A stretch of DNA of 64,000 bases from assembly GCA_029863245.1 (NCBI GenBank), contig JAOTVV010000001.1, forward strand, positions 124,001-188,000. Direction: 5' to 3'. Positions 1 to 64,000 of the stretch are shown piece by piece. Source of the DNA: Gemmatimonadota bacterium. GTDB taxonomy: Bacteria > Gemmatimonadota > Gemmatimonadetes > Gemmatimonadales > GWC2-71-9. Position 1 is the first letter of the stretch. Each line of letters starts with the position of its first letter. The notes beneath the pieces are model-generated. The model did not search any database. It was not told where the DNA came from and saw nothing but the letters and a program-made list of their open reading frames with translations. A program made the position numbers and the translations under genes.

Positions 1-1
1 G

Positions 2-40
2 GAGGCGATCGCCGGAGCCATCGCCGCTCGGGGGGCCTAG
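2..40 (+). CDS. C-terminal tail of an upstream gene cut by the window edge (…EAIAGAIAARGA*)
   Basis: Open frame from window start to TAG at 38-40, 10 nt before the next ATG; too short to identify. Confidence 0.4.
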   Translation, partial: EAIAGAIAARGA

Positions 41-50
41 GGTCACGCCC

Positions 51-1292
51 ATGCGCCTCACCAATCTCGCCGAAGGCGCCATGATGGCGATGGACGCGAT
101 CCGCTCGCAAAAATTGCGGTCGGCCCTCACCATCCTTGGTATCATCATCGGCGTGGCGACCGTCATGTCGATGGCTTCGATCGTCCAAGGCATCCGAGGA
201 CAGATTTTCAACACGCTCGAGGTGGTTGGACCCACGACGTTCCGCATTCTGCGGTTCTTCTCGTCCACACCCCTCAACCCCGACGCCCTCCCACGCGAGG
301 TACGGATCCGACCGGTGCTCCGCGCCGAGGAAGCGGAGGCGATCGCACGCCTCCCGGAGATCCATTACTCCGCGATTTGGGTCGGCGTGTTCGAGCGGCT
401 CGAATACGAAGGATCGCGCACTCAGCCTACGGTGGTCTACGGCGCCGACGAGCGGTTCATGGAGATCCTCGGGGGCGGCATCACTGCCGGCCGGGTTTTC
501 ACATCCCCGGAGGCGCGCAGTGGTGCCCCGGTCGTGATCATCGAAGAAGAGGCCGTGGCGAATATCTTTGGCCAGATCAACCCGCTGGGGCGGACCATGC
601 GGATTGCCGGACGGCCCTTCCGAGTGGTAGGGGTGTACCGGAAGCCCGAGAACATCTTCCAGCCCCCGGGCCAGGAGATCTCGGCGATCGTCCCGTTCGA
701 GACCGCCAAGCGGGCGTTTCGGTACGACGAGACCAATAGCCTCATCATCCTGGTGAAGCCCCGAGAGGGCGTCACGGTGGCGCGGGCAATGGACGCCACT
801 ACCGTGCAGTTGCGGCGCATGCGCAGTCTGCGCCCCGGCGATCCCAACACGTTCGACATGATCACGTCCGATCAGATCCTCGACGTGTTCAATCGCTTGA
901 CCGGGGTGTTCTTCCTCGTCATGATCGTCCTGTCAAGCGTGGCGTTGATGGTGGGCGGCATCGGGGTGATGGCCATCATGCTGGTCTCGGTCACGAGCCG
1001 AACCCGGGAAATCGGCGTGCGGAAGGCCCTCGGGGCCACCCGCCGGGAGATCCTGTGGCAGTTCCTCATCGAGGCGGCCACGCTCACCCTCGTTGGCGGC
1101 GCCATCGGGATTGTGGTCGGTCTCACCGCCGGCGAAGTACTCAAGCGATTGCTCGGATTCGAGACCGGCGTTCCGGTGTGGAGCGCCGTGACCGCCACGG
1201 CGGTGTCGGTGGGAATCGGCCTGGCGTTCGGACTGCTGCCAGCCAGCCGCGCCGCCCGGCTCGATCCGATCGAGGCCCTACGATACGAGTGA
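51..1292 (+). CDS. MacB/FtsX-like ABC transporter permease
   Basis: N-terminal LRSALTILGIIIGVATV TM segment, MacB-type periplasmic core, C-terminal 'SRTREIGVRKALGATRREI…PASRAARLDPIEALRYE' signature. Confidence 0.93.
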   Translation: MRLTNLAEGAMMAMDAIRSQKLRSALTILGIIIGVATVMSMASIVQGIRGQIFNTLEVVGPTTFRILRFFSSTPLNPDALPREVRIRPVLRAEEAEAIARLPEIHYSAIWVGVFERLEYEGSRTQPTVVYGADERFMEILGGGITAGRVFTSPEARSGAPVVIIEEEAVANIFGQINPLGRTMRIAGRPFRVVGVYRKPENIFQPPGQEISAIVPFETAKRAFRYDETNSLIILVKPREGVTVARAMDATTVQLRRMRSLRPGDPNTFDMITSDQILDVFNRLTGVFFLVMIVLSSVALMVGGIGVMAIMLVSVTSRTREIGVRKALGATRREILWQFLIEAATLTLVGGAIGIVVGLTAGEVLKRLLGFETGVPVWSAVTATAVSVGIGLAFGLLPASRAARLDPIEALRYE

Positions 1293-1301
1293 CGAGGACA
1301 G

Positions 1302-2024
1302 ATGTCTGAACCCTGCCATCTTCTAGCCATCGGCGCACACCCAGATGACGTCGAGCTCACCTGCGGTGGGACGCTCGTCAAGGCAGCACGTCAGGGATAT
1401 CGAACGGCCATCGTCGACATGACCGGAGGGGAAACCGGCACGCACGGGTCCCAGAGCGTGCGGGCGTCGGAGGCGGACGCCGCCGCGAGCGTACTCGGAG
1501 CCACGATCCGGTTGAACGCCGGCCTCCCCGACGCGGGGCTGCACAACACCGACGAGACCCGCCGAGTGGTCGTCGAGTTGATCCGCCGCATCCGACCGCT
1601 GGTGGTGGTCCTTCCCTACCCGATCGGACGCCATCCCGACCATCGCATCGCATCGGAGCTGTGCCGGGACGCGTCCTACCTGGCCGGGCTCGCGAACTAC
1701 CCGGCAGCAGGCGAGGCCCACCGGCCGGAGAAGATCCTCTATACGCTCGCGTATCGCGAGGACGCCGTGAAGCCCGCGTTCGTCGTCGACATCAGCGACG
1801 AGTTCGAGACGAAACTCGAGGCGATTCGCTGCTACGGGTCGCAGTTCGACGGACGGATGGCGGCCGGAGAGATCTTTCCCGCGGGCGGGGACGTCTACGA
1901 GAACGTCCGCATGCACTGCGCGAGGTACGGGAGCCTCATTCGCGTGGCCTATGGTGAGCCATACCTGACGCACGAGACCGTCCGCATCGACGACGTGGTC
2001 GCCATGGGCGTCCGCTCGATGTGA
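1302..2024 (+). CDS. bshB1: PIG-L family deacetylase, BshB1-like (bacillithiol biosynthesis)
   Basis: AIGAHPDDVELTCGGTL, TGGETGTHGS, GRHPDHRIAS, FVVDISDEFETKLEAIRCYGSQF, YGEPYLTHE motifs. Confidence 0.85.
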   Translation: MSEPCHLLAIGAHPDDVELTCGGTLVKAARQGYRTAIVDMTGGETGTHGSQSVRASEADAAASVLGATIRLNAGLPDAGLHNTDETRRVVVELIRRIRPLVVVLPYPIGRHPDHRIASELCRDASYLAGLANYPAAGEAHRPEKILYTLAYREDAVKPAFVVDISDEFETKLEAIRCYGSQFDGRMAAGEIFPAGGDVYENVRMHCARYGSLIRVAYGEPYLTHETVRIDDVVAMGVRSM

Positions 2025-2088
2025 CACCGGCACGGCGCGCGTGCCCTACTACCCCCCGCCCCCGCCCTCCCCGTACGTTTCGAGCGCC

Positions 2089-3288
2089 ATGTCCACCCGA
2101 CCCGAGGCCTCGACCGCAGTCTATCTCGACCACGCCGCCACCACTCCGGTGCGGTCCGAGGTGCGCGAGGCCATGCTGCCGTTTCTGTCAGACGCCGCAT
2201 TCGGCAACCCGTCCTCCGCTCACCGGATCGGCCGGGCGGCCCGCGCAGCACTGACCGACGCTCGGCAGCGGATCGGCACGGCCCTCGGCGTCCGACCCGA
2301 CACCGTGGTGTTCACGTCCGGCGGCACCGAAGCCGACAATCTCGCGGTGTTGGGCAGCGCGCTCCGGGCCCGCGCCCGGGGTCGACCATTCCGCGTCCTG
2401 ATTGGCGCCACCGAACACAAGGCGGTCATCGACGCGGCCCACGCAGTCGAGAATCTTGGCGGGTCTGCCGTCGTGCTCCCGGTCGACGCCAGCGGCCGGA
2501 TCGACCTGAACGCCCTCGACGCGGCACTGGACGAGACCGTCGCCGTGCTCAGCGTCATGTGGGTGAACAACGAGACCGGCGTGTGCCAGGATCTCGACGC
2601 CATCGCGGCGCGAGCGCGGGGGGCAGGGGTGCCGTTCCATACCGACGCCGTGCAGGCACTCGGGAAGGTGCCTTGGGTGCTCCCAGACCCATTGCCGGGC
2701 CTGATGTCGATCTCGGGACACAAGATCGGAGCGCCAAAGGGCATCGGCGCCCTGATGGTGGCGGATTCCGACGCGGTCGAGCCCCTCATCCACGGTGGTG
2801 GCCAGCAGGGGGGTCTCCGCCCCGGGACTGAGAACGTGGCTGGCGCCGTGGGACTGGCCGTGGCCGTGGAGCTGGCCGTGGGTGAGCAGCCAGCGTTCGC
2901 CACCCGCACCTCGGCGCTGCGGGACCGCCTCGAGGAGGCGATCACCGCCATGGACGAGACGGTCCACATCCACGGGTCACCTGCCCCCCGCGCGCCGCAT
3001 GTGGCCAACGTCGCGTTTCCAGGAGCTGACGCCAACGCCATGCTCCTGCACCTGGACCAGGCCGGTGTCGCCTGCTCCGCGGGATCGGCATGCTCCAGCG
3101 GAGCCGTGACGCCATCACACGTTCTCTCGGCGATGGGGATTGCGCCCGAGCTGTCCGGGTCGTCGGTTCGCTTCTCGTTCGGGGCGACGAGCAGCGACGC
3201 GGATGTCGGCAGGGTTGTTGCCGTCCTGCCCGACGTGATGGATCGCGTGCGGGTCCTGACCCGAGCGCTCAGGGAGGACGGCGGGTGA
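2089..3288 (+). CDS. Cysteine desulfurase (NifS/IscS family)
   Basis: [71 protein letters not shown] at 2089 preferred over the GTG at 2041. Confidence 0.93.
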
Positions 3289-4352
3289 GCGCGGGCCGTG
3301 TGCTCGTCGCCATGTCGGGCGGCGTCGACTCGTCGGTGGCGGCCGCGCTGCTAGTAGAGCAGGGCTACGACGTGATCGGTGCTACCATGCGGCTCTTCTG
3401 CCACGGTGAGAGCGTGCCCGACCGCCCGTGTTGCTCGTTGGACTCCATTGCCGACGCGGCGGCGGTGGCCGACCGGCTCGGAGTGCCGCACTACGTGCTG
3501 GACCTCGAGGATCGATTTCGCCGGCACGTGATCGAGAACTTCGTCGCGGAGTACGCCCGAGGTCGCACACCCATCCCGTGCGTCCGCTGCAATACCTTCA
3601 CCAAGTTCCAGGACCTCCTGGCGCACGCCGACGCGCTCGCATGCGAGTACGTGGCCACGGGCCACTACGCCGTTGCGCGGGATGGGGCCCTCTACCGCGG
3701 GCGCGACGCCGACAAGGACCAGACCTATTTCCTGTGGGGGATTGACCGCTCCGTCGTGCCACGCATCCTGACCCCGGTCGGCGATCGCACGAAGACCGAG
3801 ACCCGGGCCATCGCGCGGCGACTCGGACTGGTCACGGCCGATAAGGAAGAGTCGGTCGAGATCTGCTTCGTCCCCGACGGGGATTACGTCGGCGTCCTGC
3901 GGCGCTATCTGCCGGCGGACCACCCCGCGCTGTCGCCGGGACCGATCCGTACGGCGGCTGGGGAGATCGTGGGAGAGCACGACGGGTACGCGCAGTACAC
4001 CCTCGGGCAGCGCAAACGGCTCCCCGGCGGGTTCCCCGAAGCCATGTTCGTCGTGGCCATCGAGCCGGACGAGCGGGCCGTGGTCGTCGGGACCGGTGAC
4101 GAGCTGCTGGGCCGCCGGGTCGTGCTCGGCGAGGTGAACTGGCTGACCGAGCCCTTGCAGCCCGGCGATTCCTGTGATATTCAAGTTCGGTACCGAGCGC
4201 GCGCGGCGCGCGCCAACGTGGTCGCGAGCTCGCGGCCCGATGGGGGACTCCTGGAGCTCGAGTTGAGTGAGCCGGTGCGGGCCATTACGCCCGGACAGTC
4301 GGGAGCCCTCTACGACGGGACCCGCCTCCTCGGCGGCGGCGTGATCGGCTAA
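3285..4352 (+). CDS. mnmA: tRNA 2-thiouridine(34) synthase MnmA
   Basis: [17 protein letters not shown]-loop, [32 protein letters not shown] start overlaps the upstream stop (GTGA). Confidence 0.95.
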
Positions 4353-4361
4353 GGAGCTTCC

Positions 4362-4721
4362 GTGAACCTGGTCGACGAAGTGACGGAGCGACTCTCCGTC
4401 GATGAGGCCCAGGCCCGTCGGGGCCTCGGCACGATGTTCGTTGCCATCCGCATGGCCCTCGACATGCGGACCTTCACGACAATCGCCACCGCCTTTCCCG
4501 ACATCGGTGATTGGATGGTGGAAGCCCCGTTCCAGGGCGACGGGACGGGCGAGATGCTGGTCATGGCCACCCCGTCAGCCGTCAGGCGCACCCTCGCCGT
4601 TGCCGACTTCGACGGCGGCCGGGCGACCGAGCTGTGCCGGATCGTCGGCGACGCCATCAGGACCCAGGTCTCTCCGACGGTGCTCGCGGCCCTGAACGCC
4701 AAGTTGCCGCTGTTCGATTGA
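4362..4721 (+). CDS. Small helical protein, DUF2780/DUF2267-like
   Basis: Intact 119-aa ORF in operon context, closely spaced after mnmA; weak family resemblance only. Confidence 0.6.
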   Translation: MNLVDEVTERLSVDEAQARRGLGTMFVAIRMALDMRTFTTIATAFPDIGDWMVEAPFQGDGTGEMLVMATPSAVRRTLAVADFDGGRATELCRIVGDAIRTQVSPTVLAALNAKLPLFD

Positions 4722-4729
4722 GTCCACGC

Positions 4730-4751
4730 GGGTCGGTCTTTTGACCGACCC
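4730..4751 (+). terminator. Hairpin GGGTCGGTC-TTTT-GACCGACCC
   Basis: Perfect 9-bp inverted repeat with 4-nt loop, 8 nt after the stop at 4721; no long T tract. Confidence 0.7.
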
Positions 4752-4771
4752 ACACCCCGCACGAGCAGGAC

Positions 4772-5212
4772 GTGCACTCCATGGCCCAGATCACTGCTGA
4801 GCTGACCTCGGGACTGCAGGTCACGATCTCCAACGGGCGCCACACCTGGCGCGCAGACGAACCCACCGAAGCCGGCGGAGACGACGCCGGCCCAACCCCG
4901 TACGAGATGCTAATTGGTGCGCTCGCGGGCTGCACGCTCGTCACGCTGGCGCTCTACTGCCGGCACAAGCAGATCCCCCTGAAGTCGGTCTCGGCCACCT
5001 ACGAGCATGGTCGCGTCCATGCCGACGACTGCGAGGACTGCGGGGACGACAAGCAGGGATATCTCGATCGCGTCACCAGCAGGGTGCGGATTGCAGGTTC
5101 GTTCGACGACGCCCAGCGCACGCGGCTCGAACAGATCGTGAGCCGCTGTCCGGTACACAAGACGCTGGAAAACGGCGTGGTAATGGTGGACCGCGTGACG
5201 TTTGCCGAGTGA
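4772..5212 (+). CDS. OsmC family protein
   Basis: GPTPYEMLIGALAGCTLVTLALYCR and RLEQIVSRCPVHKTLEN motifs with both redox cysteines. Confidence 0.9.
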   Translation: MHSMAQITAELTSGLQVTISNGRHTWRADEPTEAGGDDAGPTPYEMLIGALAGCTLVTLALYCRHKQIPLKSVSATYEHGRVHADDCEDCGDDKQGYLDRVTSRVRIAGSFDDAQRTRLEQIVSRCPVHKTLENGVVMVDRVTFAE

Positions 5213-5292
5213 GCAGCGTGGCTTGACGCGTCGCGGGTGGCATGACGAGGTTGCACCAGCGAGTTGCTTCGACCCCACACTAGGCAATCGGC

Positions 5293-5670
5293 ATGCGCGG
5301 GTTCATTGCGCGGGTATTCATCACGGCATTCGGCCTGTGGATGGCCGACAGCCTGCTCGCGGGCGTGCGGTTCGACGGGGTCTTCACTCTGTGGCTCGCG
5401 GCGGTCCTGCTCGGGGTCGTCAACGGCGTCGTGCGGCCAATTGTCATTCTCCTCACACTTCCCATCACGCTGCTCACCCTCGGCCTGTTCCTCTTTGTGG
5501 TGAACGGTGCCATGGTCATGCTCGTGGCGTGGATCATGCCGGCCTTCCACTTGGAGGGCCTGGGGAGCGCCATTCTCGCGTCGGTGATCGTCGGACTGAC
5601 CGGATGGGCGGCGAACGCGTTCGTCGGCCCTCGGGCAACCGTAGAAGTGTGGACCAGGGACCGTACCTAG
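5293..5670 (+). CDS. 4-TM 'phage holin family' membrane protein (PF04020-like)
   Basis: Four hydrophobic segments, ITAFGLWMADSLLAGVRFD…NGVVRPIVILLTLPITLLTLGLFLFVVNGAM. Confidence 0.85.
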   Translation: MRGFIARVFITAFGLWMADSLLAGVRFDGVFTLWLAAVLLGVVNGVVRPIVILLTLPITLLTLGLFLFVVNGAMVMLVAWIMPAFHLEGLGSAILASVIVGLTGWAANAFVGPRATVEVWTRDRT

Positions 5671-5676
5671 CCGCGC

Positions 5677-6141
5677 CTACTCGCCGACCACGACACCGAC
5701 GACCTCGCGCGTCCGCCGCCGATTGTCGAGGTTGAGAAGCAGCACCTCCTGCCAAGTCCCGATCTGGAGCTGTCCCTCTATCACAGGGATGGCCAGGCTG
5801 GTCTTCAGGACCGCCGATCGGACGTGCGAGAACCCGTTGCCGTCGTGGTAGGCCTCGTTGTGCTCGTACTCGTCCGTGGTCGGCGCGAGCAGATCCAATG
5901 CACGTCGCAGATCCGCCAAGGCCCCGGGTTCGTACTCGATCGTGGTGAGCGCCCCCGTCGATCCGGTGAGTTGCACGCTGACGATGCCGGTCGTGACGCC
6001 GGAGTCCGCGACGAGCGTCTTCACCTCTGGACTGATGTTCCGATGGCCGAACTCGGCATCGAGCGTGAAAGTCCAACGGCGCGCGAGTGTCATGGCATCC
6101 TCCCATCCGGGTCCCAACCAGTGCACGGTCCCTTCGACCAT
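5677..6141 (-). CDS. yjbQ: YjbQ family protein (UPF0047)
   Basis: GIVSVQLTGSTGALTTIEYEPG, EAYHDGNGFSHVRSAVLKTSLAIPVIEGQLQIGTWQEVLLLNLDNRRRTREVVGVVVG. Confidence 0.88.
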   Translation of the reverse strand: MVEGTVHWLGPGWEDAMTLARRWTFTLDAEFGHRNISPEVKTLVADSGVTTGIVSVQLTGSTGALTTIEYEPGALADLRRALDLLAPTTDEYEHNEAYHDGNGFSHVRSAVLKTSLAIPVIEGQLQIGTWQEVLLLNLDNRRRTREVVGVVVGE

Positions 6142-6204
6142 GAGGAATTAAGCCCTCCGAACCTTCGGCGGTAGTCCGGTACTGGTAGCCCAGCCGGCCC
6201 CGTC

Positions 6205-6210
6205 TATACT
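6205..6210 (+). promoter_or_regulatory. Putative -10 element TATACT directly before the antiporter gene
   Basis: TATACT ends 6 nt before the ATG at 6217; no convincing -35. Confidence 0.4.
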
Positions 6211-6216
6211 TCCCAC

Positions 6217-8256
6217 ATGCATCAACTCGACTTGCTCCGGGACCTGGTCATCCTGGTGGCGCTCGCGATTCCCGTGGTCGCAGTGGCGCAGCGGTTCCGA
6301 ATCCCCACGGTCGTCGGATTCCTCCTCACGGGACTCGCCATCGGCCCCCACGCGCTGGGGTTCATCCGAGATTCCGAAGAGGTTGCCGGCCTGGCGGAGC
6401 TCGGCGTCGTGCTCCTCCTCTTCACCATCGGATTGGAACTCTCCCTTTCGCGGATCATTCGGTTGGGGCGCTCCGTGGTGCAGGGCGGCGGCGTGCAGCT
6501 GGTCGGGACCGCCATTCTGGGCGGGTTGCTCGCCATGACCATCGGTCTCGCCATCGAGCGTGCCGTGTTCTTCGGCATGCTGATCGCGCTCAGCTCCACC
6601 GCCATCGTGCTCAAGCTCTACGCAGACCGGCGCGAGCTCGATCTGCCGCACGGGCGGGTGGTGGTCGCGATCTTGTTGTTTCAGGATCTCTGCGTCGTGC
6701 CGCTCATGCTGCTGACGCCGCTGCTCGGCGGGGCGGACGAGGGGATCACCGCTGTGCTCCGTGCGACGCTGGTCAGTCTCCTGGTCGTCGGCGTCCTCGT
6801 CGCTGGTGGGCGGCTCGTCGTCCCGTGGGTGCTGGAGAACGTCGTGGGAGTTCAGAACCGCGAGGTGTTCACGCTGGCCATTATGTTCTTCGGACTCGGT
6901 GCGGCCTACGTGACCGCGATGTTTGGCCTGTCGCTCGCGCTCGGAGCGTTCATCGCCGGGCTGGTCGTGAGCGAATCGGAATACGGCCTCCAAGCTCTCT
7001 CCGACGTCATGCCATTTCGTGACACCTTCACGGGAATCTTCTTCATCTCGGTCGGCATGTTGGTGGACCTGAAGTTCCTCGCCAACAACGCGGCGTTCGT
7101 GCTGCTGCTCACCATGGGTATCGTGGCGCTCAAGGCATTCATGGGTGCCACGGCGACGCGCACCCTGGGCCGATCTCTTCAGGTGAGTATCGTGAGCGGC
7201 ATCGGGCTGGCCCAGGTGGGGGAGTTCTCGTTCATCCTCGCGGTGGTCGGAAGCAGCGTGGGGTTGCTCGCCGATGACGTGTATCAGGTGTTCTTGGCCA
7301 TCTCGGTGCTCTCGATGCTGGCGACACCGTTCCTCATCGCCGGCGCCGCCCCGATCGCCGAACGCATCTGTCGGTGGACACGGCAGCCTGCCCTGCAACT
7401 CACGACGCACGAGTACCAGGCCGTGTCGGTCCTTCGCGATCACGTCATCATTGTCGGATATGGCCTCATCGGTCACAACCTCGCCCGCGTGCTCAAGGCC
7501 GCAGAGATCCCCTACGTGATCCTCGAGCAGAACGGACAGATCGTGAGGAGAGCCCGGCTCGACCGCCAGCCGATCTTCTTCGGGGACGGCACGCGGCGCG
7601 ATGTGCTCGAGCACGTTGGGATCGATCGCGCGCGCGCCCTCGTGTTTGCCATCAGTGCGTCGGCAGACACCCGCCGGGGTGTCGCGGTCGCGCGGCAACT
7701 CAATTCCGACGTCAGCATCATCGTCCGCACCCGCCTCATCACCGAGATCGAAGAGCTCCTGCGACTCGGAGCGAATCAAGTGATCCCCGAAGAGTTCGAG
7801 ACGGCCCTCGAGATCTTCAGTCGCGTCCTCAGGCTGCTGGGCATTCCCGCCAACGTCATCGAGCGCGAGGTCCACGCCGTCCGCGGCGAGCAATACGAGA
7901 TGCTGCGAGGGCTCTCTCTTCCCGACTTGCGCCTCGACGCGCTGCGGCACCTCGGCGTGCAGGTAAACGTCGAAACGGTGATGGTGGAGGATGAAGCTGA
8001 GGCGGTCAACGAAGATCCCGTGAGCCTGAGTCTCCGCCGCACGACCGGGGCCACCGTCATCGCCGTGATCCGCGATCGACAGACCCACCACATTCCGGAC
8101 CCCGACTTCCGGTTCCACGCCGGTGACACGGTCGTGCTCGTGGGTACTGTCGACGCACTCGGTCAGGCGGTGCGCAGGTTCCGGGGCAGACTGGGAGGCC
8201 CACCGGACGGGAGCGCACCGGCGGGCGCCGACATCCCCGCCCACCCCCCGGCCTAA
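6217..8256 (+). CDS. Monovalent cation:proton antiporter-2 (CPA2, KefB/YbaL-like) with RCK-N and RCK-C domains
   Basis: Na/H exchanger membrane domain; VIIVGYGLIGHNLARVLK Rossmann RCK; C-terminal TrkA-C (RDRQTHHIPDPDFRFHAGDTVVLVGT). Confidence 0.93.
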   Translation: MHQLDLLRDLVILVALAIPVVAVAQRFRIPTVVGFLLTGLAIGPHALGFIRDSEEVAGLAELGVVLLLFTIGLELSLSRIIRLGRSVVQGGGVQLVGTAILGGLLAMTIGLAIERAVFFGMLIALSSTAIVLKLYADRRELDLPHGRVVVAILLFQDLCVVPLMLLTPLLGGADEGITAVLRATLVSLLVVGVLVAGGRLVVPWVLENVVGVQNREVFTLAIMFFGLGAAYVTAMFGLSLALGAFIAGLVVSESEYGLQALSDVMPFRDTFTGIFFISVGMLVDLKFLANNAAFVLLLTMGIVALKAFMGATATRTLGRSLQVSIVSGIGLAQVGEFSFILAVVGSSVGLLADDVYQVFLAISVLSMLATPFLIAGAAPIAERICRWTRQPALQLTTHEYQAVSVLRDHVIIVGYGLIGHNLARVLKAAEIPYVILEQNGQIVRRARLDRQPIFFGDGTRRDVLEHVGIDRARALVFAISASADTRRGVAVARQLNSDVSIIVRTRLITEIEELLRLGANQVIPEEFETALEIFSRVLRLLGIPANVIEREVHAVRGEQYEMLRGLSLPDLRLDALRHLGVQVNVETVMVEDEAEAVNEDPVSLSLRRTTGATVIAVIRDRQTHHIPDPDFRFHAGDTVVLVGTVDALGQAVRRFRGRLGGPPDGSAPAGADIPAHPPA

Positions 8257-9155
8257 CGGGCCGCGATCTGCCCCGCCAAGCGTACGGTGGTTGCGTGGAT
8301 GTCCACCGTGTCGGTAACCCGTCGCGCATATCCGCCGCCCATGGTCACGGCCACCGGCAGCCGCGCGGCCCGACACGCTCCGAATACCAGCCGATCACGA
8401 TTCGCGAGGCCCTCTTTGCTGAGCGCCAGCCGACCCAGTTGATCGTCCACGTACGGATCAGCACCCGCCACATACACCACGAGGTCCACCGGAGCCGACC
8501 GCAGCACGTCGTGGAGCGCCGTCTCGAGCACCGGGAGATACTCGTGATCGGCCATGCCATCCGGTAGCGGCATCGCGTAGCGCGCCTCCTCCTTCGCGAA
8601 GGGGTAATTGCCGGAGGCGAACAGGTCCAGCACGACCACAGTCGGATCGTCGCGGAAGATCGCCGCCGTACCGTTGCCCTGGTGGACGTCCAGGTCGACC
8701 ACGAGCACCGGGCCAATACGTCCCTCGGCGCGAAGCGTGCGAATCGCCACGGCGACGTCGTTGAAGACGCAATACCCCTCGCCCCGATCGGGAAAGGCGT
8801 GGTGCGTCCCCCCGGCGAGGGTCACCGCCACCCCATCGGTGAGGGCCCTCCGACACGCGCCCAGGGTTCCCCCGACCGAGCGGCATGAGCGCTCGACGAG
8901 GCCCGGCGACCAGGGAAAGCCGAGTCGCCGCACTTCCCCGTGGCTCAGTGTTCCCTTCCTGACTCGCGTCACGTAGGTCGAACTGTGCACACGAGTCAGG
9001 TCCTCGTCGGTGGCGGCATCGGGGACCACGAGGCTCTCGAGCTCCACCACGAGATCGGCAACGAGCCGCTCCCGCAAGAGCCGGTATTTCAGCATGGGGA
9101 ATCGGTGACCCTGTGGGAGCGAGACCTCGAACTGATCGGTGTAGTGAACCCGCAT
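8253..9155 (-). CDS. Histone deacetylase-like amidohydrolase (#1)
   Basis: LAGGTHHAFPDRGEGYCVFND, VVDLDVHQGNGTA, YVAGADPYVDD, MGGGYAR; start at MRVHYTDQF. Confidence 0.9.
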   Translation of the reverse strand: MRVHYTDQFEVSLPQGHRFPMLKYRLLRERLVADLVVELESLVVPDAATDEDLTRVHSSTYVTRVRKGTLSHGEVRRLGFPWSPGLVERSCRSVGGTLGACRRALTDGVAVTLAGGTHHAFPDRGEGYCVFNDVAVAIRTLRAEGRIGPVLVVDLDVHQGNGTAAIFRDDPTVVVLDLFASGNYPFAKEEARYAMPLPDGMADHEYLPVLETALHDVLRSAPVDLVVYVAGADPYVDDQLGRLALSKEGLANRDRLVFGACRAARLPVAVTMGGGYARRVTDTVDIHATTVRLAGQIAAR

Positions 9156-9313
9156 GCGCCCCTCTCGTGGCCAAGGATACCCCACGTCTGCAGTCCCGCA
9201 CCCAATGTGATGTGTGTCCACCGCTCGACGTGAAGCCCGTCACAGCGAAAATGACCGATGAAAGCTTACACTGTGGGCGACATCCGCCCTAGTGACTACG
9301 ACTGGAGTCTGTC

Positions 9314-10390
9314 ATGATGAGTTCACGTCCAAACGACGGTTCCCGACTCGCCCGCGCCTCCGCAATGCTCGTGGCGACTGCACTGGCCGTTGGCGCGTGC
9401 GGCGATGCCGCTGCGCCCGGAGACTTCGACGCCGTTCAGACCAATCAGGCCGCGCTCGAAGCGCTGGGACCATTCGCTGGTAACCCGGCCATCGAAGCGA
9501 TGGGCCTGCTGACCACCGCCATGCCGGACTTCGGGGCCGCTCCGGTCGCCCCGGCCATGCCGGCCGCTGACGGAATGCCCATCCCAGAGAACCTCCGGCT
9601 CCTCACGCAGGTCGCGCCGTTCCTGAGCCCGACGCAGCCGGCCGTGATCTTCCCGGCTGACCTCCTAGGCAAGACGCTGGTCTACAACGGCTCGACCGGC
9701 AAATACGAGGTCGCCCCGGACAGCACCACCGCGCCGGCCATCGGCATTCGCCTCATCCTGTATGCAGTCGATCCGATCTTCCATCAGCCCATCGATCCGC
9801 TCACACAGGTCGGGTATCTCGAATTGACCGACGAAGGGACCCCCGCGGCCGATCGCCTGGGGGCGATCGCCGTCGTGAACGGGATCACGTATCTGGAGTA
9901 TCTGGCCAGCGCGGTGGTCACTACCTCCAGCCTCACCTTCACGGCCGAAGGCTACCTGTCGGATGGGACGACCCAGGTCGATTTCTCCCTGTCGCACACC
10001 TGGTCGCAGGTCGACGGATTCCACCTGTCGTACGCGATCGACGTTCCGTCGAAGGGCGTGGGCCTCACGGTCACGGCGAACCTCGATCCGCAATCCGAGA
10101 TGGGGACGTACGAGCTGACCGTTTACGATGGCGGTAGCTCGGTCGTTCTGTCTGTCCAGGCCACCCCGACGAGCCTGACCGGCTCGGTCACCCATGGCGG
10201 GAACGTCGTGGTGAAGATCTCCGGCACGCCTGAGAACCCGGTGTTCACCGATGGCGCCGACAACCCGCTCACGGCCGAGCAGGTCCAGGCCCTGGGCGAG
10301 CTGTTCAACAGTGTCGGAGCGGTGATCGACGGATTCGACGACCTGCTGATTCCTGCGTATCTTGTGCTCCAGGTGAGTATCGGAGCCTAA
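9314..10390 (+). CDS. Predicted lipoprotein, unknown function
   Basis: Signal peptide with lipobox-like LAVGAC; 358-aa intact ORF; no recognised domain. Confidence 0.75.
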   Translation: MMSSRPNDGSRLARASAMLVATALAVGACGDAAAPGDFDAVQTNQAALEALGPFAGNPAIEAMGLLTTAMPDFGAAPVAPAMPAADGMPIPENLRLLTQVAPFLSPTQPAVIFPADLLGKTLVYNGSTGKYEVAPDSTTAPAIGIRLILYAVDPIFHQPIDPLTQVGYLELTDEGTPAADRLGAIAVVNGITYLEYLASAVVTTSSLTFTAEGYLSDGTTQVDFSLSHTWSQVDGFHLSYAIDVPSKGVGLTVTANLDPQSEMGTYELTVYDGGSSVVLSVQATPTSLTGSVTHGGNVVVKISGTPENPVFTDGADNPLTAEQVQALGELFNSVGAVIDGFDDLLIPAYLVLQVSIGA

Positions 10391-10396
10391 GTATCG

Positions 10397-11203
10397 ATGA
10401 TCGGCAGGCTGCTACTTGGCGGCCCGTTCGTTGTGGCTCTGTTCACGGCGTGCGGGCCGCCAAGTGATTCTGGGGATCTCATATTCGTCGATGGCCGCGC
10501 CGTGACGGCTGTCGGCGATTCCGTGCTAGCCATCACTCGGCAGGGCCAGTCCTCCATCATCCTCCGCGACCGTCGGACCGGAGCCGTATACACGCGGGAT
10601 TCGGAGGCCCTCCACAGCCCCCATCACGTCCAAGAACGGGACGGCATGTGGTACGTCTCGGATGTCGACGATGAGGGGGCCTGGATCGTCATCTTCGATG
10701 CGCAGTGGGAGGTCGTCGATCGCCTCAGCGTGGATACCCTGGCGACCGCGCCGCACCAGTTCGCCGTCCTACCCGATGGACGGATCGTGGTGGAGGGCAG
10801 GAACGCCCGACTCGTCGCGATCGACGGTGACAGCTTGCACACGTTCGCGCTGTTCGACCCCGCCACGCGCACGGGGCTCGTGGTGGCCGCGCTGGGAGGC
10901 GTCATTCATGCCGTTCCCGACCGCTACATCACGCTGTACAACGCCAACGGCAACGTCCGGTGGCGACTCCCCTGGAAATGGCACGATGAGGTCTTCGTGA
11001 GCGATCTGTCCGTGGACGCGCACGGCCGGATCCACATGCTCGCAAGCGAGGGAGGAGCGCGCAGCCGCTTTGTCTGCTTCACCCTCTCCCCAACGACGGG
11101 GGAAGTGGTCCGATGGTCGGAGCCCGGTCCGGCGGCGACGTTCCTCGCAACCCCGCTGGGCGAGATCGTGCCCGACAGTGTGGACCACTGGTTGCGGCGG
11201 TGA
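10397..11203 (+). CDS. Predicted lipoprotein with beta-propeller-like repeats
   Basis: N-terminal LFTAC lipobox-like; repeated 'LPDGRIVV…', 'SVDAHGRIHML' blades. Confidence 0.65.
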   Translation: MIGRLLLGGPFVVALFTACGPPSDSGDLIFVDGRAVTAVGDSVLAITRQGQSSIILRDRRTGAVYTRDSEALHSPHHVQERDGMWYVSDVDDEGAWIVIFDAQWEVVDRLSVDTLATAPHQFAVLPDGRIVVEGRNARLVAIDGDSLHTFALFDPATRTGLVVAALGGVIHAVPDRYITLYNANGNVRWRLPWKWHDEVFVSDLSVDAHGRIHMLASEGGARSRFVCFTLSPTTGEVVRWSEPGPAATFLATPLGEIVPDSVDHWLRR

Positions 11204-11210
11204 AGGCGGG

Positions 11211-12299
11211 TTAGTACTTGAGGCCGGCCGAGTCGGCGAACTGCCGTAGCGCCTCCACCTGGGCCGGCGTGAGATCCTCGGGGATCGTCACGGTGACCTC
11301 GACGATCTGATCGCCCCGTGTGTTTCCCTTGGCAATGCCCTGCCCACGAATACGGAAGCGCCGTCCCGGCTGCGTGCCAGGCGGAATGTTGAGGACCACT
11401 CGGCGACCATCGATTGTGCGCACCTTGATCTTGGCGCCGAGCACCGCCTGCACGAGGTTGACGGGCACCGTGCAGTGCACGGCGAGGCCTTCCCGACGGA
11501 AGAACCGGTCGGGCGCTACCTGGAAGGTGACGATGAGATCGCCCGGCGGACCGGCGTCAGAGCTTCGCTGTCCCTGGCCCTTGAGGCGCACTTTCTGGCC
11601 GGAATCGGTGCCGGGCGCGACCGTCACCAGCAGCCGCTTGTTCACATCGATTTCCGCGGATCCGCTGCATCGTCCGCACGCCTGGCTCGGGATCTTGCCG
11701 CGGCCGCGACAGGCGGGACACGGCCGCGTGACCGCAAACCCGCCCTGCCCGAACGTGACGGTGCCCCGTCCCTTGCATTCCTGGCAAATGTCGACCTTGG
11801 CCCCGGCTGCTGCCCCCGTGCCGCCACACACGGGGCAAGCCTCCGTCACGGCCACCGTGACAGGGATCTTGCCACCCAGCGCCGCCGTGCGAAACGGGAT
11901 CTCGGCCGACACCTCGATCGGGTCGGCGCCGGCCGATCGCTTTCCCTTGCCGAAGATGGAAGAGAAGAGATCCCCCAGGCCGCCGAATCCCGGGAATCCC
12001 CCGAAATCGACGTCCTCCATCCGAACCGACCCGCCACGCGACGTCCGGCCGAATCCACCGCCGCTGGGTGAAAACGCGCCGTACTTCCGCATGGTGTCGT
12101 ACTTCTTGCGCTGTGCTTGATCACTCAGTACGCCGTAGGCCTCCCCGATCTCCTTGAAGCGCTCGGCGGCCGAGTCGTCACTGGGATTGGCATCTGGATG
12201 GTACTTCTTGGCGAGCCGCCGATACGCCTTCTTGATCTCGGCTTCGGGGGCCTTTTCGGAAACCCCTAGCACACGATAGTAGTCCTTGGCGGGCGGCAT
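11211..12299 (-). CDS. dnaJ: Chaperone DnaJ
   Basis: J domain with HPD (KKYHPDANP), G/F region, zinc-binding CxxCxGxG-type repeats (CPVCGGTG, CQECKGRG, CPACRGRG, CGRCSGS). Confidence 0.95.
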   Translation of the reverse strand: MPPAKDYYRVLGVSEKAPEAEIKKAYRRLAKKYHPDANPSDDSAAERFKEIGEAYGVLSDQAQRKKYDTMRKYGAFSPSGGGFGRTSRGGSVRMEDVDFGGFPGFGGLGDLFSSIFGKGKRSAGADPIEVSAEIPFRTAALGGKIPVTVAVTEACPVCGGTGAAAGAKVDICQECKGRGTVTFGQGGFAVTRPCPACRGRGKIPSQACGRCSGSAEIDVNKRLLVTVAPGTDSGQKVRLKGQGQRSSDAGPPGDLIVTFQVAPDRFFRREGLAVHCTVPVNLVQAVLGAKIKVRTIDGRRVVLNIPPGTQPGRRFRIRGQGIAKGNTRGDQIVEVTVTIPEDLTPAQVEALRQFADSAGLKY

Positions 12300-12309
12300 C
12301 GGTCAGGTC

Positions 12310-12957
12310 CTAGGCGTCCGCGGTGGTCCCTTCAGCCTGCTGCTCCCCCTCGATCCAGACGACAACACGCGCCGGACGGAGCAGCACCTCGCCAAGCCGG
12401 TATCCCGGCTGAAGCACGGAGCCCACCGTTCCCGGCAGCCCGTCTCCGCTGGCCGGTCGGGTCGCCACGGCTTCGTGGAGGTTCGGATCGAACGGTTCGC
12501 CTTCGGCACCGACGCGCTGAAACCCGGCGTGCTCCAACTCCCGCATCAGCTTCTGCTCCACGAGATGCACGCCGTTGATGACGTCGTGGACGGTGGCGTT
12601 GGCAGCCTCCAGTGCCACGACGCGCCCCAGGTCGTCCAGCGCCTCCAGCAGCTTGCGGGCAAACTCCGCCTGCGACCGCTGCCGGAGCTCGGCGCGCTCA
12701 CGAACGGCCCGCTTGCGGAAATTGTCGAATTCGGCGGCCAGACGCAGATAGCGATCATTCTGCTCCTCCAGCTCCGCCGCCAGCCGCTCTACGGCCTCCG
12801 ACGCCTCGACCCTCTCCACCCCCTCGTCTAGCTCATCCGGGGGGGTCGCCACTTCGGCAACACCCGGCTCATCTCTCACCGGCTCGTTGGCCTGCTGCAC
12901 AGATGTCTCCTCCACGGCCTCACCGTCTTCCACTGACTTTCTTCGTTTTCGGCTCAT
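12310..12957 (-). CDS. grpE: Nucleotide exchange factor GrpE
   Basis: AAEFDNFRKRAVRERAEL, FQRVGAEGEPFDPNLHEAVA, VLQPGYRLGEVLLRPARVVV. Confidence 0.95.
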   Translation of the reverse strand: MSRKRRKSVEDGEAVEETSVQQANEPVRDEPGVAEVATPPDELDEGVERVEASEAVERLAAELEEQNDRYLRLAAEFDNFRKRAVRERAELRQRSQAEFARKLLEALDDLGRVVALEAANATVHDVINGVHLVEQKLMRELEHAGFQRVGAEGEPFDPNLHEAVATRPASGDGLPGTVGSVLQPGYRLGEVLLRPARVVVWIEGEQQAEGTTADA

Positions 12958-12999
12958 TCGTCACTCGACTGGTCTGCTGGCCTACTTCCGGAACCTTGC

Positions 13000-13005
13000 A
13001 TTATA
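13000..13005 (-). promoter_or_regulatory. Perfect -10 hexamer TATAAT (minus strand) upstream of grpE
   Basis: Reverse complement of ATTATA at 13000-13005, 43 nt from the grpE ATG; a TTGGTA 19 nt further upstream is a weak -35. Confidence 0.4.
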
Positions 13006-13068
13006 GCGTCCAGAGCCAGAACCGTACCAAGGATGTCTGCCAATCCGACGGCCCTGGGTGCGCCACCG

Positions 13069-14343
13069 CTACGACCGGGCAAGGAGCAAACGCAGCAGGT
13101 CGAGGGCCGCCTGAGTGCTGCGGGACCGTACTTCTTGTCGCGAGCCTGGTAGGTGCAGGGTCCTCACCACCGACCGCTCCAGGGCTCGGGCGGCGACCAC
13201 GACTGTACCGACCGGCTTTTCCGGGGTCCCGCCAGACGGTCCGGCCACGCCGGTCACGGCAATCGCCGACTCGGTGTGAAACCGCTTGGCAACGCCCTCG
13301 GCCATCGCGAGAGCCACCACTTCGCTGACTGCGCCCTCGGCGGCCAACACAACCGGCGGTACACCGAGGTCCCGGGCTTTCGAATCGTTGGCATAGGCGA
13401 TGATGCCCCCGACGAACACGTCCGACGCCCCTGGGATGGCAGTCAGTCGGGAGCCGACCATGCCCCCGGTGCACGATTCGGCCACGGCGAGGCGCCACCC
13501 TCGGGCCCGGAGGCCCGCCAGCACGACCTCGGCGAGATCGACCTCTCCCGGACCGTAGTAGCGCTCTCCGATGGCATCCTGGATGCGGGCAGCGGCCCGG
13601 AGCAGCGGGCCGTCCCCGTCCCCCTCCCCCTCCCCCTCCCCCCGGTCCGCCACCTGGGCGGTGAGCCGCAGATCAACCCCTTCCCAACCAGGCAGATAGG
13701 CCAGGCTCACCCCCTCAAGCCCGGGCTCCAGGCCAGCCAGCAGGTCGGCCAGCCCCGATTCGGTGACACCTGTCGTGCGGAGCGTGTGAGAACGGATGGG
13801 CCACCCGCGGTGGCCTTCCCGGCTCATGAGCCCTTCGATGAACGGCACCACGTGGTCCCCGAGCATCTGCCGCATCTCGGCGGGAACCCCGGGCAACAGC
13901 ACTGCCGTACCGAGTGGGCCCTGGAGAATGAGGCCGGGCGCGGTGCCGCGGGCGTTCGGGATCCTGGTGGCCCCTCGCGGGAATTCTGCTTGGGAGCGGT
14001 TGCTGAGGGGCATAGGCGCGCGCCGGAACCGGGCGAAACGGCGCGTCAGCGCCCCCAGATAGGCCTCGTCGAGCTCGAGCGGCGCTCCGAACAGCCGGGC
14101 CACAGCCGTCTTGGTGACGTCGTCTTTGGTCGGACCCAGACCGCCGGTCACCACGGCTAGCTTCGTGTGGCGCAGACTGCCTGCAACCGCATCGCGAATT
14201 GCGCGTTCGTCGTCCCCCACGGTGACGCGGCGTGTTACGCGTGCGCCCACGGCCGCGAGAGCGCGGGCAATGTCTGCGGCGTTGCTGTCGAGGGTGAAAC
14301 CGAGAAGGAGCTCCGTGCCGACCGTGACGATCTCAAGCTCCAT
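13069..14343 (-). CDS. cinA: Competence/damage-inducible protein CinA (NMN amidohydrolase family)
   Basis: MELEIVTVGTELLLGFTLDSNA, VVTGGLGPTKDDVT, AVAESCTGGMVGSRLTAIPGASDVFVGGIIAYAN. Confidence 0.95.
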   Translation of the reverse strand: MELEIVTVGTELLLGFTLDSNAADIARALAAVGARVTRRVTVGDDERAIRDAVAGSLRHTKLAVVTGGLGPTKDDVTKTAVARLFGAPLELDEAYLGALTRRFARFRRAPMPLSNRSQAEFPRGATRIPNARGTAPGLILQGPLGTAVLLPGVPAEMRQMLGDHVVPFIEGLMSREGHRGWPIRSHTLRTTGVTESGLADLLAGLEPGLEGVSLAYLPGWEGVDLRLTAQVADRGEGEGEGDGDGPLLRAAARIQDAIGERYYGPGEVDLAEVVLAGLRARGWRLAVAESCTGGMVGSRLTAIPGASDVFVGGIIAYANDSKARDLGVPPVVLAAEGAVSEVVALAMAEGVAKRFHTESAIAVTGVAGPSGGTPEKPVGTVVVAARALERSVVRTLHLPGSRQEVRSRSTQAALDLLRLLLARS

Positions 14344-15001
14344 CGTGCGACGTGCCCTGCGCGGTCGACGCTCCCCGAAACAGCCTCCGATATCGATACA
14401 CGTAGTACACGAGCGAGTAGGCGGTGAGCAGGACCGCTCCCGCCAGCGTGATGGCAACCACGGTACCGTGGAACTGCTCCCAGAACGAGCCGAGCCACCC
14501 GCCCTGCCATCCGAATGCGGCACGCATGTCTTTCCACGCGAACCACAGGATCGTGGCACCGATGAAGACGTCCTGCACAATCGTCTTGATCTTCCCGGCC
14601 TTGGCCGCCGCGATCACCACCCCGCGGCGTTTGGCGACCTGGCGGAACACGGTCATCACGACTTCTCTGCCGACCAAGAGCAGCGCGACCCACAGGGGGA
14701 GGTTCCCCCACCATGGAATCTCGTACTGTCGCATGGGATAGCGGCTGATCCAGTAGATGGGGATCAGCGTGGCCACGAGCAGCAGTTTGTCGGCGAGCGG
14801 GTCGAGGAGTTTGCCGAGGTCGGTGATCTCGCCACGTTCGCGTGCCAGGCGCCCGTCGTAGATGTCGCTGATCGCCGCCGCGAGGAACACCACGAACGCG
14901 ATGAGTTTTGGCGTATACCCCCTGATGAACGGCAGGAGCGCAATGACTGGCGCCAGTGCGATGCGCGCAACGGTGAGGATGTTGGGCAGAGTCCAGATCA
15001 C
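14333..15001 (-). CDS. pgsA: CDP-diacylglycerol--glycerol-3-phosphate 3-phosphatidyltransferase
   Basis: WTLPNILTVARI start, CDP-alcohol phosphatidyltransferase motif (DIYDGRLARERGEITDLGKLLDPLADK). Confidence 0.93.
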   Translation of the reverse strand: MIWTLPNILTVARIALAPVIALLPFIRGYTPKLIAFVVFLAAAISDIYDGRLARERGEITDLGKLLDPLADKLLLVATLIPIYWISRYPMRQYEIPWWGNLPLWVALLLVGREVVMTVFRQVAKRRGVVIAAAKAGKIKTIVQDVFIGATILWFAWKDMRAAFGWQGGWLGSFWEQFHGTVVAITLAGAVLLTAYSLVYYVYRYRRLFRGASTAQGTSHDGA

Positions 15002-15011
15002 CGCGGACCCC

Positions 15012-15686
15012 TCAGCTCAGCGTGCGGAGCACCATCTTGGCGACCGCCTTGAGCGTGTCGAAAACACCGTCTCCGGTAATCGCCACCGACTCGAAATACG
15101 GCGCCCGCTGGATCCAGACACCGTCCCGCTGCTCGATGAGCGATTCGCCGGCGTGCCGCGGATCGGGCACGGGTTTCTGCTTGCTCGGCTCGGTAACTTC
15201 CCAGCCGGGGTTGACCTGTCCCTGCAGCTCGCGAATGGGTGCGGCGTTGGGGAGGTCACGCTTGTTGTACTGAATGACGAAGGGGAGCTTGGTGAGGTCG
15301 TACCCGTACTCCGACATGTTGTCGTACAGATTCTGCATGGACTCTGCGTTCGCCTCCATGCGCTCGACTTGACTGTCGGCGACGAACACGATGCCGTCGA
15401 CCCCCTTGAGGATGAGCTTGCGCGACGCGTTGTAGTAAACCTGCCCCGGCACCGTGTACAGGTGGAAGCGGGTCTTGAACCCGCGAATCGTCCCCATATC
15501 GACGGGTAGGAAGTCGAAGAAGAGCGTCCGCTCGGTTTCGGTGGCGAGCGATACCATCTTCCCCCGCGTTTCCGGGGCGACTTTGGTGTACACGTGTTCG
15601 AGGTTCGTGGTCTTACCGCCCAGCCCCGGCCCGTAGTACACGAGCTTGCAGTTGATCTCGCGAGAGGCGTAGTTGATCATTGACAT
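15012..15686 (-). CDS. mglA: MglA-like small Ras-family GTPase
   Basis: [21 protein letters not shown]-loop, [57 protein letters not shown]. Confidence 0.92.
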
Positions 15687-15704
15687 GGTCGAACGAGCCT
15701 CCGC

Positions 15705-16208
15705 CTAATCCCCGAATAGTCTGTCAATCTCGTCTTCGGCTCCCGCGAGCGGGCCGCTGGGTCGCTGCTGCGGCCCACCGGCCTCCGCCGATGCCGCTCG
15801 ACGGAAGATCTGCTCGAACAGCGCAGCGAGATCCGCCACGGTCTGCTTGACGCGCAGCCGCACCAGCCCGACCGTGGTCCGCTCGTCGAAGAGCACGACG
15901 AGAATGACGCGCCGCGCGACGTCGGCCAGATACATCGACTCGTGCTCCCCCTGGTGGAAGAGCGAGGCAAACTCCGGCTCGCCGATCATCTTGGCGAGCT
16001 GGTCGTTGGCGCTGAAGTCGGCGGCGGTCAGCGACGCGAACGCGGTGGGGTCGAACGAAAGCTGCTCCCCCGTACTCGCGAGTAGCTGACCGGCGCGATC
16101 AACCAGCAGCGCGCACCGTGCGTTCGACTCCTTTAGGAGTGAAGCCAAATGCGCGGTGATCTGCCGATGGTGGCGCTCGTCCAGCGACCACGTGCCCGCA
16201 CCAGTCAT
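15705..16208 (-). CDS. Roadblock/LC7 domain protein (MglB-like)
   Basis: CALLVDRAGQLLASTGEQLSFD…LTAADFSANDQLAKMIGE, directly upstream of mglA. Confidence 0.85.
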   Translation of the reverse strand: MTGAGTWSLDERHHRQITAHLASLLKESNARCALLVDRAGQLLASTGEQLSFDPTAFASLTAADFSANDQLAKMIGEPEFASLFHQGEHESMYLADVARRVILVVLFDERTTVGLVRLRVKQTVADLAALFEQIFRRAASAEAGGPQQRPSGPLAGAEDEIDRLFGD

Positions 16209-16489
16209 CCGGTCCTCACCTCAGCGAGTCTCGCTTCCATGCGCCGAACGATCCGTTCCGCGCGGCGACGCAACATGGGATGCTGCTCCCACGTCAGGTA
16301 GTCGTGCAACAGGCGAACCGCTTCGACCGAGGGATGCTTACCCACATAGCTCAACGCCGAAAGGCGCCGCAGCGGGCGACCGCTGAACAAGGCTCGGCGA
16401 TGCCGTCCGACCGACTGCTGTGCCAACACGGCGCCGACGACCGCCCCGACCCCGAAGCCCACCACCAACACCTGCACTCGCCGGCTCAT
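16205..16489 (-). CDS. Small conserved-context protein with N-terminal TM helix (94 aa)
   Basis: VQVLVVGFGVGAVVGAVLAQQ TM; start at MSRRVQVL 3 nt after the recR stop; overlaps the roadblock gene start. Confidence 0.7.
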   Translation of the reverse strand: MSRRVQVLVVGFGVGAVVGAVLAQQSVGRHRRALFSGRPLRRLSALSYVGKHPSVEAVRLLHDYLTWEQHPMLRRRAERIVRRMEARLAEVRTG

Positions 16490-16491
16490 GA

Positions 16492-17085
16492 TCACTCCAT
16501 TTCGCGCCGTGCTGCGAGGGCCCGTGCGATCGTGACGTTGTCGGCATATTCGAGGTCGCCGCCCACCGGCAGGCCCAACGCGATGCGGGTCACGCGCACG
16601 CTCTGTGCCTCCACGATTCCCCGCACGTACGTCGCCGTCACTTCTCCCTCCATCGAGGGATTGGTCGCAACGATCACTTCGCGGACGGACGAGCCGTTGG
16701 ACAGGCGCGCGCGGAGTCCGTCGAGGCGGAGGTCGTCCGGACCGATGCCGTCCAGGGGCGACAAGTGACCGCCGAGTACGTGGTACACGCCGCGGTACTC
16801 CCCGGTCCGTTCGATCGCCCCGATGTCGGATGCTTCTTCGACCACGCACACGGTTGAGCGATCGCGACGCGTGTCCTCGCAGATCACGCAGGGATCCGTC
16901 TCTCCCAGGTTCCCGCACACCGAGCAGGGGCCAACCCGCGTGGCGACGGCGTCCAGGGCGCGAGCCAACCGTCGACCGGCCTCGGGCGGCTGTTTCAGCA
17001 AGAAGTACGTGAGACGCGTCGCGGTCTTTCTCCCGATGCCCGGGAGCTTGCTCAACTCACCGATCAGATCCTCGATCGCCGCCAC
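16492..17085 (-). CDS. recR: Recombination protein RecR
   Basis: SKLPGIGRKTATRLTYFLL, C4 zinc finger CSVCGNLGETDPCVIC, Toprim VVEEASDIGAIERTGEYRGVYHVLGG. Confidence 0.96.
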   Translation of the reverse strand: MAAIEDLIGELSKLPGIGRKTATRLTYFLLKQPPEAGRRLARALDAVATRVGPCSVCGNLGETDPCVICEDTRRDRSTVCVVEEASDIGAIERTGEYRGVYHVLGGHLSPLDGIGPDDLRLDGLRARLSNGSSVREVIVATNPSMEGEVTATYVRGIVEAQSVRVTRIALGLPVGGDLEYADNVTIARALAARREME

Positions 17086-17088
17086 GGC

Positions 17089-17406
17089 TTAGATCGGGAA
17101 TTGGAACGGAAGCGGCATCCCGCCTGCGATCTTCTTCAGCTCGGTCCGGTACAGGTCCTCCGCACGACGCTGCGCGTCGGCGACGGCCGCGAGCACCAAA
17201 TCCTCCAACATCTCGACGTCGGCATCGGTGAGCGCCGCGGGGTCGATCGACACCGACCGCACCTGTCCCCGGCCGTCCGCAGTGACCTTGACCATACCCC
17301 CACCGGCCGAGCCGGTAACGCTCTGCTCGGCGAGTTCCGTCTGCATTTGGGTCAGCCGTCCCTGCATCTGCTGGCCCAGTTGAAGAAGCTGAGAAAGATC
17401 AGCCAT
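17089..17406 (-). CDS. YbaB/EbfC family nucleoid-associated protein
   Basis: QMQGRLTQMQTELAEQSV…GGGMVKVTADGRGQVRSVSIDP; between dnaX and recR. Confidence 0.93.
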   Translation of the reverse strand: MADLSQLLQLGQQMQGRLTQMQTELAEQSVTGSAGGGMVKVTADGRGQVRSVSIDPAALTDADVEMLEDLVLAAVADAQRRAEDLYRTELKKIAGGMPLPFQFPI

Positions 17407-17478
17407 AGGTGTGTGGTGAGAGTTCTAGGTTTCCCGACCCGAACGTGCAAGCTACCCTACCCCCAGAAGCCTCGCAAG

Positions 17479-19164
17479 TTACTCCAGGAGTTCGAGATCC
17501 AGCGCTTCGGCAGCGGCGTCCAAGGCCGGATCTTTCTCGCGGTAGAGCCGCAGTCGCCGCTCCCGATCCGACGCCTCGTCCAGGCGCCGCACCTGCGGCT
17601 CCGCCGACGTGGATGGCTCGGTCCCAGCCGCCTTGAACGTGGTGCGCACCCTCCGGCCGACGACCGCCTCGATCGCACCAGCCACGACGGCGCTGGTGCG
17701 TGCCAGCCCCTCGACTTGGGCCTCGCTCCCCCCCACTTCGATGACCAGCTCGTCGCCGTCGAGTGCGACGGGCACGGCGTCCGTGAGCGCCTCACGCAAC
17801 ATCCGTCGCCGCCGGGAGACTTCGTCCAACACTGCCGGCCAGTGGGTGCCGAGATGCTCCATCGTGAGCGGTCCCTCGGCCGGAGCCGTCGGCTGAGCCC
17901 GTGGGGCCCGCTCGGTCTCGCTTGGGGGGGCGGGCGCGGGCGTCGGCACCGTGTCGTCCCGCGGGGGGGCCGTTCGGCGACGTGACGGCAATGCCTTGGT
18001 CACCCCACCAGGTTTGGCGGGCCGGACGTCACCCAGGGCATTGAGGATGTCGCCGAGCGCCACCGTGCGATCGAGCAGCGTCCACTGGAGGAGCAACACC
18101 TCCACCTGGAGCCGGGCATTGGGGCTCCGGCGGATCGCGGCTTCGGCGTCGTTCAGAAGCTTGAGCATCCGCAGCAGGTCGCCCGCCGCGTGGTCCGGCG
18201 CATGTCGATCGATGGCTCCACGGAGGACCTCGGTTACACCCTCCGGCTCACCCCCCAAGAGGCGGACGAGGAACGCCCGCAAGACCTCTCCGGCGCCACC
18301 CATGAACTCCGCCAGGTCTACGCCTGCCTCGACCAGTCGGGCCACGTACGGGAACACTCCGGCCGAGTCGCCACCGGCCACGAGATCGAGCAGTTCAGCG
18401 TACATCTCGTCGTCGATGAGACCGAGTGCTTCCCGGACCCGCGCGGCCGAGATGCGACCCTCCCCGAATGCCACCGCCTGATCCAGCATCGAGAGCGCAT
18501 CCCGCATCCCGCCGCGCGCCACCCGCGCGATGAGCTGCAGGGCCTCGGGCTCGATCTCGATCGCCTCCTGTTCTGCGACAAACTGCAGCCGCTGGACGAT
18601 CGTGGTAGGTCCGAGCCGTCGGAAATCGAACCGTTGCACCCGGCTCAGGACCGGGGCGGCCGTATTGGCGATCTTCTGCGGTTCGGTGGTCGCAAAGACG
18701 AACACCACACGGGGCGGCGGCTCCTCGAGGATCTTGAGGAGCGCGTTCCAGGCTTCCCGCGTGAGCATGTGGGCTTCGTCGATGATGTACACCTTGAATC
18801 GCCCGGCACCGCTCGGCGCATAGGAAGCGCGCTCACGCAGGTCCCGTGCGTCGTCTACGCCGCGATTGCTCGCGGCGTCGATCTCGACCACGTCGAGGTT
18901 CGCTCCACCAGACCAGATGCGGCGACAGGACTCGCACGTGCCGCATGGCTCGCCGTCGTTCCCTCGTGCCTCACAGTTGAGGGCCATCGCCAGAATGCGG
19001 GCGGCGCTCGTCTTTCCAACGCCGCGAGGACCCGTCAGCAGGTACGCGTGGGCCACGCGGTCTCGTGCGACCGCGCCGCTCAACCCCACCGCGACATGCG
19101 CTTGGGCAACTAGGTCGACGAACCGCGTGGGTCGGTATTTCCGGGCGAGGGCGAGATACGTCAT
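17479..19164 (-). CDS. dnaX: DNA polymerase III subunit gamma/tau
   Basis: LARKYRPTRFVDLVAQ, LTGPRGVGKTSAARILA, CGTCESCRRI, VYIIDEAHMLTREAWNALLKILEEPP. Confidence 0.96.
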   Translation of the reverse strand: MTYLALARKYRPTRFVDLVAQAHVAVGLSGAVARDRVAHAYLLTGPRGVGKTSAARILAMALNCEARGNDGEPCGTCESCRRIWSGGANLDVVEIDAASNRGVDDARDLRERASYAPSGAGRFKVYIIDEAHMLTREAWNALLKILEEPPPRVVFVFATTEPQKIANTAAPVLSRVQRFDFRRLGPTTIVQRLQFVAEQEAIEIEPEALQLIARVARGGMRDALSMLDQAVAFGEGRISAARVREALGLIDDEMYAELLDLVAGGDSAGVFPYVARLVEAGVDLAEFMGGAGEVLRAFLVRLLGGEPEGVTEVLRGAIDRHAPDHAAGDLLRMLKLLNDAEAAIRRSPNARLQVEVLLLQWTLLDRTVALGDILNALGDVRPAKPGGVTKALPSRRRTAPPRDDTVPTPAPAPPSETERAPRAQPTAPAEGPLTMEHLGTHWPAVLDEVSRRRRMLREALTDAVPVALDGDELVIEVGGSEAQVEGLARTSAVVAGAIEAVVGRRVRTTFKAAGTEPSTSAEPQVRRLDEASDRERRLRLYREKDPALDAAAEALDLELLE

Positions 19165-19180
19165 TGGGGATTGAAGATAA

Positions 19181-19281
19181 GTGCCCCAGGCACCCCGAAG
19201 CGACCCGTGACATCACTTAGCGCTGCTACCTGCACGGTCCTGACGCGGTTCGCGCGCACGGGCCCCCCGGACCTGGGGCAC
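19181..19281 (-). ncRNA. ffs: Bacterial signal recognition particle RNA (4.5S-type SRP RNA)
   Basis: Minus strand has GTCAGGACCGTGCAGGTAGCAGCGCTAAG, matching the SRP helix-8 signature (GTCAGGTCCGGAAGGAAGCAGC). Termini form a perfect 10-bp stem (GTGCCCCAGG…CCTGGGGCAC) plus an internal CCCGTG/CACGGG pairing; position next to dnaX is typical. Confidence 0.9.
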
Positions 19282-19301
19282 CCGAAAGGTAGCCCCGCCG
19301 A

Positions 19302-19321
19302 CCGGCACTCGGCAGTGCCGG
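19302..19321 (-). terminator. Hairpin CCGGCACT-CGGC-AGTGCCGG
   Basis: Perfect 8-bp inverted repeat 17 nt downstream of the trkH stop (19338), between trkH and ffs; no T tract. Confidence 0.6.
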
Positions 19322-19337
19322 TGCTCGTGCCACGCTG

Positions 19338-20786
19338 CTACTCGGTCCCTCCCCAGCTCGCCCACGTGCTGGGGAAAACGAGGACGAGCAGGGTGTAGAA
19401 CTCGAGCCGCCCTAGCAGCATCAGGAGCGACAGCACCAGATGGGCAGCACTACCCAGATTTCCGTAGTGAGACGCGGGCCCGACCTCACCCAGCCCGGGG
19501 CCGATGCTGCTCATGGCCGCCAAGGACGCGCTGAGGGCAGTAACCAGATCCTCGCCCATGGCCGCTAGCAGTAGCGTGCCAATCCCGTGGGTCACGACGT
19601 ACAGCGCGAGGAACGCCAGAACGTTGTGCAGCACCTCCGGCCGCACCGCGCGTCCGCCCAGCTTGGTGACCACCACGGCGCGGGGATGCAGCACCTTGCG
19701 GATCTCTCCGGCCACGTGCTTGAGCACGACGCCGGTCCGGACCGACTTGAAGCCTCCTCCGGTGGATCCACCCATCGCACCCATGAACATGAGCCCCAGC
19801 AGGATCACTTGGGCAAACGCGGGCCACAACCCGAAGTCGGCCGTCGCAAACCCGGTAGTGGTGTGGACCGCGGTCACGTTGAACATGGCTTCGCGCGCCG
19901 CGTCCGCGCCCCACCCGCCGCGGGAGACACCGAGTGCGACGAACACCATCGCCCACGCCACCGCCATCGATCCCACGTACCAGCGCCATTCCTCGTCGCG
20001 CACCCACGCGCCGAGCCGCCCGCTCAGCACTCGATAGTGGAGGGTGAAGTTCGTCCCCGCCACGATCATGAACAGCATCGTGACCCATTGCGTCACGGCC
20101 GAAAACGCACCCATGGACGCGGTGCGCGTCGAAAACCCCCCGGTGGCTAGGCAGCTCATGGCGTGGTTCACGGCCTCGAACACGTCCATGTCGAGTAGGA
20201 GGTAGAGCCCGGCGAGCATCGCCGTGAGGAGAGCGTACACGCCCCACAACAGCCGCGCGGTCGATGCGATCCGCGGCCGGAGGCGGTCGCTCGGAATCCC
20301 TGGAGCCTCGGCGTGGAATAGCTGTGCCCCCCCCATGCCGAGAAGCGGGAGGATCGCCACGCCAAGTACGATGATCCCCATACCGCCGAGCCAGTGGCTG
20401 ATGCTGCGCCACAGAAGAATGCTCCGCGGGAGATCTTCGATGATCGGGAAGATGGTGGCACCGGTCGTCGTGAAGCCCGAGACGGACTCGAACACGGCAC
20501 CGGCCACGGTGGGGGCCGTGCCGGTCACGATGAAGGGCACGGCCCCCGCCAGCACGATGGCGATCCATCCCAGACCGACGATCGCCACGCCCTCACGCGG
20601 ATTGATCCGGATCTCCCGGGGGGTGAGGCGCCAGAGGCCGAGGCCGAGCACCGCCGTGCCCAGTGATGCCGCCATCCAGGGCACGAAGAGTCCTTCCCCG
20701 GCGGCGTAGACCGTGGGGAGCAGCATGGCCCCCGCCGTCCACATAAGGAGGGCCCCGATGACATGCAGAACCTCGCGGAGGTTCAC
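19338..20786 (-). CDS. trkH: TrkH family potassium uptake protein
   Basis: SVSGFTTTGATIF, MGAMGGSTGGGFKSVRTGVVLKHV filter repeats. Confidence 0.93.
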   Translation of the reverse strand: MNLREVLHVIGALLMWTAGAMLLPTVYAAGEGLFVPWMAASLGTAVLGLGLWRLTPREIRINPREGVAIVGLGWIAIVLAGAVPFIVTGTAPTVAGAVFESVSGFTTTGATIFPIIEDLPRSILLWRSISHWLGGMGIIVLGVAILPLLGMGGAQLFHAEAPGIPSDRLRPRIASTARLLWGVYALLTAMLAGLYLLLDMDVFEAVNHAMSCLATGGFSTRTASMGAFSAVTQWVTMLFMIVAGTNFTLHYRVLSGRLGAWVRDEEWRWYVGSMAVAWAMVFVALGVSRGGWGADAAREAMFNVTAVHTTTGFATADFGLWPAFAQVILLGLMFMGAMGGSTGGGFKSVRTGVVLKHVAGEIRKVLHPRAVVVTKLGGRAVRPEVLHNVLAFLALYVVTHGIGTLLLAAMGEDLVTALSASLAAMSSIGPGLGEVGPASHYGNLGSAAHLVLSLLMLLGRLEFYTLLVLVFPSTWASWGGTE

Positions 20787-22129
20787 GCCGGGAAGTACTC
20801 GCTGACGGCCTGGGCGGCTTCCGGCAGGGTGAACACGACGACCGAGTCACCGACTTCGATCCTGTCGTGCCCTCGCGGGACGACCACCTCCGTCCCGCGG
20901 ACGATGGCGGCCACAATCGCGCCGGCGGGGATGCCAGCTTCCGCGAGCGACTTCCCGGCGATCGGTGACGCCGGGGAGACCGTGAACGCGATGGCTTCAG
21001 CGTCGCTCCCCTCGAACGTCGCCACCCGGGTCACGCTGCCCCGCCGCACATGACGCAGGATCGCGTTCGCCGCGGACAGCCTGGGGCTCACGGCGGCGTC
21101 GAGGCCGATGTGTCGGGCGAGGGGGATATAGTCCCGCTTATTGACCAGCGTGATGACCTGGCGTGCGCCGGCGCGCTTGGCGACCAGCGAGGACAGGATG
21201 TTGATCTCGTCATGTTCTGTCAGGGCGACGAACCCGTCCGCGCCGCCGACGCCCTCGAGCTCGAGCAGCTCGACGTCCGTGGCGTCGCCGTGCAGCACGA
21301 GCACCTTGTCGAGCTCCTCCGCGAGATCCTGGGCTCGCTGCCGGTCCTCGATCAGCAGGGTCGTCTGCACCCGGTGCTGTTGCAGCAGGTGGGACAGGTA
21401 ATACGCCTCGGTGCTTCCGCCGGTGACCATCACGCGTCGAACCGTGGCAGGCTGATAGCCCACCAACTCCAGTGCCGTCGCCACCTCCCCCGCCTTGGTG
21501 GCCACGAACAGATGGTCACCGACGCGGATCTCCGTGTCGCCTCTGGGCACGATGGTCGCGCCGTCGCGCTCCACCGCGACCGTGAGGATGGGCCGGTCGC
21601 CATGCTCCGCGGCGAGATCGACCAGCCGCCGGCCGGCAACGGGTGCCCCGGGTGCCACCATCAAGCCCAGCAGCTGCACCGCTCCGCCTGCGAACACGGC
21701 CACGTCGGTCGCGGCCGTGGTCTTGAGGAGGCGAACGGTCTCGAGCGCCAGCTCCCGCTCGGGGTTGATCAGCACGTCGACGCCGAATGCCGCCGGTCGC
21801 AGGTTGCGGGCATCGCGATAGAACGTGGGGTTGGACACCCGCGCGACTGTTGTGAGCGCCTCGACCTCCCGCGCACTCATGCACGTGACGAGGTTCACCT
21901 CGTCCACGTTGGTCACGGCGAGCAACAACGCCGCCTTCTGAATGCCGGCTTCCTCCAGGGTGGCCATACTCGTTCCACTTCCCTCGACCACCGCGACGTC
22001 CAGATGATTGGCGACGTATTCGAGACGCCGGGGCTCCACGTCCACGACGACGACGTCGTGCTGGAGTCCGACAAGCCGATCCGCCACGTGGTAGCCGACT
22101 TCCCCCGCACCGACAACGACGACATGCAT
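20783..22129 (-). CDS. trkA: Trk system potassium transporter TrkA (two RCK modules)
   Basis: VVVGAGEVGYHVADRLVGLQHDVVVVDVEPRRLEYV; second Rossmann VMVTGGSTEAYYLSHLLQQ; two TrkA-C domains. Confidence 0.93.
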   Translation of the reverse strand: MHVVVVGAGEVGYHVADRLVGLQHDVVVVDVEPRRLEYVANHLDVAVVEGSGTSMATLEEAGIQKAALLLAVTNVDEVNLVTCMSAREVEALTTVARVSNPTFYRDARNLRPAAFGVDVLINPERELALETVRLLKTTAATDVAVFAGGAVQLLGLMVAPGAPVAGRRLVDLAAEHGDRPILTVAVERDGATIVPRGDTEIRVGDHLFVATKAGEVATALELVGYQPATVRRVMVTGGSTEAYYLSHLLQQHRVQTTLLIEDRQRAQDLAEELDKVLVLHGDATDVELLELEGVGGADGFVALTEHDEINILSSLVAKRAGARQVITLVNKRDYIPLARHIGLDAAVSPRLSAANAILRHVRRGSVTRVATFEGSDAEAIAFTVSPASPIAGKSLAEAGIPAGAIVAAIVRGTEVVVPRGHDRIEVGDSVVVFTLPEAAQAVSEYFPA

Positions 22130-22134
22130 GGAGA

Positions 22135-22803
22135 TCAGCCCCCTGTCCGATCGACGCGAAGGACCTTGGCGATCGTGTCGTCTCGTCCGACCACAATCGC
22201 GAGATCCGACTCCTTGAGTGGCGTGTCCGGGTCCGGGACGGGCTGCAACGTGTCGGTCAGCACGTCATACAACGCGACCACGTTGATGCCGTGTCGCTTG
22301 GGAAGCTCCAGATCACGCAGCGAGTGCCCGATCCACTGATCCGGGATCGCCACCTCCTGCATTGAGTAGCCCCGAGACAGGGGGAGGTAGTCGAAGACCG
22401 CCTTGGAACTGATCCGGTGAGCCAAACGCAGCGCCGCTTGGCGAGCGGGGAATACCGTGTCCGACACTCCGATGGATTCGAACACGCGAGCCGCCTCGTG
22501 GCTCGCGACCTTTACAAAAATCTCCCGCACGTGGAGATCCTTGAGCGCCTGCGCTACCAGGACGCTGGCTGCCAAGTTCTCGCCTGTGCTGAGAATGGCC
22601 GCGTCGACCCCGTCTGCGCCGAGGTCCGCTAGCAAGGCCGGGTCGGTGGCGTCACCCACGATACCTCGCGTCACCATCTCCGCGTGACGGTCGACGACGG
22701 TGGGATTGGCATCGATGCCGATCACTTCGTGGCCCATTTGATACAGCGTCTGCGCCGCCCAAGAACCGAAGTGGCCCAACCCGACGACCAGAAAACGAGA
22801 CAT
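22135..22803 (-). CDS. RCK (TrkA-N/TrkA-C) potassium channel regulator, KtrA-like
   Basis: MSRFLVVGLGHFGSWAAQTLYQMGHEVIGIDANP; single RCK, 220-aa class. Confidence 0.88.
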   Translation of the reverse strand: MSRFLVVGLGHFGSWAAQTLYQMGHEVIGIDANPTVVDRHAEMVTRGIVGDATDPALLADLGADGVDAAILSTGENLAASVLVAQALKDLHVREIFVKVASHEAARVFESIGVSDTVFPARQAALRLAHRISSKAVFDYLPLSRGYSMQEVAIPDQWIGHSLRDLELPKRHGINVVALYDVLTDTLQPVPDPDTPLKESDLAIVVGRDDTIAKVLRVDRTGG

Positions 22804-22841
22804 CCGGGAACCGCCTCCTATCGGACTCGTGGAGCCGAACA

Positions 22842-24239
22842 TCAGCCGACGACAACGTCTTCGAACGCGTGCCGATAATGTGCCCGGCGGCGCTGGGCCG
22901 CAATCGCCATGGACGCCGCGAGTGTCAGCGGGCCAACACGGCCCAGGAACATCAAGAACGTAATGACCAGTTTGCCCGCCGTGGTGAGAGCGGCGGTGAG
23001 ACCCATCGATAGGCCGACGGTTCCGAACGCGCTGGCCGCTTCGAAGGTGGCCCGCACCAGGAGGGTGCGGTCCTGCACGTTCACAGGGAGCTCGGAGATC
23101 ATGAGCACGAACACGGCGGCCGCGAGCACAGCAACCGTTCCCACGGCGAGCCCCGTGGCGAGTGCGACATGCTCGGGTCGCACCGTACGATGGCGGGCCG
23201 AGACCTCGCGTTTGCCTCTGAGATGGGAAACGAACAGGAGCGCCAGAAGCGCCGCTGTGGTGGTCTTGATGCCGCCGGCTGTCGATCCGGGGGACCCCCC
23301 AATGACCATCAAGAGGATCGTGAGCACCACGGACGTATCCGAGATGGTGCCGTAATCCACGGTATTGAAGCCCGCGGTCCGCGCGGTCACCGACATGAAG
23401 GCAGCGTTCAGGGCTCGGGTCACGACGCCCATGCCCCCCAACACATTAGCCGCCTCGAAGACGTAGAACAGCACGGCGCCGCCGACGAGGAGCACCACCG
23501 TGGTCGCCAGCACCAACGTCGTGTGGAGCGACAGCCGGCGCGTGGTGCGCGGGACGACCCGAACCCACACATCGGTCAACACGACGAATCCCAGGCCGCC
23601 CAGAACGATGAGCGCGCTGATCGTCGCCAGGGTCGGCAGGTGCTCTCGAAACCCGACGAGGGATGTCGAGAAGGTCGAAAACCCCGCGTTGCAGAACGCC
23701 GAGATCGCGTGGAACACTGCCGGCCAGACGGCACGCGCCCATCCCATCTCCCCGCCCCACGACAGCCACAGCACCATGGCACCCGCCCCCTCCGCGATGA
23801 AGGTGACGACCACGACGGCGCGCAGCACCGCACGGGGGCTCCCGAACCGGCGGGGCAGGTGTTGCCCAACGGACTGGCCCACGGCCATGGTGGGCCGCCG
23901 CCCGAGCGCCAGGATGATCAGGGTGGCAATCGTCAGAATCCCCAGACCGCCCAACTGGATCAGCCAAGCGATCCAGGCTTGCCCCCACCCAGTGAAGAAC
24001 GTCGCGGTGTCGACCACCACCAGGCCGGTCACGCAGACAGCGCTCGTGGCAGTGAACAGCGCATCGATCACCGAGAGCCGCGGTCCAACGTACAGGCCTG
24101 GAAGCAACAGGAATCCGAGCGTCCCCACGCCAATGAGACCCGCGAACGACAGGGCAAGGAGCTGAACGGCGGGGAGTGTGGCACGCCTCGTCCGACCCTC
24201 CAACTCTGTATCGAAGACCCACCGAAACCGCGGGTGCAC
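22842..24239 (-). CDS. TrkH/KtrB family potassium transporter
   Basis: ATSAVCVTGLVVVDTATFFTGWG, SVTARTAGFNTVDYG, IGGSPGSTAGGIKTTT. Confidence 0.92.
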   Translation of the reverse strand: MHPRFRWVFDTELEGRTRRATLPAVQLLALSFAGLIGVGTLGFLLLPGLYVGPRLSVIDALFTATSAVCVTGLVVVDTATFFTGWGQAWIAWLIQLGGLGILTIATLIILALGRRPTMAVGQSVGQHLPRRFGSPRAVLRAVVVVTFIAEGAGAMVLWLSWGGEMGWARAVWPAVFHAISAFCNAGFSTFSTSLVGFREHLPTLATISALIVLGGLGFVVLTDVWVRVVPRTTRRLSLHTTLVLATTVVLLVGGAVLFYVFEAANVLGGMGVVTRALNAAFMSVTARTAGFNTVDYGTISDTSVVLTILLMVIGGSPGSTAGGIKTTTAALLALLFVSHLRGKREVSARHRTVRPEHVALATGLAVGTVAVLAAAVFVLMISELPVNVQDRTLLVRATFEAASAFGTVGLSMGLTAALTTAGKLVITFLMFLGRVGPLTLAASMAIAAQRRRAHYRHAFEDVVVG

Positions 24240-24251
24240 TGGGTCGGCGTC

Positions 24252-25292
24252 CTACGACGCCAACACCCGGGCGATCGTCCCCCCCGCCCAGGTCACGTCG
24301 TCCGCCGACACGTCGAGGTGGGTGACGGCCCGCAGTCGCGTGGGGCCGAACGGCACGAGCAAGACGCCCTCCACAGCCAGACGGGGCAACACCGCGTCGG
24401 CCGACAGACCGTCGCCGACGAGATCCAACATGACGATGTTCGTTTCCGGAGTGAGCGGACGCACTGCCTGGTGGCCGGCCAGGGCATTCGCCAATGCCAC
24501 GGCGTTCGCGTGATCTTCGGCCAGTCGATCAAGATGGTGCTCGAGAGCGAAGAGCCCAGCAGCACCCAGAATCCCGGATTGTCGCATCGCCCCGCCGAAC
24601 CGCCGCCGTGCCTCGCGCGCCTCGTGGATGAACGCCGCACTGCCGGCGAGACAACTGCCCACCGGACACCCGAGGCCCTTCGACAGCGAGACCATGAGCG
24701 ACGCCGCACCTCGCGCGACCCGCGCCGGCGGCACCGAGAGTGCCGTGGCGGCGTGCCAGAGCCTCGCCCCGTCCAGGTGCAGCGGCACGTCCCGGTCCCG
24801 CGTCAGCGCCACCAGCGCATCCCACACGGCGAGGGGCATCACTTTGCCGCCAGCGGCGTTGTGGGTGTTTTCCGCAGCAACCAGGCTGATACGCGGTACA
24901 TGGGGGGATGCCGGGCGCCAGGCGGCCGTCGCCAGCTCCGCCGTTAGAAGACCATCTGGCGTCGCGACCGGTCGTATCTGCGCACCGGCCAGACCGGCAA
25001 TGCCCGCCATCTCGTACAACACGAGATGGGCATTCGCCTCGAGAAGGACCTCCGTGCCCCGATCGGCGTGGAGCCACACCGCCGTCTGGTTAGCCTGCAC
25101 GCCCGAGGGGAAGAAGAGCGCGGCCTCCATGCCCACGAGGTCGGCAATCCGTTCCTCCAGACGACGGGTCGTGGGATCGCCGTCGAGCACATCGTCACCG
25201 ACCTCCGCCTCGACCATGGCCCGGCGCATGGCTGGCGACGGTCGCGTCACGGTGTCGCTGCGGAGATCGACGACGCGGGGAGCCGGCGTCAT
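24252..25292 (-). CDS. ltaE: Low-specificity L-threonine aldolase
   Basis: VVDLRSDTVTRPSPAMRRAMVEAEVGDDV, HLDGARLWHAA, SLSKGLGCPVGS; ATG at 25292. Confidence 0.9.
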   Translation of the reverse strand: MTPAPRVVDLRSDTVTRPSPAMRRAMVEAEVGDDVLDGDPTTRRLEERIADLVGMEAALFFPSGVQANQTAVWLHADRGTEVLLEANAHLVLYEMAGIAGLAGAQIRPVATPDGLLTAELATAAWRPASPHVPRISLVAAENTHNAAGGKVMPLAVWDALVALTRDRDVPLHLDGARLWHAATALSVPPARVARGAASLMVSLSKGLGCPVGSCLAGSAAFIHEAREARRRFGGAMRQSGILGAAGLFALEHHLDRLAEDHANAVALANALAGHQAVRPLTPETNIVMLDLVGDGLSADAVLPRLAVEGVLLVPFGPTRLRAVTHLDVSADDVTWAGGTIARVLAS

Positions 25293-25320
25293 GTCCCACC
25301 CGCGCCCAGAAGGCCCGCTC

Positions 25321-26184
25321 TCACGCGAGGATCTCCCGCTGCTCCCGTTGGCGCCGCACGAGATCGTACGTCTCAGCCACCTCCGCGCCGACGAGGAACA
25401 CGCACGACATCGCATACACCCAGAGCACGAAGAGCAACACCGCAATGGCGTTGGCGTCCGAGATGAGCTGGTCGATCGTGGCCGTGTTAGAGAGGTAGGC
25501 GCTGTACCCCCGCTTTGCCAGCTCGAACCCCAACGACGCAACGGCCGCAGCGACCACGGCCGTGTCCGGCCGCATGCGTCGGGTGGGGGCGATGGTGTAG
25601 ATCACGTAGAACAAGAGAACCCCGAGCGCATAGGTCGACACGGTCGCCGCGAACCGGCCGAGCCAGGGAACCTGCGCGAACCGGAGCGTGAGGTAGGCGT
25701 TCGCCACCACCAGTACCAGCGTCACGAGCACGAGGTAAAGATCGATCATCTTGCCGCGCAGGTAGGACCGCGTCTCCGACGTGTCGAATACCTCGTTCAG
25801 CGCGGCACGGGTGCCGCTGAAGAACCTGGTTGCCAGCACGAGAAACAGCGGGATACCGAACACCGACAGCTGGGCGCGGCTGTCGATCACCGACGTCAGG
25901 ATGCCCTCGGCCCGGCGGATGGGCCCCTCGGCGGCGCTGGATGAACGGGGCAGCAGGCGATCCAGCAGGGCAGTGAGGTCCTGCATCGCCGGATCCCCGG
26001 TCGAGTGCAGGACCTGCCCAAGCACCGCCAACAACAGCAGAATCAACGGGAGCGACGCCAACAGTGCGTCGAACGTCATGGCGCTCGCCAGGAAGAGTAC
26101 CTTGTCATCGTAGGCACCCCAGGTCACCCGGCGCACAAAGCCCAGCGGCGACGATGCCCACCCCCGACGCCGTGCGGACGGCAC
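25321..26184 (-). CDS. YihY/BrkB family inner-membrane protein
   Basis: KVLFLASAMTFDALLASLPLILLLLAVLGQ, YTIAPTRRMRPDTAVVAAAVASLGFELAKRGYSAYL. Confidence 0.88.
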   Translation of the reverse strand: MPSARRRGWASSPLGFVRRVTWGAYDDKVLFLASAMTFDALLASLPLILLLLAVLGQVLHSTGDPAMQDLTALLDRLLPRSSSAAEGPIRRAEGILTSVIDSRAQLSVFGIPLFLVLATRFFSGTRAALNEVFDTSETRSYLRGKMIDLYLVLVTLVLVVANAYLTLRFAQVPWLGRFAATVSTYALGVLLFYVIYTIAPTRRMRPDTAVVAAAVASLGFELAKRGYSAYLSNTATIDQLISDANAIAVLLFVLWVYAMSCVFLVGAEVAETYDLVRRQREQREILA

Positions 26185-26204
26185 GACTCGTTCCGTCTCT
26201 CAGC

Positions 26205-26615
26205 TCAGGTCGTCTCGTCCTCTTCCCCGCGCGCCGCGCGCGCTTCCTGCAGGCGCCGCTCCAGCTCGTCGCGCGCCGTGTGAACGGCAGCTCGGCCGGC
26301 ATCGACGGCATCGTGCGCTCCGGCTCGCTTCTCGCGAAACGTCCGACGCGCGGACTCGACGCCCTGCTCCATGCGCTCCTTGGCGCGATCATAGCCGTCA
26401 CCGAGCCGATCCTGCAGCTCCTCAGCCTTGGCCTGAGCGTCGTCGCGGAGTTTGAGCCCGCGGGTCCGCAACACTTCCCGTGTCTCTTCGCCACTCTGCG
26501 GCGCGAGGAGCAGCGCTGCTCCCGCCCCGATCAACAACCCGAGGAAGAACCCACCCAATCCACCACTGGATTTCTCGATGATGATCACCGGCTTGTCATC
26601 CCTCACATGGGGCAT
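26205..26615 (-). CDS. YtxH domain-containing protein
   Basis: GFFLGLLIGAGAALLLAPQSGEETREVLRTRG TM plus charged helix. Confidence 0.8.
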   Translation of the reverse strand: MPHVRDDKPVIIIEKSSGGLGGFFLGLLIGAGAALLLAPQSGEETREVLRTRGLKLRDDAQAKAEELQDRLGDGYDRAKERMEQGVESARRTFREKRAGAHDAVDAGRAAVHTARDELERRLQEARAARGEEDETT

Positions 26616-26676
26616 GCTGATCTCCCTCCCTTCCGTCCCCTCTCTCGGGAACCACTGAAGGCGGACAGAGATATGA

Positions 26677-26712
26677 ACCGCTCAGAACACGAGCCATGCG
26701 ACGCTGAGCGGT
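26677..26712. other. Inverted repeat ACCGCTCAG-(18 nt)-CTGAGCGGT
   Basis: Perfect 9-bp arms in the intergenic gap downstream of the MBL gene; terminator or structured RNA possible. Confidence 0.45.
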
Positions 26713-26799
26713 CCGTGAAAAATGCCCTCGATCCCCGAGTCGAATCGAGCGGCGCTACGTGCTTGTGCCCCTTGAAATTACCATCCCGCGAGATCGCCG

Positions 26800-27576
26800 T
26801 CAAAACGGAACGACGAGCCCATCATAGGCCGGTGCGATCCCCTCCGGCAACCGCGTTTCGAGCCAGGCATGCGCATAGCGGTGCGTCAGATGAGTGATGA
26901 ACGTCCGGCGGGCACCGACCCGACGCGCGACCTCGACTGCCTCGTCGAACGACAGATGCGTCGGGTGTGGGCGTTCGAAGAGCGCGTTGATGACCAGCAC
27001 GTCGACCCCCTCGAGCGCGGAGTACGCCGCGTCGCTCACCATTTTGACATCGGTGAGGTAGGCGGCGCGACCGACTCGGTACCCGTAGACGCGCGAACCT
27101 CCGTGATCGAGCTCGACGGGCAGCACGGACACGGCATCCACCTGCACCGCCTGGAGCGGTGCGATGCCGATCGGCCGCAACTCCGGCTTGTTGGTGCCGG
27201 GCGTCGGCTCCACGGACGGGTCGAAGATGTACGAGAAGCGCCGCGCCAGCTCAGCGAGCGTGTCCGGTGGGCCGTAGACCGCCAACGGACCCCGACGGAC
27301 CGACATCGCCCGAAGGTCGTCGATCCCGGCGACGTGATCGGCATGCTCGTGCGTGTAGAACACGGCGTCCACCCCGGCGATGCCGGCGCCGACCAGCTGC
27401 AACCGCAACTCCGGCGGTGTATCGACCAGCAGGCGCACCCCACGCGTCTCGATCACGGCCGCTGTGCGGGTCCGCCGGTCCCGCGGATCGTCGGATCGGC
27501 ACACCGCACAGTCGCATCCGACCACGGGCACGCCGAACGACGTGCCCGATCCGAGAATCACCATCCGTCCGCTCAA
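26800..27576 (-). CDS. MBL-fold metallo-hydrolase, PhnP/phosphoribosyl cyclic phosphodiesterase-like
   Basis: LGSGTSFGVPVVGCDCAVCRSDDPRDRRTRTAAVIE, FYTHEHADHVAGIDDLR, HLSFDEAVEVARRVGA. Confidence 0.88.
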   Translation of the reverse strand: MSGRMVILGSGTSFGVPVVGCDCAVCRSDDPRDRRTRTAAVIETRGVRLLVDTPPELRLQLVGAGIAGVDAVFYTHEHADHVAGIDDLRAMSVRRGPLAVYGPPDTLAELARRFSYIFDPSVEPTPGTNKPELRPIGIAPLQAVQVDAVSVLPVELDHGGSRVYGYRVGRAAYLTDVKMVSDAAYSALEGVDVLVINALFERPHPTHLSFDEAVEVARRVGARRTFITHLTHRYAHAWLETRLPEGIAPAYDGLVVPF

Positions 27577-28997
27577 ATCGTCTCCACCTTGAGCAGGTTG
27601 GTGGTCCCCGGCACGTGGAACGGCACTCCGGCCGTGACGACGATGCGATCCCCTTCCCGCACCACCCCGCGAGCGAGGAGTGCGTCCCGCGCTTTGCCCA
27701 ACATCGTCTCGTAGGTCGGCGCATCCTCCACTCGGGTCGGCATCACGCCCCAGACCAGCGCCAATCGTCGGCAGGTCTCAATATCGGTGGAGAGGCCGAC
27801 AATCGGGATCGTCGGACGATGGGCAGCGATCTTGCGTGCCGTGAAGCCGCTCTTCGTGAAACAGACGATCCGCGGGACCTCGAGGGTCTCGGCCGCCACC
27901 ACCGTCGCGTACGCAATGGCATCGTCCACCGTCGGCGTCTCGCCCTCGGTCAGCACCCCGCGCCGACGGCGGCTGCCGCCGGTGGCGACGGTGCGCTCCA
28001 CCTCCACGATGATCCTGGCCATGGCCTCGACGGCTTCGACCGGATACTCGCCAACCGCCGTTTCGGCGGACAGCATCACGGCATCCGTCCCGTCGAGAAT
28101 GGCGTTGGCCACGTCGGACGCCTCCGCCCGGGTCGGTCGGGGACTGTGAACCATCGACTCCAGCATCTGGGTTGCCGTAATGGCCGGTCGCGCGTGGCGG
28201 TTCGCTTCCGCGATCAAAAGCTTCTGGGTGAGGGGGACCTTCTCGAACGGCAGCTCGACACCAAGATCGCCGCGTGCGACCATGAGGGCGTCCGCGGCAT
28301 GGACGATCCGATCGAGGTCGTTGAGAGCGGCGGCCATCTCGATCTTGGCGACGAGGCCAACCGTGGGCGGCACGAGGGCGCGAACCATCGATACGTCCTC
28401 GGCACGGCGGACGAACGAGACCCCGATGTAGTCGGCCCCATGATCCACCGCCACGGCCAGATGGCCCCGATCGCTCTCCGTGAGTGCCGGCGCACTCACG
28501 AAGATCCCGGGGAGATTCATGCCCTTGTGACTCCGGAGTACTCCCCCTTGCCGCACCTCACCGTGGACGCGGGGACCGTCGACCGCGACGATCTCGACCG
28601 ATAAGAGCCCGTCATCGAGCAACAGGGTCTTCCCGACTTCGACATCCTTGGCGAGCGCGGCGTATGTCGTGGGAATCTCGCCGGGACGGGCGCTCCCCTC
28701 CGGGGCAAACACCACGCGGTCATCACGATCGAGATCGAGCGGCCGGTCGAGGGTGCCGACGCGAATGCGCGGACCCTGGAGATCGACCAGCACCGCTACG
28801 TGCCGATCGAGGTCGGCTGAAACACGACGCACCCGATCGATCCACTCTCCCCAGGTCGCGGGGTCACCGTGCGAGCTGTTGATGCGGACGACGTCGACGC
28901 CCGCCCGCATCAACCGGCTCAACACGGATTGGTCGGCTGACGCGGGCCCGAGTGTAGCGACCACCTTCGTGCGCCGGAACGGAGCCACGGAACTCAT
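27573..28997 (-). CDS. pyk: Pyruvate kinase
   Basis: RRTKVVATLGPAS, DLQGPRIRVG, KIEMAAALNDLDRIVHAADALMVARGDLGVELPFEKVPLTQK, ATQMLESMVHSPRPTRAEASDVANAILDGTDAVMLSAETAVG. Confidence 0.96.
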   Translation of the reverse strand: MSSVAPFRRTKVVATLGPASADQSVLSRLMRAGVDVVRINSSHGDPATWGEWIDRVRRVSADLDRHVAVLVDLQGPRIRVGTLDRPLDLDRDDRVVFAPEGSARPGEIPTTYAALAKDVEVGKTLLLDDGLLSVEIVAVDGPRVHGEVRQGGVLRSHKGMNLPGIFVSAPALTESDRGHLAVAVDHGADYIGVSFVRRAEDVSMVRALVPPTVGLVAKIEMAAALNDLDRIVHAADALMVARGDLGVELPFEKVPLTQKLLIAEANRHARPAITATQMLESMVHSPRPTRAEASDVANAILDGTDAVMLSAETAVGEYPVEAVEAMARIIVEVERTVATGGSRRRRGVLTEGETPTVDDAIAYATVVAAETLEVPRIVCFTKSGFTARKIAAHRPTIPIVGLSTDIETCRRLALVWGVMPTRVEDAPTYETMLGKARDALLARGVVREGDRIVVTAGVPFHVPGTTNLLKVETI

Positions 28998-29794
28998 CGT
29001 GAGCCCAGCGCGCTCAGGGATCCATCCAACATCGGGAGCGCGGTCGCGGCCGATCCGGGCCACCAGAGGGCGGCGTGCGCGGTGAGCGGCGTTCGCTCGG
29101 GGTTGATTTCGATGACGGGCACACCGCGCCGCAAGGCGATCTCGGGCAGCGCCGCGGCCGGGTACACCACGGAGGACGTACCAACAACGAGCAGCACGTC
29201 GCACCCTTGCACCGCCGCCCACGCGCGCTCCAGCGCCTCAGCGGGCAAGACCTCGCCAAACCACACGACCGCTGGTCGTGCCGGACTTCCACATTGCGGG
29301 CACGCCGGGGGGGTGACGTCACCGGGCTCCGAACCACCCAATCCCTCCAGGGCACCGACGTCGAACGGATGCCCGCGGTCGGCGCACCGAAAGGACTCCA
29401 GCGACCCATGCAACTCGACGGGGTCGCGACTGCCCGCCCGACGGTGGAGACCGTCCACGTTCTGCGTCACCAAGGTGAAGTCGGAGAAGCGCTCCGCCAT
29501 CGATGCCAGCGCATAGTGTCCGGCATGCGGCTCGACGGCTCGTGTCAATCGAAACCGCCACAGATACCACCCGAACACGCGCGCCGGATGGCGAACAAAC
29601 GCCTCGGGCGTCGCCAGGTCTGAGGGGTCGTACCGCGCCCACAGGCCGGTCTGCGCCTCGCGAAAGGTCGGCACCCCCGACTCCTGGGACATCCCGGCAC
29701 CCGTGAGCACCGTGACCCGGTCCGCGTCGGCGAGAAGCGTGGCGGCGTGTTCACAACATTCGTGGTTATCCACAGATTTCGACACGGACTCCAC
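28994..29794 (-). CDS. Sir2-family NAD-dependent deacetylase
   Basis: VTVLTGAGMSQESGVPTFR, TQNVDGLHRRAGS, ELHGSLESFRC, VWFGEVLP, VVGTSSVVYPAA; GTG starts at 29794 or 29785. Confidence 0.9.
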   Translation of the reverse strand: MESVSKSVDNHECCEHAATLLADADRVTVLTGAGMSQESGVPTFREAQTGLWARYDPSDLATPEAFVRHPARVFGWYLWRFRLTRAVEPHAGHYALASMAERFSDFTLVTQNVDGLHRRAGSRDPVELHGSLESFRCADRGHPFDVGALEGLGGSEPGDVTPPACPQCGSPARPAVVWFGEVLPAEALERAWAAVQGCDVLLVVGTSSVVYPAAALPEIALRRGVPVIEINPERTPLTAHAALWWPGSAATALPMLDGSLSALGSR

Positions 29795-29855
29795 ACTCCT
29801 GCGGCGTTCTCCACAGGGACTTTGCACATCCGTGTTGAAGGGTAACCTGGGTGAG

Positions 29856-30176
29856 TTAGAACGCAATCTCGATCCCGATTCGCACGAGCCGAGGAGGGCC
29901 ATGGAGAAAGACGGGTGTGAAAGGTCCCGAGCAGCCCGGAGAAAGAGCGGCAGCAGCTCGTCACGACCAGCAACGATTCCGTCCCCGTCGAGATCGGCCC
30001 AAGGACGATACCGCGGCGCGATCACGGTCTTCGGACGGGCTGAAGGTGAGGCGGAGCGGGAGTTGGGCGCTCGCCGGTCCCATCGGCTCGCGATCTCGCA
30101 GCTCGAAGGGGGTGGTGTGCTCGCAGCCGACGAGCAGCAACAGAGCAACCAGTCGCGACACGGTACGTCGAGCCAC
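29856..30176 (-). pseudogene. Remnant: lipoprotein N-terminus followed by TonB-dependent-receptor-like C-terminal end
   Basis: MARRTVSRLVALLLLVGCEHTTPF…LPLRLTFSPSEDRD, in-frame TGA at 29961-29963, then same-frame …FLHGPPRLVRIGIEIAF*; an alternative frame between reads PRYRPWADLDGDGIVAGRDELLPLF. Confidence 0.5.
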
Positions 30177-30217
30177 TGCGCTCCTCCCAGCCCTCCACTA
30201 CCGGCGGCGGCGGTTGC

Positions 30218-31453
30218 TCAGGACGTGACGGGTTCCCTCGGCGTCGGATACGTTCGTCCGACGTATTCCTCGAGAATCTCGATGAACTCGTCCACGATCC
30301 GATCCCCCTTGAGGGTCACGGACAGCTTGCCATCGACGTACACGGGCGCCTTGGGTTCTTCGAAGGTGCCGGGGAGCGAGATCCCGATATTGGCGTGCTT
30401 CGACTCCCCCGGACCGTTGACCACACAGCCCATAACGGCCACGCGCATCTCCTCGACGCCCGGATGATGCTCTCGCCAATCCGGAATCTGCGCGTGCAAG
30501 TAGGCTTGGATCTTCTCCGCCATCTCCTGGAAGAACGTTGACGTGGTGCGGCCGCACCCGGGACAGGCGGTCACCTGCGGCATGAAACTCCGAAGTCCCA
30601 TGGCCTGGAGAATCTGCTGCGCGACACGCACCTCCTCCGCGCGGTCGCCGCCGGGCGCCGGCGTGAGGGACACGCGGATAGTGTCGCCAATGCCCTCCTG
30701 GAGGAGAATAGCCAGCCCCGCCGCGCTCGCGACGATGCCTTTGGCCCCCATGCCGGCCTCGGTGAGCCCGAGGTGTAGAGGATGGTCAGACCGCGGCGCG
30801 AGTTGTCGGTAGACGTCGACCAGATCCTGCACCTGCGACATCTTGACCGAGAGGATGATGCGGTCGTGCGCCAGGCCGCCCTCCTCGGCAAGCTCCGCCG
30901 AGCGCATCGCGCTCTCGACCATGGCGTGGAGGGTCACGTCTCGCGCGGAGAACGGCGTGGACCGTCGGGCATTCTCGTCCATCAACTCGGTCAGGAGGCT
31001 CTTGTCGAGCGATCCCCAGTTGACCCCGATTCGCACGGGCTTGTCGTGGGCCACAGCGATGTCCACAATCGTGCGGAAATTCTCGTCGCGCCGCCGCGCA
31101 CCGACATTACCCGGGTTGATGCGGTATTTGGCCAACGTCGCCGCGAGCGACTCGTGCCGAGCCAGGAGCAGGTGGCCGTTGTAGTGGAAGTCTCCGATGA
31201 TGGGCACCGTGACGCCCCGATCGGCCAGACGCTCTGCAACCTCCGGTACGGCAGCGGCGGCCGCGTCGGAATTGACGGTGACGCGCACCAACTCGCTGCC
31301 GGCAGCGGCCAGCGCGGCGACCTGCTCGGTCGTCGCTGCGACATCGGCCGTGTCGGTGTTCGTCATCGACTGAACGACGATCGGATGGGCCGATCCGATC
31401 GGGACGCCGCCCACCTGTGCCGTTACGGCTCGTCTGCGCTCAATAATCGGCAT
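30218..31453 (-). CDS. ispG: 4-hydroxy-3-methylbut-2-enyl-diphosphate synthase (flavodoxin)
   Basis: [66 protein letters not shown]. Confidence 0.96.
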
Positions 31454-31526
31454 GGCGAAATATAGAGACCGGCTCGGGGGGCCGTGAGATTGGTGGTGGG
31501 CGTCGCGGGCTCGGGGTGGAACCGGT

Positions 31527-31895
31527 TCAGCAGGGGTGATCCCAATCCACCTCGAACTCACCCCCGCATTCCGAGCACGGCATGCGTTGCGGCTTGGCTT
31601 CTTCGAAGTTTGTTCGCGAACGGCACACGGGACACACGGCGTAGATCATGGTGTGACCGTCCTGGCTCAGGCGTTTCGCACCGGCCTCGGAGGGATCCCA
31701 GCGCACCACACTCCACCGTGACGGCCGCTGGTCACTCACCTCGACCAGGGCCCGTGGGATAGGAACGTTCCGCCTGGAGACGTCCACGAGCACGAGGTCG
31801 TCTCTCACCTCGCTTACCACGGGGTACCACGCGCCGCGTCGGAGCCCGTGAGCTCCCCTTCGGCGTACTCGCGCCCAGATTTCGCTGGTCTTCAT
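31527..31895 (-). CDS. Small zinc-ribbon protein of unknown function
   Basis: C-terminal [23 protein letters not shown]; 122 aa. Confidence 0.7.
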
Positions 31896-31908
31896 CGCGT
31901 CACCTCGG

Positions 31909-32091
31909 TCATCGAGATAGCCCGAACACCACCGCCAGCGGGATCGCGACATACAGGACGAGGTCGCGGACGAGGTAGAACAGGACCACCATGACCACGA
32001 GGGTCCATCCCCGTCTGCGCACCAGTCCGCGCCAGCCGAGATCGCGCCCTTCCTGCCGGAGTTGCCGTACGAGCTGGAACGCCTTCGACAC
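31909..32091 (-). CDS. Small single-pass membrane protein (60 aa)
   Basis: RGWTLVVMVVLFYLVRDLVLYVAIPLAVVFGL; 13 nt upstream of the zinc-ribbon gene on the same strand. Confidence 0.5.
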   Translation of the reverse strand: MSKAFQLVRQLRQEGRDLGWRGLVRRRGWTLVVMVVLFYLVRDLVLYVAIPLAVVFGLSR

Positions 32092-32172
32092 CGTTGCGCC
32101 CCGTCAGCCATCTGGCCGCCTGCCGGCTCCCACGGGCCCTCTCCCGACCCACCCTGGGTGCAACATACCAAA

Positions 32173-32194
32173 GGGGGCGCCGTCGCGCGCCCCC
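32173..32194 (-). terminator. Hairpin GGGGGCGC-(6)-GCGCCCCC downstream of nrdJ
   Basis: Perfect 8-bp arms about 45-65 nt past the nrdJ stop; CCCTTTGG follows on the minus strand. Confidence 0.55.
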
Positions 32195-32237
32195 CGGTCC
32201 GTCGTGTTCCATCCGTCCACCGCGCCGGGGGGTGGGA

Positions 32238-34724
32238 TCAGCCGCACTCGCTGAAGCCACACACGTGGCATTTCATGCAGCCCTCGGCAAACTCGAGCTG
32301 GGATCCGCAGTCCGGGCATGCGCCCGCATGCTGATCGGCATCGAGCTTAAAGGCAAAGAGGGTTCCGTCGGATGGCGACGGGCTGCTCTTGGGCGGTGTG
32401 GCCACAGCCCCGGGAATCGTGACCTCTTCCAAGAGATCTTGCTGGACGCCCTGCTTCTCCTGCATCCACTTCTCGATGGCGATCCCGATGGCATCCGGTA
32501 CGGACAGGACCTTGTTAGGGCCGAGACCGCTCACCCGGTCGGACGAGATCCCGCGCAACTGCCGGTAGATCTCCTGTAGCGGGATACCTGATCGCAGCGC
32601 CAGCGAGATGAGTCGACCCATGGCTTCGACATCGGCCATCAGGGCACCTCCGGCCTTGCCGAGGCTCATGAACATCTCGAAGGGCTGGCTGCGATCGTCC
32701 TCCGTGATCGTCACGTACAGGGTCCCCAGCGGTGTTTCGAGGCGGCGGGTCGTCCCGCGCAGCAGCTCCGGTCGGGAGCGCTTCTGGCGGCGTTGGAGGT
32801 TTTCCGCCTCCACCTCGTGCATCCGCTTACGCGTCAGACCCAGCTCCGCCTCCAGCTCGGCAACCTGCGCCTTCAGGTCGACCACCTCGGTATCGCGCCC
32901 GTCTCGCTCACTCCCGTGCGCGTCCTGCACTTCTTTGGCGGTCTTCCCGGTCGAGAGCACCTGGAGATCCCGGCTGCCATCTCGGTACACCGTGACGCCC
33001 TTGCAGCCGACGCGGTACGCCATCTCGTAGATCTCGCGAACGTAGTCCTCGGTGGACTCGTTTGGGAAGTTGCAGGTCTTGCTGATCGCGCTGTCGGTGC
33101 ATTCCTGGAACGCCGCCTGCATCCGAATGTGCCACTCGGGTGACACGTCGTGAGCCGTGACGAACACCGCTTGCGACCGCTCCGGGACCTCCGGGAAGTG
33201 GATGTGGCCCTCTTCGGCGATGCGCCTGATGAGGTCCTCCGAGTACCACCCCTCCTGTCGAGCCAGGGCCACGAAGTCCTGATTCACGTCCGGCATCAGG
33301 ACACCCGCCTGGTTGCGCATGAACGCCACCGCAAACAGCGGTTCGATCCCCGACGAGCAGCCGGCGATGATGGAGATGGTACCCGTCGGCGCGACGGTGG
33401 TCAGGTTGCAGTTCCGCAGCCGCCGCATCGGCCGGATGCGATTCCCCTCCGCGTCCCGCGCACACGACGCATCGGGTCCCCAAATGCTCCGCTCCCATTC
33501 CGGGAACACCCCGCGGCTCTCGGCGAGGCGCTCGCTTTCGACCTTGGCCTCCTCGTCGACGAATTGCATCATCCGGTGCGCCCACTCGATGGCGTCGTCG
33601 GAGCTGTACGGGATTCCAAGACGCACGAGAAAGTCCGCCCAGCCCATGATCCCGAGGCCGATGCGGCGGATTCGGTTCGCGAGGTCCGTGATCTCCGGCA
33701 GCGGGTACCGGTTGACATCGATCACGTTGTCGAGGAAGTGCGTGCACAAGTGCACCGTGCGGCGCAGGCCGTCCCAGTCCACCTCCCCATCGTGCACGAA
33801 GGCCCCGACGTTGACTGAGCCGAGATTGCACACATCGTAGGGCAGGAGCGGTTGTTCACCGCACGGGTTGGTCGCCTCGTAACTGCCCAGATGGGGAACC
33901 GGGTTGTAGTGGTTGGCCCGGTCGATGAAGAACACCCCGGGCTCGCCCGTCTTCCATGCCCCGTGGACGATCGACTGGAACACCTCACGGGCATCGAGCT
34001 GTCCGACCACCTCGCCGGAGCGGGGATGCACGAGATCGTACGGCCAGCCAGCTTCCACCGCCTGCATGAAGGCGTCCGTCACGCCGACCGAGATATTGAA
34101 GTTCGTGACCTTGGTGATGTCGTTCTTGCAGGTAATGAAATCGAGGATATCCGGGTGGTCGACCCGCAGGATGCCCATGTTGGCTCCGCGCCGGGTGCCG
34201 CCCTGCTTCACGACCTCGGTCGACGCGTCGTACAACGACATGAACGAGACCGGACCGGACGCGACCCCCATGGTCGAGCGCACCACGTCGTTCTTGGGTC
34301 GCAGCTGTGAGAACGAGAACCCCGTCCCACCGCCTGACTGATGGACGAGGGCCATGTTCCGCAGCGTGTCGTAGATCCCGGTCGCGCCGTTCGACAACGC
34401 ATCGTCGACCGGCAACACGAAGCAGGCCGACAACTGCCCCAGGGGCCGCCCGGCGTTCATCAGGGTGGGACTGTTCGGCATCCACACGCGTGACGCCATC
34501 ACGCCGAAGAACGTCTCGGCGAGCGCTTCCACGGCGCCCGGACTCGCGCCATAGCGTGCGTCGGCCTGCGCGATGTTCCGAGCGACCCGCCAGAACAGGT
34601 CGCCTGGCTCCTCGACCGGCTGCCCTTGCTCATCCTTGATCAGGTAGCGCCGCTTGAGTACCGTGACGGCGTTGTCGCTGAGCTGCGGCTCACTGCGCTG
34701 CGCGGAATCGTCCCCAAATGCCAT
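32238..34724 (-). CDS. nrdJ: Adenosylcobalamin-dependent (class II) ribonucleoside-diphosphate reductase
   Basis: MPNSPTLMNAGRPLGQLSACFVLPVDD, QGGTRRGANMGILRVDHPDI, NPCGEQPLLPYDVCNLGSVN, ISKTCNFPN, C-terminal CPDCGSQLEFAEGCMKCHVCGFSECG. Confidence 0.95.
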   Translation of the reverse strand: MAFGDDSAQRSEPQLSDNAVTVLKRRYLIKDEQGQPVEEPGDLFWRVARNIAQADARYGASPGAVEALAETFFGVMASRVWMPNSPTLMNAGRPLGQLSACFVLPVDDALSNGATGIYDTLRNMALVHQSGGGTGFSFSQLRPKNDVVRSTMGVASGPVSFMSLYDASTEVVKQGGTRRGANMGILRVDHPDILDFITCKNDITKVTNFNISVGVTDAFMQAVEAGWPYDLVHPRSGEVVGQLDAREVFQSIVHGAWKTGEPGVFFIDRANHYNPVPHLGSYEATNPCGEQPLLPYDVCNLGSVNVGAFVHDGEVDWDGLRRTVHLCTHFLDNVIDVNRYPLPEITDLANRIRRIGLGIMGWADFLVRLGIPYSSDDAIEWAHRMMQFVDEEAKVESERLAESRGVFPEWERSIWGPDASCARDAEGNRIRPMRRLRNCNLTTVAPTGTISIIAGCSSGIEPLFAVAFMRNQAGVLMPDVNQDFVALARQEGWYSEDLIRRIAEEGHIHFPEVPERSQAVFVTAHDVSPEWHIRMQAAFQECTDSAISKTCNFPNESTEDYVREIYEMAYRVGCKGVTVYRDGSRDLQVLSTGKTAKEVQDAHGSERDGRDTEVVDLKAQVAELEAELGLTRKRMHEVEAENLQRRQKRSRPELLRGTTRRLETPLGTLYVTITEDDRSQPFEMFMSLGKAGGALMADVEAMGRLISLALRSGIPLQEIYRQLRGISSDRVSGLGPNKVLSVPDAIGIAIEKWMQEKQGVQQDLLEEVTIPGAVATPPKSSPSPSDGTLFAFKLDADQHAGACPDCGSQLEFAEGCMKCHVCGFSECG

Positions 34725-34900
34725 GAAAAGCCCCTTCCTCGAGCTGGCGAGCGGTGTCCGAACTGAAAGCTACTCGACTTCGATGGGCCATCCGAGGGAG
34801 ATGGACCCGCACCGGCGTGGGGAAGCAAGGTAGAAATCGACCTGAGGCGACGCAAGTGGCCGAAGACGCGGCGCGGCGGCGCGCCTTCCGAGTATTCACA

Positions 34901-35250
34901 TCACAAAGATGTTGTGTGCCTCGGGATTCCTCCGGCTCGGTGCCGCCGGGCCAACGCCACGTAGTGCCGCCAGGTCGTTTCGATCCGCCCGGCGAGCCGC
35001 TCGTCGACGGATCGCACCACGCGGGCCGGCACTCCGAGCACCAGCGACCCGCGGGGGGATCGTCACCCCCTCCGTCACCACGGCGCCGGCGCCGACGACG
35101 GACCCCGCACCAACGTGGACATGGTTCAAGAGCACGGCACCCATCCCCACCAGGCACTCGGCCTCCACGGTGCAGCCGTGCAGAATGGCCCGAAGCCGCA
35201 CCGGGGGCGATGAACGCGGAAGGGTGGATCACGTACCGCGGATGGGCTAC
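34901..35250 (-). pseudogene. Gamma-carbonic anhydrase-family (LbH hexapeptide) gene, internally deleted and twice frameshifted
   Basis: Three frames in order: HPRYVIHPSAFIAPG; RAILHGCTVEAECLVGMGAVLLNHVHVGAGSVVGAGAVVTEGVTIPP; GSLVLGVPARVVRSVDERLAGRIETTWRHYVALARRHRA…TTSL*. Confidence 0.85.
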
Positions 35251-37163
35251 CGACCCGTGACCGGCAGGAGGAGCCAGGCATCCACAGATCGGCCGTTCCT
35301 CGTGGCTGGGGTGTAGGAGAGTCCCTGCCGGGCAAACGCCTGTGCCGCCACGTCGAAGCGGGGGGAGCCGGATCGCCGCTGCCAATTCACCTTCTTCACC
35401 TGACCATCCGAACCAACCAGGACCCACAAGATGGTCCGCGGGGTCCCCTGGACGCCATCGGGCAGCGGGAGGATGGGAGCACGGCTCGGCGCGGGTGCAG
35501 CATCGAAACAGCTGCCGTTCTTGTTGTATTCCGGACCCGGTTCGGCACAGTCGTCGACCGGCTTGGGCCGCACCACCGGCTGGTCGACCGGGAGCGGAAC
35601 CCGCTCGAGCTGCGGCACGACCACGCGCACGCGCATGCCCCGACCCACTGACTCCGACGTCTCGTAATCGACGTAGCCGGTCCGCGTAACCCGCAGGTGA
35701 TAGGTCTTGGGCTCGACGTCGACGACGGTATCCGACTGGGCTTCCCCGTTGAGGAGCCATCGAGTCCCCGCCGGCAACCCGCTCACGATGAGCGTACCGG
35801 TTGGCGGCACATCGCCGGACGGCGACGGCACGGCACCGCTGCCGGCAACCGCCGAGTCGGGCGATGGGGTATCGAGGGTGGCGAAGAGCGCCTGGAGCGA
35901 GTCTAGGGCGGCAGTATCGATTGGGGTCGGCGGCGGGGTCGCCATCGGCGCAAGCAGCGAGTGCACGAACGGCGGCGGCCACACGCCGTCCAACATGAAG
36001 TACCAATAGCCCCCGGCCCCGCCGGCACCGAGGAACATGAACAGGAAGAACGCGACTAGGGCGCCACCCCGCTTCTTGCGGGGGGCACCGTCGGCAGCCT
36101 CCACTTGCGGGATGGGCGTCGTGGGGGTCGCCTCCAGCGCCCGCCGCGCCCCAGACGCCGCTCCGAGCGAGTCGGGGGTCGCACCCGTGGCCTCGGAGAT
36201 CGAGGTCCGGAGAACCCGGTCGCCCGCCGCCCCCTCGCCCTGCAGAAACGCCTCCAGCTCGTCGGCCGACTGAAACCGATCCTCTCGCGATTTCGCCATC
36301 ATCCGCCGGATCACCGCGAAGAGCTCTCGCTCCTCGGGCGTTTGCAGCGGTGGCTCCGGGATCGGCTCCATGATGTGTTTGTAGCCGATCGAGAAGGCAT
36401 CCTCCCCGTCGAACGGTACCTGGCCGGTGAGGCACTGGTAGGCCACGACACCCAGGGAGTAAATGTCGCTCCGTCCGTCCAGCCCCTGCGCCCGCGCCTG
36501 TTCCGGGCTCATGTAGTGGGGCGTCCCGATCGACATGCCGGTGCCCGTGATTCGGGTCCGCGTCGCCGCCTTGGCGATCCCGAAATCCATCAGCAACGAG
36601 TGACCGAGCTCGTCGAACATGATGTTGTCGGGCTTCATGTCCCGGTGGACGATTTCGCTCCGGTGTGCGTACGCGAGCGCCCCGGCGGTCTCGATCAGCA
36701 GCCGACGGATCTCGTCGACCCGCAGCCGCCCACGGCGTTCCAGCAGATCCGACAGCGACCCGCCTCGCAGGTACTTCATCACGAAGTAGGTGACGTTGGC
36801 GGTCTTGCCCACTCGATAGATGGGGATGATGTGCGGGTGCTCGAGGCGCGCTGCCGTTCGCGCTTCGCGCTCGAACCGCTCGACGAACTGCCGATCGAAC
36901 GTTAGGGAGAACGGGAGAACCTTGATGGCGACGTCGCGCTCCAGATGGCGGTCGCGCGCCCGGAACACGATCGCCATGCCGCCGCGTCCGAGCTCCTCCT
37001 GGATATCCCACTCAGCCTGGAGGGCCTCGCGAACGGCAGTGATTTCGCCGTGCTCGGGCTCGTCCACCGAGCCCACCGGCGTCACCTGCGAAAAATCGAA
37101 ACCGCACGACGCACAGAACTTCGCCTGGTCGTCGACGCCGGTCCCGCAGCGCGAACAAAACAT
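35247..37163 (-). CDS. Serine/threonine protein kinase with N-terminal zinc ribbon, TM, PEGA and TonB_C-like C-terminus
   Basis: MFCSRCGTGVDDQAKFCASCGFDF; GRGGMAIVFRARDRHLERDVAIKVL; IVHRDMKPDNIMFDELGHSLLMDFGIAKA; GTPHYMSPEQ; GTLIVSGLPAGTRWLLNGEAQSDTVVDVEPKTYHLRVTRTGY. Confidence 0.92.
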   Translation of the reverse strand: MFCSRCGTGVDDQAKFCASCGFDFSQVTPVGSVDEPEHGEITAVREALQAEWDIQEELGRGGMAIVFRARDRHLERDVAIKVLPFSLTFDRQFVERFEREARTAARLEHPHIIPIYRVGKTANVTYFVMKYLRGGSLSDLLERRGRLRVDEIRRLLIETAGALAYAHRSEIVHRDMKPDNIMFDELGHSLLMDFGIAKAATRTRITGTGMSIGTPHYMSPEQARAQGLDGRSDIYSLGVVAYQCLTGQVPFDGEDAFSIGYKHIMEPIPEPPLQTPEERELFAVIRRMMAKSREDRFQSADELEAFLQGEGAAGDRVLRTSISEATGATPDSLGAASGARRALEATPTTPIPQVEAADGAPRKKRGGALVAFFLFMFLGAGGAGGYWYFMLDGVWPPPFVHSLLAPMATPPPTPIDTAALDSLQALFATLDTPSPDSAVAGSGAVPSPSGDVPPTGTLIVSGLPAGTRWLLNGEAQSDTVVDVEPKTYHLRVTRTGYVDYETSESVGRGMRVRVVVPQLERVPLPVDQPVVRPKPVDDCAEPGPEYNKNGSCFDAAPAPSRAPILPLPDGVQGTPRTILWVLVGSDGQVKKVNWQRRSGSPRFDVAAQAFARQGLSYTPATRNGRSVDAWLLLPVTGR

Positions 37164-37219
37164 GCACCCTCCGGTACCTTCGCAAACGTAGGGTGTGAAG
37201 TACCAACGACTTGAGCAAC

Positions 37220-39490
37220 TTACGTGCCGATCACCTCAAGTGCTGTCTGGCGCTCGATTTGCGCCGTTCCACGGGGGTTTTCCACCAGGATTCGCATCCG
37301 ATACCGACCGGCGGACAGGTCCCCGATATCGACGGTTTGCAAAACGCGGGTAGTCGGGCCAGACGCCACGCCCTCGAAGGTCAGCGAAATGGGCGGTCCG
37401 CCGCCGCCAAACAGCCGTTTGAGCCAGCCGAAGACCGACCCCCCACCCTGCTTGGCCACCTCGAGCCGGGCTCGGTAGGGCTCCCCCTCCCGGAGACCAT
37501 GGAGTTCGTAGTAGACCTCGAGTTGCGACTCGGCCCGGAACCGGCGCAGTGGCGCCACGTGCACCGTGTCGTTCCCCGCCGGCCACGTGAGATCGGACCC
37601 AACATGACCAACCACAATATCGCTGACGGCTAACGTGTCGGCCGCGAAGTCCGGCATCGTGAGACGTTCTTCGGCCAGGAGATCGCCGGCGTCACGCCGC
37701 GGCTCGGCGACGAGCACTCGCAGCGCATACTCGCCAGCGGCCATCGGCACGGTGAGAAAGCCCTGCAAGTACTGGCCAGGTCCGAACGCCTGCTGGGTCC
37801 TCACCGACCGAAGCGTGTCCACATACACCGACCCGGTCCCACCGTCCGCGGCGGCGAGCACGCGCATGCGCACCCGGTACGTGATGCCCTCCGAGGATAC
37901 CTCCGGCACCAGCGCATCCCCCGGTACCGCGAACACGAGCAGCAACTGTCCGCCAGTGTGGGCCTCGTTGCCGACGACGTGGTGGCGCACGATGGTGTGA
38001 AGCGCGGACCGAAAACGGATCGCGTAACTGTCCGTCGTGGTCCCGGTGCGGATGGCCCGGCTCCCGGCCCGGCGCTCCGTGGCGAGCCCGCGGCGGTGGT
38101 CGGCCGTTCCGATGGCCGCCAGTCGCTGATAGACAGGATCCAGAGCAATCCGCGAGGCAAACAACTCCGCCACGAGCGCGGTATCGAAGTCCCCGCCGGC
38201 CTGCAGGAGCAGCGACACCTGGCCCCCGAGGACGTCCGCCAGGCTTTCGATGAGCTTGTAGTCCTGGACGTCTTCGCCAGCCGAGAAGTGGAAGAGGAGG
38301 TTGCCGTCTGCTCGGGCATACAGCCAGGACTCGTTCGAGGGCACCTCGATCTCCCGAATGCCGCGGCGTATTCGGGGAGAGGCGAACGTGGAGCGACGAT
38401 CGGGTTCCCCGTGACGCAGGTAGATGATCCCCCGATCGTCGAACTCCTGTTGCTCGTTGCGGTAGGGATTGATCACGTCATATCGGCGGTGCCTGCTCAC
38501 CAGCCGGTAGTGATCCAACGCGTAGAAGTACCGCCGGTAGTGCTCCGCCAGACGCTCCCCGGGGGCTCGGACGTCAGCCAGGTCCCGCTGCTCCCAAAAC
38601 CGACGCAGCCACGGCTCGCGGTCGCCGACCGCGAGGCGATCAAACTGCTCCAATTCCTGCGGGCTCGCTGCCCAACCGAGATCCCGTCGGTAAAGAGCCG
38701 TCGCCCGCTCCGACCCGGCGACGCTCATGCCGGCAAAGTAGGCCCGCTGGCCATCCGTCTCGCGGCCCCCGAAGTGGAGTGACCTCGCAAGCTCGAGGAA
38801 TCCGACACCCGAGTCGCCACCCACCGCGAGGTACTGCTCGAGGGCCGCGATCGACGAGTCCCCGCTCCCGGCGATGCGCTCGAGCCGCGCGCGCGCGAGC
38901 TGAACCTCCGGGACGCTCGCCGCCTCGGTGGTGGCCGCCTCCCGCACTGCTCCGAGCGCGACTTCCAGGCGGGGGCGAATCCGTTGGCGCATGGCGGCGT
39001 CGGCGAGATCAACGACGGCCGCGGCAAAGGTGGGATCGACCTCCGCCGCGCGGGCGAACGCCGCCGTCGCTTTGGACAGGTAGTCTTTCCCGAGCACCTG
39101 CCGAATATTTTCGAAGGGAATGACGGAGCTCTCGCCCAGCGCGAGTTCGGCCAGCCCCAGCCCGTGCCACGCGTAGGGCCACAGTGGCTGCAGCTCGGCC
39201 GCCCACTCGAATTCCGACGCCGCATCGTCGTAGTGCGTGTTCGCCCCGGTAACCTCACCCAGCTGGTACCCGAGAAAACCCAGCTGGAGATGGAGCAAGG
39301 CGTTGTCGCGATCGACCCGCGCCCGGCCGATCATCCGGGCCTCGAGCGCCACCAGCTCGAGGCTGTCCTGCATAGTCTCGACCTCGGCTCTGAAGCGAAC
39401 GAGCGCGTCCCGCTCGGCCGGCGTCTGCGCCGAGCCGCGACCTACCGTGCACCACGGCACAATCGCGAGGATCAGTAGGGCCTTTTGCAT
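37220..39490 (-). CDS. GWxTD domain-containing secreted protein with TPR-like N-terminus
   Basis: Signal peptide; RYDVINPYRNEQQEFDDRGIIYLRHGEPDRR resembles the GWxTD core. Confidence 0.75.
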   Translation of the reverse strand: MQKALLILAIVPWCTVGRGSAQTPAERDALVRFRAEVETMQDSLELVALEARMIGRARVDRDNALLHLQLGFLGYQLGEVTGANTHYDDAASEFEWAAELQPLWPYAWHGLGLAELALGESSVIPFENIRQVLGKDYLSKATAAFARAAEVDPTFAAAVVDLADAAMRQRIRPRLEVALGAVREAATTEAASVPEVQLARARLERIAGSGDSSIAALEQYLAVGGDSGVGFLELARSLHFGGRETDGQRAYFAGMSVAGSERATALYRRDLGWAASPQELEQFDRLAVGDREPWLRRFWEQRDLADVRAPGERLAEHYRRYFYALDHYRLVSRHRRYDVINPYRNEQQEFDDRGIIYLRHGEPDRRSTFASPRIRRGIREIEVPSNESWLYARADGNLLFHFSAGEDVQDYKLIESLADVLGGQVSLLLQAGGDFDTALVAELFASRIALDPVYQRLAAIGTADHRRGLATERRAGSRAIRTGTTTDSYAIRFRSALHTIVRHHVVGNEAHTGGQLLLVFAVPGDALVPEVSSEGITYRVRMRVLAAADGGTGSVYVDTLRSVRTQQAFGPGQYLQGFLTVPMAAGEYALRVLVAEPRRDAGDLLAEERLTMPDFAADTLAVSDIVVGHVGSDLTWPAGNDTVHVAPLRRFRAESQLEVYYELHGLREGEPYRARLEVAKQGGGSVFGWLKRLFGGGGPPISLTFEGVASGPTTRVLQTVDIGDLSAGRYRMRILVENPRGTAQIERQTALEVIGT

Positions 39491-39495
39491 AAATG

Positions 39496-39501
39496 TGTAT
39501 A
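39496..39501 (-). promoter_or_regulatory. Putative -10 element TATACA directly before the GWxTD gene
   Basis: TATACA-CATTT-ATG on the minus strand: 5 nt between hexamer and start codon; no convincing -35. Confidence 0.4.
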
Positions 39502-39767
39502 CCCGAGGTGCCGGTCACCGTTCGCTGACGCTCGACGGCGCGCCAAAACCGTAGCCGTCGCAGTACGCTACGTCAATTTCGGTCTTGGTTGACCCCATTT
39601 TTCTCGGACTGTAGATTGGCTTTCCGTCGCGTCGACCACGCCTACGTGATTGGGGTACAACCATTTGGGCGGTTCTTCACGGCACCGTTCTTGCGCCTGA
39701 GCGATACGGCGTTCAGGCGGGTCCGAGCGCACCCGCTCGAGAAACGGACCCACTCGCGAGGGGACCG

Positions 39768-40670
39768 ATGGACACATCGAAACCGTCCTCGACGGGACCG
39801 AGGCCCTCTACCGGGATCACGACCTGCCCCTCCTGCGGCGGAGCGGTCGTGTCCGGTCTGCCATTCTGTCCCTCATGCGGCAAGCGCGTGCGGACCAAGG
39901 TGGAAGGTCCCCCCTGCCGTCGCTGCGGAACGGGGATTCCCGAGGGGACACAGTACTGCCCGGCCTGCGGACTCGATGTCGACATGCGGCCCTCCAGCGT
40001 GCCGTCCGCACCGGCCCGCGACGCCTCGGCGTTCTCGCTCGCCCTGCTCGACGAAACGAACAACGTGACCGGCCGCTTCACCCTTGCGCAGGGAGAAACC
40101 ACAATCGGACGCGAGGGGGCGACGCTCGAGTTTCCCGACGACGTGTTCATGTCGCCGCTCCACGCCAAGATCACGGTGCGTGACGACAAGCTCTCCGTAC
40201 GCGATCTCGGGAGTCGGAATGGCACCTGGGTGTTCCTCACGGGACCGCACCGGATGCTGGACGGCGATCGTCTCCTCCTGGGTTCGCAGGTGCTCGAGTA
40301 CCGACGGTTGGGCTATCCCGGCCCCCAGCCCCCCGAGCGCGACCTGACACGACGCATGGGCAGCCTGGTACCGAGCGCCGATATCGCCTGCCTCACCCAA
40401 CTGCGGGCCGACGGCTCGGCGCGCGATGCGGTCCACCTCTCGCCGGGCCGCACCATTCGGCTGGGACGGGACGAAGGTGATATCACATTCCCCTACGATC
40501 CATCGATGAGCGGTCTTCACGCCGAAATCCGCTCCGAAGACGCCGATTTCGTCGTGGTGGACCTGGACAGCCGCAACGGCGTGGCGGTGGCGACCCGGGG
40601 AACGATCGAACTGGCGTCCGCGTCCAAGATTCTGGCGGGCGACAAGATGCTGCGAGTGGAGATGGCGTGA
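39768..40670 (+). CDS. Zinc-ribbon plus tandem FHA domain protein
   Basis: Two CxxC ribbons (CPSCGGAVVSGLPFCPSCG; CRRCGTGIPEGTQYCPACG); two FHA cores (IGREGATLEFPDD…LSVRDLGSRNGTWV and IRLGRDEGDITFPYDPSMSGLHAEI…VVDLDSRNGVAV). Confidence 0.9.
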   Translation: MDTSKPSSTGPRPSTGITTCPSCGGAVVSGLPFCPSCGKRVRTKVEGPPCRRCGTGIPEGTQYCPACGLDVDMRPSSVPSAPARDASAFSLALLDETNNVTGRFTLAQGETTIGREGATLEFPDDVFMSPLHAKITVRDDKLSVRDLGSRNGTWVFLTGPHRMLDGDRLLLGSQVLEYRRLGYPGPQPPERDLTRRMGSLVPSADIACLTQLRADGSARDAVHLSPGRTIRLGRDEGDITFPYDPSMSGLHAEIRSEDADFVVVDLDSRNGVAVATRGTIELASASKILAGDKMLRVEMA

Positions 40671-42343
40671 GGACCTGCCCAGTCTGTGCGGCCGAGTGGT
40701 CCGACGACACGAAGTTCTGCCCCAATGACGGCAGCACGCTTCGAGCCGCCTCGGGATCGGCGAGCCTGATCGGAACGGTCATCGCGAGCGGCTACCACAT
40801 TCAGCGCAAGCTGGGCGAGGGCGGCATGGGCACCGTCTACCTCGGTGAGCATGTCAAGATGGGGCGCAAGAGCGCCATCAAAGTGATGACCCAGGCCATG
40901 GCGCGCGATCCGGAGGCCATCGCCCGGTTCAACCGCGAAGCGGCCAACGCCGCCCGGATCACCCACCCCCACGTCTGCGGCATCTACGACTTCGGCGAGA
41001 CCGAAGACGGCCTGATCTACCTGGTAATGGAGTTCATCGAGGGAGAGAGCTTGAGCGATCTCCTGCGACGCGAGTACGTGCTGCCGCCGCGCCGCGCACT
41101 CACCATTCTCGCGCAGACCGCCGACGCTCTCCAGGCCGCCCACGACCTCGGGATCGTGCATCGCGATCTGAAGCCCGATAACATCATGCTGGCCCGTGAC
41201 CGTGACGGGGGTGACGTGGTAAAGGTGGTCGATTTCGGCATTGCCAAGGCGATGACCGGCGACCAGCGGCAAGAGGTAACCAAGACCGGTCTCGTGGTCG
41301 GCACGCCCGAGTACATGAGCCCGGAACAGCTGTCGGGCGACGTCGTGGACGGACGCAGCGACATCTACTCCCTGGCGTTGGTATTCTACCGCCTGCTCAC
41401 CGGTACGCTCCCGTTCCAGGCTGATTCCGCGCAGGAAATGCTGATCAAGCGGCTCACCGACGAACCGTTGCCGCTGAACCAGGTGGCCACCGGCCGGCGC
41501 TACCCCGACGAGCTTCAGCAGGTCATGGATCGGGCCTTAGCCAGGATGCCTGCCGATCGACACGAGACCGCCATCGATCTCGCGCGGGCTGCGCAACGCG
41601 CCGCCCGGCCGCTCACGGTTGCGTCGGACGAGGTGACGGAAGCGGAGACCCAACGCATCATGCCGGGGAGAGATGGGGCGGTGCCGGCAACGCGCATCTC
41701 GCGCCCCGCGGCACCACCGACGCCGCGGACGCCCATTCCATCGGCATCCGTGCGGGCTCCCACAAAGAAGAAGCCTACCGTCGCGGTAATTCTCGGCGCG
41801 GCGGTCATTGCCATCGGGGGCGGCACGGCAGCCGTGCTTCTCGCCGGGAACGACGGAAGCGGTGCACTCCCCACCCCCGCCGAACGGGACTCCGTAGGGA
41901 CGGTGGCGCCCACCGCCCCCGCGCTTTCGGGGGGCGATACTGCCTCGTCGCGCCCGGTGGCGACGCAAGAACCCACCTCGACGATGGCAGCCGAGCGACA
42001 ACCCGTGCCGGAGGGTCAACCGATGGCCAGCGGCGTGGGCGACCCGGCGTCAGCGACCATGCTCGATACGGCGGCGCTGCGCACCACCCTCGTCGACCTC
42101 GGCCGTCAGATCGCGGTCGATCGCACGCGGGCGTCGGCCCGAGAGCGGGCGCTGGCTCTCTACGGCGAGCCCGACGTGCCCGCCGTGATGCGCGGGCTCG
42201 CGGCATCGGTCGTGGCGGAATCGTACGAAGTGGAGCGGCCGGCCGACGCCTGTCGCTGGATCGGGAGAGCGCTGGCACTCGACCCGGACAACGTCAGCTA
42301 TCGCCAATACAAAACCGTCATCTTGGTAGGTTGCGGCTCGTGA
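40667..42343 (+). CDS. Zinc-ribbon Ser/Thr protein kinase with TM helix
   Basis: CPVCAAEWSDDTKFCPNDG; GEGGMGTVYLGEHVKMGRKSAIKVM; IVHRDLKPDNIML; VVDFGIAKAM; GTPEYMSPEQ; TM VAVILGAAVIAIGGGTAAVLLAG; GTG start overlaps the upstream stop. Confidence 0.94.
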   Translation: MRTCPVCAAEWSDDTKFCPNDGSTLRAASGSASLIGTVIASGYHIQRKLGEGGMGTVYLGEHVKMGRKSAIKVMTQAMARDPEAIARFNREAANAARITHPHVCGIYDFGETEDGLIYLVMEFIEGESLSDLLRREYVLPPRRALTILAQTADALQAAHDLGIVHRDLKPDNIMLARDRDGGDVVKVVDFGIAKAMTGDQRQEVTKTGLVVGTPEYMSPEQLSGDVVDGRSDIYSLALVFYRLLTGTLPFQADSAQEMLIKRLTDEPLPLNQVATGRRYPDELQQVMDRALARMPADRHETAIDLARAAQRAARPLTVASDEVTEAETQRIMPGRDGAVPATRISRPAAPPTPRTPIPSASVRAPTKKKPTVAVILGAAVIAIGGGTAAVLLAGNDGSGALPTPAERDSVGTVAPTAPALSGGDTASSRPVATQEPTSTMAAERQPVPEGQPMASGVGDPASATMLDTAALRTTLVDLGRQIAVDRTRASARERALALYGEPDVPAVMRGLAASVVAESYEVERPADACRWIGRALALDPDNVSYRQYKTVILVGCGS

Positions 42344-43374
42344 GACTCTTCACCCACAAAGGCTCGGGCATCCGCATCGCCGTGTTCGGCAAGACCGACG
42401 TCGGGCGAACGCGCGAGCATAACGAGGACTGCTTCCTCGTCGCCGATTTGACCCGCCGGAAAGCGTCCCTCCAGCCCGATGTTCGTGAGCACGAGTTGGG
42501 CGCCAAGGGATCGCTCTTCGTCGTGGCTGACGGGATGGGAGGGGCCGCGGCAGGCGAAGTGGCCAGCCAGATGGCCACCGAGACCGTGTACCAGCATCTC
42601 CTGGATCATTGGCTCACCGACGACGAAAACACGCCGCAGCAGTTCGCCTATCGCCTGAAAGAGGCGGTGGAGACGGCCAACGCCCGCATCCACACCCACG
42701 CCAAGGAGCACCCAGAGTTGCGGGGTATGGGAACAACCACGACGGCGGTCGGCGTGCTGGGGGACCACTTGTACCTGGCCCAGGTGGGTGACTCGCGCGC
42801 CTACCTCATCCGCGAGGGCGAGGCCATTCAGCTCACCAAAGACCAGTCACTCATGCAGCGCTTGGTCGATGCCGGGGAGATCACCGAGGAGGAGGCGGAA
42901 AAGAGCGAGCGGCGCAACATCATTCTCCAGGCGCTCGGCCCGGACGCCAAGGTGCGGGTCGATCTCACCAATCAGCAGCTGCGCCGCGGTGATGCCGTGG
43001 TGCTGTGCTCCGACGGACTCTCCGGACAGCTCACGCGCGAGGAGGTCGCCACGCTCGTGGAGCAGGCCGACAAAGACCTCATCGCGCAGTGCTCCGAATT
43101 GATCGACAGGGCAAACGAGCGCGGCGGTCCTGACAACATCACCGTGGTGATCGTCCGCTTCGACGGACCCCAACTCCGCGACCCATCCAGCAAGGAAGAT
43201 GTGGGCCACAAGGTGTTCCCGCTCCTCGATCCGGAAGCTGACACCGAGCCCGTGCCGATCTATCGAGACAGCCCGCCCCCGTTGCCGCAGAACAAGATGC
43301 CGCTCGTGCTGGCCAGCGCCCTCGCGGCGGGTCTCGTCGCAGCCGCCCTGTTGTTCGCCATGAGCGGCGCCTGA
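42340..43374 (+). CDS. PP2C-family protein serine/threonine phosphatase with C-terminal TM
   Basis: TDVGRTREHNEDCFLV, VADGMGGAAAGEVAS, MGTTTTAVGVLGDHLYLAQVGDSRAYLI, SDGLSG, GGPDNITVVIV; GTG at 42340 overlaps the kinase stop. Confidence 0.94.
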   Translation: MRLFTHKGSGIRIAVFGKTDVGRTREHNEDCFLVADLTRRKASLQPDVREHELGAKGSLFVVADGMGGAAAGEVASQMATETVYQHLLDHWLTDDENTPQQFAYRLKEAVETANARIHTHAKEHPELRGMGTTTTAVGVLGDHLYLAQVGDSRAYLIREGEAIQLTKDQSLMQRLVDAGEITEEEAEKSERRNIILQALGPDAKVRVDLTNQQLRRGDAVVLCSDGLSGQLTREEVATLVEQADKDLIAQCSELIDRANERGGPDNITVVIVRFDGPQLRDPSSKEDVGHKVFPLLDPEADTEPVPIYRDSPPPLPQNKMPLVLASALAAGLVAAALLFAMSGA

Positions 43375-43384
43375 CACCCGACGC

Positions 43385-44794
43385 GTGAAACCACAGCTTC
43401 GGATCCTCTCCGGCGCGCGGACCGGCCACACCGAGGTCTTTTCCAAGCCCAGTATCGCCGTGGGGCGCCACCCGTCGTGCGACCTGTGCCTCGACGCCGA
43501 GCGGGATCTCACCGTGTCCGCGCATCACGCGGTCATTCTCAGGAAGGGGGATCGGTGGTACGTCCGGGACACGGAGAGTAGCAACGGAACGCTGATCAAC
43601 GGGCATCGCATCATCGCAGACACGGCGCTGAGCGACACGGACCAGATCGGGCTCGGGGTGGGCGGACCCGTGATCGAAGTGCGGCTCGTCGCCGACCGTA
43701 CGGCGGACGGCATTGTCCGCGAGGCCGCGAATCCTCCAACGGACGTCGCGCCGACCGGCCCGATCCGCACCACCGACCACGTTCCTCGACCGCGGGAGAG
43801 CGCCAGCGCAGAGATCCGTGCGGTGGTTGGGCAGCAGACCCGGAAGCTCCGTGCGACGATCGGAGTGCTCCTCATCGCGCTCGTGGCGGTCGCGGCCCTC
43901 TCCCTCTACCAGAGCCGTCGCCTGGTACAACGGCAGGTGGCCGACGCCGCGGCCATGCAGGCCCACACCGACAGCGTGCTCGCCACGGCGGACCGGACGG
44001 TGGCCGCGCTCCGCGGCCAGGTGGAGGGGATGGCCGCCCGTCTCCGAGCCTCGCAGGGCGAAGTACAGCAACTGCAGCAGGACCTGAATGCCGCCTACCG
44101 TCGCGGGCAGTCGGACGACGTCCGCACCCTCACCCAGCGCCTCGAAGCGGCGACCAGGAACCTGCAATATCAGCAGGCGGCGGCCCAGGTCGACTATGCG
44201 GCCATCGCCGAGCGGAACCAGCGGGCCGTGGCCATCCTCTGGGTGGAGTTCGGCCCCAACGAGGTGCAGACCGGAACCGCATTCGCGGTCCGGCGTGATG
44301 GCGTGCTGATCACCAACCGCCATGTGGTTGCCGGCCCGACCGGGACCCGGCGTCCCACCCGGGTGGCCGTCCGGTTCGCGGACTCCGACCAGACGTGGCG
44401 CGCCCGAGTGCTGGCGGTGTCCGATGACGCGGACCTGGCGGCTATCAAGGTCGATATTCGCGGTGGCGTCCCCTCGGTGCAGCGAATCAATCCGCGCGCG
44501 GATACGCTCCCGCAGGGCGCCCCGGTAGCGGTCATCGGATTCCCGCTCGGCACCAGCCTGCCGATGACGGGTGAGATCGTCCGAACCACGCTGCTCGCGG
44601 GCACCGTGAGCAAGTCGCTCAGCAATGTCCTCCAGATCGACGGGTACGGAGCGGCCGGTTCCAGTGGATCACCGGTGTTCGACGGCAACGGAGACGTGGT
44701 AGCCGTTCTCTACGGCGGTGACGCCACCAACGGGAGGATTGTTTTTGGGGTGCCGGGGAACGCGGTGGCCCGGCTCCTCGGATCGCTCAACTGA
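43385..44794 (+). CDS. FHA domain, TM, coiled coil and trypsin-like (S1C/HtrA-type) serine protease
   Basis: FHA VGRHPSCDLCLD…SAHHAVILRKGDRWYVRDTESSNGTLING; TM IGVLLIALVAVAALSLY; triad ITNRHVV / DDADLAAIKV / GAAGSSGSPVF. Confidence 0.88.
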   Translation: MKPQLRILSGARTGHTEVFSKPSIAVGRHPSCDLCLDAERDLTVSAHHAVILRKGDRWYVRDTESSNGTLINGHRIIADTALSDTDQIGLGVGGPVIEVRLVADRTADGIVREAANPPTDVAPTGPIRTTDHVPRPRESASAEIRAVVGQQTRKLRATIGVLLIALVAVAALSLYQSRRLVQRQVADAAAMQAHTDSVLATADRTVAALRGQVEGMAARLRASQGEVQQLQQDLNAAYRRGQSDDVRTLTQRLEAATRNLQYQQAAAQVDYAAIAERNQRAVAILWVEFGPNEVQTGTAFAVRRDGVLITNRHVVAGPTGTRRPTRVAVRFADSDQTWRARVLAVSDDADLAAIKVDIRGGVPSVQRINPRADTLPQGAPVAVIGFPLGTSLPMTGEIVRTTLLAGTVSKSLSNVLQIDGYGAAGSSGSPVFDGNGDVVAVLYGGDATNGRIVFGVPGNAVARLLGSLN

Positions 44795-45935
44795 CCCCGC
44801 CTCGTTCGACCCGGAGTGCAGGCGTGACACTCCCCAGCACCCGAGTACGCCCCGCCCCAGTGGCCGCGGGGACGTTTCCGGGCAGCCCGCGAAGGGTCCG
44901 CCAGCCCAGATAGGCAAACGCCACGGCCTCCTTGGCGTCGCCGTCGAAGAACTCCTCGTCGAACGATCGGACGACCCACCCGTCCAGCGCCCGTCGTAAT
45001 TGCACCATGAGCGTGGGGTTGCGGGCGCCGCCACCCGACACGACCAGATCCCGCTCCGGCTCCGACGGCATCCACCGTGCAAGCTGTCCCGCAATGGACC
45101 GTACGGTGAGCGCGAGTGCGGTCGCCACGAGGTCGTCTTCCGAGGCGCCCGGCGCCACCACGTGCGTCCGTTCGACCAACGCCCGGGCGAAGGGGTCTCC
45201 GAACACCTCTCTCCCCGTGCTCTTGGGGGGCGGTGCGGCGAAGTATGGGCGGTCGAGCAGCTCCTGCACGACCGACGCGACGGCTCGACCTCGCGCGGCT
45301 CGCGTCCCACCGACGTCGTACGGAGCGGACGGATCGACCAAGCGCGCAACGGCATCGATCACCGCCACTCCCGGACCCGTGTCGAACGCCACCACCCCGT
45401 CGAGCCGCCCGCGCCGCGGTACCCAGGTTACGTTCGCCATTCCGCCGATGTTGAGCAGGGCACGACCGTGTGCGTCATGACCAAAGAGCATCACGTCGGC
45501 CACGGGGACGAGCGGGGCGCCCTGGCCTCCCGCTGCGACGTCTCGAGCCCGAAAATCGCTCACGACCTGCACCCCGGTCCGCTCGGCGATGGTCGCCGGA
45601 CAGCCGAGCTGCAGCGACACCAGGGGTGGCTCGTGCCAGACCGTCAGCCCGTGTGACGCCACCAACGACAGGCGATCCACCGACAGACCCGCGACGGCAA
45701 GGACATCTGCGACCGCCTGTGCGAACCACTCCCCCAGCTGACGGTGCAGGAGCGCCAACTGTCGCGCATCACCCCGCTCGAGCACCTGGCGGATGGCCGT
45801 CCGCTCCGAGCGGCTGAACGGTCGTGTCACGAAAGCTTCGAGCTTGACCTCACGCTCGCCGGCAACCTGCACCAACGCGGCGTCCACCCCGTCTAGCGAC
45901 GTACCGGACATGAGCCCGACGACCCTTGCGGTCAT
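44787..45935 (-). CDS. anmK: Anhydro-N-acetylmuramic acid kinase
   Basis: GLMSGTSLDGVDAALV, ASHGLTVWHEPP, NIGGMANVTWVP, DTGPG, VSGGGARNPTLM. Confidence 0.94.
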   Translation of the reverse strand: MTARVVGLMSGTSLDGVDAALVQVAGEREVKLEAFVTRPFSRSERTAIRQVLERGDARQLALLHRQLGEWFAQAVADVLAVAGLSVDRLSLVASHGLTVWHEPPLVSLQLGCPATIAERTGVQVVSDFRARDVAAGGQGAPLVPVADVMLFGHDAHGRALLNIGGMANVTWVPRRGRLDGVVAFDTGPGVAVIDAVARLVDPSAPYDVGGTRAARGRAVASVVQELLDRPYFAAPPPKSTGREVFGDPFARALVERTHVVAPGASEDDLVATALALTVRSIAGQLARWMPSEPERDLVVSGGGARNPTLMVQLRRALDGWVVRSFDEEFFDGDAKEAVAFAYLGWRTLRGLPGNVPAATGAGRTRVLGSVTPALRVERGGVS

Positions 45936-46858
45936 GAGTGCACCGGCGGGGGCTCGCCCACCACGCTCCGCACCAACCCGCCCGCCTCCCCGAGCAGCCG
46001 TTTGGCCACGTCGGGCCCTACCCCCTTCCGCACCATCACGATCGCCAGCTTCACCGATCCGCCGGCCCGCTCGATGGCCTCACGCGCGGCGGGTCGATCG
46101 ATCCCGCAGGTCTCCATGACTATGCGTTCTCCACGGTCACGCAACTTGTCGCTCCACGCCATCAGGTCGACCATCAGGTTCCCGTAGGCCCGACCGGAGC
46201 GGACCATGGCACCCGTCGTCACCGTGTTGAGCACGAGCTTCGTGGCGGTACCCGCTTTGAGACGCGTCGACCCGGTCAGGGCCTCCGGGCCCACCGGGAC
46301 GACGATGGCGACATCGCACGCGGCGGCGAGATCGGCCGGCGGGGCCGAGCAGGAAAGCAGAACCGTTCTCGCCCCAAGCTCGCGAGCTCGATCGAGGGCC
46401 GCCCGCACATAGGGCGTGGTCCCGCTCGCGGCGATGCCGCATAGCACATCCCGAGCGCCGAGGCGGACATCATCCACGGCACGGGCACCGGCCGCCATGT
46501 CGTCTTCGGCTCCCTCCTGGCTGCGGACCAGCGCGGGTGGCCCTCCGGCGATGATGCCGACCACCCAGTCCGGGGGCGAGCCAAAGGTGGGCGGACATTC
46601 CGCGGCGTCAATCACCCCAAGCCGACCGCTGGTTCCGGCCCCGACGTACACCAGCCGGCCACCGGATCGGAAGGCCTCGACCACGAGATCGATGACCCGG
46701 GCGATCTCATGCCGGGCCTCATGGACCGCGTCGGGCACGCGCCGGTCCTCGGCATTCAGGAGCTCCACGATTTCGAGCGACGAGGCCACGTCGATGCGCG
46801 CCGTATGCGGATTCCGACGCTCGGTGAGTCTGGGATCGAGGAACTCCGGGACGGACAT
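45932..46858 (-). CDS. murQ: N-acetylmuramic acid 6-phosphate etherase
   Basis: LTERRNPHTARID, LVYVGAGTSGRLGVIDAAECPPTFG, EDD, GIAASGTTPYVRAAL, STRLKAGTATKLVLNTVTTGAM. Confidence 0.96.
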   Translation of the reverse strand: MSVPEFLDPRLTERRNPHTARIDVASSLEIVELLNAEDRRVPDAVHEARHEIARVIDLVVEAFRSGGRLVYVGAGTSGRLGVIDAAECPPTFGSPPDWVVGIIAGGPPALVRSQEGAEDDMAAGARAVDDVRLGARDVLCGIAASGTTPYVRAALDRARELGARTVLLSCSAPPADLAAACDVAIVVPVGPEALTGSTRLKAGTATKLVLNTVTTGAMVRSGRAYGNLMVDLMAWSDKLRDRGERIVMETCGIDRPAAREAIERAGGSVKLAIVMVRKGVGPDVAKRLLGEAGGLVRSVVGEPPPVHS

Positions 46859-46931
46859 CGCGCATTCTCCGACAGGCGATAGATTCTCGGGAATCTTCCC
46901 TTCTCGGACGACTCCGGTCAACGAGGCACGC

Positions 46932-48704
46932 ATGCGATCCGGCTTTTCGCCATTGGGACGGACCCTGCTGCTCGCGCTGCTACCGACCATGCTTCTGGCA
47001 TGCGCCGGGACGGGCTCGGTCCAACGTGGTGCCGCGCCATCGGTAGCGCTTCCCTCCCCGTACGTTCCGGCTGACTGGCCGCTGCTGACCGAAACGGTGT
47101 CGGTCGCAGCACCGCACGCCATGGTCTCGTCCGTCCATCCGCGGGCCAGCGAGGTTGGAGCGGCGATCCTCCGCAAGGGTGGCAATGCCGTGGACGCCGC
47201 CGTGGCGGTCGGATTCGCGCTCGCGGTCGTCCATCCGTCGGCGGGGAACCTCGGCGGTGGCGGGTTCATGGTGATCCGGCTGCGTGACGGATCGGTGTAC
47301 GCCCTGGATTACCGTGAAACGGCGCCGGAGGCCGCCACGAAGGACATGTACGTGGATTCGCTGGGTCTAGTGTCCGAGCGGAGCGTCACGGGGCATCTCG
47401 CCGTCGGGGTTCCAGGCAGCGTGGCCGGACTGGCCGAGGCGCAGCGACGGTTCGGGACGCTGCCGCTCGCGACCGTAATGGAGCCGGCCGTGCGGCTCGC
47501 GGAGGACGGCGTGGTGCTCGACGAGGCCCGCAGCCGATCTCTGCAGTACGCCGCCCCACGGCTGCGTCGGTTCCAGGGCTCCCGCGATCAGTTTCTGCTG
47601 CCCAGCGGCGACGCACCGCCACCCGGGACGCTCTTCGTGCAGGCAGACCTCGCGCACACGCTGCGTGCGATCGCCGACAGCGGGCCCGCGGTCTTCTACG
47701 AGGGCACCATCGCCGACCTGATCGTGGCCGAAATCGCCCGGGGCGGAGGGCTGATCAGCAAACGGGATCTCGCCACGTACCGTGCGGTCTGGCGCGAGCC
47801 GGTAGAGATCCACTATCGCGGCCACCGGATCTACTCGATGCCGCCCTCGAGCTCCGGCGGTGTCACGATGGCCGAAATCCTGAACATCCTCGAGGGATTC
47901 GATCCGTTGCCGCCGTTCGGCAGCTCGGCGCAGGTTCATCTCGCTGCCGAGGCCATGCGGCGCGCGTTCACCGACCGGAACCACTTCCTCGGCGATCCGG
48001 ATTTCGTCGACATGCCTCTCGAGCGGCTGACGTCGAAGTCCTACGCGGCGGAGCAACGTCGGACGATCGATCCACGGCGCGCGACGCCGAGCGGCACTCT
48101 CACCCCGGGGATCGTCGAGGGGGACCACACGACCCACTACTCGGTGGTCGACGCGGAGGGCAACGCGGTCAGCGTCACCACGACCATCAACTCGGGATAC
48201 GGCAGTGCCGCGACCGTGCAGGCTGCCGGCTTCCTGCTCAATAACGAGATGGACGATTTCACCGGCGCGCCGGGACAGCCAAACCAATATGGGCTCGTGC
48301 AGGGAGAGGCGAACGCCATCGCGCCACGGAAGCGTATGCTGTCGGCCATGACCCCGTCGATCGTGTTGGATCGCGACGGACGGCTCCTCATGGTCGTGGG
48401 CACGCCCGGTGGTCCCACCATCATCACCACAGTCGCGCAGGTAATCTCCAACGTCGTGGATCATGGCATGTCGCTCGCCGAGGCGATTGCCGCGCCCCGG
48501 ATCCACCATCAGGCGCTTCCGGATCTGATCGCGTACGAGCGCCGCGGACTCCGCGGAGACGTGGTGGCCGACTTGATGCGACGCGGGCACCGCGTGGAGG
48601 AACGACGTGGGTTCAGCGGCGAGGTGGCCGGCATCATGCGGACCGCCGACGGGTGGGTCGGGGTCAGTGATCCCCGCTCGGGTGGCGGATCCGCCGGATT
48701 CTAA
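46932..48704 (+). CDS. ggt: Gamma-glutamyltransferase, lipoprotein form
   Basis: Lipobox LLACAG; VSSVHPRASEVGAAILRKGGNAVDAAVAVGFALAVVHPSAGNLGGGGFMV; autoprocessing region GDHTTHYSVVDAEGNAVSVTTTIN. Confidence 0.93.
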   Translation: MRSGFSPLGRTLLLALLPTMLLACAGTGSVQRGAAPSVALPSPYVPADWPLLTETVSVAAPHAMVSSVHPRASEVGAAILRKGGNAVDAAVAVGFALAVVHPSAGNLGGGGFMVIRLRDGSVYALDYRETAPEAATKDMYVDSLGLVSERSVTGHLAVGVPGSVAGLAEAQRRFGTLPLATVMEPAVRLAEDGVVLDEARSRSLQYAAPRLRRFQGSRDQFLLPSGDAPPPGTLFVQADLAHTLRAIADSGPAVFYEGTIADLIVAEIARGGGLISKRDLATYRAVWREPVEIHYRGHRIYSMPPSSSGGVTMAEILNILEGFDPLPPFGSSAQVHLAAEAMRRAFTDRNHFLGDPDFVDMPLERLTSKSYAAEQRRTIDPRRATPSGTLTPGIVEGDHTTHYSVVDAEGNAVSVTTTINSGYGSAATVQAAGFLLNNEMDDFTGAPGQPNQYGLVQGEANAIAPRKRMLSAMTPSIVLDRDGRLLMVVGTPGGPTIITTVAQVISNVVDHGMSLAEAIAAPRIHHQALPDLIAYERRGLRGDVVADLMRRGHRVEERRGFSGEVAGIMRTADGWVGVSDPRSGGGSAGF

Positions 48705-48732
48705 TCGGGATCGACTGGCCCGGGACACGAAC

Positions 48733-48759
48733 GGGCGGCGGCATCTGCTGCCGCCGCCC
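48733..48759. terminator. Bidirectional terminator hairpin GGGCGGCGGCA-TCTGC-TGCCGCCGCCC
   Basis: Perfect 11-bp inverted repeat between convergent ggt and the glycine-zipper gene. Confidence 0.8.
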
Positions 48760-48792
48760 ATCGGGTTACACCGCCCATGGGTCGCGTTGGTG

Positions 48793-49581
48793 CTACGAGA
48801 CCGGCTCGAGCACCATCTGCCGCGCCAGCACGATGCGGATTCGTCCACCCGCCGGCAGGACGATGTCGCTGTCCTTGGTGGCAGCGGCGATGCCCGTGCC
48901 CGCTGCCGCACCGACGATGCCACCCACCACGGCACCACCCGTCTTCTTGCTGATGATCCCGCCCACGACCGCGCCCGCGGCCGCACCGGCCCCGACCTTG
49001 GCCACGTCACCGCCGCTCACGCCACGGCCCTGGGTGTGGGTCCCCAACGAGTCCGACCTGCCCTCCAGCGAGTAGGTCTTGCCACCGTAGGTCACCCGGT
49101 TGAAGGCGAGCACCAGCGTGCCCTGGTCGCCCGGATTCTCGGCTTCCTTGATCACATCGATCACGCCCTGGAACGTCGCCCCGGCGGGGATCAATACGCG
49201 TCCCCGCTCGTCGACCACATCGGCCGACGACGTCGCCCAGACAGCGTCGCCGGCCTTGTTGGTCTTGGAGGAGATCGTGTCCCTAGCAGTCAGTTCCATG
49301 ACCGCGCCTGCCGGAACCGTGCGCGGGGCGGTCGGGGTGGCTGCCCGCGGCTGCGTGGGGGCCGTCTGCGACGGCGGGCGCTGCTGCGCCGGCGCCGTCT
49401 GCCGTGGCGTGCTCTGCTGGGGCTGTGGCCCCGGCTGCGGCCGGTCGTCCAGCGCCGCGATCGACTCGGCCGGTGCAAGACTCAGGTCGCGCGCCTCATC
49501 GTCCGGCGCTCCCTCCCCGCCACACCCCGCGAGCATGATGGCGGCGCCGAGGGCCAGCGCCGGAGTCCGAAGTCCAAACAT
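48793..49581 (-). CDS. Glycine-zipper lipoprotein with P/Q-rich linker
   Basis: Lipobox IMLAGCGG; linker RPQPGPQPQQSTPRQTAPAQQRPPSQ; glycine zipper VGAGAAAGAVVGGIISKKTGGAVVGGIVGAAAGTGIAAAT. Confidence 0.8.
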   Translation of the reverse strand: MFGLRTPALALGAAIMLAGCGGEGAPDDEARDLSLAPAESIAALDDRPQPGPQPQQSTPRQTAPAQQRPPSQTAPTQPRAATPTAPRTVPAGAVMELTARDTISSKTNKAGDAVWATSSADVVDERGRVLIPAGATFQGVIDVIKEAENPGDQGTLVLAFNRVTYGGKTYSLEGRSDSLGTHTQGRGVSGGDVAKVGAGAAAGAVVGGIISKKTGGAVVGGIVGAAAGTGIAAATKDSDIVLPAGGRIRIVLARQMVLEPVS

Positions 49582-49839
49582 GTGTATTCCTCCGTTCCAA
49601 GTAGTGTCGCGCGGTCGCCGACGCGCCGCGGTTTCCTCGTCGAAAACGGTGCTTTCGACCATCACTGTACTTTCACCGGATCCCGTCCCGACGTCAACTC
49701 CCCGGGGGGCCGTCTCGGGAGGCATGCCCCGGGTGGCGGGGTCCGTAGCACCCCCGTAAGTTCCAGTCGCCCGACCGCACCTCGAGCGGCGGCGCACCAA
49801 CCGCAACGTATCGCCCGTAATTCGAGAGGAACGAGGCTC

Positions 49840-50859
49840 ATGGATATCGAGAAGCTCGCTACTACTGCACAGGCCATCGTGGCCAAGGGAAAAGGCATCC
49901 TCGCCGCCGACGAGAGCTTCGGCACCATCGAGAAGCGATTCAAGAAGATCGGCGTTTCTTCCACCGAGGAGAACCGGCGCGCCTACCGGGAACTGCTCTT
50001 CACGACGAAGGGGATCGGCGAGTTCATCAGTGGCGTCATCCTGTTCGACGAGACCCTCCGGCAGGCGAGCGCCGACCGGACTCCCTTCCCCAAGGTGCTC
50101 CAGAAGGCTGGGAGCATTCCGGGGATCAAGGTCGACATCGGTGCCAAACCGCTCGCCGGATTCCCCGGCGAAAAGATCACCGAGGGGCTCGACGGCCTGC
50201 GCGAGCGGCTGGCGGAGTATTTCAAGCTGGGTGCACGGTTCACCAAGTGGCGGGCCGTCATCACCATCGGCAACGGTATCCCCACGCGATTCTGTATCGA
50301 CGCCAATGCTCACGCGCTGGCCCAGTACGCCGCTCTCTCTCAAGAAGCGGGGCTGGTGCCGATCGTCGAGCCCGAGGTGCTGATGGACGGCGACCACTCC
50401 ATCGAGCGTTGCGCGGAGGTGACGGAGACCACGCTCAAGAGCCTCTATTTCCACCTCCACGCCCACCGCGTCGTTCTGGAAGGCACGCTGCTCAAGCCGA
50501 ACATGGTCATCGCGGGGAAGAGCTGCCCGACCCAAGCCAAGGTCGGGCAGGTGGCCCAGGCGACCGTCGACGTGTTGCGCCGCTGTGTGCCGGCAGCCGT
50601 GCCGGGGATCGTGTTCCTCTCCGGAGGCCAGAGCGAAACGGAGGCCACGGTCCATTTGAACGCAATGAACCGCATCTCCGGTCTCCCGTGGGAGCTGAGC
50701 TTCTCGTACGGGCGCGCACTCCAGGCCTCGGCCTTGGACGCGTGGGGCGGCAAAGCCTCTCAGCTGGGCGCCGCGCAGAAAGCCTACTACCATCGCGCCA
50801 AGCTGAACGGGGCAGCCCGGCACGGCAAGTACACACCGGCAATGGAGAGCGCTGGCTAG
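49840..50859 (+). CDS. Class I fructose-bisphosphate aldolase
   Basis: GKGILAADESFGTIEKRFKKIGV, EPEVLMDGDHSIERC, LLKPNMV, GIVFLSGGQSETEATVHLNAMN. Confidence 0.95.
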   Translation: MDIEKLATTAQAIVAKGKGILAADESFGTIEKRFKKIGVSSTEENRRAYRELLFTTKGIGEFISGVILFDETLRQASADRTPFPKVLQKAGSIPGIKVDIGAKPLAGFPGEKITEGLDGLRERLAEYFKLGARFTKWRAVITIGNGIPTRFCIDANAHALAQYAALSQEAGLVPIVEPEVLMDGDHSIERCAEVTETTLKSLYFHLHAHRVVLEGTLLKPNMVIAGKSCPTQAKVGQVAQATVDVLRRCVPAAVPGIVFLSGGQSETEATVHLNAMNRISGLPWELSFSYGRALQASALDAWGGKASQLGAAQKAYYHRAKLNGAARHGKYTPAMESAG

Positions 50860-50886
50860 ACGAATCCGACGACCTGAGTGAAGCGG

Positions 50887-50916
50887 CGCCCGGTCACCCT
50901 CCTCGGTGGCCGGGCG
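50887..50916 (+). terminator. Hairpin after fba: CGCCCGG-t-CACC-loop-GGTG-g-CCGGGCG
   Basis: 11 paired bases with one mismatch, followed by TTGTCGGTTTTGT. Confidence 0.75.
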
Positions 50917-50952
50917 TTGTCGGTTTTGTCCCGCGACTCGACTGGAGGCAGG

Positions 50953-51678
50953 TCACAGCCGTTCGCGTAGGAAGTCCGGCGTCAGCCCCTGGAGCCATGT
51001 GGCGAGCATCGAGAAGTACCCCGACACGAGCAGGAGGCCAACCACCACCAGGACCCCACCGGCGATCCGAGTCGTGAGCGGGATGAAGCGACGGAACTTC
51101 TTGAACCACTCGATGAACCGATCGACCGCCAAGGCCGCCAGGAGGAACGGGAGCGCCAGGCCCATCGAGTAGGCGAACAGCAGGAGCAGGCCCTGGCCAA
51201 GCGACGTCTTGACGCTGGTGTACATGAGGATCGACCCGAGGATCGGTCCGATGCACGGTGTCCATCCTGCCCCGAACGCGAGGCCGACGAGCACGCTGCC
51301 CAGGTAGCCGACCGGTTTGTCTTGGAGGTGGACCCGCCGTTCGCGGGCGAGCGTGCCCCACCTGACCGCCCCGAGCAGATAGAGGCCGAAGAACACGATC
51401 AGGAGTCCGCCAACGCGCTCGAGCCACACCTGGTACTGATTCAGGAACCGTCCCAGCTGGGTCGCCGAGGCGCCGAGGGCGAGGAAGATGATCGTGAACC
51501 CCGTGATGAAGAGCAGGGCGTGCACGACGGCGGTCCACCGGCGCTCTCCGAGCTCGTCGAGCGAGAGCCCGGTGATGAACGACACGTAGCTCGGTACGAG
51601 GGGCAGCACGCAGGGAGAAAGGAAGCTCAGGATGCCGGCGACGAACGCGACGGCAATACCAACGGAGTCGGCGTCCAT
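50953..51678 (-). CDS. CcdA-like cytochrome c biogenesis/thiol-redox membrane protein
   Basis: AGILSFLSPCVLPLVPSYVSFITG and GLAFGAGWTPCIGPILGSIL paired-cysteine motifs; six TM segments. Confidence 0.93.
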   Translation of the reverse strand: MDADSVGIAVAFVAGILSFLSPCVLPLVPSYVSFITGLSLDELGERRWTAVVHALLFITGFTIIFLALGASATQLGRFLNQYQVWLERVGGLLIVFFGLYLLGAVRWGTLARERRVHLQDKPVGYLGSVLVGLAFGAGWTPCIGPILGSILMYTSVKTSLGQGLLLLFAYSMGLALPFLLAALAVDRFIEWFKKFRRFIPLTTRIAGGVLVVVGLLLVSGYFSMLATWLQGLTPDFLRERL

Positions 51679-51699
51679 GGTATCTCGGAAACCCCCGGA

Positions 51700-52647
51700 C
51701 TAGGCGGTTCGTTCCCGGCCGTGCTGATGGCGCGCGTAGAACGCGACCAGCTTGTGCACCAGTTTGGCGGCAAGAAAGTCGGGAGCGACGATCCCGGGAA
51801 GGGGGGCCAGTTCCACGACGTCGCAGCCCACGACACGCTTTTCGCGGAACACGGCCTCGAGCAATTCGATCGTGGGATACCATTGCCCGCCTCCGGGCTC
51901 CGGTGTGCCGGTCGACGGCATGATCGCGGGGTCGAAGTAGTCCACGTCGAACGTGATGTAGACGTCGTCACCCAGTGCGGCAAGGACCCGATCGCTCCAG
52001 CCGGGCCGCGCCAACTCGTGCCCGAACACCACCGGGATGTCCCTGGCCCGCGTCAACGCCCGTTCCTCGGCGGTGAGCGCTCGGATGCCCACGGGCACGA
52101 GGCGAACTTGCTCATGCACCCGATGCATGACGCACGCATGGGAGTACGGTGTTCCCTCGTACTCCTCCCGCAGGTCGGTGTGGGCATCGAACTGCAGCAC
52201 CGACAGCGGCCGCCCGAGCCGGTCGGCGTGCGCGAGGATAGGGGGTCCCGAGACGGAATGCTCGCCGCCTAGAAGGATCACGAACTTGCCGTCGTCCAGC
52301 ACAGCGTCGTAGGCCGTACGCAGCTCCTGCAACGCCACCTCGGGGCCGGCGCCAGAGAGCAGCAACTCCGGCAACGTGTGCACGCCCACGCGGTACGGCT
52401 CGAAGTCCAACTCGTGATCGTACAGCTCGATGTACCGCGATGCGTGCAGCAGGGCCCCCGGGCCGAAGCGCGTTCCGCCCATGTAGGAGACCGTCGCTTC
52501 GTAGGGCACCGGCAGCACGACGACCGGCGACTCCGCGTAGGGGCATTGGCTCGGCGGGAGACCGAGGAACGACTCCGGTGGGGCCCACGCGAGCGACTCC
52601 AAGGGTGGGGGGAGCTTCTGACCCCCGCGGTCCCGGAACTCGTTCAC
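51700..52647 (-). CDS. speB: Agmatinase/ureohydrolase family
   Basis: VLPVPYEATVSYMGGTRFGP, ILLGGEHSVSGP, LQFDAHTDLREEYEG, YITFDVDYFDPAIMPSTGTPEPGG. Confidence 0.92.
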   Translation of the reverse strand: MNEFRDRGGQKLPPPLESLAWAPPESFLGLPPSQCPYAESPVVVLPVPYEATVSYMGGTRFGPGALLHASRYIELYDHELDFEPYRVGVHTLPELLLSGAGPEVALQELRTAYDAVLDDGKFVILLGGEHSVSGPPILAHADRLGRPLSVLQFDAHTDLREEYEGTPYSHACVMHRVHEQVRLVPVGIRALTAEERALTRARDIPVVFGHELARPGWSDRVLAALGDDVYITFDVDYFDPAIMPSTGTPEPGGGQWYPTIELLEAVFREKRVVGCDVVELAPLPGIVAPDFLAAKLVHKLVAFYARHQHGRERTA

Positions 52648-53204
52648 CCGCAGAACACGACGGCGCTCACGGCGGTCACCCACCGCCCGTCATCCTGGGC
52701 CTCGGCGGAGCAGCTGATGTTCATCGAGTCCACGATCTCACCGGACACACGCCATTGTTCGCGGCGCTCGTCCCAGGCCTGGTCTGGGTCGAACGGCACG
52801 CCCAGCACCGTCGCGAGCATACTGGCCGCCAGATCTTCCGCGTAGTCACCGGCCGGCTGCTGGCGCTCCCCGAAGGCGTGATGCTCGGAGATGTATCCGT
52901 GGTGGGCTTCATCGGCGGGAATCGCGAGGCCAATGGCTGCCGTCGCCAGCCGAGACGGCTCGTTGGTCGAGGCCTCGGCGACGACAGAGAAGACGACCTG
53001 CCCGGGCTGGAGCAGCTTCACTCCCTTCTCGCGGGGCACCAGCTCGCAATGCGGCGGCCAGATGGAGCTGACACGAACGAGGTTGTACTGCGCAATGCCC
53101 GCCTCGCGAAGCGCGAGCTCGAAGCTCGTCAGCTTCTCCTTGTGGCGTCCGACCCCCTTGGTGAGAAACGCCTTGGAAGGGAGAAACGTGGAGGGATCAA
53201 TCAC
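52644..53204 (-). CDS. pdaD: Pyruvoyl-dependent arginine decarboxylase
   Basis: AGIAQYNLVRVSSIWPPHCE proenzyme cleavage region, GYISEHHAFGE; GTG start at 53204. Confidence 0.9.
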   Translation of the reverse strand: MIDPSTFLPSKAFLTKGVGRHKEKLTSFELALREAGIAQYNLVRVSSIWPPHCELVPREKGVKLLQPGQVVFSVVAEASTNEPSRLATAAIGLAIPADEAHHGYISEHHAFGERQQPAGDYAEDLAASMLATVLGVPFDPDQAWDERREQWRVSGEIVDSMNISCSAEAQDDGRWVTAVSAVVFCG

Positions 53205-53214
53205 GGTGTGCGCC

Positions 53215-53691
53215 TCACTGGGGAGTGGCGGTTGATGTCTCCGGGTCTGCGACCCGGTCGAGCCGCGGCGCGGTGTCTGTCGCTGTCTCGATCGCGGGCT
53301 GGAAGCCGTTGTCTCTGAACCATCGATCCGGGGGAACTTCGACAGGAGGATGTGGATCACCGGTGCGCTCCTGGACCCCAGCGATCACCTCGTGCACGAC
53401 AGCGGGGGGGCTGTCGCCGACCTCCTCGACCGTCACGCGTCCCTGGCCGCGCTCGCGGCCCCGCACCACCAGCAGATAGCTCGCGGTATACAGTCGCCGA
53501 CGGTCGTCGTCCGTGCGGCAGGCGACCACCGCGGTGCCCCACTCGCGCTCCTCGCGACGGATCGGCGCGAACAACCAGACTCGGTCGATGGCGCTAGCGG
53601 GCACGGCACCGGAGAGCGATTGAACCACTCGCGTCCACCCTGGCCCGACGCCAGGCGTGGCTACCGCGCGTGCATACGTCTCAGCGTTCAC
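53215..53691 (-). CDS. Hypothetical protein (158 aa)
   Basis: Intact ORF, co-directional, 10 nt upstream of pdaD; no recognised domain. Confidence 0.6.
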   Translation of the reverse strand: MNAETYARAVATPGVGPGWTRVVQSLSGAVPASAIDRVWLFAPIRREEREWGTAVVACRTDDDRRRLYTASYLLVVRGRERGQGRVTVEEVGDSPPAVVHEVIAGVQERTGDPHPPVEVPPDRWFRDNGFQPAIETATDTAPRLDRVADPETSTATPQ

Positions 53692-53760
53692 CTATCCCTC
53701 GGTGCGACAAAGCGCGTCCAAGATACCGGTGTGCACGACCGCTATCAAGACGCCTGGCCG

Positions 53761-56181
53761 TCATAGGAGCGAGACGGGATCACGATCGATCACGAGACGC
53801 ACGGTCTTCGGATGGGGGGCACGGCGCGACGCGTAGCGCACAACGCGCCCCAGGAGACGCCGACTGGGCGACCGCAGCAGGAGATGCCAGCGCCACCGAC
53901 GCTTGATCCGTGTCAACGGCGCGGGAGCTGGTCCGACGACCTCCGCCTCACCCGGCGCTCGCGTGGCGATGAGCCCCCGAAGCCACTCCCCGAGCGCCAC
54001 GGCCGCGTCGGCCACGGTGTCTTCGTGGAGACCGCTCACCACGAAACTCGCGAGTCCGACGTGCGGGGGATAGGCCGGCACCCGTCGCACCACCAACTCG
54101 CGCTCGGCAAACGCCTCGAAGTCGTGCGCTGACGCCGCCACCAGCGCGTAGTGCGTCGGCGTGTGGGTCTGCACCAGCACCTGCCCACCCCGAGGGCCCC
54201 GCCCAGCGCGACCCGCAACCTGCGCGACCAACTGGAAGGTGCGCTCTGCGGCGCGGAAGTCCGGCAGATGCAGCGCGGTGTCCCCGTCGACCACCCCGAC
54301 GAGGGTGACCCCGGGGAAGTCGAGCCCCTTGGCAATCATCTGCGTGCCGACGAGCAGATCGATCTCACGTCGCGCTACGGCATCCAGAATCCGCTGATGC
54401 GACCACTTCCCCGTCGTCGTGTCGGCATCCATCCGCGCCAGGCGCGCACTCGTGAAGCGTTCCCCCAACCAGCGCTCCAACGACTGCGTTCCGACGCCGC
54501 GCGATCGGTGCACCGCCCCCCCACACTCCGGACACGCGTCCGGCACGGTGCTGTGGTAGCCGCAGTAATGGCACCGCAGGCCCGCCGGTCCCGCGTGCAC
54601 CGTGAGCGAGATACTGCAGGCCGGACACGCCCAAACATGGCCGCACCCGCGGCATTGCAGGAAGTGCGCAAAGCCGCGCCGATTGAGCAGCAGCATCACT
54701 TGGCCACCGGCGTCCAACGCCCGCTGCACGGCGTCATCCAGCGCAACCGACCAGGGCACGGCACGCGCCTCCGCAATTCTCGGCTCCGACCGCATGTCCA
54801 CAAGGGACACGTGCGGCAGCGGCTGGTCCCCAACCCGCGAGGGCAGCGCCACCACCGGAATCCGGTCACGCTGCGCCCACGTCTCGAGCGACGGTGTGGC
54901 GCTCCCCAGCACGACTCGCGCCCCCTCCAGCCGACCACGCTCCAGGGCGACATCCCGAGCGTGATACCGTGGCTGCTCGCCCTGCTTGTAGCTCCCGTCG
55001 TGCTCCTCGTCCACCACGATCGCCGCGAGATCTCGCACCGGTGCGAATACGGCCGACCGAGCTCCGACGGCAACCCGCTTCGTACCGCCGGCTAGCCCCC
55101 ACCACGCGTCCACGCGTTCCCCCGCCGACAGGCCGCTGTGGAGCACCGCCACCGTGTCGCCGAACACACCCCGCACACGAGCAACGGTCTGGGGGGTGAG
55201 CGCGATCTCCGGCACCAGGACGATGACCCCTCTGCCCGCCTGTACGGCCTCACGGAGCGACTCGAGATACACGAGCGTCTTGCCGCTCCCCGTGACGCCG
55301 AACAGCGTGACCGCCGATCCCAGCGCCGCCGCACCAATGGCGTCGATCGCGCGACGTTGGTCGGGCGAAGGTTGGGCGGGCACCGTACCCGCCACGTCCC
55401 GGAACGGATCGCGCGGGTCGACACGCTCGGCAATGCGGGCGACTCCACGGTCGACGAGCCCGCGGACGACTGATGCTGAAAACCCCAGGCGGGTAGTGAG
55501 AAGGCGGACCGGAGTCTCTCCACCGGCGGCGTCGACCACTTCGTACGCCTCGCGCTGACGGGTCGCACGGCCGAACGCGCGCTCTCGCTCGAGCAGGGTG
55601 GGAAGGGCGGTGGTGAGCACCAGGATACGCTCGGTGCGCGCCCGAGGACCCAAATCGGGCGCTTCGGTTTCCAGAGCCACGGCTCCCGCCCGGGCCAATC
55701 GCTGCAGCACATCCCAGACCGGCCGACCGAGCTGGCGGGCCAGGGTCGTGGCCGCGATGCGCCCGCCCCGGCTCTCGAGGGCCTGCACGACGGTCCGGCT
55801 GGTCCCGCCCGCCGCGAGCCGAGGATCGAGAAGGCGCGCGGCCAGGCGCGAGCTTCCCCAGAGCGCCGCCGGGAGCATCGCGCGAAGGGTCAGGCCGATG
55901 GGACACGCATAGTACCGCGCCATCCAGTAGGCGAGCTCCAGCATGCTGCTGGGCACCACGGGGATCGCATCGGGTGCGAGGAGCACCATCTTGAGATCGT
56001 CGCCGGCGCCCTCGCCGGTCCAATCCACGTCGAGGACGACGCCAACGAGTTCGCGACCGCGTACGGGCACAACGACCCGAGACCCCCGGGTCACTCGATC
56101 ACCGAGTGCCGCCGGAACGGCGTAGCGGTAGGGTTGAAGGCTGGGAATGGGGAGCGCGACCGAACAGGTCGCGGCGGTCAC
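53761..56181 (-). CDS. priA: Primosomal protein N' (PriA helicase)
   Basis: TLFGVTGSGKTLVYLESL, VDEEHDGSYKQGEQPRYHARDVA, CRGCGHVWACPACSISL…CHYCGYHSTVPDACPECGG; GTG start. Confidence 0.95.
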   Translation of the reverse strand: MTAATCSVALPIPSLQPYRYAVPAALGDRVTRGSRVVVPVRGRELVGVVLDVDWTGEGAGDDLKMVLLAPDAIPVVPSSMLELAYWMARYYACPIGLTLRAMLPAALWGSSRLAARLLDPRLAAGGTSRTVVQALESRGGRIAATTLARQLGRPVWDVLQRLARAGAVALETEAPDLGPRARTERILVLTTALPTLLERERAFGRATRQREAYEVVDAAGGETPVRLLTTRLGFSASVVRGLVDRGVARIAERVDPRDPFRDVAGTVPAQPSPDQRRAIDAIGAAALGSAVTLFGVTGSGKTLVYLESLREAVQAGRGVIVLVPEIALTPQTVARVRGVFGDTVAVLHSGLSAGERVDAWWGLAGGTKRVAVGARSAVFAPVRDLAAIVVDEEHDGSYKQGEQPRYHARDVALERGRLEGARVVLGSATPSLETWAQRDRIPVVALPSRVGDQPLPHVSLVDMRSEPRIAEARAVPWSVALDDAVQRALDAGGQVMLLLNRRGFAHFLQCRGCGHVWACPACSISLTVHAGPAGLRCHYCGYHSTVPDACPECGGAVHRSRGVGTQSLERWLGERFTSARLARMDADTTTGKWSHQRILDAVARREIDLLVGTQMIAKGLDFPGVTLVGVVDGDTALHLPDFRAAERTFQLVAQVAGRAGRGPRGGQVLVQTHTPTHYALVAASAHDFEAFAERELVVRRVPAYPPHVGLASFVVSGLHEDTVADAAVALGEWLRGLIATRAPGEAEVVGPAPAPLTRIKRRWRWHLLLRSPSRRLLGRVVRYASRRAPHPKTVRLVIDRDPVSLL

Positions 56182-56918
56182 TCGTGCGGCCAACGGATCC
56201 CCTTGATGATCGACAGCCCTAGCACACGTCTCTGCGCCATGGCGCGTAGCGCCTTGAACTCCTGGCTCAGCACCGAGGTTACACCCGCCCACCGTGCTGC
56301 CCACCAGCCGCGCACGAGTGTTCCGAACCCTCCTTGAGCGATCCACTTGCCATCCTGCGCGGAATCCTCAACGGTGATCTCCACGACCCCCGCGAGCCGG
56401 AACGCGCTCTTCCACTCCATCAGGAGCTGCGGCACCAGCCCGAAGGACGCCAGCATGCTCGCGTCGTTCGGGTCGGGCGCCGACAGCCAACATGGAACCA
56501 GCGCCGCGACCGTGCTCATGGGACGAGCGACGCGCGCCGCCTCCTGCAGGACCTGCGCTCCGTCGACGCCGAGGAGGTGCAGCATGTCGGCGCAGGTCAC
56601 GTCGAACACTTCGGCCTCGTGCGGGAGATTGGTGGGCATGGCGGTCTGAAACGTGGAGTACCTGGAGAGACCCGTTTCGCGCGCTGCAGCTTCTGCCGCA
56701 TCGATGGCCTTGGGATCGGGATCGATCCCCTCGACGTGCGTCTCGAAGCGCTTGGTCCACCACAAGACCGGCCGTCCGGCACCGCAACCTATCCACAGGA
56801 CCTCCTGACCTGGTTCGGCGTCGATGAGACGGGCCAGGCGTCGGTGGATGGGTTCCGCCACCTCCGCCCACGGCTGGATGACCGCCGTGAATTGGGTGGG
56901 AGACAGCCTCACGGGCAT
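56178..56918 (-). CDS. Class I SAM-dependent methyltransferase
   Basis: EVLWIGCGAGRPVLWWTKRFETHVEGIDPDPKAIDAAEAAARE motif I/II. Confidence 0.82.
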   Translation of the reverse strand: MPVRLSPTQFTAVIQPWAEVAEPIHRRLARLIDAEPGQEVLWIGCGAGRPVLWWTKRFETHVEGIDPDPKAIDAAEAAARETGLSRYSTFQTAMPTNLPHEAEVFDVTCADMLHLLGVDGAQVLQEAARVARPMSTVAALVPCWLSAPDPNDASMLASFGLVPQLLMEWKSAFRLAGVVEITVEDSAQDGKWIAQGGFGTLVRGWWAARWAGVTSVLSQEFKALRAMAQRRVLGLSIIKGIRWPHE

Positions 56919-56989
56919 GACCGAACTTACCCCCCCGACCGCCGGCCCACTACCCGACAGGCGCCCGGAAGGATGCGGCGCAACATGCC

Positions 56990-57901
56990 TCACCACTCCT
57001 CTGTCAAGGCCCGAACGTGGGCCGCCGCCGCGTCCGCAATCCGGTCAGGCACGTACCCCCCTTCGAGCACCGACACGATCGGGACCGCGAACCGTCTCCA
57101 CCCACCGATCCAGGTGGCGAAGTCCGAAGGCTCCAACGTGAAACCGGCGAGCGGGTCACCGGCCATGGCGTCGAACCCTGCCGAGATGAGAAGGAGATCG
57201 GGCGCCCAGGCATCCGTGGCGCGCGTCACCGCTTCGTCCAGGTCCTCGACGTAGCGCTCTCGGGGGAGATCCGGAGGACGGGGCACGTTGAAGACGTTGC
57301 CAACCCCTCGCTCGTGGGCCAGGCCGGTTCCCGGATAGAGCGGCCACTGGTGGAGCGAGACGTATCGGATGCGGGACTCCCGTTCGACGAGCGCCTGGGT
57401 TCCGTTGCCGTGATGCACGTCCCAATCCACGATCAAGATGCGGTCGACACTCCGTTCCTCCAGCGCCGTCATGGCCGCAATCACAACGTTGTTGAGGAGA
57501 CAAAAACCCATCGCCGCCTCGGCGGTGGCGTGGTGTCCCGGTGGTCGGACGGGAACGAAGGCGTCCGTGCCCGTCTCCAGCGCCAGACCAACTGCCATGA
57601 TGGCCGCGCCGGCCGCGTGGAGCGCCGCGTCGAGGGAGTACTGGTTCGTAGACGTATCCGCATCGAGGCGCCCGCCTCCGCGCTCGGAAACGGCCTGGAG
57701 CCGATCGAGATGCGCCGCCGTATGCACGCGCAGCACGGCGCGCTCCGTGGCTGGCGCGGCCTCGTGCCAGATCAGGTGGTCCGGGGGGGGCCAAGTTCGG
57801 AGCCGCTCGAGGATAGATCGGGTTCGCGCGGGGGATTCCGGATGTCCGGGACCGGCGTCGTGGAGTTGAGACGAGGGATGCCAGACGATGTGAACCGACA
57901 T
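56990..57901 (-). CDS. Histone deacetylase-like amidohydrolase (#2)
   Basis: PGHPESPARTRSILERL, RPPGHHATAEAAMGFCLLNNVVIA, VDWDVHHGNGTQ, LISAGFDAMAGDPLAGF. Confidence 0.93.
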   Translation of the reverse strand: MSVHIVWHPSSQLHDAGPGHPESPARTRSILERLRTWPPPDHLIWHEAAPATERAVLRVHTAAHLDRLQAVSERGGGRLDADTSTNQYSLDAALHAAGAAIMAVGLALETGTDAFVPVRPPGHHATAEAAMGFCLLNNVVIAAMTALEERSVDRILIVDWDVHHGNGTQALVERESRIRYVSLHQWPLYPGTGLAHERGVGNVFNVPRPPDLPRERYVEDLDEAVTRATDAWAPDLLLISAGFDAMAGDPLAGFTLEPSDFATWIGGWRRFAVPIVSVLEGGYVPDRIADAAAAHVRALTEEW

Positions 57902-57943
57902 TGGGTAGACCGTCGGTGCGAAGAGCGGTTCAGTCGATGGTGG

Positions 57944-58213
57944 CTATCGTACCGGTTGCCGGCGGGTTGGCAACACGATGAGCGAGGCCCGATCGGCGAC
58001 ATTCAACGCGCCCAGGGTCTCGGACTCGTCGATCACCAGGGCGCCCCGATACTTGACCAGGTACAGGTCCGAGTCCAGGGTGCGGCCAGTGGCGAGGGTG
58101 AGCGCCGTGCGCTTCAGCCGCCGCATGGACCAGTCCGGTGCCGCGGTGACCTCGACAACGTCCCAGACATCGGGAACCGAGACCTTCACGCGGAGCGCGC
58201 TCGCCACGGTCAC
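57944..58213 (-). CDS. Small predicted beta-grasp (ubiquitin/YukD-like) protein, unknown function
   Basis: LRVKVSVPDVWDVVEVTAAPDWSMRRLKRTALTL…YLVKYRGALVIDESETLGALNVADRASLIVLP follows a beta-beta-alpha-beta-beta ubiquitin-like pattern; ATGA overlap with the upstream gene. Confidence 0.65.
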   Translation of the reverse strand: MTVASALRVKVSVPDVWDVVEVTAAPDWSMRRLKRTALTLATGRTLDSDLYLVKYRGALVIDESETLGALNVADRASLIVLPTRRQPVR

Positions 58214-58482
58214 CCGTCCACCTCATCACCCGCGGGTAGCGTGGAGAAGAACCGCCCGATCACCTGATCGAAGAACAGCGTGGATGCCCGGACGCGCGTG
58301 CCGGCCGAGCCTGGCTGCACCGCCAGCGTCAGCTCCTCCCCACCCTGTCCACGGAACGTCGCGAAGTGCGGACCTTCGAGCTCGACGAAGGCGGCATTGT
58401 GCGGCGCCCGCTCGGCGAAGAACGCTTTGGCGCGTCCGAGGACGTCGGCGGGTGGAAGCGATGTGATTGTCTCGTGGGTCAT
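58210..58482 (-). CDS. Small hypothetical protein, translationally coupled to the beta-grasp gene
   Basis: Intact 90-aa ORF; overlaps the next gene by 4 nt. Confidence 0.65.
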   Translation of the reverse strand: MTHETITSLPPADVLGRAKAFFAERAPHNAAFVELEGPHFATFRGQGGEELTLAVQPGSAGTRVRASTLFFDQVIGRFFSTLPAGDEVDG

Positions 58483-58538
58483 CCGGTGCCTGTCTCCTCG
58501 CAGACATGGCGTCTAGTGGCGGTGAAAGATAACGCCCC

Positions 58539-58898
58539 TCATGACGCCGGCCTACCGGGCGGCACCGGCCCGTCGGCGGCGGGGGTGACGGTAAGGAACG
58601 TCCGGAGCGCGGCCTCGAGTCGAGAGTTCGGCACCGCCACGGCGCCGGCCTCCCGAGCCGTTCGGAGGCTGTCCGCATCCACGTGTGATCCGAACGCCAA
58701 CACGCGCGTTCCCGCCTCGGTCAGGCGATGGATACGCTCTATCTGCTGGGGGCTCCCGAGCTCGACCACCGCGAACGACGCCGGGGTATCGCGGACCACG
58801 TGCCGGCCGAGCTGCTCTACCAGCGCCTCAATCCTGGCGCGGAAGAACAGGTCCCGCGCGAAGACCGCGACTGCCCCCTCAGTCCGCAAGATCGACAT
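58539..58898 (-). CDS. Receiver-like (pseudo-REC) domain protein
   Basis: AVAVFARDLFFRARIEALVEQLG…FAVVELGSPQQIERIHRLTEAGTRVLAFGSHVDADSLRTAREAGAVAVPNSRLEAAL: CheY-like alternation with no clear phosphoacceptor Asp. Confidence 0.6.
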   Translation of the reverse strand: MSILRTEGAVAVFARDLFFRARIEALVEQLGRHVVRDTPASFAVVELGSPQQIERIHRLTEAGTRVLAFGSHVDADSLRTAREAGAVAVPNSRLEAALRTFLTVTPAADGPVPPGRPAS

Positions 58899-59562
58899 CG
58901 GCGCGTACCTCGGTCGGCGGCCGGCCGGATCGAAAGAGATCCGTCAACCGCGGCTTCCTGCGAAGGACCACAACCACCTCCCCCTCCGGCGGATCCTGCA
59001 GACCGTCGAGTGCCAGAAACACAGGAAGCGTCGCTTGTGGGACGGTCACCGTGTACCGCCGCCCATGCCACGGCACGGCGATGCTCGCCGGCAGCGATGT
59101 CACCACGCGCTCGATGAACACGTCGTCGTCGACGCGAAAGACGCCGTCGGCAACCCGTTCGCCAACCTGAAAGAAGAGCGGATCGAACGGGTCGCCGCTG
59201 TGCCGCCGGAAATTCTGCTCCACAGCCCAGTCGAAGCCCTCGAGATCATCGGCATCGGCCTGCCACTCGAGGTGATGCCGCACTTCGTGCAGCAGGGTTT
59301 CCCGAGCCTCCGCTCCCCAGTCGAATCCCGCGTCCAGCTGCGCCAGCGCCGCGAAAGAGCCGTGATACAACACGACCCGCGACACGATTTCCCCGGAGGT
59401 CGAATGGATCGGCACGCACTCCCCGAGCGTGTACACATCCGCGTGGACGGGATGCGGCACCGCGCGCCGACTCACATCGATGGCGGCGATCCCGGCCACG
59501 TACTCTGCGGGGATCTCCGCCGCGAGGCGGTCAACCAGGTGACGGAACGCGTCGAGCTCCAC
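58879..59562 (-). CDS. Zincin-like metallopeptidase family protein (HExxH)
   Basis: RVVLYHGSFAALAQLDAGFDWGAEARETLLHEVRHHLEWQADADDLEGFD; start uncertain (GTG at 59562 proposed). Confidence 0.75.
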   Translation of the reverse strand: MELDAFRHLVDRLAAEIPAEYVAGIAAIDVSRRAVPHPVHADVYTLGECVPIHSTSGEIVSRVVLYHGSFAALAQLDAGFDWGAEARETLLHEVRHHLEWQADADDLEGFDWAVEQNFRRHSGDPFDPLFFQVGERVADGVFRVDDDVFIERVVTSLPASIAVPWHGRRYTVTVPQATLPVFLALDGLQDPPEGEVVVVLRRKPRLTDLFRSGRPPTEVRADVDLAD

Positions 59563-59597
59563 TGTGCATGCCGGGCACCCGAGGTGCCCGAGGCCGA

Positions 59598-61166
59598 TCA
59601 GGTGACGGGGTCCACGGCGTCTGGCGGCGATGCCCGCGCGGTCCGCGACGCCAGCCAGCGGTTGACCAGCAGCAGGGCCAGCAACACGACACCCCACTGG
59701 GCAACCAGCGTCCCGACATTGGCCTCCCGCAGGGGATCGAGCCACCCGGCGAGGTCGGCGCCTCGCACCTGGTAGAACCACCACCCGAGCAAGACCAGCG
59801 CTTCGAGGGGCACGACTACGCCAATCACCACGTCCCACCACCGCCCGATACGAATGTCGGAGTCCTCGTGATTCAACTGCTCCTCGCGGAACCGGCGCAC
59901 CCCGTAGGTGATGATGGCGATGGCGAAGAAGAGTCCGGAGAGCATGAGCGCCACGCCCCACACGAAGTCCTGATTGTGGAGAAACCGGAGGGACAGGGCC
60001 GAAGGGAGTCCCAGCAGGAAACCGCCCACACCAACGACCCGGATGGCGTGGGGGCGCGACATCCCCGCATCCCGTAGCACCCGGCTGGCGAGTTCGATCA
60101 TGGCGATGAGGCTCGTGAACGCCGCGAACGACAGGGCCAGGAAAAACACGATCATTAGGCCCCGTCCCCACGGCAGTGTGGCGAAGAGCTGTGGCATCCA
60201 GATGAACGTGAGGCCCTCGTTCCCCTGACTGAAGATCGTTTCTTGCATCAGCTCCGGCGTGAGGCTGGCCCCCCCGCGCACCGCCTCGGCCAGTGCCGGA
60301 TACGCGCCGAGAGCCTCGGTGTCCGTGGCCAGATTCGCGACGAGTTGCGGTACGACGGCGAAGACCGTGCACAGCACCATGATCCCCGCCAGGAGCGAAA
60401 CGGTGTTGTTCGCTACGGGCAGCACGAACGCGTTCAGGGCGGTATCCTCTCGGACGCGCAAGTAGGCTGCGTAGGCCAGGATTAGTCCCCAGCCCGCCCC
60501 GGTGTCCCAGGCGTTCTGCGTGAGTGCCTCGATCCAGATCTGTGCCTTCCCGAGATGGGCCCAATCGACCGTGAAGAGATACTGGAGCCCGTCCGCCGAC
60601 CCGGGCAGCGTCACCGCTCGGATCGCCAGCACCACGACCAGCACGATGAGCGTCGGCATCAGCACTCTCGCCACACGTTCGATGGCGCGCACACCCCGCC
60701 CCACGACGATGACGCCGCACCCCATGGCCACCCCGTGGGTGAGCACCGGCCACCACGAGCCTGTGTACGCGTTCCAGAATGCGCCAGGCTCCGTGCGCGG
60801 AATCTCGCCCGCCACCGAGGCGACGATGTAGCGCAGCGTCCAGCCGGCCACCACGGAGTAGTAGAACATGATCGCCGTCGCGACGAAGGCGATGAACGCG
60901 CCCATCCAAGCCCACCGGGGTCCCATGAGGCGTAGGAACGCGCCGACCGGCCCCAGGCGGGTCTTACGTCCCGCACCGAACTCCACGAGGATGAGCGGGA
61001 TCGACCACAGGAACAAGAAGACAACCCAGGCAACGATGAACTCTCCGCCGCCGTTCTGCGCTACGATCCTGGGAAACCGCCAGATATTTCCCGTCCCGAC
61101 CGCCATGCCCAGCATGGCGAGCATCATCAACCAACGGGAGGAGAAGGCCTCGCGTGGCTGCCTCAT
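59598..61166 (-). CDS. Sodium-dependent transporter, neurotransmitter:sodium symporter (NSS/SNF) family
   Basis: SRWLMMLAMLGMAVGTGNIWRFPRIVAQNGGGEFIVAW, QNAWDTGAGWGLILAYAAYL. Confidence 0.94.
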   Translation of the reverse strand: MRQPREAFSSRWLMMLAMLGMAVGTGNIWRFPRIVAQNGGGEFIVAWVVFLFLWSIPLILVEFGAGRKTRLGPVGAFLRLMGPRWAWMGAFIAFVATAIMFYYSVVAGWTLRYIVASVAGEIPRTEPGAFWNAYTGSWWPVLTHGVAMGCGVIVVGRGVRAIERVARVLMPTLIVLVVVLAIRAVTLPGSADGLQYLFTVDWAHLGKAQIWIEALTQNAWDTGAGWGLILAYAAYLRVREDTALNAFVLPVANNTVSLLAGIMVLCTVFAVVPQLVANLATDTEALGAYPALAEAVRGGASLTPELMQETIFSQGNEGLTFIWMPQLFATLPWGRGLMIVFFLALSFAAFTSLIAMIELASRVLRDAGMSRPHAIRVVGVGGFLLGLPSALSLRFLHNQDFVWGVALMLSGLFFAIAIITYGVRRFREEQLNHEDSDIRIGRWWDVVIGVVVPLEALVLLGWWFYQVRGADLAGWLDPLREANVGTLVAQWGVVLLALLLVNRWLASRTARASPPDAVDPVT

Positions 61167-61172
61167 GTCACA

Positions 61173-62626
61173 TCAATCCAAGATGGCGATGGTCCGGTCC
61201 GCCACCGCCGCAAACGAGAGCGGAGCACCGCATACCTGCTGGGCAATCTCGTCGGCGGTGTCCGTCTGCCCGCGGTGCATCCACGCCTGCACCTCGGTCC
61301 CTGCCCGGGGATTGCGATACCAGTCCTCGTCGTATCGCTCCACCAGGAAACGCGACAGCGCTGCCTCCAGCTGCCAGGCCCGAAGGTAGCGCGCGGAGTA
61401 GAAGCCGGGGTCGACATCAACCAGATAATCGTCCGCCGAGTACCGGAACTTCGTGGCATCGGTGAGATAGTCGGCGTAACGCTCGGATACTGCGCCGAGA
61501 TCGCTCGAGTGCAGCTCCAGCTCGTAGTTGATCTTCGCCGCGTATCGCCGGGCAAGAAACAGCTCTCCCACGGCCAACTCGTGGGCCAGCGAGGCCGCAT
61601 CGTCCGCCGACAGCCCGCCGTACCGCCTGAGCCACCCCAGATCGAGCGTGAGGTGATCCCACAGCATGGCGTATCCCTCGGTGACCGAGTTGTCTCCGAG
61701 CCACCGGGCTGCGAAGGGCAGCGTTTCCGAAACGGACGCGAAGTGCATGGCATGCCCGAGCTCGTGCCAGAACGTCCGATAGTCGCTATGGCCGCCCCGA
61801 GGGCGGAGCACGAGATACACCTCGTGCGGTACACGGACCGGCACGCAGAACGCCCGGGCCTGCTTGCCCTCCCGCTCTTCAGTATCGAACCGAACGCGGC
61901 CACCGATCGTGGGATCCAATCCCATCTCGCACATCTGCCCCACCGCGGTCTCCACGAGCGCGCCAGACGGAAACGCAACGTCGAATCCGTCGGCGCGGAA
62001 CAACCACGCCGCATCCGACCGGACGAGCGCGTCGATGCCCGCACCGATGCGGCGGCGCGCGAGGCGGGCCAGGCCGTCGAGGTACGGGGCTTCCGTGCAC
62101 GCCAGGAAGTCCCGCGCCTGTCGGGCCAACGCGTCCAGATCGACGCCGGACAACGACGCCACCGTATCGACGTAGGTACCGAGTCCCAACGTCGCGACCA
62201 CCTCGTGCTCCGTGCGAAAACGATCGAGGCGGATAGTGTTCAACGCGGCCGACACCGCCCGGGCCCGGGCGGTGTCCAGGGCGATCCGCAGATCGCGCTC
62301 CGGCATGTTCGCGATCTCGATCGGCGCGCGAAGAAACGGAATCCGACGCCCGGCAACTTCGAGCTCGGCGCCCTGCTCCCACACCAGTTGCCGTTCCTGG
62401 TGGGTGGCCACCGCTCGTCCCACCCGCACGTCGACCACCCACTCGAGCAGCGGCCGTGAACCGGATGCCCGCGCCGCCTCGAGTGCATCATCGCTCGCGA
62501 CGTCCGCGTAGCGATCGTAGATCGCGTGGAACGTAGGATCTTGTTTGAGGCCGGCGCCGGTGAGGTAGTATTCGAGCCCGAGCTCCTCGTGCATCGCCTC
62601 ACCACGCGCGAGGAGCGTTTCGAGCT

Positions 62627-62630
<4 letters not shown>
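61173..62630 (-). CDS. M3-like gluzincin metallopeptidase
   Basis: [22 protein letters not shown]…[14 protein letters not shown] zinc site and downstream Glu. Confidence 0.8.
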
Positions 62631-63988
<1,358 letters not shown>

Positions 63989-64000
63989 TTGAGTGAGGTC

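Follow-up and report, generated by a model that had tools for sequence, protein, structure and literature searches.

Two small genes, encoding proteins that we term P90 and UBL, make up a module characteristic of Gemmatimonadetes, a class across which they lie side by side. P90 is the founder of an undescribed protein family, whereas UBL, as judged from its predicted structure, is a stand-alone protein of the ubiquitin-fold (β-grasp) superfamily. A second branch of P90 precedes another ubiquitin-fold gene, that of the molybdopterin synthase subunit MoaD.

The P90-UBL gene pair and its neighborhood

The window, a 64,000-nucleotide stretch of DNA, comes from a metagenome-assembled genome within Gemmatimonadales, an order of the phylum Gemmatimonadota. 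The two open reading frames of 89 and 90 residues and their 4-nt overlap, which an earlier note on this DNA had reported, were confirmed at their positions on the minus strand. The features of the pair are as follows:

58210..58482, minus strand: P90, 90 aa, ATG start, first gene of the pair (AlphaFold2, family searches)
57944..58213, minus strand: UBL, 89 aa, GTG start, C-terminus LPTRRQPVR, second gene of the pair
58210..58213, minus strand: overlap between the P90 stop and the UBL start, 4 nt, GTGA (sequence)
57947..57964, minus strand: C-terminal tail R-R-Q-P-V-R of UBL, which replaces the R-Gly-Gly of ubiquitin (alignments, HMMER)
58052..58054, minus strand: K54 of UBL, invariant in Gemmatimonadales and aligned with Ile44 of ubiquitin
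58333..58353, minus strand: turn R-G-Q-G-G-E-E of P90, residues 44-50 (alignments)

The GTGA overlap is expected to couple the translation of P90 and UBL. Among related genomes, UBL was matched in 38 of 41 and P90 in 37 of 41, normally in single copy and at adjacent positions, with sequence identities of roughly 40-76% for P90 and 28-55% for UBL. Because they recur in relatives together with conserved neighbors, P90 and UBL are real genes rather than chance reading frames.

The families compared are f1 (that of the window), f2 and f3, which belong to Gemmatimonadales, and f6, f7 and f9, which belong to the same class outside the order. Conservation of the neighborhood, suggested by the earlier note as a check, bears out the pairing: UBL lies next to P90 on the same strand in 80/80 named Gemmatimonadota loci, all of which were chosen because they encode P90. 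The two genes overlap by 4 nt in 32 of these 80 loci and are separated elsewhere by a gap of at most about 70 nt. Within Gemmatimonadales, the usual flanks of the pair are GlyRS/M3 peptidase genes on one side and HDAC/PriA genes on the other. The pair stays intact in three loci of Gemmatimonadaceae whose HDAC gene lies about 8 kb off, and it is also present in f7 and f9 despite the different flanks there. Outside the module are the HDAC and REC-like/zincin flanks, which show only local conservation. The patterns of the genome-wide scan were built from the motif of Gemmatimonadales themselves, and their reach beyond the phylum is limited.

A few genomes depart from this arrangement. All four genomes of genus g48 (L202-L205) encode P90 with an intact RGQGGEE turn, directly followed by the HDAC gene, and have no UBL, while G021 has UBL without P90; hence neither protein strictly needs the other. 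Both are missing from G007 and G009, which are otherwise good genomes. Genus g48 represents a natural loss of UBL, useful for probing the function of P90.

The neighbors named in the earlier note fared differently. The HDAC-like protein matches Pfam Hist_deacetyl (6e-76) and the zincin matches Pfam Zincin_1 (1.2e-5), but the receiver label of the 119-residue "REC-like" protein is unsupported, as it matched no Pfam or NCBIfam family. This 119-residue protein (window 58539-58898), encoded next to P90, is conserved in several relatives. In addition, an agmatinase-like gene (51700-52683) and, next to it, one resembling pyruvoyl arginine decarboxylase (52644-53219), labels that come from reading the sequence only, are found a few genes away from the HDAC-fold gene (window 56990-57901), which may encode an acetylpolyamine amidohydrolase of a polyamine cluster.

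Predicted structures of UBL and P90

The AlphaFold2 model of UBL (66 homologues, pLDDT 92.8) adopts a ubiquitin fold with the order β-β-α-β-(β). Structural similarity search using Foldseek revealed 626 PDB matches at E ≤ 1e-3, the best at about 1e-6, with TM-scores of 0.70-0.80; they include BilA (PDB 8tyx, E 1e-6, TM 0.80), ubiquitin variants and SUMO. The ubiquitin-like fold claimed by the earlier note is thus upheld by the confident model and the Foldseek E-value. Comparison of profile HMMs against a single domain of PDB ubiquitin gave an E-value of about 1e-5. Pfam YukD matched 27 of 47 members of the UBL family at E ≤ 1 (best 8.6e-5), and Pfam ubiquitin matched 17 of 47; the UBL of the window itself has no YukD match. 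The UBLs of Gemmatimonadales and of f7/f9 are homologous (hhalign 3.7e-21). The similarity of UBL to MoaD is distant (hhalign E 1e-3), and we rejected a recent duplication of MoaD as its origin, given this marginal value.

Ubiquitin normally works through two surfaces, the C-terminal tail and the Ile44 face. The tail R-R-x-P-V-R is conserved across the UBLs of Gemmatimonadales, with R85 invariant and P87 nearly invariant, and a Gly-Gly tail is absent, as previously noted. Since HMMER aligns R85 with R74 of ubiquitin, Gly75-Gly76 of ubiquitin corresponds to x-Pro in UBL. The UBLs of f7 and f9 carry instead a tail of the form [FY]xG, with a single terminal Gly in 18/18, and, where ubiquitin has Ile44, an invariant Glu. 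With the tail and the Ile44 position changed lineage by lineage, both working surfaces of ubiquitin have been rebuilt, differently in different lineages. The mean charges in Gemmatimonadales are opposite, UBL being basic (+1.8) and P90 acidic (-1.8), whereas both proteins are acidic in f7/f9, so that a simple swap of charge between P90 and UBL is unsupported.

P90 was also modeled with confidence (AlphaFold2, 67 homologues, pLDDT 91.7) and has a β-α-β4-α arrangement of five strands and two helices, namely E2-7, H11-24, E31-37, E40-45, E50-58, E61-68 and H72-80. Searches of Pfam, NCBIfam and PHROG assigned it to no family, nor did the PDB yield a significant sequence match; the earlier note was right that neither protein has a named family. 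Foldseek found no PDB fold for P90 at E ≤ 1e-3. Among solved structures, it comes nearest to SRPBCC/START proteins (E 4e-3 at best), part of whose fold it resembles, and to KA1 domains (TM 0.65). The KA1 structure 5wi2_B agrees with P90 in topology (TM 0.65/0.63), with sequence support absent, and P90 lacks the seven-stranded helix-grip architecture of the SRPBCC/START fold, which spans about 140 residues. A match of P90 to polyubiquitin chains was discarded as a repeat artefact, each repeat contributing about 3.6 bits.

Nearly all columns of the P90 turn are invariant in Gemmatimonadales, where the invariant positions include R44, G45, G47, G48, E49, E50 and F78; only Gly48 is widely common to the other P90 branches. 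The P90 groups are mutually homologous (hhalign 3.7e-13, 2.4e-26 and 3.1e-11).

A P90 branch linked to MoaD

The families f6, f7 and f9 possess a P90 paralogue that lies away from UBL. In 16/16 genomes examined from these families, it is located directly upstream of the MoaD-MoaE genes of molybdopterin synthase, on the same strand. Loci with this order include:

L206-L210, L212-L218, L220 and L221: P90, then MoaD, then MoaE

An extra P90 copy in L211 has no adjoining MoaD. The spacing between P90 and the MoaD domain rarely exceeds about 120 nt; two loci have gaps of about 260 and 400 nt, and in another the genes overlap by 4 nt. The adjacent MoaD belongs to the ThiS family and ends in a C-terminal GG. 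In 19 Gemmatimonadales genomes, the MoaD-MoaE genes have no P90 in the flank examined. MoaD is a ubiquitin-fold protein and a true thiocarboxylate carrier. As MoaD itself has the ubiquitin fold, P90 genes, few exceptions aside, precede ubiquitin-fold genes of two kinds. The MoaD-linked P90 could be an accessory of molybdopterin synthase. Within f6, the MoaD-linked P90s (L206, L207, L209 and L210) share a conserved C-terminal extension, EEVRQ...GPG[AV]SGAG.

In the best P90 tree, which is unrooted, the P90s of Gemmatimonadales group with the MoaD-linked P90s against the UBL-linked ones of f7/f9, with support of 100/100, a grouping that would imply that P90 changed its partner; the alternative tree was not rejected by the AU test (p 0.40). 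Given this p-value and a root that is not fixed, we do not claim a strict switch of P90 partner from MoaD to UBL.

Proposed role and comparison with known systems

We propose a co-translated, non-conjugating complex of P90 and UBL, with UBL as docking module and P90 as its partner or chaperone, an explanation to which we give about an even chance. The two proteins would be made together and bind each other non-covalently. The UBL of Gemmatimonadales would then act as an unconjugated docking or adaptor module that uses its rewired face, with a charged residue at the Ile44 position, and its Arg-rich tail, the latter as a binding peptide. P90 would assist UBL as partner or chaperone, and MoaD in the other families might be served by the same kind of P90 contact. 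The link to MoaD, together with the MoeZ, JAB, CysM, SerA and SerC genes near the pair in f7/f9, points to an ancestral setting in sulfur-carrier or cofactor metabolism. As the earlier note had proposed, an adaptor or assembly role stays the best reading, which we infer from the above.

That the P90 family also sits before MoaD hints at a partner devoted to ubiquitin-like proteins, of which there seems to be no previous description; in the literature searched, we found no paper on a ubiquitin-like protein of Gemmatimonadota. More tentatively, and with doubt outweighing belief, P90 might be a general partner of ubiquitin-fold proteins, first of MoaD and then moved in Gemmatimonadales to a UBL with rebuilt tail and Ile44 face, which would be the bacteria's own non-covalent ubiquitin-receptor pair. 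Bacterial ubiquitin folds that stand alone, with no conjugation machinery, such as YukD, RnfH and TmoB, are poorly understood. UBL is encoded almost throughout Gemmatimonadales, an order of common soil bacteria, and is linked to a small partner family whose genes also come before MoaD. Should P90 bind both UBL and MoaD, it would be a bacterial ubiquitin-fold receptor as well as an unrecognised accessory protein of molybdopterin synthase.

Several other readings were weighed against the proposed complex. Two unrelated small housekeeping genes might have stayed adjacent by chance, as neighbors by inheritance only. The GlyRS, HDAC and PriA neighbors are likewise conserved in Gemmatimonadales, and the mirror-tree signal is not specific to the pair, with a partial correlation of 0.61 for P90-UBL versus 0.60 for P90 and its HDAC neighbor. 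Long-conserved gene order can by itself hold neighbors together, and the conservation of the pair partly reflects common descent. However, the pair outlasts a change of flanks, and a second P90 branch adjoins a second ubiquitin-fold gene, which is improbable at random unless the gene pair itself was duplicated; we thus regard inheritance alone as unlikely. Similarly improbable in our view is that UBL serves as a sulfur carrier or covalent modifier activated by a shared MoeZ/ThiF E1, with P90 as accessory and the tail of Gemmatimonadales secondarily altered. Such a role would fit the terminal Gly of all 18 f7/f9 UBLs, the location of P90 paralogues beside a thiocarboxylate carrier, and the JAB, CysO::MoeZ fusion, CysM, SerA and SerC genes within about 8-19 kb in some f7/f9 genomes. 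Yet the hallmark Gly-Gly of conjugated or activated ubiquitin-like proteins, whether terminal from the start or laid bare by processing, is replaced by a single Gly in f7/f9 and absent in Gemmatimonadales, where the tail has Pro at the Gly76 position. Moreover, no dedicated E1 adjoins the pair, and two f7 genomes lack JAB, which in G172 is encoded far away from the pair. Among the neighbors in the window there is no E1, E2 or JAB; most of 25 genomes have a single full-length ThiF, which is of housekeeping type and not beside the pair; and the Prok-E2_B search is to be read with the fact that its own controls went unmatched too. For Gemmatimonadales, the earlier judgement that a conjugation modifier is unlikely therefore stands, because there is no GG, Pro occupies position 76 and no E1, E2 or JAB adjoins, whereas the UBLs of f7/f9, with their terminal Gly, might be conjugated. 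In two loci (L255:3453-6378 and L257:8348-11540), a CysM-like PLP enzyme, a JAB peptidase and a ThiS::ThiF::rhodanese fusion (CysO-MoeZ) form a tight cluster, which lies near SerA-SerC and about 18 kb from the P90-UBL pair.

Two further readings have far less to recommend them. Since the majority of UBL members match Pfam YukD, UBL might belong to a type VII secretion system as a counterpart of YukD. No secretion genes lie next to the pair, and a WXG100 protein was found in 0/25 genomes, while the B. subtilis control was found; to the extent that WXG100 is a marker of this system, its absence leads us to reject a secretion role in these genomes, and we consider such a role extremely improbable. 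Small overlapping gene pairs also call to mind a toxin-antitoxin or anti-phage module, which we hold to be very unlikely: the pair is near-universal in Gemmatimonadales, single-copy and set in housekeeping contexts. In addition, P90 has no PHROG match, PADLOC gave only a marginal 13.6-bit match, and no viral contig carries P90, so a defence or phage origin was rejected.

Compared to known systems, UBL resembles ubiquitin and BilA in fold (TM about 0.8), but it lacks the GG, has a charged residue at the Ile44 position and is not part of an E1/E2/DUB operon. MoaD shares the ubiquitin fold, and in f6, f7 and f9 its gene immediately follows that of a P90 paralogue; it differs in its GG end and its merely distant similarity, and no MoaE follows UBL. 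Pup and UBact are intrinsically disordered and end in Gly-Glu/Gln, whereas UBL is predicted with high confidence to be folded and ends in PVR. YukD/EsaB is likewise a stand-alone bacterial ubiquitin fold without GG, and YukD has been described as not conjugated (PMC1779556); the marker of its secretion system is absent here, and UBL has the conserved RRxPVR tail and another partner.

RatA-RatB (PasT-PasI) calls for a closer comparison, as P90 might be its counterpart, namely a minimal START/SRPBCC-like binder of small molecules or lipids with UBL as an RnfH-like partner, a possibility we consider rather remote. START and RnfH are a known conserved pair, as noted by Iyer et al. 2006 (PMC1779556), and SRPBCC proteins are among the top Foldseek matches of P90. 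The label of RatA as a toxin is disputed, a lipid-chaperone role being favoured, and PasT has been termed a lipid chaperone in work cited by PMC11988751. In E. coli, the START-domain gene ratA precedes the β-grasp gene yfjF with an 11-nt overlap, much like the order and overlap of P90 and UBL. Against this, profile comparison by hhalign gave no similarity to RatA or YfjF of E. coli, a weak test with single sequences; there was no real alignment of UBL with YfjF, and Ub-RnfH is not among its Pfam matches. P90 has five strands and 90 residues compared to about 150 residues, KA1 domains fit it at least equally well by TM-score, and no Foldseek match reaches the 1e-3 threshold. The P90-UBL pair also lacks a SmpB/BamE context and belongs to another phylum. 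As no sequence kinship was found, the resemblance is one of working alike, not of membership. RatA-RatB is the closest architectural parallel of P90-UBL: a two-gene operon with a START-domain or, for P90, a possibly START/SRPBCC-like protein first and a ubiquitin fold second, with overlapping ends and no conjugation machinery beside it.
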